From Nitrospirota bacterium (GTDB taxonomy: Bacteria; Nitrospirota; Nitrospiria; Nitrospirales; UBA8639), in NCBI GenBank assembly GCA_027623995.1, contig JAQBUF010000027.1:1-41868 (forward strand): 41,868 nt of DNA. Reading direction: 5' to 3'. Shown piece after piece: positions 1 through 41,868 of this stretch. Position 1 is the first letter of the stretch. Each line of letters begins with the position of its first letter. The position numbers were made by a program, and so were the translations under genes. Below the pieces are notes generated by a model that was not told where the DNA came from, made no database searches, and worked only from the letters and a program-made list of their open reading frames with translations.

Positions 1-158
1 CCTCATGAATTGACAACACCCCTGCACCCATCATACTGTCGGCCCCTTGAGATCAATGTAGCTTCATCACAGCTAATCTCTAATTTGCTATCCGTCTTAA
101 GACCAATTCCGGTATCAAACGATTCTGAAAGTTTAATCACACACCCAAACTCATCCCG

Positions 159-1817
159 ATGATTTTTTTAATGGAAAATTTTTTTATCAGAGTCTACCAA
201 TCGGATTGGGGGCGAGTCGGCCTTCTTGTTTTCGCTGGGCTGCTCTCGTTTACCTACAATCTTCATATCAGCCTTTTGGAAGGGACCGAGGGCTTGTATG
301 CCCAAATCACGAGAGAACTGGTTGTGTCTCAGGAATATTTTCGGCTCACGCATCTCGGCGAACAGTATATCCAAAAGCCTCCTTTTTATTTTTGGATGCT
401 CAGTGGTTGGACTCAAGCCTTCGGTGAGAATGAAATCACCCTTCGTATGACCAGTGTGATCTTTGCCTTGGGCACCATGTGGCTCACCTATGTACTTGGC
501 AAGACCCTCTTTTCCTCGCAAGTGGGATTTTGGGGCGCCTTAGTTGTCGCCACGAATCACGTCTTTCTCTGGTATGGGCGACGTGTCCTTATTGATTCGA
601 CCCTGACGTTTTTCATGACACTCGCAATTTTGAGCGTTGTCTTAGGTAATCGAAAGGGTGCAACCTCCTTTTGGTTTTTTGTGGCGTGGATAGGCATGAT
701 CCTCGCGTCTATGGTGAAAGGGCTTCATGGGTTTGCACTACCGCTGGTGCTGATTATCACCTATGCCCTTTGGCAAAAGGATTTCAGAATTTTTAAAAGT
801 CTCTGGTTTTGGTTGGGGGTTGGATCCTATTTCGTCGTCATAAATCAACTCTATTATGTACGAGATCCCTCCTTTCAATGGCATTTTGATTGGCAAGCCA
901 GACTCGCAGAGGCGTTTAATGTTACAAAAAATAAAAGTAGCAGTGGCAGTATTAAGTTCTACTGGTATCTCTACATGCTATGGTTTGATTTTTTTCCATG
1001 GAGCTTTCTCATTCCCAGCAGCTTGATATTTTTGATATCCAAACGACCTTTCCGGGAGTATTCCGGGGAACATCTCCTTGGGCTTTGGTTTCTCGGGTTC
1101 CTGTTGATCATGTGCAGTTCTCGATTTCGACGAGAACCCTATCTCATGCCCTTAGTCCCGGCCTTAGGATTGATCATTGGATATTACCTAACCGAACTCT
1201 TCTCCACAGCCCGTGTCCCATGGTGGCATCGAAAACTGAATGTTGCCGCTTTTGGAGTTCTGTCTGGATTCTTTCTCCTCATCTTAGTGGGAGGACCATT
1301 TCTCCTTCATAGAAAATGGAACGTACCTCTGGATGTCTTTCCTCTTCCCTATGTACTGATCATCGTATCCCTTTGCGGAACCCTCATATGGGGAACATGG
1401 AAGGAAAAGATTCCGGTGATGTTTACCACGCTCATTGGAGTGGCCTTGGGATTCACCTTGGCTATTGTGCAGTTTCTACTTCCAGCCATCGACCGAACCA
1501 GTTCCCCGAAATACGTAGCAGCCCAAGTTCGAGCCTTTGCAGCATCCAATCATTTTCCAATGTATTATTACGGCATTACACAGGAAGATTTCTCTTTCTA
1601 TCTTAATGGCTCCCCAGCCATTCCTCGACTGAAAACCCAAGAAGAACTTTTCACTCTCGCCCATGCAAACCAAATCCTTCTGGTCACGGATAATGAAGAT
1701 GCCGAAGCTCTGGCCAAGAGAAATGATCTCATCATCAAAACTTTGAAAGAATATCCCCAACCACGAGAAAGGAACTTCCTAATCCTCTCGATTGCTCATA
1801 CTCCAAAAGGTACGTAA
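159..1817 (+). CDS. GT39/ArnT-like membrane glycosyltransferase
   Basis: A 552-aa polytopic inner-membrane protein that probably transfers a sugar from a polyprenyl-phosphate carrier to an envelope acceptor such as lipid A, glycan or protein. The N-terminal hydrophobic helix is followed by an acidic periplasmic loop motif, EGTEGLYA (residues 41-48), and KPPFYFW (73-79). This arrangement is typical of the PMT/ArnT clan, where the acidic residues bind metal and lipid-linked sugar. Around ten further hydrophobic segments follow, then a soluble C-terminal stretch from about residue 450. A second in-frame ATG lies at 171, and neither start has a convincing ribosome binding site. The acceptor cannot be told from sequence. 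The gene stands alone here, but LPS genes lie elsewhere in the window. Family call is fairly safe; substrate is unknown. Confidence 0.8.
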   Translation: MIFLMENFFIRVYQSDWGRVGLLVFAGLLSFTYNLHISLLEGTEGLYAQITRELVVSQEYFRLTHLGEQYIQKPPFYFWMLSGWTQAFGENEITLRMTSVIFALGTMWLTYVLGKTLFSSQVGFWGALVVATNHVFLWYGRRVLIDSTLTFFMTLAILSVVLGNRKGATSFWFFVAWIGMILASMVKGLHGFALPLVLIITYALWQKDFRIFKSLWFWLGVGSYFVVINQLYYVRDPSFQWHFDWQARLAEAFNVTKNKSSSGSIKFYWYLYMLWFDFFPWSFLIPSSLIFLISKRPFREYSGEHLLGLWFLGFLLIMCSSRFRREPYLMPLVPALGLIIGYYLTELFSTARVPWWHRKLNVAAFGVLSGFFLLILVGGPFLLHRKWNVPLDVFPLPYVLIIVSLCGTLIWGTWKEKIPVMFTTLIGVALGFTLAIVQFLLPAIDRTSSPKYVAAQVRAFAASNHFPMYYYGITQEDFSFYLNGSPAIPRLKTQEELFTLAHANQILLVTDNEDAEALAKRNDLIIKTLKEYPQPRERNFLILSIAHTPKGT

Positions 1818-2036
1818 TTCCCATGACATATCACCCTGTCAACTCGATCAACAATAAGTGCTAAATTTTCATTTTTTTATGTCTTTACGCTAGGCAGCGG
1901 TCAAGAATAACGGCAATAAACCGATAGAGATGTATAGCAAGTGTTAATCTCCGAGGTAACAAACTCTTAAAATACATTGCCCACTAGTCCAAAGAAAATG
2001 GATTAGTATTGAATATTTGAGGAGAAAAAATTTATC

Positions 2037-2462
2037 GTGTTGCACACCACGAAAAAAAACCCATCAGTTGCGTCTACGGGAACCGGGGTCGCAGTTAATG
2101 AAGATAACAGGAAATGTCCGAGATTCACTATTCCTCGTGGCATCCCAATCAAAACCGAAGTTGAATCGATGAGTCGGATTTTGCGATCCTGTAATTGCGT
2201 CAACATTGGAGCAGAGGGAGTCCTCTTAGATTTTGGAGAGGACAAATGTCCGGAAATGCCCGTACAAAGTAAATTATTTGTCATTATTCAATTAGCAGGC
2301 GAAACGGCGAAACTCCCAGGTATTGTCCGGCATCGCTATGGAAACAAACTTGGGATCTTCTTTCCCATTGCCGACGACCCCAATTTCGAGGAAGAACGAA
2401 AAGTTTTTGCCATCATCCTTCGAACACTTGAGCGCGGCATTCAAAGAAGAACTGGACGATAA
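2037..2462 (+). CDS. PilZ-domain protein
   Basis: A 141-aa cytoplasmic protein resembling a stand-alone PilZ domain, the family that binds cyclic di-GMP and passes the signal to motility, polysaccharide or secretion targets. The N-terminal arginine motif RKCPR (residues 25-29) fits RxxxR. The second motif, NIGAEG (56-61), matches (D/N)xSxxG except that Ser is replaced by Gly. The rest is a beta-barrel-like sequence with VRHRYGNKLGIFF near 105-117. The start is a GTG at 2037 with GAGGAG at 2019-2024, a slightly long spacing. The Ser-to-Gly change may weaken ligand binding, so c-di-GMP binding is likely but unproven. Confidence 0.7.
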   Translation: MLHTTKKNPSVASTGTGVAVNEDNRKCPRFTIPRGIPIKTEVESMSRILRSCNCVNIGAEGVLLDFGEDKCPEMPVQSKLFVIIQLAGETAKLPGIVRHRYGNKLGIFFPIADDPNFEEERKVFAIILRTLERGIQRRTGR

Positions 2463-2679
2463 CCTTTCCCCCCACACCAACAGTCTCTTCATTTCCTCCC
2501 ACCAGATGAAGTACCCCTGAAAATTTTCGACAAACTCATTTCCCAGTAATACCTCGCATCCTGGCAAACCTGAGACTCTCCTCCTTTCGCTCATCTAAAA
2601 GTTTATGGTAGGCTCATTTCTCAGGTGCCACAGCGCTTGAAAATTCATAAACGACCAACTGAAAGATTAGAGACATATC

Positions 2680-3456
2680 ATGGTATTTTTGAGGACATTG
2701 CCCACAGTCGCCGTATTTTTCGTGTCCCTGTTCATTGTTCAACCCAGTTATGGGTTCCCTAACAGTTCATACGCCTGGACAAATCTTCAATGGGAAAGTC
2801 GCTGCGCCAAAGCACAAACCTCTTTCAATCCACATGATGCACTCAGCAATACTCAGCTCTCCATTACGACCAAAGATCAGCGCTTTGTCGATTTTCTGTA
2901 TTGGGTGTGGGCCAATAAGATCACCGAGCATCAAGTCGAACAGGTCGGAGGGACAGAATGGGATGGCCCCACCAACGGCGTCATCTTTCACTGGGCACCT
3001 GGATCACGTTGGGAAATGCATACGGTAGTCCCATTCAAACATGCCATTCATCACATTGCCGAAGAGCATAATTGGGTCGATACCATGTTCAGTGATTTCT
3101 TCGACAAATTCGGGAAAAGTACAGGGGCAAGTATCGCCGCACGATTATCTGGCGATAAAGCCCCAACCTGGGCCATGTTCCTCAAACACATCGGCGGTCC
3201 TGAAAGCCCGTACTATCGATACGTGTTTCATCAAGAAAGTTATATCGATACCATAAGCCAAAAAGTCATCATGGTCGGAGGTCAAGGGGTCGAATTCCAT
3301 TATTCCTACGACCGCTACATGCACGAAGTCAAAGAAGTCCTCACCGATTGCAAAGCCTTTCAATTTTTCCAACTCTACGACCAATACGGCCAAGGCTTCG
3401 CCTCAAAATTAGGCTGGGCTGGTCAAGCCCTCCCCCACTCACAAACCCACGAGTAA
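2680..3456 (+). CDS. Secreted protein of unknown function
   Basis: A 258-aa protein that I do not recognise. It begins with a clear signal peptide: a hydrophobic core over residues 4-21 and a likely cleavage after PSYG (about residue 25). The mature part is rich in aromatic residues and His, with stretches such as FHWAPGSRWEMHT and HAIHHIAEEHNW. Two Cys remain in the mature part (near residues 42 and 230) and could form a disulfide. No catalytic signature is evident. It is flanked by the PilZ gene and, after a 0.5-kb gap, a PEP-CTERM gene, neither of which explains it. Codon use and composition look like those of a real gene. Confidence 0.6.
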   Translation: MVFLRTLPTVAVFFVSLFIVQPSYGFPNSSYAWTNLQWESRCAKAQTSFNPHDALSNTQLSITTKDQRFVDFLYWVWANKITEHQVEQVGGTEWDGPTNGVIFHWAPGSRWEMHTVVPFKHAIHHIAEEHNWVDTMFSDFFDKFGKSTGASIAARLSGDKAPTWAMFLKHIGGPESPYYRYVFHQESYIDTISQKVIMVGGQGVEFHYSYDRYMHEVKEVLTDCKAFQFFQLYDQYGQGFASKLGWAGQALPHSQTHE

Positions 3457-3990
3457 AAGCCACACAACACAAATTCGTTCAGTGCCCCAAAACGCATGGC
3501 ACGGGCATTTCTGCGTTGAACTCCTTGTGGAGCAACACTGTCAGGAGCGGCTTTGTACCAACAGAAGGTACTGGCATCAGAGTACAACCTACACTTCAGC
3601 AATCGACCTTACTTGCCCCCTCGTCTTCGACTCTTGTCCGAAAACCAATTCACACCAACGAGGAGCAATACAGACAAAAAATGTCGGCATTTTTTACAAC
3701 TGTTAAAAGACGTTCAACATGTCCCTAACCATATGATTTCAAATAACTATTGATAACTATATTCATCACCACGTCGGAAATGACTAGTGATACCGTAAGA
3801 ATATTCGACGATTACTATTTACAAACCACATTACTCAAAAGAGGTATACCGTCATCCAGGTCGTAAAAATCCCTAAATCTTTTCATACGTTAGGAAATTC
3901 AAATGTCATGTAAAAAAATTGGCACCTTGATTGCTATGTATTACAGGAGTCCTCAAACATTTTTTAACTTTTATTGAAGGGAGCCGTGTC
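3457..3990. other. Intergenic stretch, no gene seen
   Basis: About 530 bases between the secreted protein and the PEP-CTERM gene. Only short overlapping open frames of atypical composition occur, and I see no good start site for any of them. The last part (about 3720-3980) is AT-rich and probably holds the promoter and leader of the PEP-CTERM gene, but no clear -35/-10 pair stands out. Confidence 0.4.
3976..3983 (+). promoter_or_regulatory. Ribosome binding site deciding the PEP-CTERM start
   Basis: GAAGGGAG, 7 bases before the ATG at 3991. It selects this start over the ATG at 3931. Confidence 0.7.
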
Positions 3991-4656
3991 ATGCTACACA
4001 CAATTCAGAAGACCAAACGCACACCTCTCATCGGCGTGCTCCTAGCCGCCGCTCTGACGGTAGGCTCAGCCATTCCAGCCCAAGCCCTGGATTTTGGGTT
4101 CGAATTCTCAAACTTTTTCGGCAATACCAATGGCACCGTCACCGGTCGCATTCTCGGTCTTCAAGACAACACCTCCAACCAAGCCGCATCCAGCGTTATT
4201 ATCGATTCAATTCCTGGAATTTTTTCGCCAATTGGTTCTGTGCCATCCCCTGGTGGCTTTGGAAACGACGTATTGACCTGGACAGCATTTTGGGTCAATA
4301 ATTTTTCTGTCATGAATGGCGCTATCACGTTATATGACGTCCGCACAGCAACGGGAACTGGAGGCCAAATATTTCACCTTTCAACGACCTACCTGAATGG
4401 AGTTGGTTTCTTAGGTGAGGATATTGACCAAGATGGATTTGTCACTTTAGAAGAAAACGCTGAAGACCTCTGGTTAGATACCGATCTTGTTGAAATCACC
4501 TCACTCGATGGATCGAACCCTACCTCAAGCGTTTCATATAGTGCCATTGCCGGTATCCTGACTCCTTTTCAACCAGTCCCTGAACCGAGCACAATGCTCC
4601 TCTTGGGTAGCGGTTTGGCTGGCATCATTGCCTGGCGCACACGCAAGATTAATTAA
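3991..4656 (+). CDS. PEP-CTERM sorting-domain exported protein with EF-hand loop
   Basis: A 221-aa exported protein. It has an N-terminal signal peptide (hydrophobic 13-27, cleavage around AQA at 30-32) and a C-terminal PEP-CTERM tripartite tail: VPEPST (196-201), a hydrophobic helix GSGLAGIIAW, and the basic end RTRK. Such tails are processed by exosortase/EpsH systems that deliver proteins to the surface or exopolysaccharide. A canonical EF-hand calcium loop, DIDQDGFVTLEE, lies at 144-155. I place the start at the ATG at 3991 because GAAGGGAG (3976-3983) sits 7 bases before it. An earlier in-frame ATG at 3931 adds an implausible 20 residues ahead of the signal peptide. No exosortase is in the window. 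Confidence 0.85.
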   Translation: MLHTIQKTKRTPLIGVLLAAALTVGSAIPAQALDFGFEFSNFFGNTNGTVTGRILGLQDNTSNQAASSVIIDSIPGIFSPIGSVPSPGGFGNDVLTWTAFWVNNFSVMNGAITLYDVRTATGTGGQIFHLSTTYLNGVGFLGEDIDQDGFVTLEENAEDLWLDTDLVEITSLDGSNPTSSVSYSAIAGILTPFQPVPEPSTMLLLGSGLAGIIAWRTRKIN

Positions 4657-4688
4657 GCTAGTAACTTCGACAATCAGAATTCAATTCG

Positions 4689-4721
4689 ACCACCCCATAC
4701 AAAATGTGTGGGGTGGTTTTT
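4689..4721 (+). terminator. Rho-independent terminator after the PEP-CTERM gene
   Basis: A perfect 9-bp stem (ACCACCCCA at 4689-4697 with TGGGGTGGT at 4709-4717) is closed by an 11-base loop and followed by a short T-run. It lies 32 bases after the stop codon. Confidence 0.85.
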
Positions 4722-4739
4722 AATTTCCTATTGAACGCC

Positions 4740-4943
4740 TTAGGCGCGGCGGAGCCCCCTTACCGAATCCGACTCTTTGGCGAAGACTGTCTGATCAGAG
4801 CGAGTTTCTGAGCCATCTTGATTCGGTAAGGGGGCGGAGTTCACCCGTAGGGACGCGCACGGGCAAACATGGTTTTGGGTCCTTTTGCCGAAACAAAAGG
4901 ACCTCGTCGTGCGGGCGCGAAAGTCCGCCTCTAATAAACACAA
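4740..4943. repeat. Structured intergenic element with two inverted repeats
   Basis: A G+C-rich stretch unlike its AT-rich flanks. It has a perfect 16-bp inverted repeat (4754-4769 with 4820-4835; arm GCCCCCTTACCGAATC) and a perfect 10-bp one (GGTCCTTTTG at 4878-4887 with its complement at 4894-4903, 6-base loop). A 67-aa open frame exists on the minus strand, but its composition looks like translated repeat and not protein. From memory, similar intergenic sequences occur in many unrelated bacteria, so it may be a dispersed element or a structured RNA. Function is unknown. Confidence 0.55.
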
Positions 4944-5030
4944 CCGCAGACGTTTTTAGGCACCCTCAAACTAAGATTATTACCTTCCCTTTTGCTTGCT
5001 CCAACCCCTCGTTCATGCGACACTTTCAGG

Positions 5031-5981
5031 ATGGAATCATCCCCTATTTCTCATCCCGCCCTCACACATCGTTTATATTGGGGGCTCGCCATTAACGCGG
5101 TGATTATTCTTGCGGAATTCTCTGGCGGGTACTTCAGTAACAGCATCGCCTTAATGAGTGACGCCGGACACAATCTCATCGACCAAGGCTCCTTGTTTCT
5201 CGCGTTGTACGCGCATGTGCTTGCCGCTAAGCCGGCCACAGAAGAGCGGACCTTTGGCTATCATCGAGCTGGCATCCTCGCCGCATTTGTCAACGGATTT
5301 GTTTTGTTAATCACGGCGGGGGTTCTGGGGTATTTCGCAGTCACTCGACTGTTCACTCCCGTTTCAGTACTCGGGGATTGGGTGATTGGTATTGCCGTCG
5401 TGACGTTTTTAGCCAACCTGGCAGTCGCCTTTTTACTTCAAGCCGGCGCAAAAAATGATTTAAATATTCGCGGGGCATTTTTGCACATGCTGGCCGATGC
5501 CTGGGTCTCGCTAGGAGTGGTGCTGTGTGGAGTTGGAATTCTTCTGAAAGGCTGGACTTGGCTCGATCCTCTGATAAGCGTGATCATTGTAGGAATTATC
5601 GTGAAAGGGGCTTGGCCAATTTTTCGAGAATCTTTGGAAGTCTTGCTAGAATCAACACCACCAGGAATTAAAACTGCGCATGTCGTAGAAGCGATCGAGC
5701 AGATAGAAGGCGTGGACAATGTTCATGACTTGCATATTTGGGCCGTGGAACCACGCCTAATTATGCTCACCTGTCATGTCATGGTGAACCAAAACAGCAC
5801 GCATATAAAAGACGAAATGCTCGCAACGATTCGATCAACTGTCGCCTCTGAATTTGGGATTCACCATTTGACGATTCAACTCGAAACTGAATGTGGCCAT
5901 ACCGATGGTCGACATTGCGATTTAAACCAACTTCCCACCCGATCTGGCCACATCGCTTCTCACCACGCCCATTCGCATTAA
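5031..5981 (+). CDS. Cation diffusion facilitator (CzcD/ZitB-type Zn/Cd/Co exporter)
   Basis: A six-helix inner-membrane antiporter of about 316 aa that exports divalent metal from the cytoplasm in exchange for protons. The transport-site motifs are both present: SDAGHNLID in helix 2 (H47, D51) and HMLAD in helix 5 (H152, D156), the His/Asp set of zinc-type CDF proteins. The cytoplasmic C-terminal domain carries the DLHIW signature, and the protein ends in a His-rich tail (HIASHHAHSH) that may bind metal. The ATG at 5031 is preferred; a TTG at 4992 would add 13 residues. It converges on the PAP2 gene with only 5 bases between stops. Confidence 0.9.
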   Translation: MESSPISHPALTHRLYWGLAINAVIILAEFSGGYFSNSIALMSDAGHNLIDQGSLFLALYAHVLAAKPATEERTFGYHRAGILAAFVNGFVLLITAGVLGYFAVTRLFTPVSVLGDWVIGIAVVTFLANLAVAFLLQAGAKNDLNIRGAFLHMLADAWVSLGVVLCGVGILLKGWTWLDPLISVIIVGIIVKGAWPIFRESLEVLLESTPPGIKTAHVVEAIEQIEGVDNVHDLHIWAVEPRLIMLTCHVMVNQNSTHIKDEMLATIRSTVASEFGIHHLTIQLETECGHTDGRHCDLNQLPTRSGHIASHHAHSH

Positions 5982-5986
5982 TCGAC

Positions 5987-6538
5987 CTATTGCGACCCAA
6001 GGAACGCTTCTTGTCGAAAACATTTCAATCGGATCACAAAATAACCAAGAGCCATTCCTAGCATCACGCCTAATCCCCAGCCAGCCAGCACATCCGTTGG
6101 ATAATGAGCGCCAAGATAAACCCGAGATATTCCTACCAGGATCATCATCACACCAACCACCCACCGTGTTGAGGGAAACACCACCCATAAAAATGATGCA
6201 GCCGTCGCCGAATTGAATGCATGATTGGATGGCATACTGAAGGACCCGCCACAACCTACTAATTCATGCATGTTGAGGAACACCTGACAGGGACGAGGTC
6301 GCGCGAAAAATAGTTTGAGCTGCATGCCGATGAAGTCACTCATGCCAATGGCTGCCCCTAACCCTGCAGCAGCCAACAGACCTTGCTTCCAATTGCCCCA
6401 TGTTTGATAGGCTAAATACGCCAACGCCAGAAACACAAAATTTCCGGAATTGGAACATTCCAACATGAACCAATCCAAGGACTCAGACTGCCTGGCCCAT
6501 CCATTGACCGCATAAAATATTTTTGTATCCCAATCCAA
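5987..6538 (-). CDS. PAP2-family membrane phosphatase
   Basis: A 183-aa membrane phosphatase of the PAP2 (type 2 phosphatidic acid phosphatase) family. It probably acts at the periplasmic face on a lipid phosphate such as undecaprenyl pyrophosphate or a lipid A phosphate. All three catalytic motifs are visible: KLFFARPRP (K75-P83), PSNH (103-106, with Asn where Gly is usual) and SRVYLGAHYPTD (S138, R139, H145, D149). Four to five hydrophobic helices surround them. It faces the CDF gene tail to tail. The substrate cannot be assigned from sequence alone. Confidence 0.88.
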   Translation of the reverse strand: MDWDTKIFYAVNGWARQSESLDWFMLECSNSGNFVFLALAYLAYQTWGNWKQGLLAAAGLGAAIGMSDFIGMQLKLFFARPRPCQVFLNMHELVGCGGSFSMPSNHAFNSATAASFLWVVFPSTRWVVGVMMILVGISRVYLGAHYPTDVLAGWGLGVMLGMALGYFVIRLKCFRQEAFLGSQ

Positions 6539-6628
6539 GACTGAACGCCTCCTTGGTGACTTCTTTGATCATTCCTAATGTGCTAGGATCACGCTTCCAT
6601 GTGACCAGCAGAAAGGATCATTGTTCTT

Positions 6629-7408
6629 ATGTTGATTGATAGCCATGTTCACCTTGATGATCCACGCTTTGACGAGGATCGTGACCAAATGTTCCAACGT
6701 GCCCATGAGGCTGGCATTGAAGCCTTTGTCACCATTGGATGTGATGTCGCCACCAGTCAGTCCGCGGCCAAACTCGCCGCCACCCATGACAATGTGTTTG
6801 CCACCATAGGGGTTCACCCACATGAAAGTAAAGAAATTGCCGATGGCTGGTACGATGAGTTCCGAAGATTAGCTCAACAGCCCAAGGTGGTCGCCTATGG
6901 AGAAATTGGCCTTGACTATCATTACGATCATTCTCCTCGAGAGATGCAACGCCAGCGGTTTCGGGAGCAAGTTCAATTAGCCAAAGAGCTTCGACTGCCC
7001 ATTGTCATTCACACTCGTGAAGCTCAGGAAGACACGATTGCGATCTTAAAAGAAGAGGGTGCAGCCGATGTCGGTGGGGTGTTCCACTGTTTTTCCGGTG
7101 ACGCCTGGCTGGCCAAAGATGCCTTGGACCTTGGATTTTATTTAAGCTTTTCTGGGGTCATCACCTTTAAAAATGCCACGATGTTACGGGATATTATTAA
7201 GACGGTGCCATTGGACCGCATCATGGTCGAAACAGATTGTCCCTACCTCACGCCTGTGCCACATCGTGGAAAACGCAATGAACCGGCATTTGTCCGCCAT
7301 GTGGCTGAAACGATTGCTGAACTCGTAGGAAACGGATCGCCATCTTCGCTAGAAGAGATTGCCCACACCACCGTGCGAAATACCAAGCACCTCTTTAAAA
7401 TCCCCTGA
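6629..7408 (+). CDS. tatD: TatD-family metal-dependent DNase
   Basis: A 259-aa TIM-barrel amidohydrolase-type nuclease of the TatD/YcfH family, a 3'-5' DNase linked to DNA repair and degradation; some members have other hydrolase activity. The metal ligands are visible: HVH (H6, H8), E92 in GEIGLDYH, H128 in VIHTR, H153 in FHCFSG and D203 in ETDCPY. Length is normal for the family. AAAGGA (6612-6617) precedes the ATG. The gene overlaps the convergent NYN-domain gene by 14 bases at its 3' end. Confidence 0.92.
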   Translation: MLIDSHVHLDDPRFDEDRDQMFQRAHEAGIEAFVTIGCDVATSQSAAKLAATHDNVFATIGVHPHESKEIADGWYDEFRRLAQQPKVVAYGEIGLDYHYDHSPREMQRQRFREQVQLAKELRLPIVIHTREAQEDTIAILKEEGAADVGGVFHCFSGDAWLAKDALDLGFYLSFSGVITFKNATMLRDIIKTVPLDRIMVETDCPYLTPVPHRGKRNEPAFVRHVAETIAELVGNGSPSSLEEIAHTTVRNTKHLFKIP

Positions 7409-7946
7409 GCTGCCGATTTCGATTGCGTTGCGCCTTGGGCAATTTTCGCGGATTGCCTTTTTTATCTGGGCGTTTGATAGAGGGCTCATCATCAACCTTG
7501 CCATAGGCTGTAGACGCTGATGGTTTAGCCGTGTGTTTACCGGCCCTTCCCACCGACCCAACAACGTGCAGCTTTCCCTGAAATTCTTGTGCGCTAATGG
7601 TCAAGGCTCCATGATCTTTGGCCGTCGACACTATTTCTAAATCTGATGACACCACCACACAGTCCCGGCCATACTGCCTGGCCATGCGTTGAATCACCTG
7701 ATCGGCACGTTCCCCGGCTTTCGTATAGATCACCTGCACCCCTGATCGATGCTCATGATGTTCCCCAGTCGGCTCCCGCCACGCATCAAACACGAGCGTC
7801 AGAGGATGGCCCTTGCGATGTCGATAGGCAGACAGATCTTGAATGAGTTGCTCCCGAAATCGTTCCCCAGCAGACGAAGAAGATTTCGCACCCCAACCTC
7901 GCACTCCAAGCAAATTATAGCCATCAATAATCACATGCATTGCCAT
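7395..7946 (-). CDS. NYN-domain (YacP/Rae1-like) RNA-binding or nuclease protein
   Basis: About 183 aa. The N-terminal half is a PIN-like NYN domain beginning MHVIIDGYNLLG, with the acidic Asp near the start and further acidic positions in LVFDAW and VVVSSDLEI, as in YacP/Rae1 proteins implicated in ribosome-associated mRNA cleavage. The C-terminal 50 residues are Lys/Arg/Pro-rich and probably disordered, fitting RNA contact. I prefer the ATG at 7946 (codons before MHVII, with TTAGGTG just upstream). A GTG at 7970 would add eight residues. It converges on tatD with a 14-base overlap. Confidence 0.75.
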   Translation of the reverse strand: MAMHVIIDGYNLLGVRGWGAKSSSSAGERFREQLIQDLSAYRHRKGHPLTLVFDAWREPTGEHHEHRSGVQVIYTKAGERADQVIQRMARQYGRDCVVVSSDLEIVSTAKDHGALTISAQEFQGKLHVVGSVGRAGKHTAKPSASTAYGKVDDEPSIKRPDKKGNPRKLPKAQRNRNRQLRGF

Positions 7947-8063
7947 CGCACCTAACACGCTAACGAACACACCCTACACTGTCAAACTCAGCGCTTCAGC
8001 CAGTTTCTGTCTTGACAATACCCCCATCATCTGAGAAAACAAAAAGAAAGTCCCTCATCAACA

Positions 8064-9479
8064 ATGATCCTTCAACAACCCATTTTCCTCACAATTCTTA
8101 TCGGCTTCCTCACGATGTGTTCTTTGGGAGAAGGCCCTCTTCTCGCACAAACAGCCGAGGCAACACTGGCCCTCGTGAAATCCGCCCCAATTGTCGTCGC
8201 AAAAAATGCAGCCTCGATAACACAAGCATCCTCCCCTCTGACGATCACTAATATTCGTCACCACAATCACAAAAAATATACGCGGATCGTTCTGGATCTT
8301 CCGGCTCGGGCTATCATCCGTGAATCAAAAAATTCCAACACCGCGACCCTAGAACTTGCCAAATCTCAGCTCAGCCAACGCGCGCTTCAAAAAATACAAC
8401 ACAGGAAATTTCCCGAAGCTATTACCATTAAGGAGGGAGCCGGGCAGACAGTCACGATTACTCTCGACCTGAACGCCTTGAAAAAATTTGATCTACAAAC
8501 ACTCAGACAACCGGATCGAGTGGTGATCGATTTATTTTATTCTCAGAAGAATACCGTGGTGGCATCAAAGAAAAAGACGGCCCTGCCTGTTAAAAAACTA
8601 GAAGAATCATTTCCACCGCCACACAAAAAGGAACCAGTAGCAAAGGTGGAACCCGTAACACCAGAACCTCAACAGGAAAAGGCTATTTCCAAGCCAGCGA
8701 TTCCAGTCTCCAAACCAGAGACACCCTCAGAGTCCGAGAAGCCAGCGAACCCAAAGTCACCTTCCCCGGCCCCGACCTCGGTGGCCAAACATGCGAAAGA
8801 CTTAATCGTCGTCATTGATCCTGGTCATGGCGGGAAAGACCCTGGAGCCATTGGAAAGAATGGGACCAAAGAAAAAGATGTGACCTTGAAAATTGGGAAT
8901 TATCTCAAAGACTTAATCGAGAAGCGCATAGGGGCCACCGTGGTTTTAACCAGAAGCCAAGACGTGTTTCTTGATTTAGAAAAACGTGTAGAATTTGCCA
9001 ATAGAAAAAAGGCTGACCTTTTCATTTCCATTCATCTGAACTCCCATCCTCAAGAAAAGATCAAAGGATTGGAAGTCTACCATTTCGGCAAGGCCAGCGA
9101 CCCTCGAGCGTTGGAAGTGGCCGCACGAGAAAACGGCATGAAGCTGGAAGATGACGCGCCTCCATGGCAATTTATCATCGCTGACAAATTGAATGATCAA
9201 AAAATTGAACAGTCGCAAACCTTTGCCTGGACGACCAGTAAGACCCTCGTCAAATCCTTAAAGTCCTCATATGAGATTAAAGACCATGGCGTAAAGACCG
9301 CCCCCTTCTACGTCCTTCGTTTTACGACCATGCCGAGCATTCTCGCAGAAGTTGCGTTTGTCTCGAATCGAGATGAGGAAAAACGGTTGAACACCAGGGC
9401 ATTTCAACAACAACTGGCTGAAGGCATATATAAAGGGATTCAGTCTTATCTCAAAACCGCCTTCCCAACCTTGTCCTAA
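8064..9479 (+). CDS. amiC: N-acetylmuramoyl-L-alanine amidase (AmiC-type, AMIN + amidase_3)
   Basis: A 471-aa exported zinc amidase that cleaves the amide between N-acetylmuramic acid and the peptide stem, used in cell separation and peptidoglycan turnover. Its parts in order are a signal peptide (about 1-29), an AMIN septum-targeting domain (about 58-160), a long Pro/Lys/Glu-rich linker (about 165-245) and the amidase_3 domain. Zinc and catalytic residues are visible: H255 in IDPGHGG, E270, H324 in SIHLNSH and the catalytic Glu E429 in LAEVAFVSN. The linker is longer than in many homologues. The truA gene follows after 43 bases on the same strand. Confidence 0.92.
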   Translation: MILQQPIFLTILIGFLTMCSLGEGPLLAQTAEATLALVKSAPIVVAKNAASITQASSPLTITNIRHHNHKKYTRIVLDLPARAIIRESKNSNTATLELAKSQLSQRALQKIQHRKFPEAITIKEGAGQTVTITLDLNALKKFDLQTLRQPDRVVIDLFYSQKNTVVASKKKTALPVKKLEESFPPPHKKEPVAKVEPVTPEPQQEKAISKPAIPVSKPETPSESEKPANPKSPSPAPTSVAKHAKDLIVVIDPGHGGKDPGAIGKNGTKEKDVTLKIGNYLKDLIEKRIGATVVLTRSQDVFLDLEKRVEFANRKKADLFISIHLNSHPQEKIKGLEVYHFGKASDPRALEVAARENGMKLEDDAPPWQFIIADKLNDQKIEQSQTFAWTTSKTLVKSLKSSYEIKDHGVKTAPFYVLRFTTMPSILAEVAFVSNRDEEKRLNTRAFQQQLAEGIYKGIQSYLKTAFPTLS

Positions 9480-9522
9480 GTCAATTTCCCATTCACTGTC
9501 GGGCTACCCAAAATATCAGCAG

Positions 9523-10293
9523 ATGCCCACCTATAAACTCACCATTGAATATGACGGCACGGCATATGCCGGCTGGCAACGACAGCCCAACCAACCCACG
9601 GTCCAGCTTGCACTTGAAGAAGCCCTGTTTCAAATCACGCAAACGCCGACACCTGCCGTGGCTTCAGGGAGAACTGATGCAGGCGTTCATGCCATTGGCC
9701 AGGTCGTGAGCTTTCAATCTGACAAAATCCTCCCCCCTCAGCAATGGACTCATTCCCTCAACGGGATTCTCCCGAAAGATATATGCATTCATCACACAGA
9801 ACAGATGGACGATACATTTCATGCTCGCTATCGCGCGAAGCAAAAAACCTACGAATATCGAATTTTCAACCATCCGATCCGTCCAGTTCTTAATCGACTT
9901 CGCGTGTGGCATATTCCTAAACCATTGAACCTCGGTGCCATAATAGATGCGGCAACATTTCTCGAAGGCCAACATAATTTCTCTTCGTTTGAAGGGTCAC
10001 CAACGAACAATCAGAACCCACTCTGCCATTTAAAAACGGTGAAGGTTTATAATGAGACCCCACTAATCCGTATCACCTTTCAGGCAGACCGTTTCCTCAA
10101 GCAAATGATCCGAGCTCTCGTGGGAACACTCGTTGAAGTCGGCCATGGAAAACGATCCCCTCACGACATGAAGACCATTCTTGAGGCACAAGACCGTCGT
10201 GCGGCAGGAAAAACTGCTCCGCCCCACGGGTTATATCTTCTACATGTGGATTATGGAAAAGAAGACGGGAAAGAAGAAAACGAGTTGTTATAA
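9523..10293 (+). CDS. truA: tRNA pseudouridine synthase A
   Basis: A 256-aa enzyme that converts uridines 38-40 of the tRNA anticodon stem-loop to pseudouridine. The N-terminus TIEYDGTAYAGWQRQ and the catalytic loop SGRTDAGVHA with Asp52 are hallmarks. FLKQMIRALVGTLVEVG near residues 192-208 is the conserved C-terminal motif. It lies 43 bases after the amidase on the same strand and may be co-transcribed with it. It overlaps the convergent cupredoxin gene by 6 bases. Confidence 0.96.
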   Translation: MPTYKLTIEYDGTAYAGWQRQPNQPTVQLALEEALFQITQTPTPAVASGRTDAGVHAIGQVVSFQSDKILPPQQWTHSLNGILPKDICIHHTEQMDDTFHARYRAKQKTYEYRIFNHPIRPVLNRLRVWHIPKPLNLGAIIDAATFLEGQHNFSSFEGSPTNNQNPLCHLKTVKVYNETPLIRITFQADRFLKQMIRALVGTLVEVGHGKRSPHDMKTILEAQDRRAAGKTAPPHGLYLLHVDYGKEDGKEENELL

Positions 10294-10689
10294 CTCGGTG
10301 GAATGATAGTTTCTGGTGGGTTTCTGATCAACCACAATGACCCCACGCATAAAGGGATGTATGTTGCAGTGGTAGGGATAAGTCCCGGTTGCCAAATCAC
10401 GCACAGTAAAATCTTCACCAGGATGAAGATGGCCTGAATGAAAGGCACAGCCATATCGTTCGCCACAACGATCATGCGTGATAGTATGCGATTGACTGGA
10501 TTGATTCTGCCACTGAATGCTTTGCCCCGCTTGAAGGTTAACGGAAGCAGGCGAATAAAACGGCTCACGATCGAGCACCAAAATTTCTGAATTTCCAGGG
10601 ACCGCCAACCCCATCGGCACTGACAAGAAACCCACCACCCCGATCAACACCATCACGAACACAAGTCTTTTCCAGAGATAAGCATTCAC
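10288..10689 (-). CDS. Exported cupredoxin (plastocyanin-like blue copper protein)
   Basis: A 133-aa protein with a signal peptide (hydrophobic 9-28) and one cupredoxin fold. It probably carries electrons in the periplasm or binds copper there. The type 1 copper ligands are all in place: H68 in QSHTITHD, then C108, H111 and M114 in YHCNIHPFMRG. Two additional Cys (C75, C81) and His residues lie in the loop between the ligands. The start is a GTG with AAGGAG about 10 bases upstream. It sits 26 bases from one end of the inverted-repeat element at 10715-11055. The electron-transfer partner is unknown. Confidence 0.88.
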   Translation of the reverse strand: MNAYLWKRLVFVMVLIGVVGFLSVPMGLAVPGNSEILVLDREPFYSPASVNLQAGQSIQWQNQSSQSHTITHDRCGERYGCAFHSGHLHPGEDFTVRDLATGTYPYHCNIHPFMRGVIVVDQKPTRNYHSTEL

Positions 10690-10714
10690 AACATTTCAAC
10701 TCCTTCCTCTTATC

Positions 10715-11055
10715 GGATCAATCGCAATTTTGGTGGAATGAGGTGAACCCTTTGCTTGGTTATTCCTGTGACGGGTTCCTCCAGATCATGGCACCACTCC
10801 TCCTCTTTCGCACACATCGCGTCGTCAAGTCTTTTTTGTAGCTGCAGCATCTCATGCTGCCTCTTCCAGACGTCAGCGGCCCATGGTACGTAGAAAGAGG
10901 CACGATGAGATCGTGCAGCTACACAAAAAAGCCCAACAGAGGTGCCACCTCCACCAAGATTGCAACTGGTCCTTTTTCCTCTACTGCCTCGCGAAGATTT
11001 ACGGCTAAGAATATGAAGGATGCTACCCGCGCTCCACCAAAATTGCGATTGATCC
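10715..11055. mobile_element. MITE-like element with 23-bp terminal inverted repeats
   Basis: A perfect 23-bp inverted repeat (10715-10737 with 11033-11055; arm begins GGATCAATCGCAATTTTG) bounds 341 bases that lack any convincing gene. The flanks share CCTCTTA on both sides (ending near 10712 and starting near 11054), an imperfect candidate target duplication. A REP-like doublet sits near the middle. The arrangement resembles a non-autonomous transposable element. No matching transposase is visible in the window. Confidence 0.55.
10831..10931. repeat. REP doublet (REPIN-like), two GTAG-headed hairpins in inverted orientation
   Basis: The left unit (10838-10861, plus strand) is GTAG followed by the hairpin GCAGCAT-CTC-ATGCTGC. 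The right unit (10922-10899, minus strand) is GTAG followed by GCACGAT-CTC-ATCGTGC. Both are flanked by a T6 run and CCTCTT, making a larger inverted repeat over 10831-10931. The two hairpins differ in sequence but each keeps its own pairing, so the stem is conserved by paired changes. A GTAG head plus hairpin is the hallmark of REP sequences mobilised by RAYT (TnpA-REP) transposases. Confidence 0.65.
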
Positions 11056-11264
11056 CTCTTAATCTTACAAGGCGTCAGTCATTCAGTAAATGCCATTTTC
11101 CTATTTAGCTGTCCATTCCACCGAAATCCATTTGCCCTCGTTTTTTTCTTAGAGCGATTCCTCTAATTCCATGATGACATAATGGGAGATCAGGAGTAGG
11201 ATTTTAGTATCACCTCAGTCGTAGGAGGTACACATTTCTCGCCATCTGCAAGAGGGATACATTT

Positions 11265-12524
11265 ATGTATATACCAGAGCTTGACCACCCAACTTATCAC
11301 CTCGCCATGGCCCAATTTGACCAAGCCGCCGAGGCCATGAATTTAGATCACCAATATCGAGACCGATTAAAAACTCCCCAACGCGCGTTGATGGTTGGGC
11401 TCCCCATCAAAATGGATGATGGCCAAGTGAAAGTCTTTATGGGATATCGAGTCCAACACGATTCGGCTCGCGGTCCATTCAAAGGCGGCATCAGGTATCA
11501 TCAAGACGTGAATTTAGGTGAGATCTCAGCACTCGCGATGTGGATGACGTGGAAAACCGCCATAGCAGGCGTGCCGTATGGAGGAGCCAAAGGGGGAATT
11601 CGAGTGAATCCCCACGAATTATCACTCTCGGAACTCGAACGGCTGACTCGACGGTATGCCGCTGAAATCTTCCCATTAATTAGCCCGGATCGCGACATTC
11701 CAGCTCCAGATATTGGCACCAACGCACAAATCATGGCGTGGTTTATGGATACCTACAGTGAACAGGTTGGCTATGCGGTGCCGGGCTGTGTTACGGGAAA
11801 ACCACTCGCGATTGGCGGCAGTTTGGGGCGAGAAGAAGCCACGGGTCGCGGTGTGGCAAAGGTCACACTCGAAGCGCTCCAACATCGCGGCATTCGAATT
11901 GACGATACGACCGTGGTGGTTCAAGGATTTGGAAATGTCGGCTCACACACCGCTCGAATTATGAAGGAAGCTGGGGCAACCATCATTGGCATCAGTGACG
12001 TCTCAGGAGGGGTCTTCAACGCTAAGGGATTGGATATTCCTAGCATCCTTCATGATCACACCAATGGAATGCCACTTTCAGAAATGAATGTTGGCGACCA
12101 TGTGACCAATGAAGAATTACTACAATTGGAATGTACCGTCCTGGTACCAGCAGCCTTGTCGGAACAAATTACCGTAAAAAATGCAGCAGATATTCGATGT
12201 CAAATTCTCACAGAGGCCGCCAATGGACCGACCACGCTGGGAGCAGATGCAATTTTGCAAGATCGCAATGTTTTTATCATTCCCGACATTCTGGCTAACT
12301 CAGGAGGGGTCATTGTGTACTATTTCGAATGGGTCCAGGATGGGCAACGTTTTTTCTGGAAAGAGTCTGACATACACGAACGCTTACATGACATTATCAC
12401 CGCAGCATTTCACCGAACATTGTTCTTCTCTCAAGAAAAGAACACATCTATGCGAATGGCCGCCCTGATGAACGGAATTGATCAGGTGGCACAGGCACAC
12501 AATCTTCGAGGGTTATATCCGTAA
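11265..12524 (+). CDS. gdhA: Glutamate dehydrogenase (Glu/Leu/Phe/Val dehydrogenase family)
   Basis: A 419-aa NAD(P)-dependent dehydrogenase that interconverts glutamate and 2-oxoglutarate plus ammonium in the cytoplasm. Substrate-binding Lys73 (GPFKGGIRYH), Lys97 and catalytic Lys109 (VPYGGAKGG) are visible, as is D149 in PAPDIGT. The nucleotide-binding fold begins VVVQGFGNVGSH at about 217-228. Length fits the roughly 420-aa hexameric class. A GAGGG sequence lies about 10 bases before the ATG. The cofactor preference cannot be read with confidence. Stand-alone gene, convergent with the aldolase across a hairpin. Confidence 0.93.
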   Translation: MYIPELDHPTYHLAMAQFDQAAEAMNLDHQYRDRLKTPQRALMVGLPIKMDDGQVKVFMGYRVQHDSARGPFKGGIRYHQDVNLGEISALAMWMTWKTAIAGVPYGGAKGGIRVNPHELSLSELERLTRRYAAEIFPLISPDRDIPAPDIGTNAQIMAWFMDTYSEQVGYAVPGCVTGKPLAIGGSLGREEATGRGVAKVTLEALQHRGIRIDDTTVVVQGFGNVGSHTARIMKEAGATIIGISDVSGGVFNAKGLDIPSILHDHTNGMPLSEMNVGDHVTNEELLQLECTVLVPAALSEQITVKNAADIRCQILTEAANGPTTLGADAILQDRNVFIIPDILANSGGVIVYYFEWVQDGQRFFWKESDIHERLHDIITAAFHRTLFFSQEKNTSMRMAALMNGIDQVAQAHNLRGLYP

Positions 12525-12553
12525 AAATTGGTTGACGAAATGTTGGTGGATTG

Positions 12554-12585
12554 TGTGGTGAAGGCCGAGATCAGCCTTCACCACA
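12554..12585. terminator. Strong hairpin between convergent gdhA and aldolase genes
   Basis: A perfect 12-bp stem (TGTGGTGAAGGC at 12554-12565 with its complement at 12574-12585) and an 8-base loop, lying 30 bases past the gdhA stop and 40 from the aldolase stop. There is no T-run on either side, so it may end transcripts with Rho or protect 3' ends instead of acting as a classical intrinsic terminator. Confidence 0.55.
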
Positions 12586-12624
12586 AAGGAATTCTAAAAT
12601 GAAGGATCTTTTCAGAACGAGTAA

Positions 12625-13566
12625 CTAGGCGATTTCTCCTGAATAAATCTTCATGACGGTTTCCAAAAATTTCAAGGCTTCAGGCTTCGATCGTTGAAAC
12701 GAGTTTCGCCCAATAATCGAACCAAACCCACCTCCATCACGAATCCCACGGGCCTCATCAAAGACTTTTTGGTCTTCGCCCTTGGCCCCACCAGAGAAAA
12801 TCACAATTCTCCGTCCATCGAAAGCACTTTGGACCACATGACGGATTCGCTCAGCCGGAGTGCTGATCGGTATTTTCTGCGCCTCATACACTTTTTTGGC
12901 TTCGGCTTGTTCAATATAATCGGTCGGGACCTTGACCTTAATAATATGCGCCCCAAGTTGTGCAGCAATCTGCGCCGCATAACAGGCCACATCAATGCCG
13001 GTTTCTCCAGCCTTCGATAAGGTGCCTCCTCGGGGATACGACCACACCACGACAGCCAAACCGACGGATTTCGCTTCCTCCGCAATCTCGCGTAAATTTT
13101 CATACATCTCTTGACTGTATGCGGAGCCAGGATAAATCGTATAACCCACAGCACTACAGCCCAAACGAAGCGCATCATCAACACTCCCTGTGACGGCTTG
13201 ATTGGGATCATCGTCCTTAAACAACGAATCACTGTTGTTGAGTTTGAGAATGAGGGGAATTTGGCCAGCATACTCAGCAGCACCAGCTTCCAAAAATCCT
13301 AACGGAGCCGCATAGGCATTGCAGCCTGCCTCGATAGCCAACTCAAAGTGATAATGGGGGTTGTAGCCTGAAGGATTTTGGGCAAAACTTCTGGCCGGTC
13401 CATGCTCAAACCCCTGATCAACAGGGAGAATGACCAATCGCCCAGTGCCCCCTAATCGCCCACTCATCAGGAGGCGGGCCAAATTCGTCCGAGTACCTGG
13501 TGAATCGCTTTGATAATAACTCAAGATTTCTTGAACCCTCTTGGTCATTCTGAAACCTTCACTCAC
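12625..13566 (-). CDS. fbaB: Class I fructose-bisphosphate aldolase (DhnA/FbaB type)
   Basis: A 313-aa TIM-barrel aldolase of the archaeal-type class I (DhnA) family. It makes or splits fructose 1,6-bisphosphate via a Schiff base. LVILPVDQGFEHGP (45-58) is the family signature near the N-terminus, and the HIIKVKVP strand (K210, K212) carries the candidate Schiff-base lysine. The end of the barrel contains IVIFSGGAKG, the phosphate-binding loop. The GTG start at 13566 is supported by a perfect AGGAGGT 8-9 bases upstream, better than the internal ATG at 13548. With the FBPase at 20-21 kb it points to gluconeogenic sugar synthesis. Confidence 0.92.
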   Translation of the reverse strand: MSEGFRMTKRVQEILSYYQSDSPGTRTNLARLLMSGRLGGTGRLVILPVDQGFEHGPARSFAQNPSGYNPHYHFELAIEAGCNAYAAPLGFLEAGAAEYAGQIPLILKLNNSDSLFKDDDPNQAVTGSVDDALRLGCSAVGYTIYPGSAYSQEMYENLREIAEEAKSVGLAVVVWSYPRGGTLSKAGETGIDVACYAAQIAAQLGAHIIKVKVPTDYIEQAEAKKVYEAQKIPISTPAERIRHVVQSAFDGRRIVIFSGGAKGEDQKVFDEARGIRDGGGFGSIIGRNSFQRSKPEALKFLETVMKIYSGEIA

Positions 13567-13663
13567 GAGTAATACCTCCTATGGATTGTTAAAACGTGTT
13601 GTGGACGTATAAAACTGGTTTCGGGAATTCTGTGTAACAAAGACGCTGGCTAACTGAAAGACC

Positions 13664-13688
13664 TTGGGCTCTCCCAGAGCCCAATCTT
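13664..13688 (-). terminator. Possible terminator between cysE and the aldolase gene
   Basis: A 9-bp perfect stem (TTGGGCTCT at 13664-13672 with AGAGCCCAA at 13676-13684) and a 3-base loop. A short T-rich tail lies on the plus side and only a weak one on the minus side, the direction in which cysE is read. It probably separates the ispF-cysE unit from the aldolase gene. Confidence 0.45.
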
Positions 13689-13758
13689 TTGAAGTATATG
13701 ATTGAATGGAGGTTGCTTCAATACTTTTTCGTCGAGGAAGGAGAAACTTTTTACCGCA

Positions 13759-14397
13759 TCAGGACTCTGGATTTTCTAGTTTCTTTCGCAATTCAATAAT
13801 TTCTCGTTCCATCGCATCAAACCGTTCCGCGATAGGATCAGGAACATTCGCATGATCCATGGATTCTTCTGGAACACGCTCCCCAACCCATTTAATAATT
13901 CGCCCAGGGATGCCGATGACCGTAGAATTAGATGGCACCGAGCGTAGCACCACCGAATTGGCGCCGATTTTCACAAAATCTCCCACCCGAATATTTCCTA
14001 AGACTTTAGCTCCTGATCCAACCACAACATGATTGCCTAATGTCGGGTGCCGCTTTCCCTTTTCTTTTCCCGTCCCACCCAACGTCACCCCTTGGAATAA
14101 CGTCACAAAATCACCAATTTCCGCGGTTTCTCCAATCACGACTCCCATACCGTGATCAATAAAAAACCCATGCCCTATTTTTGCCCCAGGGTGAATTTCC
14201 ACACCGGTAATCCAGCGAGCGAATTGGGCAATGACTCGAGCCAAAAGTCGAAATTTCATTTTCCAGACTCGATGCGCAATCCGATGAAACATTAAGGCTT
14301 GAAAGCCAGCGTAGGTCAGTATCACCTCTAAACTACTTCGTGCCGCAGGGTCTCGCTGAAACACTGCCTGTAAATCTCGTCCAATATCTTTAAACAT
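13759..14397 (-). CDS. cysE: Serine O-acetyltransferase
   Basis: A 212-aa enzyme that acetylates L-serine with acetyl-CoA, the first step of cysteine synthesis. A short helical N-terminal region (1-60) precedes a left-handed beta-helix of hexapeptide repeats: [13 protein letters not shown], then [13 protein letters not shown] with the active-site H82, and the loop [15 protein letters not shown] with H117. The protein is the shorter EpsC/CysE form lacking the long N-terminal domain. Its C-terminal tail, after IIKWVG, is a predicted coiled coil. It lies 32 bases after ispF on the same strand and is probably co-transcribed with it. Confidence 0.93.
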
Positions 14398-14429
14398 GAT
14401 GTGACACCATCACAAACTTTCGTTGTCGT

Positions 14430-14903
14430 TTACTTCGATACAATAAGGCAAATGGCTTGAGCCGCAATACCTTCCAGTCTTCCGATCGCCCCAATGTGAT
14501 CACCGCTTTTGACTTTCACACTGACCAAATCAGCATCCACACCAAGGACCTTAGCCAAGCATGTCGCCATGTCGGTCAGGAAAGCACCCAATCGAGGACC
14601 TTGGGCAATGATCACGGTGTCAAGATTCACTAGTCGAAATCCCCGTTCAGCGAGTTTACCTGAAACACCCTTTAACATTTCAAGGCTATTCATCCCCTTA
14701 TACTGCGGATCACTGCTTGGATAATATCGTCCGAGATCACCTTCATTCATGGCCCCCAGTAATGCATCACAGACTGCATGAGTCAACGCATCGGCATCAG
14801 AATGACCATCCAGCCCATGGGTATGCGGTATGTCTATTCCCCCAAGAATCAGAGGGCGATCTTTACAAAGCTGATGAATATCATAGCCTATCCCAACGCG
14901 CAT
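14430..14903 (-). CDS. ispF: 2-C-methyl-D-erythritol 2,4-cyclodiphosphate synthase
   Basis: A 157-aa homotrimeric enzyme of the MEP pathway to isoprenoids. It cyclises CDP-ME-2-phosphate to the 2,4-cyclodiphosphate with loss of CMP. The zinc ligands D8 and H10 (GIGYDIHQL) and H42 (SDADALTHAV) are visible. KSGDHIGAIGRLEGIAAQA at the C-terminus is typical. GAGAGGG lies 5 bases before the ATG. In many bacteria ispF directly follows ispD; here ispD is 3.3 kb upstream with a peroxidase gene between. Confidence 0.96.
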   Translation of the reverse strand: MRVGIGYDIHQLCKDRPLILGGIDIPHTHGLDGHSDADALTHAVCDALLGAMNEGDLGRYYPSSDPQYKGMNSLEMLKGVSGKLAERGFRLVNLDTVIIAQGPRLGAFLTDMATCLAKVLGVDADLVSVKVKSGDHIGAIGRLEGIAAQAICLIVSK

Positions 14904-15046
14904 ACATCCCTCTCATTGATCTTACAATAACATCAAAGGCATCGAAAGGAGGATACAGGAAAATTCTTTTCATTGAAAATTTTTTTCAAAGTTTTCTGAA
15001 AGGAGATGTTCAGAGCGATCACATTTGAAAAATGATTCATCAATGA

Positions 15047-15090
15047 TAAAAAAGGACAGAGGGCCTTGGCCCCCTGCCCCTTTTTTTGCA
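15047..15090 (-). terminator. Rho-independent terminator after the di-heme peroxidase
   Basis: A G+C-rich imperfect hairpin (about 15053-15080, two mismatches) followed on the minus strand by a T6 run (A-run at 15048-15053 on plus) and on the plus strand by T7 (15081-15087). It works in both directions on paper. The gene it serves is the minus-strand peroxidase, whose stop is about 105 bases upstream. Confidence 0.75.
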
Positions 15091-15192
15091 GGTCATTGTC
15101 CATCTCTATGAGCTAGACAATCATTGAGTACACACCTCTTACTGACTTAAGGTGCTAATTAAAACTAAAACCGCTCCTCGGGATCGACGGAG

Positions 15193-17541
15193 CTAAAGGC
15201 CTGAAACCCTACACCCAGGTTTATCACAATAGTTCTTCAACTCTTTCATATCCTCAAAGTTGATGACACCATCGTGATTCAAATCCCGAAGATCATTATA
15301 GATCTCGGTCTTTTTGCCCAAGGAAAATAAGATATAAATTTGGTCCAACAAATCCGTAGAACCATCCGAGTTGATATCTCCAGGTTTTCCAAGGAAATGT
15401 CCTAAAGGATACAAGCCCTTCAGGCCCTGAGTGCGTAATTTGGAACGGCCATGCTTCCCAACGGCTGGAATTTCTTTGAAGTCATCCGTGGCCTTTCCCC
15501 AATTATCATCAAAAACCGTCCATTGATCTTCTTTATGTCCATCAGGGATCCACAGCTGAGGATGTGAGAACACACCACTTTCATTCACCGACCGCTGGTC
15601 AGTCAATGACTTTAAGAAGGCTAAGAGATCGGCCTTCATGTCTTTGCTCAAACCCAGTGGCCGAATATCAGGATCCTTTTCAGGATTCGTATCTGTGCCG
15701 AAATCGCCACCTCGATTGTAGAATTCGATGACTTCTTCCAACGTCCGTTTCCCGGAATTATGGAAATAGGGTCCGGTTAACCACACATTGCGAAGGGTTG
15801 GTACTTTAAAGGAGCCATCCACCGCAAGTTTAATTTTCTTAATCTCCTCGATTTCCTCTAGAGACTTTGGTCCTTTGTCTGGTACCACCGTTTCATAGGG
15901 TGGTGTTGCGGGAATGTCCCCTTCTGCTGGATGACCTTCACACTGATGGACGGTCAAATGTCCAGCGGCTGCGGCATATGGAAAATCTGATGCCTTCCAG
16001 GGATTTTCAAACTTACAGGGATCGACTGAAAAATGATCAGGTACTTTGTTCCCTAAAAGTTTTTCAATATATTGTTTTGTGAAACTAAAGTCCGAAGCTC
16101 CACGGCCAAGATCTTCTTTCGTGGGCCGAACCCCGATGTTGTAAAATCCTCCATCATAGACGGCCTTGCTGCCATCCCGCATGCTCATCCGTTCGACCAA
16201 GCTATTATTGGAATCACCCAAATAGAGGGTCGATGCTCGGGTAAACATCGCGGTGGAGTGGCAATTCACACATTTGCCTTCATTCATAAAGACACTCAGG
16301 CCTTTTTCTTCATCCTTCCCAAACCCTGACACACCGTTTTTAGGTCGGCCTTTGTCATTCCATTGGTCAAAAGGCGTATCATCCGTCACCAAGGTGGCTT
16401 CATAGAGGCCGACGAGGATTCCGAAAAATAATGGGAAATTTCTTTCCATTTGGGTGTAGCCATTAGCATCATAGCTGTTATCACCCCAGTATTCTTTTTT
16501 GAATACGCTTTGAATTAATTGCTTATAGGTCTCTTTCAACCCTAGGCCAGAAGGATGTCTCAAGCCACCAAGTGCGTTATCTTGTTTATGCACTTCTTGA
16601 AGCTGTAAGGCTCGTAGCCCAAGCATCTTCTTCCCGATTTGAGTAAAGGTCCGGCCAATACAGGACATCTCGGTATCGCTGAGAGGTGGCCCATCCGCTT
16701 GGCTAAAGACGCTTCCGGGATGCAACATATTGGAGTCAATCTCTTTCATCTTGACTTCAGAGGTATTCGACCCATCCCACACTTCAATTTTGACATTATC
16801 TCGGTTACCTACTGGAGTTTTGCCATTGAAAGTCCATTTGGCTCGACCATCCCAGAAGTTATCGAAATTAAAGATGGCATTGGTCACAGCGGGAGTATTC
16901 CGACCTGTCGCCCGACGAACATTGAGACCGGTGACATGCCACACATTATCAACGTCGGTAGCACACACTTCCGTTTGGGCAAACTTCGTTTTTTCAAACT
17001 CGAGTGGGGCAGTAGAACTGTCCAATTGTCTCCAAGGTACACCATGAGAACCCATGATATCATCAGAAGATAAGCTCGTATCAAACTCAAAATGTTCGCG
17101 TTTCGCGGTGAAATTCGGCCCATTCTGTTCGCCATTCTTCATGAATTCAAACTCATTATTTGGCCCAGGATGCATTTGATTTTTAAACCGGCTATCCACA
17201 CCAGCATGAAAATGACAGCTCGCACACGCGACGCCGTCACTGCCTAATTGCTGATCCCAATACAACGCCTTTCCGACTTGGACGGCTTGTTTATATTTTA
17301 AGCCCTTCGGTCCACTTATTAAAAAATGCTTGAGCCCACTGGCCAACGGGGCTGTTCTCGTCCCATCCTGCTGTACCACCATGTGCTCTTTGAGCGACCC
17401 AGGGATAATAGGCACTTCCACCACCTGAGCAAGCAAATATGGCACAGGAGCCAAGAGCATGCCGAGTAATAGAGGAAACACCACCCGCGACTTTTTCCAC
17501 GGTCGTGGGGCCTTAATGCATTGTGGTAAATGACGCTTCAT
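15193..17541 (-). CDS. Exported di-heme cytochrome c peroxidase/MauG-family protein with C-terminal dockerin-like repeats
   Basis: A 782-aa exported protein. The signal peptide is basic (WKKSR) then hydrophobic, ending near LLAQ at about residue 39. Two covalent heme c motifs are visible: CASCH (106-110) and CVNCH (424-428), with the family's NTPAVTNAIFNFDNFWDGR block between them and FKVPTLRNVWLTGPYFHNS after. This fits the di-heme peroxidase/MauG family, which reduces peroxide or oxidises a partner. It is far longer than classic CcpA (about 330 aa), with an insertion between hemes. The last 60 residues hold two calcium-binding dockerin-type loops, GDINSDGSTDLLDQ and RDLNHDGVINFEDM. I prefer the ATG at 17541 over the TTG at 17607. 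Confidence 0.85.
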   Translation of the reverse strand: MKRHLPQCIKAPRPWKKSRVVFPLLLGMLLAPVPYLLAQVVEVPIIPGSLKEHMVVQQDGTRTAPLASGLKHFLISGPKGLKYKQAVQVGKALYWDQQLGSDGVACASCHFHAGVDSRFKNQMHPGPNNEFEFMKNGEQNGPNFTAKREHFEFDTSLSSDDIMGSHGVPWRQLDSSTAPLEFEKTKFAQTEVCATDVDNVWHVTGLNVRRATGRNTPAVTNAIFNFDNFWDGRAKWTFNGKTPVGNRDNVKIEVWDGSNTSEVKMKEIDSNMLHPGSVFSQADGPPLSDTEMSCIGRTFTQIGKKMLGLRALQLQEVHKQDNALGGLRHPSGLGLKETYKQLIQSVFKKEYWGDNSYDANGYTQMERNFPLFFGILVGLYEATLVTDDTPFDQWNDKGRPKNGVSGFGKDEEKGLSVFMNEGKCVNCHSTAMFTRASTLYLGDSNNSLVERMSMRDGSKAVYDGGFYNIGVRPTKEDLGRGASDFSFTKQYIEKLLGNKVPDHFSVDPCKFENPWKASDFPYAAAAGHLTVHQCEGHPAEGDIPATPPYETVVPDKGPKSLEEIEEIKKIKLAVDGSFKVPTLRNVWLTGPYFHNSGKRTLEEVIEFYNRGGDFGTDTNPEKDPDIRPLGLSKDMKADLLAFLKSLTDQRSVNESGVFSHPQLWIPDGHKEDQWTVFDDNWGKATDDFKEIPAVGKHGRSKLRTQGLKGLYPLGHFLGKPGDINSDGSTDLLDQIYILFSLGKKTEIYNDLRDLNHDGVINFEDMKELKNYCDKPGCRVSGL

Positions 17542-17657
17542 AAAGACACCAACCTTGCTAAAGATTTTAAATAAATAGAGTGGTCTGCGCTTCCACTCCC
17601 CTTCCAAAGTAAATGGCTAACGGGAAAGTTGCTGTCAGTAAAAAATTCTGTTTAAAC

Positions 17658-17706
17658 AAAAAAAAATGGGACAGGAGAATTTTCCAAATGGAAACCTCCT
17701 GTCCCA
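17658..17706 (-). terminator. Strong intrinsic terminator upstream of the peroxidase gene (possible attenuator)
   Basis: An 11-bp perfect stem (17667-17677 with 17696-17706; arm TGGGACAGGAG) encloses a nested TTTCC-AAAT-GGAAA hairpin. Read on the minus strand it is followed by nine Ts. It lies 117 bases before the peroxidase ATG and more than 540 bases past the ispD stop, so it ends a transcript that begins in this gap or attenuates the peroxidase mRNA. Confidence 0.85.
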
Positions 17707-17840
17707 AAATGTGCTATTTAGATATTAAACTTTATGTTTTTTTCAACTTACGATAGTGGACTTTATTCTCGTTCCAAATAGTCTCCTCTAGTTTGGTACT
17801 CTTTCTACTTACTGTAGTGAAAGTTCTTCTCATTCCCCTT
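17658..17840 (-). ncRNA. Candidate small RNA or attenuated leader
   Basis: A minus-strand TTGACA (17876-17871) is followed, with a poor -10 match (TTGATTAAT region near 17850-17842), by about 170 bases lacking an open frame and ending in the strong terminator. An imperfect 17-18-base direct repeat (ACTACAGTAAGTAGAAA-like) occurs twice inside. This is a guess from layout only. Confidence 0.25.
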
Positions 17841-18248
17841 AATTAATCAAATTTTCCTTGCAATTCATTCTGTCAATACGCATTCATGCTTATCTACCAA
17901 ATGTGACTTAGATGAGTCAAGCCGGCCAAAAGATGGATGGGTTTTCACTTAAGTACTTTAAGGAAAAAAACGTTCAGCATTTGTAGAGAACAGGCCAAAA
18001 AACTAGCTGTACAAATGCCTCAATTCGGAGGAAATGGCACGATACGAATTATCAGTAGATAAGGCAGGGGGAAGCCGGAGCAATCAACTTTGATATGAGT
18101 ATAAACCCGCGACTTGGTTCGGTATGGTATTGAGCAGAAAAGCAGGTATCAGCTTTTACACTGAGAGACCACAAATCATGAAGTGGAACCTCATATGACA
18201 TTTGGCAATCGATTGGGGCAGACACTAAAACCTAAAAGTAGAAACAAC

Positions 18249-18959
18249 CTAGGAAACGAGACCGTTTTGTTTGGCAGTTAATATGGCCTCGCCCATGTGA
18301 AGGTCTTCGGGGCGAGTGATTTTGATATTATCAGAGCTCCCTTGGACTATGGCGACAGGAAGATTCATCCGTTCGATCAGAAACGCATCATCCGTCGCAT
18401 CGACCCCATCGGCGTCCCCTTGTGCATGAGCTTGGAGTAACAACGTTCGTCGAAACGCTTGTGGGGTTTGAGCCAGCCAAAGTTCCTCTCGACTGAGAGT
18501 CTCCTGAATGAATCCGTCCGCATTCACACGCTTGACGGTATCTCGCATCTGAAGGGCCACAATGGCTGCACCATGAGTTCTGGTTGATTCAACGACTTGA
18601 GTGACCATGTCGAGGGTCACAAATGGTCTCACCGCATCATGGATCACCACAATCTCCGTTTCTGGGTGAGCCGCCCGCACTCCATTCAAGACGGAATCCT
18701 GACGCCGCTTGCCACCGGCAACGACCTGTGAGACTTTTTTTAGTCCATGGGAGGGAATGATTTCTTCGCGACAGTACTGACAATCATCCTGAGGGACCAC
18801 TAAAATGACTTCGGAAATAATTGGAGATTGTTCAAACGTGCGAAGGGCATGAACGAGCAGTGGCACTCCACCCAAGGAAAGAAACTGCTTGGGAACATTG
18901 GTTCCCATACGAACCCCGCGACCACCAGCTGTGACGACTGCCGTAATCCGTTCAGCCAC
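18249..18959 (-). CDS. ispD: 2-C-methyl-D-erythritol 4-phosphate cytidylyltransferase
   Basis: A 236-aa MEP-pathway enzyme that joins MEP and CTP to give CDP-ME. The N-terminal nucleotide-binding loop [18 protein letters not shown] and the downstream [11 protein letters not shown] and TDDAFLIER motifs are hallmarks. The GTG start overlaps the end of the PIN-TRAM gene by 8 bases, which indicates translational coupling. It is the last gene of a likely minus-strand unit: DUF3108 - fbp - PIN-TRAM - ispD. The next MEP gene, ispF, is displaced by the peroxidase. Confidence 0.95.
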
Positions 18960-19980
18960 GCGCGAAGCTCAACTCGTCTCGATCCGACTCTTCTTTCAGG
19001 CGAGTGAAAATCATCCGTCCTGCACTGGTCTGCAACACACTGGTGACAATGACATCCACGTTTTTGCCAATACATCGCTTTGCATTATCCACCACGACCA
19101 TCGTTCCATCATCTAAATAGGCAACGCCTTGTCCAGCCTCTTTCCCCTCTTTCAACACAAACACGCGAATGGTTTCCCCTGGTAAGACAACGGGCTTCAG
19201 AGCATTTGTCAAATCATTGATATTGAGGACTCGGACGCCTTGCAACTCAGCAACTTTATTAAGATTCAAATCGTTCGTGAATATCTTGGCCCCTAACTTC
19301 TTCCCTAACTCCACGAGCTTGGCATCAACTTCTTTAATATGAGGAAAGTCCTCCTCAACGATGGTCACTTCGATATCGATTTTCTTTTGAATATGATTGA
19401 GAATATCAAGGCCACGACGCCCGCGAGCGCGCTTTAGACTATCTGCGGAGTCCGAAATGTGTTGAAGTTCTTGTAGAATAAATTGAGGAATAATAAACCC
19501 ACCTTCGATGAACCCAGTTTCGCAAAGATCCGCAATTCGTCCATCAATAATGACACTGGTGTCAAGCAACTTTGGTACCGGGGCATACCCCTTCAAAGTC
19601 TCCTTTTCTTTTGCCCCAATTTCCCAATCACTCAATTTCCCTAGGCGAAGACCAACAACCAGCCCAAGATACGGGAGCACAATTAAGACGGCCATGGTCC
19701 CAAATTGTGTGACAAGTGAAGATTGAGGAAAAATTTGACCTGCAGAAAAAATCAGCACACCTGCTAAGACTACTCCGATGCTGAACCCGACCCCACCACC
19801 AATGGTCATCACGGACGGCACATGTTGCAGGGATTGTTCCACTGCAATAATCGTCCCGCTTAATAATGCCCCGAGGCCCGCACCAGCGAGTAAGTAGGTG
19901 CTGTCCCCTGAGCTGATCGAAAACCCAACTCCAAGGCCTAGCACCACGCTGACGCTGAAAAAGATGGCTCGCAGAGCCAT
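18952..19980 (-). CDS. Membrane-anchored PIN/TRAM-domain protein (YacL-like)
   Basis: About 342 aa. Three or four N-terminal hydrophobic segments (about 5-115) are followed by a PIN nuclease domain starting [13 protein letters not shown] (D140, D146) with further acidic residues in [10 protein letters not shown], and by a C-terminal TRAM RNA-binding domain (about 275-335, [21 protein letters not shown] region). The family is common next to ispD and ispF in many bacteria and is thought to bind or cut RNA at the membrane. The ATG at 19980 is chosen because GAGGAGG lies 7 bases before it; the upstream GTG at 19986 is too close. It overlaps ispD by 8 bases. Confidence 0.88.
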
Positions 19981-20064
19981 GCACACCCCTCCTCTGTATT
20001 ATTCGCCTGGTCATACAACTAACAACATTAGCGCACCAGGCGCCAGATCCATCCCAAATACAAG

Positions 20065-21069
20065 TTAACTCATCTCCGGCTTAAGAAACTTCTCGACCAA
20101 TTCGACATCCTCCCGACTCCCAATGACCAACGGCACGCGTTGATGCGGCGTCTTGGGTTGGATGTTTTGAATTCGTTCATACCCGGTGCTCCCGATCCCC
20201 CCAGCTTGCTCAATGACAAAGGTCAAGGGAGCCGCCTCGTACATAAGCCGGAGCTTGCCCTCTGGCTTGTTGACTTCCCCTGGGTATAAATACAAACCGC
20301 CTTTAAATAACACGCGGTGAACGTCGGCCACCAAGCATCCGGTATACCGTAATGAGTATGGACGCCCTGTTTCCACGTCGACTTCCTGAATGTGATCAAT
20401 GTATTTTTTTACGCCATTCGACCACTTCTGCCGATTACCTTCATTCACACTATAAATTTTTCCACGAGCAGGCATCTTGATATTAGACCCAGACAGCAAA
20501 AATTCGCCTATCCCAGGATTCAACGTAAATTGATGAACTCCATCCCCACAGGTGTAGACCAAAATCGTACTGGCACCAAAGAGAATATAGCCGCCGGCTA
20601 CCTGCTCATGACCCGGTTTGAGATACAGTGAGCTGCCATTTTCCAAGTTAGTTGGTGAAAGCCGATGAATCGAAAAGATGGCCCCTAAGGGACCATTCAC
20701 GTCAATATTGGATGATCCATCCAGTGGATCAAAAAATACCGCGTATTTACCTGTCCGCTCTGCCGGAATGACGGTATAGGGCTCTTCCATCTCTTCCGAA
20801 ATAACCGTCCGGACAATTTTGCTCGATTCAAACACCTGTACGAAGGTATCATTCGCTCGCTGATCAAGCTTTTGGACCTCCTCGCCCTGAATATTGATGT
20901 CTCCTGTCGAACCTAAAATATCGAGTAGTCCGGCTTGCCGTAAATCTTGAGCTATCATCTTCCCACCCAAGACGATTTGGGTCATAATCGTAGAAAATTC
21001 CCCGGTGGCATCAGGGTTCAATCGCTGTTGGTCTAGAATATGTTCGGTAAGCGAAACGGGGTTTGACAT
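20065..21069 (-). CDS. fbp: Class I fructose-1,6-bisphosphatase
   Basis: A 334-aa cytoplasmic enzyme that hydrolyses fructose 1,6-bisphosphate to fructose 6-phosphate in gluconeogenesis. The metal-binding signature FFDPLDGSSNIDVN (D114, D117) and the earlier VISEE (E92, E93) are present. The C-terminal KLRLMYEAAPLTFVIEQAGG is the conserved substrate-binding end. Length is standard. It lies about 80 bases upstream of the PIN-TRAM gene and 77 downstream of the DUF3108 gene on the same strand, so co-transcription is plausible. Together with the aldolase it supports sugar synthesis from C3 units. Confidence 0.96.
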   Translation of the reverse strand: MSNPVSLTEHILDQQRLNPDATGEFSTIMTQIVLGGKMIAQDLRQAGLLDILGSTGDINIQGEEVQKLDQRANDTFVQVFESSKIVRTVISEEMEEPYTVIPAERTGKYAVFFDPLDGSSNIDVNGPLGAIFSIHRLSPTNLENGSSLYLKPGHEQVAGGYILFGASTILVYTCGDGVHQFTLNPGIGEFLLSGSNIKMPARGKIYSVNEGNRQKWSNGVKKYIDHIQEVDVETGRPYSLRYTGCLVADVHRVLFKGGLYLYPGEVNKPEGKLRLMYEAAPLTFVIEQAGGIGSTGYERIQNIQPKTPHQRVPLVIGSREDVELVEKFLKPEMS

Positions 21070-21146
21070 CTTAGAAAATTCCTCTTTTTAAACACTTAGG
21101 GAATTTCATTATAGGCTTTTTGGCAAAAAAGTCGAGCCGATTTCAC

Positions 21147-21917
21147 TCACAACGGCCAGTTCTCCAAGACCGCTTCGACAGACCCCACGATGACTCGTGC
21201 GCTCATTTTCAACGGCACTCGCCGGAGATCATTCGTCAACCAAAACCGGATATTGCCTTCATTCAAAAATATTCCGCTAAACGGCATGAGGGCCACCAAC
21301 CGAACGGCTTCAATCTCTCCCCAAGGTCCCTCGATTCGTTCAATCGCTTCGACTTGAACTTCAACCTTATAATTATTTTTATCATGATGAATGGTAACAA
21401 AAACCGACTGTCCAGGATCGAGACTGGGCATCTGGCGCAAATAGTATAAACATGACAGCCCATCATGGGTGTATGCAGGGATGGCCATGGTGCTCGTTTG
21501 CCCATCTTTGAAAATGATCACCTTCTGGGATTGATGATCGAAGGTAATATCGAAATCCTCATGACGTTTCCCTTCTCGACGCTGAAAAAGCAAATGAAGG
21601 GGAAGCATGGTTTCCGCATCAACCGTAGAATTCACCACATTGTTCACAGGGAAAAAGAAGGAAATAAAATCATTGGATGAGGCTCGAGAATTAAACTGGA
21701 TAGCCGAAAGACCATTCGACAACGTCAACGGTGTGGTATCCATGGTCGCCGTGCCTGCGGGAACACCCAACAATGAAATACCAAATTGCAGAGATTCACG
21801 AGGGAAGAGCTGAGGATGGGATTTCATCCCTACCTGAGCAGAACTGGGCAATACCACCAGCCCCAGGATCAACACGCACAGCAAGAGCTGCATCTTCCAC
21901 ACGTACAAAAATCCCAT
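21147..21917 (-). CDS. Exported DUF3108-family protein
   Basis: A 256-aa protein with a signal peptide (hydrophobic 9-25, cleavage around SSAQ) and a beta-rich body. The pattern (LQFGISLLGVPAGTATM, then SNDFISFFFPVNNVVNSTVD, then DGLSCLYYLRQ and RRVPLKMSARVIVGSVEAVL) is that of DUF3108 proteins, which are periplasmic or outer-membrane-associated and of unknown function. A second Met at residue 9 could also be the start. Family assignment is by pattern memory; no biochemical role can be stated. Confidence 0.75.
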   Translation of the reverse strand: MGFLYVWKMQLLLCVLILGLVVLPSSAQVGMKSHPQLFPRESLQFGISLLGVPAGTATMDTTPLTLSNGLSAIQFNSRASSNDFISFFFPVNNVVNSTVDAETMLPLHLLFQRREGKRHEDFDITFDHQSQKVIIFKDGQTSTMAIPAYTHDGLSCLYYLRQMPSLDPGQSVFVTIHHDKNNYKVEVQVEAIERIEGPWGEIEAVRLVALMPFSGIFLNEGNIRFWLTNDLRRVPLKMSARVIVGSVEAVLENWPL

Positions 21918-22159
21918 AGAAATATTGTACTTTATGAATGAGAAAATTGCAGGAGAACGCAGTACTCAAATAGTGAAAATGGGGGTAGGCAGAAGACTCT
22001 TAAACTCGAAGGGGTATTCCCCGCATAGGTCAGGTGATAAAGGGAAGCGTTTTTATTTTAAGATAGAAAAATACATTGAGTGAAAAAACAGGTCACCTTT
22101 GCGGAGACGGCAAGTCCAAAAAGCTTAAGACCCGTCCCTCTTCTTTGTCTGAGAAGAGA

Positions 22160-23557
22160 TTAGGGCTCTAGCCCTCGTTGACAGATGTCCAATTCTCCTT
22201 CGAGGTAGGCGCGGATGGTGTTGAGTCGATCTAGGGAATTGGCTTCGAACCGAAGGACTAGGGCTGGTTGCGTGTTGGAAGCACGAATGAGGCCCCATCC
22301 ATCGTCGAACCTGACCCGAATACCATCGATGGTGACGACATCGCGAACGACTAACTGTGGGCAAGTGGGATCAGGATTTTTATGAAGGTCAAGAAAACGA
22401 TTACGCACTTTATCGACGAGTTTAAATTTCACATCGTCGGAGCAATCCACACGGATTTCTGGCGTGACTTCCGTAATGGGCAAATCTGCTAACAATGAGG
22501 AGAGGGGCTTGCGTTTTTTGGCTAATATTTCTACCAGTCGGCACGAGGCATAGATGGCGTCATCATACCCAAAATAACGATCGGCAAAGAACATGTGCCC
22601 TGACATTTCCCCGGCCAATACGGCGTTCTCTTCTTTCATTTTGGCCTTAAGAACGGAATGTCCAGTTTTCCACATAATACCGCGACCACCTCGTTTTTCA
22701 ATGTCGTCATAGAGAAGTTGCGAGGCTTTGACTTCAGAAATAAAGGTGCTGCCAGGTTGTGTTTCTAGCACGTCCCGCGCAAAGATCAACATGAGGCGAT
22801 CGCCCCAGAGAATATTGCCTTTTTCGTCAATAGCGCCAATACGATCGGCATCTCCGTCATATCCAATGCCCACATCAGCCCCTTGTTCTTTTACGGTGCG
22901 AATGAGGTCTTGGAGATTTTCCACAACTGTAGGGTCAGGATGATGATTGGGGAAGCGTCCATCTAAGTCACAGTACAACGCCGTGACTTTGCACCCTATT
23001 TGCTCCAACGCATCTTTGGCGACTAAGCTGGCGGCCCCATTGCCAGAATCGATCACCACATGGAGCGCCGACCCATCAACATGGGAAAAGTTTTCTTTGA
23101 GATAGGCCATGTATTGTGGAATGACTGGTGTTTCCGTCACGGTGCCTATGCCTGTGGCATAACGCTGTTCATCCAGAATTCCCTTCAACTGTTGAATCCC
23201 CTCACCATAGAGCGCGCCTTTGCCCACGCACATCTTAAAGCCGTTATATTCAGCCGCATTATGGCTCCCGGTGATCATCACCCCACCATCAACAGGAAGG
23301 GTAAACAGTGAAAAATAGAGGAGCGGTGTGGCACAGACGCCAATATCCACGACATTCATACCTGTGGAATTCACGCCAGTCACGAATCGATCTCGCAATT
23401 CAGGAGAAGTCAAACGCCCGTCACGCCCCACGGCCACAGTTTTACATCCTCGCTCCAGAGCCAGCGTCGCATAGGCACGCCCAATCGATTCTGCCACATC
23501 AACCGTAAGATCTTTGCCGACTATTCCACGAATGTCATACTCGCGAAAAATGCTCAT
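22160..23557 (-). CDS. manB: Phosphomannomutase/phosphoglucomutase
   Basis: A 465-aa alpha-D-phosphohexomutase (AlgC/ManB type) that interconverts mannose 6- and 1-phosphate, and probably the glucose forms, supplying GDP-mannose and surface glycans. The phosphoserine loop is ITGSHNAAEYNG (S98), with Ala-Ala where Pro-Thr is usual. The metal loop is DGDADR (234-239), the sugar loop GEMSGH (316-321) and the C-terminal phosphate loop RASNTQP. GAGGAG precedes the ATG. It follows manC by 27 bases on the same strand, a clear functional pair. Confidence 0.94.
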   Translation of the reverse strand: MSIFREYDIRGIVGKDLTVDVAESIGRAYATLALERGCKTVAVGRDGRLTSPELRDRFVTGVNSTGMNVVDIGVCATPLLYFSLFTLPVDGGVMITGSHNAAEYNGFKMCVGKGALYGEGIQQLKGILDEQRYATGIGTVTETPVIPQYMAYLKENFSHVDGSALHVVIDSGNGAASLVAKDALEQIGCKVTALYCDLDGRFPNHHPDPTVVENLQDLIRTVKEQGADVGIGYDGDADRIGAIDEKGNILWGDRLMLIFARDVLETQPGSTFISEVKASQLLYDDIEKRGGRGIMWKTGHSVLKAKMKEENAVLAGEMSGHMFFADRYFGYDDAIYASCRLVEILAKKRKPLSSLLADLPITEVTPEIRVDCSDDVKFKLVDKVRNRFLDLHKNPDPTCPQLVVRDVVTIDGIRVRFDDGWGLIRASNTQPALVLRFEANSLDRLNTIRAYLEGELDICQRGLEP

Positions 23558-23584
23558 GAATGTCTTCTCCTCATTTCCTCAAAT

Positions 23585-25033
23585 CTAGTTCTTTTTGGTG
23601 CGGCCATAATCATCTTGATACCGCACGATGTCGTCTTCGCCCAGATAGGGACCATTTTGCACTTCGATGATTTCTAAGGGAACTTTTCCTGGGTTTTCCA
23701 ATCGGTGTTTGGTTTCAACAGGAATCGCGGTGCTTTTTCCAGGACCAAGGTCAGACACTTTCTCTCCACAGGTGACACGTGCAGTTCCAGTAATAACTAC
23801 CCAATGCTCACTTCGCTTATGATGCATTTGAAGTGACAAGCGCCCACCGGGTAGCACACTGATGCGTTTGACTTTATAGCCTGGACCTTCTTCCAAAATC
23901 GTATAGGATCCCCAGGGACGATGAATGGTCAGATGCTCTAAATGTTCAGGCGCACCACGCCGCTTGAGTTCTTCGACAAGCTTTTTCACTTCCTGTGAAC
24001 GTGATTTCGGACAGACCAACGTCGCATCTGGGGTGTCCACCACAACCATATCCTTAAGCCCAATGGCTCCAACAAGGCGTTTATCCGTAAAGAACACTGT
24101 GTTTTCACTATCAATTTCCACCACATTCCCAGTCTTCACATTCCCTCGCGCATCACGAGGCGCGACTTCTTCGAGGCTTCCCCAACTGCCGACATCTGAC
24201 CAAGAAAAATTGACAGGCACGACAGTTGAATGGGAAGACTGCTCCATAATGCCATAGTCAATTGAGACCGAAGGAAGTTTCTTATAGCGAGCAGCAAATT
24301 GATTTCCCAACTGACCCGCTTCCATCATCTTATCGATAGCCTTTAGACCCCGAAGCAAGGCAGGTTGATGTTGCGCAAATTCTTCTAAGACCGCAGAGGC
24401 ACGCCATAGAAAGATACCGCTATTCCAATAATAGTTGCCGGATCGGACATATTGTTGCGCTTTTTTCAAGTCAGGTTTTTCAACAAACCGTGCGACCTTA
24501 TACCCAGACAACCCTCCCCGCGTGCCGACACAGGAACGACGATTCGGTTGAATGTAGCCATATCCAGTCTCCGGCTTAGTCGGTTGAATCCCAAACGTCA
24601 CCAAGCTCCCCTGTTGTGCTAATTGGTATCCGAGAGAAATAGCTTTGTTAAATTTGGCATCGCCATGAATCACATGGTCTGCGGGAAGGACCAGCATCGT
24701 GGCATTGGGATCACGCCTGAGTAGGCGAAGCGCGGCTAACCCAATGGCCGGTGCCGTATTGCGACCTTCAGGTTCCAAGACAAAATTATCTGACAGCTCA
24801 TCTTTCCATTCACATAATTGCAGTTTGATAGACTCTGCTTGGAAATGATTGGTGACCACACAGATGTGGCTGACGGGGACTGATTTCATCACACGGCGCA
24901 CCGTCTGCTGAATCAACGTCTCCTCACCAATAATTTGAAGAAGTTGCTTAGGAAAACGCTCTCGGCTCATCGGCCAAAATCGGGTTCCACTTCCACCGGC
25001 AAGGATAACCGCATACAAATGTGCTTGCTTCAT
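23585..25033 (-). CDS. manC: Mannose-1-phosphate guanylyltransferase/mannose-6-phosphate isomerase
   Basis: A 482-aa bifunctional type II enzyme making GDP-mannose from mannose 1-phosphate and GTP. Its C-terminal cupin part isomerises fructose 6-phosphate and mannose 6-phosphate. The pyrophosphorylase signature LAGGSGTRFWPMSRERFPKQ (11-30) is exact. The C-terminal domain carries HRPWGSYTILEEG and the metal-binding MHHKRSEHWVVITG. GAGG lies 8 bases before the ATG. The phosphomannomutase gene follows after 27 bases. The product probably feeds LPS or exopolysaccharide. Confidence 0.95.
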   Translation of the reverse strand: MKQAHLYAVILAGGSGTRFWPMSRERFPKQLLQIIGEETLIQQTVRRVMKSVPVSHICVVTNHFQAESIKLQLCEWKDELSDNFVLEPEGRNTAPAIGLAALRLLRRDPNATMLVLPADHVIHGDAKFNKAISLGYQLAQQGSLVTFGIQPTKPETGYGYIQPNRRSCVGTRGGLSGYKVARFVEKPDLKKAQQYVRSGNYYWNSGIFLWRASAVLEEFAQHQPALLRGLKAIDKMMEAGQLGNQFAARYKKLPSVSIDYGIMEQSSHSTVVPVNFSWSDVGSWGSLEEVAPRDARGNVKTGNVVEIDSENTVFFTDKRLVGAIGLKDMVVVDTPDATLVCPKSRSQEVKKLVEELKRRGAPEHLEHLTIHRPWGSYTILEEGPGYKVKRISVLPGGRLSLQMHHKRSEHWVVITGTARVTCGEKVSDLGPGKSTAIPVETKHRLENPGKVPLEIIEVQNGPYLGEDDIVRYQDDYGRTKKN

Positions 25034-25214
25034 AAAAAGGCCTCAGTTGAAAAATTCAGGTGATTTTGTGTCCGTTTACCGTTAATAGCTCTCGCTTCTC
25101 GCTATTTGGTAGTTACTTCGGATAATTATGGCAAAATCTAAAGCGATCTTTTACCAATGCATTCCACATCAATATCCCAAATTATTTCCTTAATACGTTC
25201 AGGCATTCAGACCA

Positions 25215-25763
25215 TCATCCTGGCCACTGAAGTTTCGATTGCGCACCAAGAATCATATCCGCTAATTCTCGAACCGCCCCTTCTCCCCCATTGGATTGAC
25301 ATACATATTTTACGGCTTTCCGTATTTCGGGTCTTGCGTTTGCCGGAGAGGCAGAAAACCCCACGGCCTGAAGCGCCTTCAGGTCATTGAGATCGTCACC
25401 AATAAAGGCCATTTCTTGAAGGGACACCCCATAACGGGTTCCCATTTCTTGAAGCACCTTGAGTTTATCCCATATCCCCTGATGCACTTCAGTGATTTGT
25501 AATTTTTTGGCACGCTGCGCCACCAATTTTGTCTGTTCTGTCGTAATAATCCCTATGATAAGACCAGCATGTCTCATAAGGGCCAATCCCATGCCATCCC
25601 AGACATTGAACTTCTTCATCTGCTGACCAGAATCCGAATAATACATTCCTCCATCCGTCAGGACCCCATCAACGTCGGTCGCAAAGAGACGAATCCGCCG
25701 CAAGGTAGTCTTTGTGGGAGCACGAAGATTTGATGATTTTGCTGCAACAGTTTTTTTAGCCAT
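25215..25763 (-). CDS. kdsC: 3-deoxy-D-manno-octulosonate 8-phosphate phosphatase (KdsC-type HAD)
   Basis: A protein of about 182 aa in the C0 HAD family that removes phosphate from KDO 8-phosphate in the KDO branch of LPS synthesis. It has the nucleophile motif FATDVDGVLTDG (D30, D32) and the metal loop IGDDLNDLKAL (D123, D124). The second motif reads GIITTEQT where many KdsC have ITGR, a small deviation. I prefer the ATG at 25763, with GAGG 10 bases upstream; the ORF extends to an ATG at 25799. A basic Ala/Lys-rich N-terminal extension of about 22 residues precedes the HAD fold. A mobile repeat (25819-26007) sits just upstream. Confidence 0.88.
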   Translation of the reverse strand: MAKKTVAAKSSNLRAPTKTTLRRIRLFATDVDGVLTDGGMYYSDSGQQMKKFNVWDGMGLALMRHAGLIIGIITTEQTKLVAQRAKKLQITEVHQGIWDKLKVLQEMGTRYGVSLQEMAFIGDDLNDLKALQAVGFSASPANARPEIRKAVKYVCQSNGGEGAVRELADMILGAQSKLQWPG

Positions 25764-25818
25764 AGGACCGTGCCTCAGGATGAAAGAATTAAAACACACT
25801 CCAGGTTTTAATCAAAGA

Positions 25819-26007
25819 GGGAATGTTGAAAAAATCCGCCAGCGGCGTTCTCGCCCTTTTGCCGTGCTCACGTACTGGGAGTACGCTCCGCGCGTCAAAA
25901 CGGCTGCGGCCTTGCTGGACGAACTTTTTTGAACATTCCCTCTCACTGCTGTCGGTTGCCGTCCTGAAGCATCGATGGCCAATGAACAGGAAATATTCAA
26001 CAGGCCC
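25819..26007. mobile_element. Non-autonomous mobile repeat, copy 1 (189 bp)
   Basis: Imperfect terminal inverted repeats: the left end GGGAATGTTGAAAAA and the inverted right end GGGCCTGTTGAATATT share GGG--TGTTGAA. The element is flanked by a perfect 5-bp direct repeat AAAGA (25814-25818 and 26008-26012), the mark of transposition. An inner inverted copy of the left end (25925-25940) and a small hairpin (CGTACT-CCC-AGTACG on the minus strand) are inside. It carries no transposase. A second copy lies at 38148-38367. Confidence 0.8.
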
Positions 26008-26094
26008 AAAGAACATTTTTGTAGATAGTGACACGCCACATAACGTACGGAAAAAGGATAGAGAAAATAACGATACTAGCGCGTTCGGTGGACT

Positions 26095-27852
26095 TTATAC
26101 CGCTGTAGTCTGAGAAGGCTTGGAGGAAGTTTGGGCAGGGCGGGGTTTGAAGATTTTAATCAAATCGAGATCTTCTTCCTCTTCAATGGTCACAGGAGCC
26201 AGAGAAAGGTCTGTATAGGTTCGGCGATCAGGGGAAAGCTTCACCCGTTTTCGAATAATTCCTAGCTTCCAAAACATCCTTATTAAGGCCATGTGCTCAT
26301 ACCCGATTTCCCAAAGCCTCCGAGCAAAAAATAGAATGGGATTCTCCAGAACAAAGCCTGGACGCCGCTGCGTCCGAACCTTGCGACGGAAATACCCACC
26401 TTCCAACGGATGCAACTTATTGATCGTGATACATCCATAAAATAATACGATTAACGTGCGTAAAAACCCAGCGCTGATGCTCTTGGCATCAACCCGACGC
26501 ATCATGGTTTCCACATGTTCCGGGGTATAGTACTGATCCCAAGCATTTTTATAGACTTGATACCACTCGTCACGAGACATCAGGGGATGTTCGGTAGTCA
26601 CATGTTCAAGGGTATACTTGTTCATGTCCGGGTCCATCCACACGCCTTGAGCCGTGAGGTTTTTATGATCCTCCGAACCTGGCAGTGGGGTGAGGCAGAA
26701 AAATTCCAACAAGTCCACGGGCAACTCCCGTTTAATAATTTCAATATTGCGTGCCACGGACTCTGGCGTATCCCCGGGAAAGCCTAGAATATAGCCAGCG
26801 TAGGTAATGACCCCATGATCCTTCCACTCTTGTAGCATTTTCCGGTATTCCCAAATTTTATTTTGGCCTTTTTTCGCACTCTTTAAATTTTCGGGATCAA
26901 TATTTTCAAGACCGATAAACACTGATTTGCATCCGGCCCTTGCGGCCTTTTCAATAAAATTAGGAAGCCGGTGGCACAAGGTATCAACTTGAATGATAAA
27001 TTTAACTTTGAACCCTTCCTCTTCACGGAGCTTAATGAGCCGATCAAAAATGGATTCCCAATTTTTATTGCGAGCAAAATCATCGTCAGTAATAAAAAAC
27101 CCTCTCGCCCCTTCCTGAATATTTGCACGAACACAGGCCTCGATATCATCAGCCGTGCGCCATCGAGATTTTTGACCTTGCACATTAATGATGGTGCAAA
27201 AACTGCATTGAAACGGGCAGCCACGACCCGCATCAAAACTCCCCATATTCACAAGCGATCGTTGAAATTTACCTTTTGGCAAAAATGGGACAACCGCGTT
27301 ATTTAATTCAGGTAGATCGTCTAAATAGTTGTACAATGGTTGAAGTTTGTCTTCCCATACATGCTGCATCACTTCATCTAAACGTCCCTCAGCTTCGCCT
27401 GCATAAAGGGAAACTCCCATATCCATCGCAGCTTGAAGGTCAGCCGGGATTTCAGAGAGCATGGATAAACAGCCGCTGACATGAAAGCCTCCCATGACCA
27501 CAGAAACCCCCGCTTCACGAAACTGGCGAGCCATTTCCATCGAACGCGGAAAATGGTTAGATTGTACGCCAACCAAACCAACAAACCCTCCGTCTGCTTG
27601 TTGAATATCTCGAATGATTCTCTTGATCGGGATCACGGTGTTCGTTTCATCATGGGCATCAATCACGATCTCAACATCATCGCCGAGAACTTTCCGATTC
27701 GCACAATCCGCGGCCAAACCATATAAGACCGCCAAGGAGTTCGAGGGAATCAGGGATCGAACCCACTGCACGACGTACCCCTCCTCATCGTAACGAGACG
27801 GTTTGATAAACTCTATCCGAAAGGTTTTTGAGGAATTCACGATCGAGGACAT
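26095..27852 (-). CDS. B12-binding-domain radical SAM protein
   Basis: About 585 aa. The N-terminal third (about 10-165) resembles a cobalamin-binding Rossmann domain: GFVGLVGVQSNHFPRS, then VVMGGFHVSG, then YAGEAEG. The radical SAM core follows, with the iron-sulfur Cys motif CPFQCSFC (C212, C216, C219), ITDDDFARNK, FIGLENIDP and YILGFPGDTPES. The last 100 residues are less conserved and end in an acidic and proline-rich tail. The family includes methyltransferases and ring-forming enzymes; the substrate here is unknown. It follows a close paralogue on the same strand after about 20 bases. The start could be the ATG at 27852 or the GTG at 27861; neither has a well-spaced ribosome binding site. 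Confidence 0.85.
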   Translation of the reverse strand: MSSIVNSSKTFRIEFIKPSRYDEEGYVVQWVRSLIPSNSLAVLYGLAADCANRKVLGDDVEIVIDAHDETNTVIPIKRIIRDIQQADGGFVGLVGVQSNHFPRSMEMARQFREAGVSVVMGGFHVSGCLSMLSEIPADLQAAMDMGVSLYAGEAEGRLDEVMQHVWEDKLQPLYNYLDDLPELNNAVVPFLPKGKFQRSLVNMGSFDAGRGCPFQCSFCTIINVQGQKSRWRTADDIEACVRANIQEGARGFFITDDDFARNKNWESIFDRLIKLREEEGFKVKFIIQVDTLCHRLPNFIEKAARAGCKSVFIGLENIDPENLKSAKKGQNKIWEYRKMLQEWKDHGVITYAGYILGFPGDTPESVARNIEIIKRELPVDLLEFFCLTPLPGSEDHKNLTAQGVWMDPDMNKYTLEHVTTEHPLMSRDEWYQVYKNAWDQYYTPEHVETMMRRVDAKSISAGFLRTLIVLFYGCITINKLHPLEGGYFRRKVRTQRRPGFVLENPILFFARRLWEIGYEHMALIRMFWKLGIIRKRVKLSPDRRTYTDLSLAPVTIEEEEDLDLIKIFKPRPAQTSSKPSQTTAV

Positions 27853-27875
27853 CCCTTCCACACTGAAGTTGTGGA

Positions 27876-29624
27876 TTACTTCACAGCGGCGACTGCAATT
27901 TGCTCAGAGGGAGATTTTGATGGACGTGGGTGAAATATTTTAATGAGATCCAGATCTTCTTCCTCTTCAATCGTGACCGGAGTCAAAGAAAGGTCAGTAT
28001 ATTGCTTTCGATTCGGATCCGATTTCACCCGACGTCGAATCTTGGCATATTGCAGCACAAGTTTTAAAAACTTCCAGTGGTCGCTCATGACCTCCCACAA
28101 ACGCTTGGGATAGAACATCAATAGATGTTCAATTGGGAAGCCTGGTCTTCGTTGCGTGCGAATCTTTCGACGCAAATACCCATTTTCCAATGGATGCAAA
28201 TGGTTAATGATGATGGCGCCATAGAACCACAACACAAGAAACATCATATTACCAACACTGCCATGTCGGGCAGCTGCTCTGCGCATTAATGTTTCAACAT
28301 GCTCTAGGGTATAATATTGCTTCCAGGCATTGTCATAGGCTTGAGACCATTCAGCTTCGGTCATCGTCGGATGACTAGTCGTGACATATTCAAGCGTATA
28401 GCGGTTCATGTCTGTTTCCATTTTCACGCCCTGAGCTTGCAACTTCTGATGATCTTCCGACCCAGGGAGCGGAGTCAAACAGAAAAACTCCAACAGATCT
28501 ACCGGCAATTCTTTTTTAATAATTTCAATATCACGGGCAATTGATTGCGGAGTGTCAGCAGGGAATCCCAATATATAGCCGGCATAGGTCGTGCACCCAT
28601 GATCTTTCCAGGCTTGAAGCATTTGGCGATATTCCCAAATTTTATTTTGCCGTTTCTTCGCAGCGACCAGATTGTCAGGATTGATATTCTCCAATCCAAT
28701 AAACACGCGCCGACATCCAGCACGTGCAGCCTTTTCAATGAAATTCGGTAGTCGATGGCAGAGGGCATCCACCTGAATAATGAATTTAATGTCGAGCCGT
28801 TCGACTTCACGAAGTGCAATTAAACGATCAAAAATCGCCTCCCAATTTTTATTTCTGGCGAAGTCATCATCCGTGATAAAGAATCGATTCACCCCTTGGG
28901 CTAGGTTGGCCCGAACGACTTGTTCCACATCATCCGGCGTCCGCCACCGCGACTTTTGACCTTGGACATTGATAATCGTGCAAAAGCTGCACTGGAAGGG
29001 ACAGCCTCGACCAGCGTCAAAGCTACCTAATCCTTCGACTGTTTTCTCAATATGTTATTTGGGCAAAAATGGAACCACGGCACCCGTTAATTCAGGCAGA
29101 TCATCGAGATAATTATAGAGTGGCTTGACCTGCCCTCCCCAGACATCTCGTAACACGTCATCGAAACGACCCTCGGCTTCACCGGCATAAATGGTAATCC
29201 CCATGTCCATGGCTTGTTGAATATCCACTTGGATATTAGGAAGCATCGAGAGACATCCACTCACATGAAACCCGCCAATCACCACGGCAATACCTGCCTC
29301 GCGAAGGGGGCGGGCGATGTCTACTGATCTGGGAAATTGGTTCGTCTGCACACCAACGAGCCCAACCATTCCCCCATCGGCTTGCTGAATATCTCGAATG
29401 ATCTTTTTAATCGGGATAACGGTATTGGGTTCGTCATAGGCATCAAGGACAATCTCGACATCATCGCCCAGCACCTTTCGGTTCGCACAATCTAGAGCGA
29501 GCCCATATAATGTTGCGAGAGTATTAGAAGGAATGATGGATCGGACCCATTGCACCACATACCCATCATTGTCATAACGAGAAGGTTTGATCAGAACAAG
29601 ACGAAAGGTTTTTGATGCACTCAT
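27876..29624 (-). pseudogene. B12-binding radical SAM paralogue split by one in-frame TAA
   Basis: A full-length relative of the downstream gene, close in sequence from end to end and the same length (583 codons), but codon 190 is TAA (29055-29057) where the paralogue has Gly. The frame continues unbroken after the stop through GSFDAGRGCPFQCSFC and on to the C-terminus, so no frameshift or other stop is seen. The stop separates the cobalamin-binding domain from the radical SAM core. The first fragment runs 29055-29624; the rest has its first ATG-type restart at 28928, after the Cys motif. It is either freshly inactivated, a read-through gene or a sequencing error. An ATG start at 29624 begins MSASKTFRLVLIKPSRYD. 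Confidence 0.85.
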
Positions 29625-29984
29625 GGAGGGTAAAACTTATAGGATTACGTTAAAATTGATAACCTCAGGGTTCACCCAATTTCCCTTGTCGCCCATTACG
29701 GCAATATTACCATCATCAATGCTTTCGTGTATCATACCCATATCGTGGAGTCAACGAAATCTAGTGCCCAAACACCCGGCACATCACAAGATATAGGATA
29801 TTTTCGCCATCCATTACAGGGCTTCCTGCTGCCAATCCATTTACAGCATCTCTACCCTACGTTATTATGCACAACAACAATTTTGACTTCCCCAATCCAA
29901 TTTTCCGGTCCTCCGACCTCAGGGACAACAAGGATTTAAAAGCATGATTTTCATCGCCTGCACACACCTCTCAATCCAAGTACC
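29625..29984. other. Divergent intergenic region between the radical SAM pair and lptF
   Basis: About 360 bases between divergent genes, presumably holding both promoters. No gene, hairpin or clear -35/-10 pair stands out. Short frames here look random. Confidence 0.4.
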
Positions 29985-31067
29985 ATGCGAATCCTAGACC
30001 GTTATATTTTCAAAGAGCTGATGATCCCCTTTACCGTCAGCCTGGGGGCACTGTGCTTTATAGTTTTCACGAAAGAAATGCTGCGTCTCGTTGAGCTGTT
30101 GGTCTCAAAAGGGGTGGGGATCATGCCGGTCCTCAATATTGTCGCTCATCTCATGCCTTCGTTTCTTGTTCTGACCCTACCTATTGCGTGCCTAGTGTCT
30201 TCCATTACCGCATTTGGGCGACTTTCTTTTGACAAAGAACTCATCGCCATGAGAGCTGCCGGGATTAGTTTGCTACGTATTGCATTCCCAGTCTTCGTGT
30301 TTTCATTTATGGTGTTTCTACTCACGATTTACCTCTCCCAGTGGGGACAACCGTGGTCAAACGTCTCGCTGAAAAAATTAGCCATTAGCCTGGTCAAGGA
30401 TCAGCTCACCTTAGCTCTAGACAAAGGGGTGTTTAACGAACCAACCAAAGGCATGATGATTTACGTCCCTGAGCCGGAGAAGGGGAAAAAAGCCGAAGGC
30501 ATTTTTATTGCTGATCAACGCGATCCAACAAAACCGTTTATTGTGACTGCCAAAAATTTCAGCATGCTCCATGACCCCAAACAAAAACAGCTCGGCTTTC
30601 GGCTTTTTGAGGGCACAATCCATTCGTTCCCCAATGATATTACGCAGCATCACCAAGTAACCTTCACGACCTATGACCTCAAGATGGCTCTCCCCGACAC
30701 CTTCAACACGACGAAGCCGGGACGAAAAGGCTACGACTATCTCATCCAACAACTCGACGAATCGGGATGGCGAGATACCAATTCACTCCGACGACTCATG
30801 GAGTATTACAAGGACTTGGGATTCCCCGTGGCCACACTCATTTTAGGGGTGCTTGGGCTTCCCGTGGGAATCGTCTCAAAACGATCAGGCCGAATGGGAG
30901 GTTTTGCCGTTGGCATTCTGATCATGGTGGGATTTTATCTATTAAATGTCGTCGGTGAATTTCTCGTGACCACCCTCATTCTTCATCCCTTTGCGGGGGC
31001 TTGGTTTCCTAACGTCATTTTGTTACTCATCACCTGTACTCTCTTTTACCGAGCCAGTCGACATTAA
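29985..31067 (+). CDS. lptF: LPS export permease LptF
   Basis: A 360-aa inner-membrane permease of the YjgP/YjgQ family. With LptG and the LptB ATPase it extracts LPS from the inner membrane for transport across the periplasm. It has the expected plan: three N-terminal helices, a large periplasmic beta-jellyroll (about 120-245) and three C-terminal helices. It begins MRILDRYIFKELMIPF, and LPIACLVSSITAFGRLSFDKELIAMRAAG is the typical coupling-helix region. The stop TAA is directly followed by the lptG ATG with no gap. I assign LptF and not LptG by order in the pair. Confidence 0.9.
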   Translation: MRILDRYIFKELMIPFTVSLGALCFIVFTKEMLRLVELLVSKGVGIMPVLNIVAHLMPSFLVLTLPIACLVSSITAFGRLSFDKELIAMRAAGISLLRIAFPVFVFSFMVFLLTIYLSQWGQPWSNVSLKKLAISLVKDQLTLALDKGVFNEPTKGMMIYVPEPEKGKKAEGIFIADQRDPTKPFIVTAKNFSMLHDPKQKQLGFRLFEGTIHSFPNDITQHHQVTFTTYDLKMALPDTFNTTKPGRKGYDYLIQQLDESGWRDTNSLRRLMEYYKDLGFPVATLILGVLGLPVGIVSKRSGRMGGFAVGILIMVGFYLLNVVGEFLVTTLILHPFAGAWFPNVILLLITCTLFYRASRH

Positions 31068-32159
31068 ATGGGCATTCTGTTTTGGTACATTCTTCGGCAT
31101 TATTTGAAGATCCTGGTCATGTGCATGACGGGTTTGACCTCAATTTATCTCATTATCGATTTTTTTGAAAAACTGAGGAGATTTCTTCGGCACGATGCGG
31201 AACTCTCTTCGATGTTGATGTATTTCTTCTTTAAAATCCCGGACATTTCCTTTAAACTCGCTCCGTTTGCCGCATTAATGGCCTCACTTCTCGCCATTGG
31301 CATGTTGAATAAAAATCATGAAATTACCGCCATGCGAAGTTGCGGGTTTAGCCTGTTTCATATTGCCGTGCCCTTTTTATCCGTGGCGGCTCTGTCAACC
31401 GTCGTACTATTTGGTTTTACGGCGATCTTGATTCCCTTGGGCAATGCTAAGGCTGAGCAAATCAAAACCGTCGAAATCCAAAAAAAGCCGCGCCCCTTGG
31501 CCTTTACTGCGGAGAATCTCTGGCTTCGGATCCAGAACAATACCATCATGAATGTCAAAAATGTTTCTCCCGACGGTACACAACTTCACACGATTCGACT
31601 GTATCGGCTTGATACAGGCTTCAAACTTAATCAAGTCCTTTCAGCAGACACGGTCGATTACACCGCGAAGGGTTGGACATTGAAAAACGTCGTCAAACGC
31701 TCCATGACGCTTAAGGGACCGATCAAGGTCATTCAACTCGACGAACTTCCCTTAGAGCTTTCCTTGACACCGGAAGATTTAGAAACGTGGATTTCGTTGG
31801 AGCCCGAACACATGACTCTGATCCAGCTGTGGGAGCATATCAAGCATTTGAAAAATGAAGGGCATAATATCACTCGATTCCTCACTGACTATTGGGGGCG
31901 CATTGCCTTTTCGTTTGTCACCTTCATCATGACCATTCTTGGATTATCACTTGGACTTCATGGTCTGGGGGCCAGGTCATCGAGTGTGGCCAAGAGCATT
32001 GGCCAAGCCCTGGGTATAAGTTTTTTGTTTTGGACCACCCATTCGGTTGGCATTTCCCTAGGACGTAGTGGTGCACTGGCGCCGGTAATCGCTGGATGGA
32101 TCGCCTGTTTCATGTTTCTCGCCGTCAGCCTGAATTATATGCTGAAGGTACGCTATTAA
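31068..32159 (+). CDS. lptG: LPS export permease LptG
   Basis: A 363-aa partner of LptF with the same plan: helices near 10-35, 50-80 and 95-120, a periplasmic domain (about 125-270) and helices at the C-terminal end. KNHEITAMRSCGFSLFHIA is the family's cytoplasmic coupling motif. It starts on the base after the lptF stop, so the two are translated together. The LptB ATPase is not in the window. fabF follows after 66 bases. Confidence 0.9.
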   Translation: MGILFWYILRHYLKILVMCMTGLTSIYLIIDFFEKLRRFLRHDAELSSMLMYFFFKIPDISFKLAPFAALMASLLAIGMLNKNHEITAMRSCGFSLFHIAVPFLSVAALSTVVLFGFTAILIPLGNAKAEQIKTVEIQKKPRPLAFTAENLWLRIQNNTIMNVKNVSPDGTQLHTIRLYRLDTGFKLNQVLSADTVDYTAKGWTLKNVVKRSMTLKGPIKVIQLDELPLELSLTPEDLETWISLEPEHMTLIQLWEHIKHLKNEGHNITRFLTDYWGRIAFSFVTFIMTILGLSLGLHGLGARSSSVAKSIGQALGISFLFWTTHSVGISLGRSGALAPVIAGWIACFMFLAVSLNYMLKVRY

Positions 32160-32225
32160 CTTATGTATGATAGACCACACCCCTCACCCTTGACGTGAGC
32201 GGTTATTGAAAGGCTGTATTTTCGC

Positions 32226-33485
32226 ATGGCACCAAAAGTTGTAGTCACGGGTCTCGGCATTGTCACCCCCATCGGCATTGGGCTTAATCAATTTTGGAAT
32301 GCGGCCATTGAAGGACAATCTGGCATTTCAAAAATTCCGTCATTTGAAGGCCTGCCCATTGATGCCTATCGGTCTCGCATCGCCGGACAAATTCATGATT
32401 TTAACCCACTCGACTATATTGATGAAAAATACGCCAACCGTGTTGATCGCTATGCCCAATTCGGATTAGTCGCCGTAAAAGAGGCCTTAGAGGATGCCGG
32501 GATCGACATGGAACAAGAAAACCCCGATCGCGTAGGAGTCATGGTTGGAGCAGGCATGGGTGGGATGATGATGGGCGAGCGGGAAATTTCGCATCTCTAC
32601 GATACCAAAAAGCCAAATCGCGTACATCCAAATTTTATTCCTGCCATTACCCTGAACTCTGCATCTGGAATTATTGCCATGGCCTTTGGAGCCAAAGGTC
32701 CCAACATCACTATTTCCACGGCCTGCTCATCCAGCATTCATGCCATTGGGCAAGCCTTGAATACCATCCGTATGGGGAAAGCCGATATGATGATCGCGGC
32801 CGGAGCTGATGCCAGTATTACCCCATTGGTCTTCGCAGGATTTTGCTCGCTCAGGGCGTTGTCCAGCCGATACAATGAACAGCCAACCCAAGCCTCACGC
32901 CCCTTTGATCGAGGTCGCGATGGGTTTGTCATGGGTGAAGGAGCCGGGGCCTTAATCTTAGAGACGCTCCAACATGCCAAACGCCGTCGTGCAAAGATCT
33001 ATGCCGAAGTCGCAGGGTATGCGTCGACCAGTGAGGCCTATCATATGGTGGTTCCGAAAGAAGACGGAGCCGAAATGGCCAAAACCATGAAACTCGCACT
33101 GGACGATGCCCAACTACGACCCGCCCAGGTTGATTATGTGAATGCCCATGCCACCTCAACGACGGTGGGAGACGACGTCGAAGTTCGTGGCCTTCGCCAT
33201 CTGTTTAAAAGTCGCGCCAATAAATTGTTGATCAACGCGACTAAGTCGCTGGTTGGCCATACATTGGGTGCTGCCGGGGCCTTGGGAGCCATCACCTCCA
33301 TCATGGCTATGCAGACAGGGATTGTGCATCCCACCCTGAATTTAGACGATCCAGATCCAGAATGCCATTTGACCGGCATCTCCAACCAAACCCAAGAAGG
33401 CAAAATTAAGGTCGCCATGACAAATGCATTTGGATTTGGTAGCAATAATGGTGTATTGATTCTCAAACGTTATTCGACTCGATGA
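32226..33485 (+). CDS. fabF: 3-oxoacyl-ACP synthase II
   Basis: A 419-aa thiolase-fold condensing enzyme that elongates acyl-ACP with malonyl-ACP in fatty acid synthesis. The catalytic triad is C167 (STACSSS), H308 (NAHATST) and H345 (KSLVGHTLGAAG), with K340. The spacing and the C-terminal NAFGFGSNNGVL motif are standard for FabF. Unusually, the ACP gene follows and does not precede it. The upstream sequence has only a weak AAAGG at some distance from the ATG. Confidence 0.93.
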   Translation: MAPKVVVTGLGIVTPIGIGLNQFWNAAIEGQSGISKIPSFEGLPIDAYRSRIAGQIHDFNPLDYIDEKYANRVDRYAQFGLVAVKEALEDAGIDMEQENPDRVGVMVGAGMGGMMMGEREISHLYDTKKPNRVHPNFIPAITLNSASGIIAMAFGAKGPNITISTACSSSIHAIGQALNTIRMGKADMMIAAGADASITPLVFAGFCSLRALSSRYNEQPTQASRPFDRGRDGFVMGEGAGALILETLQHAKRRRAKIYAEVAGYASTSEAYHMVVPKEDGAEMAKTMKLALDDAQLRPAQVDYVNAHATSTTVGDDVEVRGLRHLFKSRANKLLINATKSLVGHTLGAAGALGAITSIMAMQTGIVHPTLNLDDPDPECHLTGISNQTQEGKIKVAMTNAFGFGSNNGVLILKRYSTR

Positions 33486-33612
33486 ATTGGTTGCTCGTCA
33501 CTTGTTGCCTGAAAAAAAAGGGAATGATAAAGGATTCAAAATACTAGCGACCAGCAACGATGAGCCCTGCGAATAAAATTTCTGAACAGGCCCTTAGGAA
33601 AGGAATAGTGGA

Positions 33613-34161
33613 ATGGCAGTAGAGTCCTCAATTGGCAAACAAATTCGAGAAGTCCTGGCCACATCACTTCGACGAGACCCCTCGTCGATCAAACCGGAAC
33701 ATTCCCTTCGAGAGGACCTCGGCTTAGACTCCCTCATGACCTTTGAATTGTTATACGATTTAGAAAAAGCGTTTGATATGGAAATTCCCAATGACGACCT
33801 CCCTGGGCTACTCACATTAGATGACGTCGTGAAGTATGTGGAAGGCCGAGTCAATCCCAGCGCCAAAACCTCTACACCAAAGTCAACAGCGAAAACACCC
33901 GCTGCGGCCAAACTATCGAAGCCCGCCACACCAACCAAAGCGAAGAAGACACCTGAAGCCACTCAAGCCAAGCCTAAGCCCAAAGCAAAAGCTGAGATAC
34001 CAGCCAAGGAAAAAAAATCTACGGCCACGGAAAAAGCCAAAGCCACATCGCCCACAACAAAACCCCGGTCCACGTCAGCATCGACCAAACGAGTCGCAGC
34101 GACTACCGCCGCCACCAAGAAACGCACGGCAGCGGCCACACCCAAAGCGAAAAAGAAATGA
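33613..34161 (+). CDS. Acyl carrier protein with long basic Lys/Ala/Pro-rich C-terminal tail
   Basis: A 182-aa protein. Residues 1-80 are an acyl carrier domain with the phosphopantetheine site LGLDSLM (Ser40) and helices typical of AcpP. From about 82 to the end are roughly 100 residues of Lys, Ala, Thr, Pro and Ser with almost no hydrophobics, resembling histone H1-like or AlgP-type tails. Ordinary ACPs are about 80 aa and acidic, so this tail is unusual. The frame has no internal stops. AAAGGA lies 9 bases before the ATG. The stop overlaps the lpxD start as ATGA (34158-34161), implying translational coupling. It may serve lipid A acylation, but that is inference. Confidence 0.85.
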
Positions 34162-35237
34162 GCCAACCTGGCACCACTAGCATTTCCCTCAACGACCTTG
34201 CTCAAGCCATAGGAGTAAAACTATATGGTCAAGGTAATATTTCAATCACAGGCGTCAATAACCTTGAAGGCGCAAAACCAGGAGACCTGGCCTACCTCGC
34301 ACACCATCGATTTTTAGAGCAAGCCAAACAGTCACAAGTGTCCGCTCTCCTCGTTTCCAAACCTTATGACGAGCTGACCATTCCGCAATTGATCAGCGAC
34401 AATCCTCAATTTGATTTCATTCAATTGAGCAATCGTTTTTTCCCTATACCCCTGCCATCCAGGGGAGTAGCCCAAGCGATTTCGAAGGGAGAGAATGTTC
34501 GGATAGGTTCGGACGTGTCGATTGGTCCATTCGTCACTCTAGGCCATCGAAACACCATTGGTGATCGAGTGACCATTTATCCTGGAGTATGTCTGGGAAA
34601 CGATGTCAGTATTGGAGAAGATTCCATTGTCTATCCACACGTAGCCATTTTAGATCGCTGTGAAATTGGAGCCCGTGTCGTCATCCATGCTGGAACCGTC
34701 ATCGGAAGCGATGGGTTTGGTTACATCCAACACAAAGGGGTCAATCACAAAGTCCCTCATCGCGGGAATGTGAGAATCGAAGATGATGTGGAAATTGGAG
34801 CAAATGTCACCATTGACCGGGCCACCTTTGGATGCACACTTATTAAACGTGGGACGAAGATCGACAACCTCGTTCAAATCGCCCACAACGTAACTATTGG
34901 GGACAATTCCATTGTAGTGGCTCAAGTAGGCATTGCCGGGAGTACCACCATCGGACAACAAGTCATGATTGGTGGAAAAGCCGGGCTGGTCGATCATCTG
35001 ACCGTTGGGGATCACGCAAGAATTGCAGCTGGAGCCTCGGTGCTAAGAAATGTTGAGAAGGGAACGACAGTCGGAGGAGGAATTCCAGCCTTACCGGCGG
35101 AGGCCGCACTGAAAAGGCAGATATTAATTGATCGGCTACCAGAAATTCGTCAGGAGCTTACCGAGCTTGAAAAACGCGTGCAGGCCATCGAGGGCAAACC
35201 ACGCAAGACCAAAACACGGAAGACAAAAATTTCGTGA
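34158..35237 (+). CDS. lpxD: UDP-3-O-acylglucosamine N-acyltransferase
   Basis: A 359-aa trimeric enzyme that transfers a 3-hydroxyacyl chain from ACP to the 2-amino group of UDP-3-O-acylglucosamine, the third step of lipid A synthesis. The N-terminal UDP-binding domain (about 1-100, with [12 protein letters not shown]) precedes a left-handed beta-helix of hexapeptide repeats. [35 protein letters not shown] and [12 protein letters not shown] carry the expected His residues. A basic helical tail closes the protein. It overlaps the tailed ACP gene by 4 bases. lpxA, fabZ and lpxC are not in the window. Confidence 0.94.
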
Positions 35238-35375
35238 TGCGTCAGGCGTGATACGTATCATGAGAAAAACCTTTGTCTTGTCCTAACGGATCACACCAGC
35301 CCCACCACAAACCACCTATTCACTAGTGAAAATGGTTGGACAAGAAAACAACAAATTTCAGAAACATGTCGTGAC

Positions 35376-35918
35376 TCACTTTTTATTAGGACGCCCCGTC
35401 GGAGGGATGACCTTGTGCCAAGTAAATAATTTCCCCCAAAAGAATCCTGCCCATGGGAGAAAAAATGCCGCCACATAATCCAACGATCCGGTGGAGAAGC
35501 ACCAGGCGGACAACCCAATTAACCCAGCCATTCCCAAGAAATACAACAACGGCATCATGATTCGCCCGGGATGATCGAGTTCAACTTCAGCCGGCAGCTT
35601 TTTTTGTCGATTCGGACTCCGCGAAGAGGCAGACTTCATTCGGGATGCAAAAAACCATGGGTATTTGTGGAGAATATAGCGGTGGTATCGTGTCTGGCTC
35701 CAACCTAACACAATGCCGACCACAATCAACAACGAACTTTTTGCAAACGTCCATTCATCATACGTCTCGATGATCAATTGATACACCAGCGCAACAAGAC
35801 CCACCACCATGGTGATCAATCCCAACACTCCTGACGGGAAGAGAATATAGGTCTTTATATAGACATGAGACTGCTCAACTTCGTTTTCTTTTCGTTTAAC
35901 CGTAATCACCTTACTCAT
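35376..35918 (-). CDS. Hypothetical four-helix membrane protein
   Basis: A 180-aa protein I do not recognise. It has two hydrophobic hairpins: helices at about 25-47 and 59-75, then at about 118-138 and 145-165. Between them is a basic, Ser-rich cytoplasmic loop (SRMKSASSRSPNRQKK). No enzyme motif is evident. It lies 34 bases downstream of the yacG-like gene on the same strand and may be co-transcribed with it. Its stop lies 138 bases from the convergent lpxD stop. Confidence 0.6.
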   Translation of the reverse strand: MSKVITVKRKENEVEQSHVYIKTYILFPSGVLGLITMVVGLVALVYQLIIETYDEWTFAKSSLLIVVGIVLGWSQTRYHRYILHKYPWFFASRMKSASSRSPNRQKKLPAEVELDHPGRIMMPLLYFLGMAGLIGLSAWCFSTGSLDYVAAFFLPWAGFFWGKLFTWHKVIPPTGRPNKK

Positions 35919-35952
35919 AAAATTTCAAACTCCAATACCTCAATAAACCTCG

Positions 35953-36132
35953 TTACATGTCCTGTTCATCAGGAGAAAGAAATGTTTGCGTGGCAGTATC
36001 CTCTGGGATCGTGTACTCTTCTGACGCCCAAGCTCCCAAATCAATGACCTGGCATCGTTCTGAACAAAACGGACCAAAGGCATTCCCCTCCCATTGAACT
36101 TCACTCTGACAACGAGGACATGGATGTTTCAT
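35953..36132 (-). CDS. yacG: YacG-like zinc-finger protein (DNA gyrase inhibitor family), 59 aa
   Basis: A short gene that is easy to miss. The 59-aa product starts [14 protein letters not shown] and continues [20 protein letters not shown], giving a four-Cys zinc site of the form CxxC-x15-CxxxC. The CS-RC--IDLG-W motif is the YacG signature. E. coli YacG binds GyrB and inhibits gyrase; whether that holds here is unknown. There is no ribosome binding site before the ATG. A perfect TATAAT (minus strand, 36146-36141) lies only 8 bases upstream of the start codon, which suggests a leaderless mRNA. The membrane-protein gene follows after 34 bases. Confidence 0.8.
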
Positions 36133-36140
36133 GGTTGGCC

Positions 36141-36169
36141 ATTATAACAGGCCGATTCCCGGCTTTGAA
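36141..36169 (-). promoter_or_regulatory. Candidate promoter of the yacG-like gene
   Basis: On the minus strand, TTCAAA and TATAAT are separated by 17 bases. The -10 matches the sigma-70 consensus perfectly and the -35 at 4 of 6. The -10 ends 8 bases before the ATG. Confidence 0.5.
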
Positions 36170-36398
36170 CCTACGAGAACATACGGTTGAAATTGACCTT
36201 GCTACACCGAATGGTTCCCAGTCAAACAATATCCCTAAATAAGTCATCAGAGTGGAAAAAGGTAAGGAATATGTGGGATTTCTGGCAGAAACCCTGGGAG
36301 GAACCTACTTAAGCCAACTTGCTATTACCCGCTTAGCAGGGTAACGTGTACAGAAGATTCAATCAGGCGCACATATCAGAAGGGAATTATCCGAGCCT

Positions 36399-36584
36399 AT
36401 GAAAAATGTTCAAGTCGTCTTTAATATCCAGGTCCCTGACCATGTTTCAGAACACGAAGTCAGTGGACGACTGCACCAAGTCATTGGATCTATTCTTGAT
36501 CAGGAATTTGGACTCTCCGGAAATATGCAAGACCCCTTCACATCTTCCTTTGATGACCACGACAATCACGCTGGTCACGCCTAA
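36399..36584 (+). CDS. Small hypothetical protein with His/Asp-rich end
   Basis: A 61-aa open frame with balanced protein-like composition: MKNVQVVFNIQVPDHVSEHEVSGRL at the start, a probable helix in the middle and an acidic, His-rich end (DDHDNHAGHA) that could bind metal. No family is recognised. The nearest purine-rich sequence (AAGGG) is about 19 bases before the ATG, too far to be a good ribosome binding site. It may or may not be a real gene. Confidence 0.4.
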   Translation: MKNVQVVFNIQVPDHVSEHEVSGRLHQVIGSILDQEFGLSGNMQDPFTSSFDDHDNHAGHA

Positions 36585-36715
36585 TTTAATTTTTTCACCT
36601 GATCATAGTAATATCGAGCCCGCCCCTCTTTCTTTTCAGAATGAATAATTCTGAGCCATTTTCGACACTCCAGGAATCACCAGGTCATCCCTATTCGACG
36701 GACTCTTCGCACCAA

Positions 36716-37048
36716 TTAGGCTGCACTGCGGGATTGCGAATCGTTGGGAAAAATGCGCAACATGCTCGGCAGATCGGCTCTGGTCATCTGCTCACGTACG
36801 GACGGTTGCGGGTTCACCGCATAGGTTTCACCTCCAATTTTCTTCAGCCGATGCGCCACGAGGAAAATAATTCCCAAGCCAAACTGGTCGATGGATGAGA
36901 CCTGAGATAAATCAAACGTGACTTTCGAGTACGAATGAATGCGACCCTGCCTAAGAAGTTTGAGGATTTTTTTTGCTGTCCGATGATTAAAAAGACCATA
37001 CAGCCTGAGCACAAGAACGTCGTCTTGAACCAACAAGGAAAACTTCAT
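36716..37048 (-). CDS. STAS-domain protein (anti-sigma-factor-antagonist-like)
   Basis: A 110-aa cytoplasmic protein with a single STAS domain of the SpoIIAA/RsbV type, which in the family relays partner switching between anti-sigma factors and sigma factors. The core VTFDLSQVSSIDQFGLGIIFLVAHRLKK is clear. The usual DSSG phosphorylation motif is DQFG here (D54-G57), so the phosphorylatable Ser is missing, and control by a cognate kinase seems unlikely. No RsbW-like kinase or sigma factor is nearby. It is flanked by a small hypothetical gene and the IS graveyard. Confidence 0.82.
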   Translation of the reverse strand: MKFSLLVQDDVLVLRLYGLFNHRTAKKILKLLRQGRIHSYSKVTFDLSQVSSIDQFGLGIIFLVAHRLKKIGGETYAVNPQPSVREQMTRADLPSMLRIFPNDSQSRSAA

Positions 37049-37335
37049 AGATCAAGCCTCCGCGATGGTGAATGGTTTGTACAAAAATACATTCTTCCGT
37101 GTGTCAATTCTCATTAGGCATCCAAAGCGACGTTAAGACAATGACGTAAATGACGTACACATTCATACGTATATGAATAAAAGTTACCCATTCAAGATTC
37201 CAGCCCCCCCTAAAAACATCTCCTTTGAATTTTGAGTGAGTCCTGCTTTCTTTTTGGTATTGGCTATGCGATGCTTGCCTTCCATAATGAGGGTATGCGC
37301 TGATCAGGCTCTCGCTTGAGCCCTTGATAAGGCAA

Positions 37336-38506
37336 TTACCTCGCCAGAAACGGGACGAAGTGATTGTTAAAGAGTTGATAGAGGGTTCGAGACCCTCGTG
37401 TTTTCCTAGGACGGTTATTGAGGTAGACAACGGCCTTCTTCACTTGATGCCATGAGATCATCCTGAAATCCGTTTGCTTCAGGAAAAACTGTCGCAGGAG
37501 TCCGTTCGCGTGCTCATTAATGCCTCACTCCCCAAAGGAATAGGGATGAGCAAAATAGGTAGTCGCCTCATGAGCGCGAGCAATCCGTTCATGCTTCACA
37601 CGCTCTTTGAATGGCCAAAGAGCCGAATGATGGCGTGACACACCACGTAGGCTGACCAGCTCAAGACTCGAGAGCAGACCGTATACAAGGAGGCGCGGTC
37701 CACCACCATCACCAGAACGATTTTGCGATCTTTCCCAATGATCGTATCACACTCCCAGCCCCCAAGGCGTTCCTTCTTTTCCACTTCGTGAGGACGCTCC
37801 GTGATCGAGATGCGATGGGGAATACAGGAAGCGCGAGCACCGGAGCCATAGCGCTTGCAACGACGGCACCCTCCTTGACGCCGAAACAGACTCAATGCCG
37901 CTTTTCGTGTGAGACCACTGTGGATGAACCGATAAATCGTTTCATGACTGAGGCTCAAAGTATGATGTTATTTGAGATACCCGCGGCCTTGCTCATAGCT
38001 TAAGTATTGACGACCAAGCTGCGTGATCAATCGGGCGGATTCCTCTGTGAGCTTGCAAGACTTGAATTGATTCGCATGCTGTTTTCGATGTCTCACAATC
38101 TGCCTAGCCCAGTGATAGGTATAAAAATGACACTGCGGATAGGTATTGGGAATGTTGAAAAAAACCGCCAGCGGCGTTCCCTGGCATTGCCGAAGCGGCT
38201 CGCGCAGACATAGTCGCCCATTTGCCGTGCTCACGTACTGGGAGTACGCTCCGCGCGTCAAAACGGCTGCGGCCTTGCTGGACGAACTTTTTTGAACATT
38301 CCCCCTCACTGATGTCGGTTGCCGCCCTGAAGCTATGGCCAATGAACATGAAATATTCAACAGGCCCGTATTCCGTTTGAGTTCTCGACTGAGGGTCGAG
38401 GGGGTAAAGCCCAAGGACCTAGGCAATCTGCTTTTGCATGTTCACTGCCCACAGAGCTTGTCAGATGTAAGACCTACTCGTTGCCTCAATGCTGATAGTG
38501 TTTCAT
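37336..38506 (-). pseudogene. IS30-family transposase remnant, interrupted by a mobile repeat
   Basis: Reading from the minus strand: MKHYQH near 38506, then after frameshifts an HTH segment (LGFTPSTLSRELKRN), then the 220-bp insertion. The frame resumes with YHWARQIVRHRKQHA, SHETIYRFIH, the catalytic-core GGWECDTIIGKDRK and VMVVDRAS, and the end NEHANGLLRQFF with VVYLNNRPRK. Stops and frameshifts are seen near 37968 (in-frame TAA), near 37605 (frameshift) and in the Arg position before GINEHANG (TGA). Without the insertion and its duplication the gene would be about 315 codons, normal for IS30. Clearly dead. Confidence 0.88.
38148..38367. mobile_element. Non-autonomous mobile repeat, copy 2 (220 bp), inside the IS30 remnant
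   Basis: Same element as 25819-26007, with the same ends and the same inner hairpin. A perfect 5-bp duplication GTATT flanks it (38143-38147 and 38368-38372). Removing the element and one duplication restores the IS30 sequence after RELKRNTG. It is 31 bases longer than copy 1: a 34-base extra segment (38180-38213) less a 3-base deletion near the other end. Confidence 0.85.
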
Positions 38507-38642
38507 GGGTGCAAGGCCTCCGGTGACCTGGATTGTTTCCGCTAATCATCGTACCTCATAGAAGATCCCTGAGGGATTTCACTAATTGTTTAGTTCCACA
38601 GTCTTCTGGAGTACGCCATCCCAAACTTCAGGAGGTGGATTT

Positions 38643-39082
38643 ATGGGCAGTCTACACCATGCTCATGCCACGACCATGGGCCGAGTCCGAAAAGAAATAC
38701 AAGACTCTTCAGAGACACTCGCGGTCTTAGCGGCCCGCTACCCTATCAATCCGAAGACGGTGTGGCCTTGGAAGCACGCGGGCCGCCTTGAAGACGCCAC
38801 GAGCGGGCCTCGCTCTCCGCGTTCGACGGTGCTCGCGCCGGAGGAAGAACAAGCGATCTGTGAGTTCCGGTGCCTGACGCGGTTTTCTGTGGACGACGTC
38901 TATATCTCGCGCAAGCCACACCTCCCGGCACTCAGCCGCTCGAATCTGCATCGCTGTGCTGGTGCGGCATGGACTGAACCGCTTGGAGCTCAAAGACAGC
39001 CCCCAGCCAGACGGGGCGAAAAAAAAGCCGTCCAAGGACTATGACATTAACTATGGGCCTATCGACATCACGGAAATTCTGG
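38643..39082 (+). pseudogene. IS481-family transposase, 5' fragment, frameshifted and truncated
   Basis: Starts MGSLHHAHATT at 38643 with AGGAGG at 38630-38635. It continues with an HTH segment (AVLAARYPINPKTVWPW) and PRSTVLAPEEEQAICEFR, as in IS481-type transposases. A frameshift near 38950 moves the continuation to the next frame (VRHGLNRLELKDSPQPDG, then YDINYGPIDITEI, the start of the rve integrase core). It ends where the IS256-B terminal repeat begins at 39083. The remainder would lie beyond the window if IS256-B inserted here. Confidence 0.85.
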
Positions 39083-39123
39083 GAGTTATACTCAAAAGTT
39101 GGGGATGACCTGAAAATCAAAGG

Positions 39124-39188
39124 CGGCGTATCCTGGTGATAAGCACATCACCAACCTTTCAGACAAAAGGAGGATACGCCATGAAAAA
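39124..39188 (+). other. Displaced leader and first codons of the IS256-B transposase
   Basis: Contains an inverted repeat (GGCGTATCCT near 39125-39134 with AGGATACGCC at 39171-39180), an inner hairpin GGTGAT-AAGCAC-ATCACC, a strong ribosome binding site AAAAGGAGG and the ATG at 39181. The CATGAAAAA at 39180-39188 is one copy of the 9-bp duplication made by element A. The signal now leads into A and encodes nothing useful. Confidence 0.65.
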
Positions 39189-40581
39189 GAGCTATTGTCA
39201 AATCTGGTGTCTGAGGCGTTGGTTACGCGGCGACGGGTTCGTTCATTGTGACTTCTATTCCATCTGTAAATTGCACCCCCTTCATCACCAAAGCCAACTG
39301 CCGGAATCCCCTCAGTCGTCGCCAGGTTTGTTCCGCACAGCGGCCGAGCTTGAACATCATGTGTAACATCCCATCCCGCGTCAGACAGCCTTTGGTGCGC
39401 TTCGTTCGGTGCCGGATCGTGCCAAAGGTTGATTCAATGGGATTCGTGGTGCGTAGACTTTGCCAGTGTGCCGCCGGAAACGCATAGAACGTGAGTAAGG
39501 CCTCTCGATCTTTCTCAAGGCAGGCCGTCGCCTTCGGGTACTTCGCTTCATAGGTCGTCAGAAACACCCCGAACGCTCGGTTCGCATCGGCTTTGGTCGC
39601 TGCCTGCCAGATCTCGTGCAGCGCCTGTTTCGCTTTGGGCTGCACGCTCTTCGGCAAGGCATTGAGGACATTCCGAGTTTTATGCACCCAACAGCGCTGC
39701 GGCTGAGTGGTGGGGTAGACTTCCTCCAATGCGCCCCAGAATCCCAGGGCCCCATCGCCAATGGCGACAGTCGGGGCCTTCATGCCGCGGGCCTTGAGTG
39801 GGAGCCCCGTACCTCTCGCCAACTTTGCGTCGACTCCCGCACCCCATCTTCGATGGCTAAGAGCTGCTTCTCCCCCTGGCTCGTGACCCCGATGACCACT
39901 CACGCACAGAGCCGTTGGTCGTCAGCTCGAAGCCCGCTGTAAATCCCGTCAACCCAGACATACACCCAAGTCTCCTCATCAAGGCGTTGCTGGCGCCACG
40001 TCTGGTACTCCGTTCGCCAGGTCTGCTTTAACCGCGCCACCGTACTGGCCGAGAGGCCTTTGGCCTCCGGACCCACTAAGGCTTCCAAGGCCGTCTGCAT
40101 CTCGCCTGTCGAAATGCCTTGCAAATAGAGCCACGGAATCGCCGCTTCCAGCGTGGCCGATTTCCGTACATACGGCGGTACCAACGCAGAGTGAAAAGTG
40201 ACCGGCGGCCCTTGACGACTGCGCACCTTCGGGACTTGGACCGACACCGGGCCCAGGCCTGTTTGAATCTCCCGCTCAGGATGATGCCCACTGCCAACAA
40301 CCATAGCTCGCCCCTGCTCATCCTGCTGATCCGCATACTGCGCTAATAATTCGGCTCGCTCTGCCTCCAAGGCCTGGGCCAGGAGCTGCCGGGCACCGGT
40401 TCGAAGTAACTCGGTTAACGTATCTCGGCTCACTGGTTCTTCTGATGGTGGTTGGCTATCCTCTGGCATCGTGGCGTCTCTCCTTTTTGGTGGTTGATCT
40501 AAGGATGTCTTGCAACACCCATTTCAACCCGAGACGCCGCGTCTTTTCAACTCACCCAAACACCACTTTCAACTATAACTC
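39189..40581 (-). mobile_element. IS256-family element A (1393 bp), nested in B
   Basis: The terminal inverted repeats match well over about 27 bases: the left begins GAGCTATTGTCAAATCTGG and the right, read inverted, begins GAGTTATAGTTGAAAGTGG. A perfect 9-bp target duplication CATGAAAAA lies at 39180-39188 and 40582-40590. IS256 elements typically duplicate 8-9 bp. The single transposase gene is on the minus strand and broken. Confidence 0.88.
39223..40469 (-). pseudogene. IS256-family (mutator) transposase of element A, broken
   Basis: The start MPEDSQPPSEEPVSRDTL at 40469 has AAGGAG upstream. The N-terminal half is intact to VYVWVDGIYSGLRADDQRLCA, containing the first catalytic Asp. Then comes an in-frame TGA at about 39900, where family members read Leu before VVIG. 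A frameshift near 39800 follows in the stretch between QSWREV and GLPLKARG. The rest, with GDGALGFW (second Asp), RCWVHKTRNV and NPIESTF (Glu), is in the shifted frame and ends at 39223. Two lesions make it inactive. Similarity to the B transposase is clear but moderate. Confidence 0.9.
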
Positions 40582-40582
40582 C

Positions 40583-41833
40583 ATGAAAAAGCGTAGCCGT
40601 GTCGAGCAGAAAAATCCAGATGAGTATACAGCGGACCCTTTAACCGCGGTGCTCCGGAAGGGGGCTCGGGATCTCCTGGCTCAAGCGGTGGAGGAGGAAG
40701 CCACCGCCTTTCTTGCCGCTCATGCGGCTATTCGAGATGACGCAGGGCATCAGATGATTGTACTCAATGGACACCTCCCCGAACGCACCATTCAAACCGG
40801 CATTGGGGCCATTCCGGTCTGCGGGCGGCGGGTCCGGGATCAACGGAACATCCCGAAGGCCGATCGCCTTCAGTTGAGCTCTCAGGTCTTGCCCCGCTAT
40901 CTCCGGCGGAGCAAGAGTCTGGAGGAGTTGATTCCGTGGCTCTATTTGAAAGGGGTTTCGACTGGAGATTTCTCCGAAGCGTTACGGGCTCTCGTGGGTC
41001 GTCCTGCCGGGCTCTCCCCGGCCACGGGGTGTCGGTTGAAGGCTGGCTGGCAGCAAGAATGGGAGGTGTGGCAGCAGCGGGATCTGACGGGGAAGCGATA
41101 TGTCTACTTCTGGGTGGATGGGTTGCACGTGAATGTGCGGATGGAGGACGCTCCCTGTCTCTTGGTCGTGATTGGGGCCACGGCTGACGGGCACAAAGAG
41201 CTGGTCGCCGTGGAGGATGGAATCCGGGAGAGCGAACACTCCTGGAAGGCCCTCCTCCTCAATCTCCGCCGCCGGGGCTTGACGATAGGGCCAGACCTGG
41301 CGACGGGCGATGGGGCCTTGGGGTTCTGGAAAGCCCTGCCTCAGGTCTATGCCCCGACCAAGGGGCAACGGTGTTGGGTGCATAAGACGGCGAACGTGTT
41401 CAATAAACTGCCGAAGAGCCTACAGGCGAAAGCCAAGGCCGGACTCCATGACATCTGGATGGCCCCCACGAAGGTCCAGGCCGACAAGGCGTTTGACGGA
41501 TTCCTCCAGATCTATCAGGAAAAATATCCCAAGGCGGCCGACTGTTTGCAGAAGGATCGAGAGGCCCTCCTGGCGTTCTATCAGTTTCCGGCGGAGCACT
41601 GGCAGCATATTCGCACCACCAATCCGATTGAGTCGACATTTGCCACGGTGCGCTTACGCACCGCCAAGACTCGCGGGTGTCTCTCTCGGACAACGGCCTT
41701 GACCATGGCGTTCCAAGTGGTGCGCTGTGCAGAGAAAACGTGGCGTCGGTTGCGAGGCTATCACCGATTGGCAGAGATCATCGCAGGCATTGAATTCATT
41801 GATGGAGAAAAGAAAGCCAGGAAGGCCGCCTAG
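40583..41833 (+). CDS. IS256-family (mutator) transposase of element B, intact frame
   Basis: A 416-aa DDE transposase that cuts and pastes or copies the element. The catalytic residues are in place: D179 (YFWVDGLHVN), D243 (TGDGALGFW) and E350 (TNPIESTF), with the family's RCWVHKTANV. The ATG at 40583 is the correct start by homology; a longer frame from 40445 only reads through element A's end. That ATG is part of the 9-bp duplication, so the coding frame survived the insertion of A. However, the native AAAAGGAGG is now 1.4 kb upstream, and the bases before this ATG show no ribosome binding site. Confidence 0.92.
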   Translation: MKKRSRVEQKNPDEYTADPLTAVLRKGARDLLAQAVEEEATAFLAAHAAIRDDAGHQMIVLNGHLPERTIQTGIGAIPVCGRRVRDQRNIPKADRLQLSSQVLPRYLRRSKSLEELIPWLYLKGVSTGDFSEALRALVGRPAGLSPATGCRLKAGWQQEWEVWQQRDLTGKRYVYFWVDGLHVNVRMEDAPCLLVVIGATADGHKELVAVEDGIRESEHSWKALLLNLRRRGLTIGPDLATGDGALGFWKALPQVYAPTKGQRCWVHKTANVFNKLPKSLQAKAKAGLHDIWMAPTKVQADKAFDGFLQIYQEKYPKAADCLQKDREALLAFYQFPAEHWQHIRTTNPIESTFATVRLRTAKTRGCLSRTTALTMAFQVVRCAEKTWRRLRGYHRLAEIIAGIEFIDGEKKARKAA

Positions 41834-41868
41834 TCACGGCATCCCCAACATTTGACAAAAGCTCGGGA

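Follow-up and report, generated by a model that had tools for sequence, protein, structure and literature searches.

What is an acyl carrier protein (ACP) with a long, strongly basic tail for, and does it serve the lipid A gene whose start codon it overlaps? ACPs are known as small, acidic, diffusing proteins, and the gene described here departs from that picture in one half of its length. The window, a 41,868-nucleotide stretch of a Nitrospirota genome, includes the following features:

29985–32159, + strand: lptF and lptG, LPS export permeases upstream of the fabF2-ACP cassette (TIGR04407 and TIGR04408, over cut-off)
32226–33485, + strand: fabF2, a second beta-ketoacyl-ACP synthase II (TIGR03150 fabF, 529 bits over cut-off)
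33613–34161, + strand: ACP gene with basic C-terminal tail, 182 aa
33613–33852, + strand: acyl carrier domain, residues 1–80, net acidic
33730–33732, + strand: Ser40 codon, predicted phosphopantetheine attachment site
33853–34158, + strand: basic tail rich in Lys/Ala/Pro/Ser/Thr, residues 81–182
34158–34161, + strand: ATGA shared by the ACP stop and the lpxD start, read from the sequence
34158–35237, + strand: lpxD, acyl-ACP-dependent N-acyltransferase of lipid A (TIGR01853, 349 bits over cut-off)
35190–35234, + strand: basic C-terminal tail of LpxD (15 residues), past the part that aligns with solved LpxD structures

The protein belongs to the PP-binding family (PF00550) on both its score, with a Pfam match over residues 10–76 (E 2.3e-12, 47.4 bits against a cut-off of 20.8), and its conserved DS-motif serine. 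This serine, in the motif LGLDSL, is residue 40 and showed no variation in two alignments, of 17 and 36 sequences; the ACP is expected to be phosphopantetheinylated at this predicted site. An AlphaFold2 model generated from the 36-sequence alignment gave four helices at a pLDDT of about 90 and, beyond about residue 84, no to almost no predicted secondary structure (pLDDT 47–60). In the window the carrier domain has a pI of 4.4 and the tail a pI of 11.0. The first-pass annotation, made from the DNA letters, had described a normal ACP domain with Ser40, a basic tail of about 100 residues and a 4-base ATGA overlap with lpxD, and all three descriptions held; the –4 overlap recurs in many relatives, with short positive spacing in others.

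The same annotation had argued that the tail was not an artefact and had proposed looking for it in related genomes. From 119 distinct ACP sequences gathered, 114 were Nitrospirales orthologues, and every one of these 114 carried the tail, in frame and basic, with a length of 18–102 residues (median 39); the roughly 100 residues first reported are correct for the window and represent the long extreme of the range. The net charge of the tail was +5 to +25 in all 114 and that of the carrier domain –3 to –12, with Lys/Arg and Asp/Glu totals in the tails of 1444 vs 92. Tail composition was dominated by Lys (24%), Ala (19%), Ser (15%), Pro (13%) and Thr (10%), with few hydrophobic residues, and its sequence was poorly conserved and without a conserved motif over a five-fold range of lengths while the charge was kept. 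As a charge control, the last 20 residues were scored in 377 ORFs, from the window and 400 kb of a same-genus genome; only 13/377 showed a net charge of +6 or more, placing the ACP tail beyond chance, and four of these 13 were the tailed ACP and LpxD in both sampled genomes.

Values of dN/dS from 34 independent close pairs were 0.29 for the tail and 0.07 for the carrier domain, one pair containing locus L156, whose frameshifted-looking tail would if anything raise the tail value. These ratios indicate that purifying selection acts on the tail and, together with the 114 in-frame orthologues, rule out a frameshift or artefactual origin. Harmless low-complexity drift, in which the tail would have no specific target, could account for the highly variable length and poor sequence conservation, and GlmU is among a few other proteins that have variable basic tails; it is nevertheless very improbable, given the charge retained in 114/114 orthologues and a dN/dS value that would be unexpected under neutral drift. 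At the level of sequence, then, Nitrospirales carry a second, specialised ACP made of an acidic domain and a predicted disordered, strongly positive tail. Opposite charges on domain and tail in every orthologue would also suit a tail that folds onto the acidic domain of its own protein, or contacts acidic regions on partner proteins, and thereby tunes enzyme docking. This explanation appears improbable, since the tail is unstructured in the predicted model and varies in length without a conserved motif. Separately, the ACP tail ends in L156 and L163 were non-basic and out-of-frame-looking, probably through assembly or sequencing errors, and the GlmU C-terminal tail was basic in some Nitrospirales and acidic or neutral in others (L210 and L211 of G001, L218–L247).

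A check for a second, ordinary acpP, also proposed at the outset, found a 76-residue AcpP in a fabD-fabG-acpP-fabF cluster of the window's genome, so the tailed ACP is an additional carrier and not the housekeeping one. The two share the same domain, the serine attachment motif and the predicted fold, but the tailed ACP falls below the TIGR00517 equivalog cut-off (60.9 vs 70.45 bits) and bears the tail of 18–102 residues.

The enzyme partner of this additional carrier can be sought in the gene upstream, fabF2, which ends 127 bases before the ACP start. FabF2 orthologues were separated from housekeeping FabF by score (>620 bits vs <416), with the exception of a contig-end fragment in G002. Near their C-terminus they have FGFGSNN, as against FGFGGVN in the housekeeping FabF of the window's genome, and the active-site Cys context is TACSSS in the window FabF2 vs TACATG in the housekeeping enzyme; FGFGSNN and TACSSS look like subfamily signatures of FabF2. 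Across 60 relatives, which are linked by descent and so do not represent independent events (although genus g4 holds both states), the tailed ACP and FabF2 were jointly present or jointly absent with two exceptions: in G030 the tailed ACP is kept and fabF2 is cut down to a short remnant, and in G011 (L084) fabF2 is present with masked sequence (N) directly after position 8027. In several g4 genomes fabF2 and the ACP are missing together from between lptG and lpxD, and lptF-lptG-lpxD are directly consecutive in the cassette-negative g4 genomes and in G003; cassette-negative relatives thus retain lpxD. In G055 the cassette lies away from lpxD, the next gene on the contig being another gene on the opposite strand. 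As the ACP gene is gained and lost with fabF2 and the cassette is separable from lpxD, the closest partner of the tailed ACP is FabF2, with lpxD a frequent neighbour. We infer that FabF2 is its enzyme partner, and the tailed ACP is very probably a working carrier paired with it.

In an alignment-based scan of public contigs, the named loci among the best 80 listed were nearly all from Nitrospira or other Nitrospirota MAGs, and the Synechococcus matches among these 80 had no tail. A single-sequence scan of public genome contigs with the tailed ACP returned none of the relatives that the alignment-based scan did find, and a plasmid search with the ACP gave ordinary ACP domains only. FabF2 orthologues were present in 47 of 198 genomes of the phylum that were searched, all 47 belonging to the same order; judging by the named relatives, the window's genome is a member of Nitrospirales. 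In the Rokubacteria MAG locus L105, outside the phylum, a gene for a FabF with 63% identity to FabF2 precedes that of an ACP whose 14-residue end contains no Lys/Arg, and LpxD was not found at this locus. This single data point suggests that the FabF-ACP pair is older than the tail. The surroundings of the L105 pair (within 1679–6231) encode a second ACP, a KAS III-like enzyme and a putative methyltransferase, names read off the translations.

The lipid A side of the locus offers a second basic tail. In 94 of the 104 loci from relatives, the last 20 residues of LpxD had a charge of +4 or more, and ACP tail charge and LpxD C-terminal charge were weakly correlated (Spearman 0.35, n 104, ancestry not corrected for). 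Several relatives without the tailed ACP also have a basic LpxD tail, so the presence of one tail does not strictly go with that of the other. In E. coli, ACP docks on the C-terminal domain of LpxD by electrostatic interaction (PMC6286764). Direct contact between the ACP and LpxD tails is unlikely because both are basic and would repel each other, and we infer that a shared anionic surface fits the two tails better. A rival proposal is that the tail binds nucleic acid, ribosomes or polyphosphate, which would couple lipid synthesis with the nucleoid or with translation. The Lys/Ala/Pro composition of the ACP tail, which we take to resemble that of histone-H1-like tails, is compatible with such a target, yet every linked gene belongs to envelope or fatty-acid functions and the neighbouring LpxD is basic-tailed as well, which makes nucleic-acid or polyphosphate binding quite improbable.

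The membrane may instead be the target of the tail, an assignment that we hold tentatively: being poor in hydrophobic residues, with Pro at about 13%, the tail fits an electrostatic, not an inserting, contact. Basic tails are absent from LpxA and FabZ, two further users of acyl-ACP; this was counted against a lipid A destination with a tethering tail, and a general basic-tail trait of lipid A enzymes was rejected on the same observation and because GlmU has such a tail in some species only. The LpxD acyl pocket was also considered as a sign of a cassette-linked change in chain length. At the aligned pocket position nearly all Nitrospirales LpxD have Gly, whether or not the cassette is present, and the window's LpxD has Ser (residue 294), against Met in a proteobacterial reference and Gly in Chlamydia LpxD. 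This residue may indicate a deeper acyl pocket where Gly or Ser is present, but it does not discriminate between genomes with and without the cassette and was set aside as such a sign.

Taken together, the reading that we prefer, with a probability of about 0.4, is that the FabF2-ACP pair feeds lipid A acylation and that the tail acts as an electrostatic tether, binding an anionic surface that is most likely the inner membrane. FabF2 and the tailed ACP would form a dedicated chain-elongation pair, in which the acidic four-helix domain would carry acyl chains as usual, by phosphopantetheine on Ser40. The disordered polycationic tail would keep the carrier near an anionic surface, with the cytoplasmic face of the inner membrane as the likeliest candidate, and the tailed ACP would probably hand hydroxyacyl chains to lipid A synthesis via LpxD. 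LpxD, with its own basic tail, and the later lipid A enzymes would act at that membrane surface.

Lipid A, taken separately, is slightly favoured as the destination of the acyl chains, and the case for it is circumstantial because lpxD persists without the cassette and the G055 cassette lies away from lpxD. These two observations, together with the Rokubacteria pair, whose neighbours include a KAS III-like enzyme and a second ACP and at whose locus LpxD was not found, would also suit a pair that makes a special fatty acid for a use other than lipid A, its site before lpxD being mostly a conserved operon position. Such a use seems somewhat unlikely in view of the fabF2-ACP-lpxD order, often with the 4-base overlap, which nearly all loci show and which holds over about 100 loci from two families; the full lptG-fabF2-ACP-lpxD order is repeated in G018 (L083). 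The first-pass annotation had suggested a dedicated carrier for lipid A acylation. The usual gene order speaks for this, whereas the tracking of fabF2, the retention of lpxD without the cassette, the G055 arrangement and the tail-less Rokubacteria pair speak against it, and a dedicated lipid A role is at most a likely one. A more elaborate version, a class of membrane-tethered ACPs, is unlikely as a whole; in it the tail evolved by Nitrospirales would gather the carrier, LpxD and what the condensing enzyme makes at the inner membrane, and lipid A acylation would draw on an acyl pool kept apart in space from the cytosolic AcpP pool.

Two known systems invite comparison. AcpM, the mycobacterial meromycolate extension ACP, is likewise a type II ACP whose four-helix domain continues into a flexible extension at the C-terminus (PMC6151718), and its carrier domain aligns with that of the tailed ACP (1klp, E 6.6e-10). 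However, the 1klp alignment ends at about residue 86 with no relation detected between the extensions, the tailed ACP scores 40.7 bits against a cut-off of 146 with the NCBIfam AcpM model NF040636 and so falls outside that family, and it adjoins lipid A genes whereas the context of AcpM is mycolic acid genes. In rhizobia and Agrobacterium, the dedicated carrier AcpXL is encoded in a cluster with FabF enzymes of its own and with a gene for a lipid A acyltransferase (PMC11901934). The Nitrospirales locus resembles it in that a dedicated ACP adjoins a fabF of its own and an acyltransferase gene for lipid A (fabF2-ACP-lpxD), but has one fabF and lpxD without fabZ, dehydrogenase or lpxXL, the neighbours of the cassette in the window being lptF, lptG and lpxD; it also differs in the basic tail on the ACP, a feature not described for AcpXL in the literature searched. 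No lysine-rich or basic-tailed ACP was found in a literature search with thin coverage of subscription journals, and the initial impression that the architecture had no described precedent stands within that literature. The clade-wide basic-tailed ACP belongs fully with neither AcpM nor AcpXL.

A tailed ACP with fabF2 and lpxD would make the idea of separate, localised acyl pools (lipid A vs phospholipids) testable. This is of relevance for Nitrospira, which are major nitrite oxidisers and include comammox bacteria, and whose envelope biosynthesis is apparently little studied. Two further genes of the window lie beyond lpxD on the – strand: a conserved protein (35376–35918) with no Pfam or NCBIfam match, which follows lpxD in many relatives, and part of a Mutator-family transposase (39900–40469).
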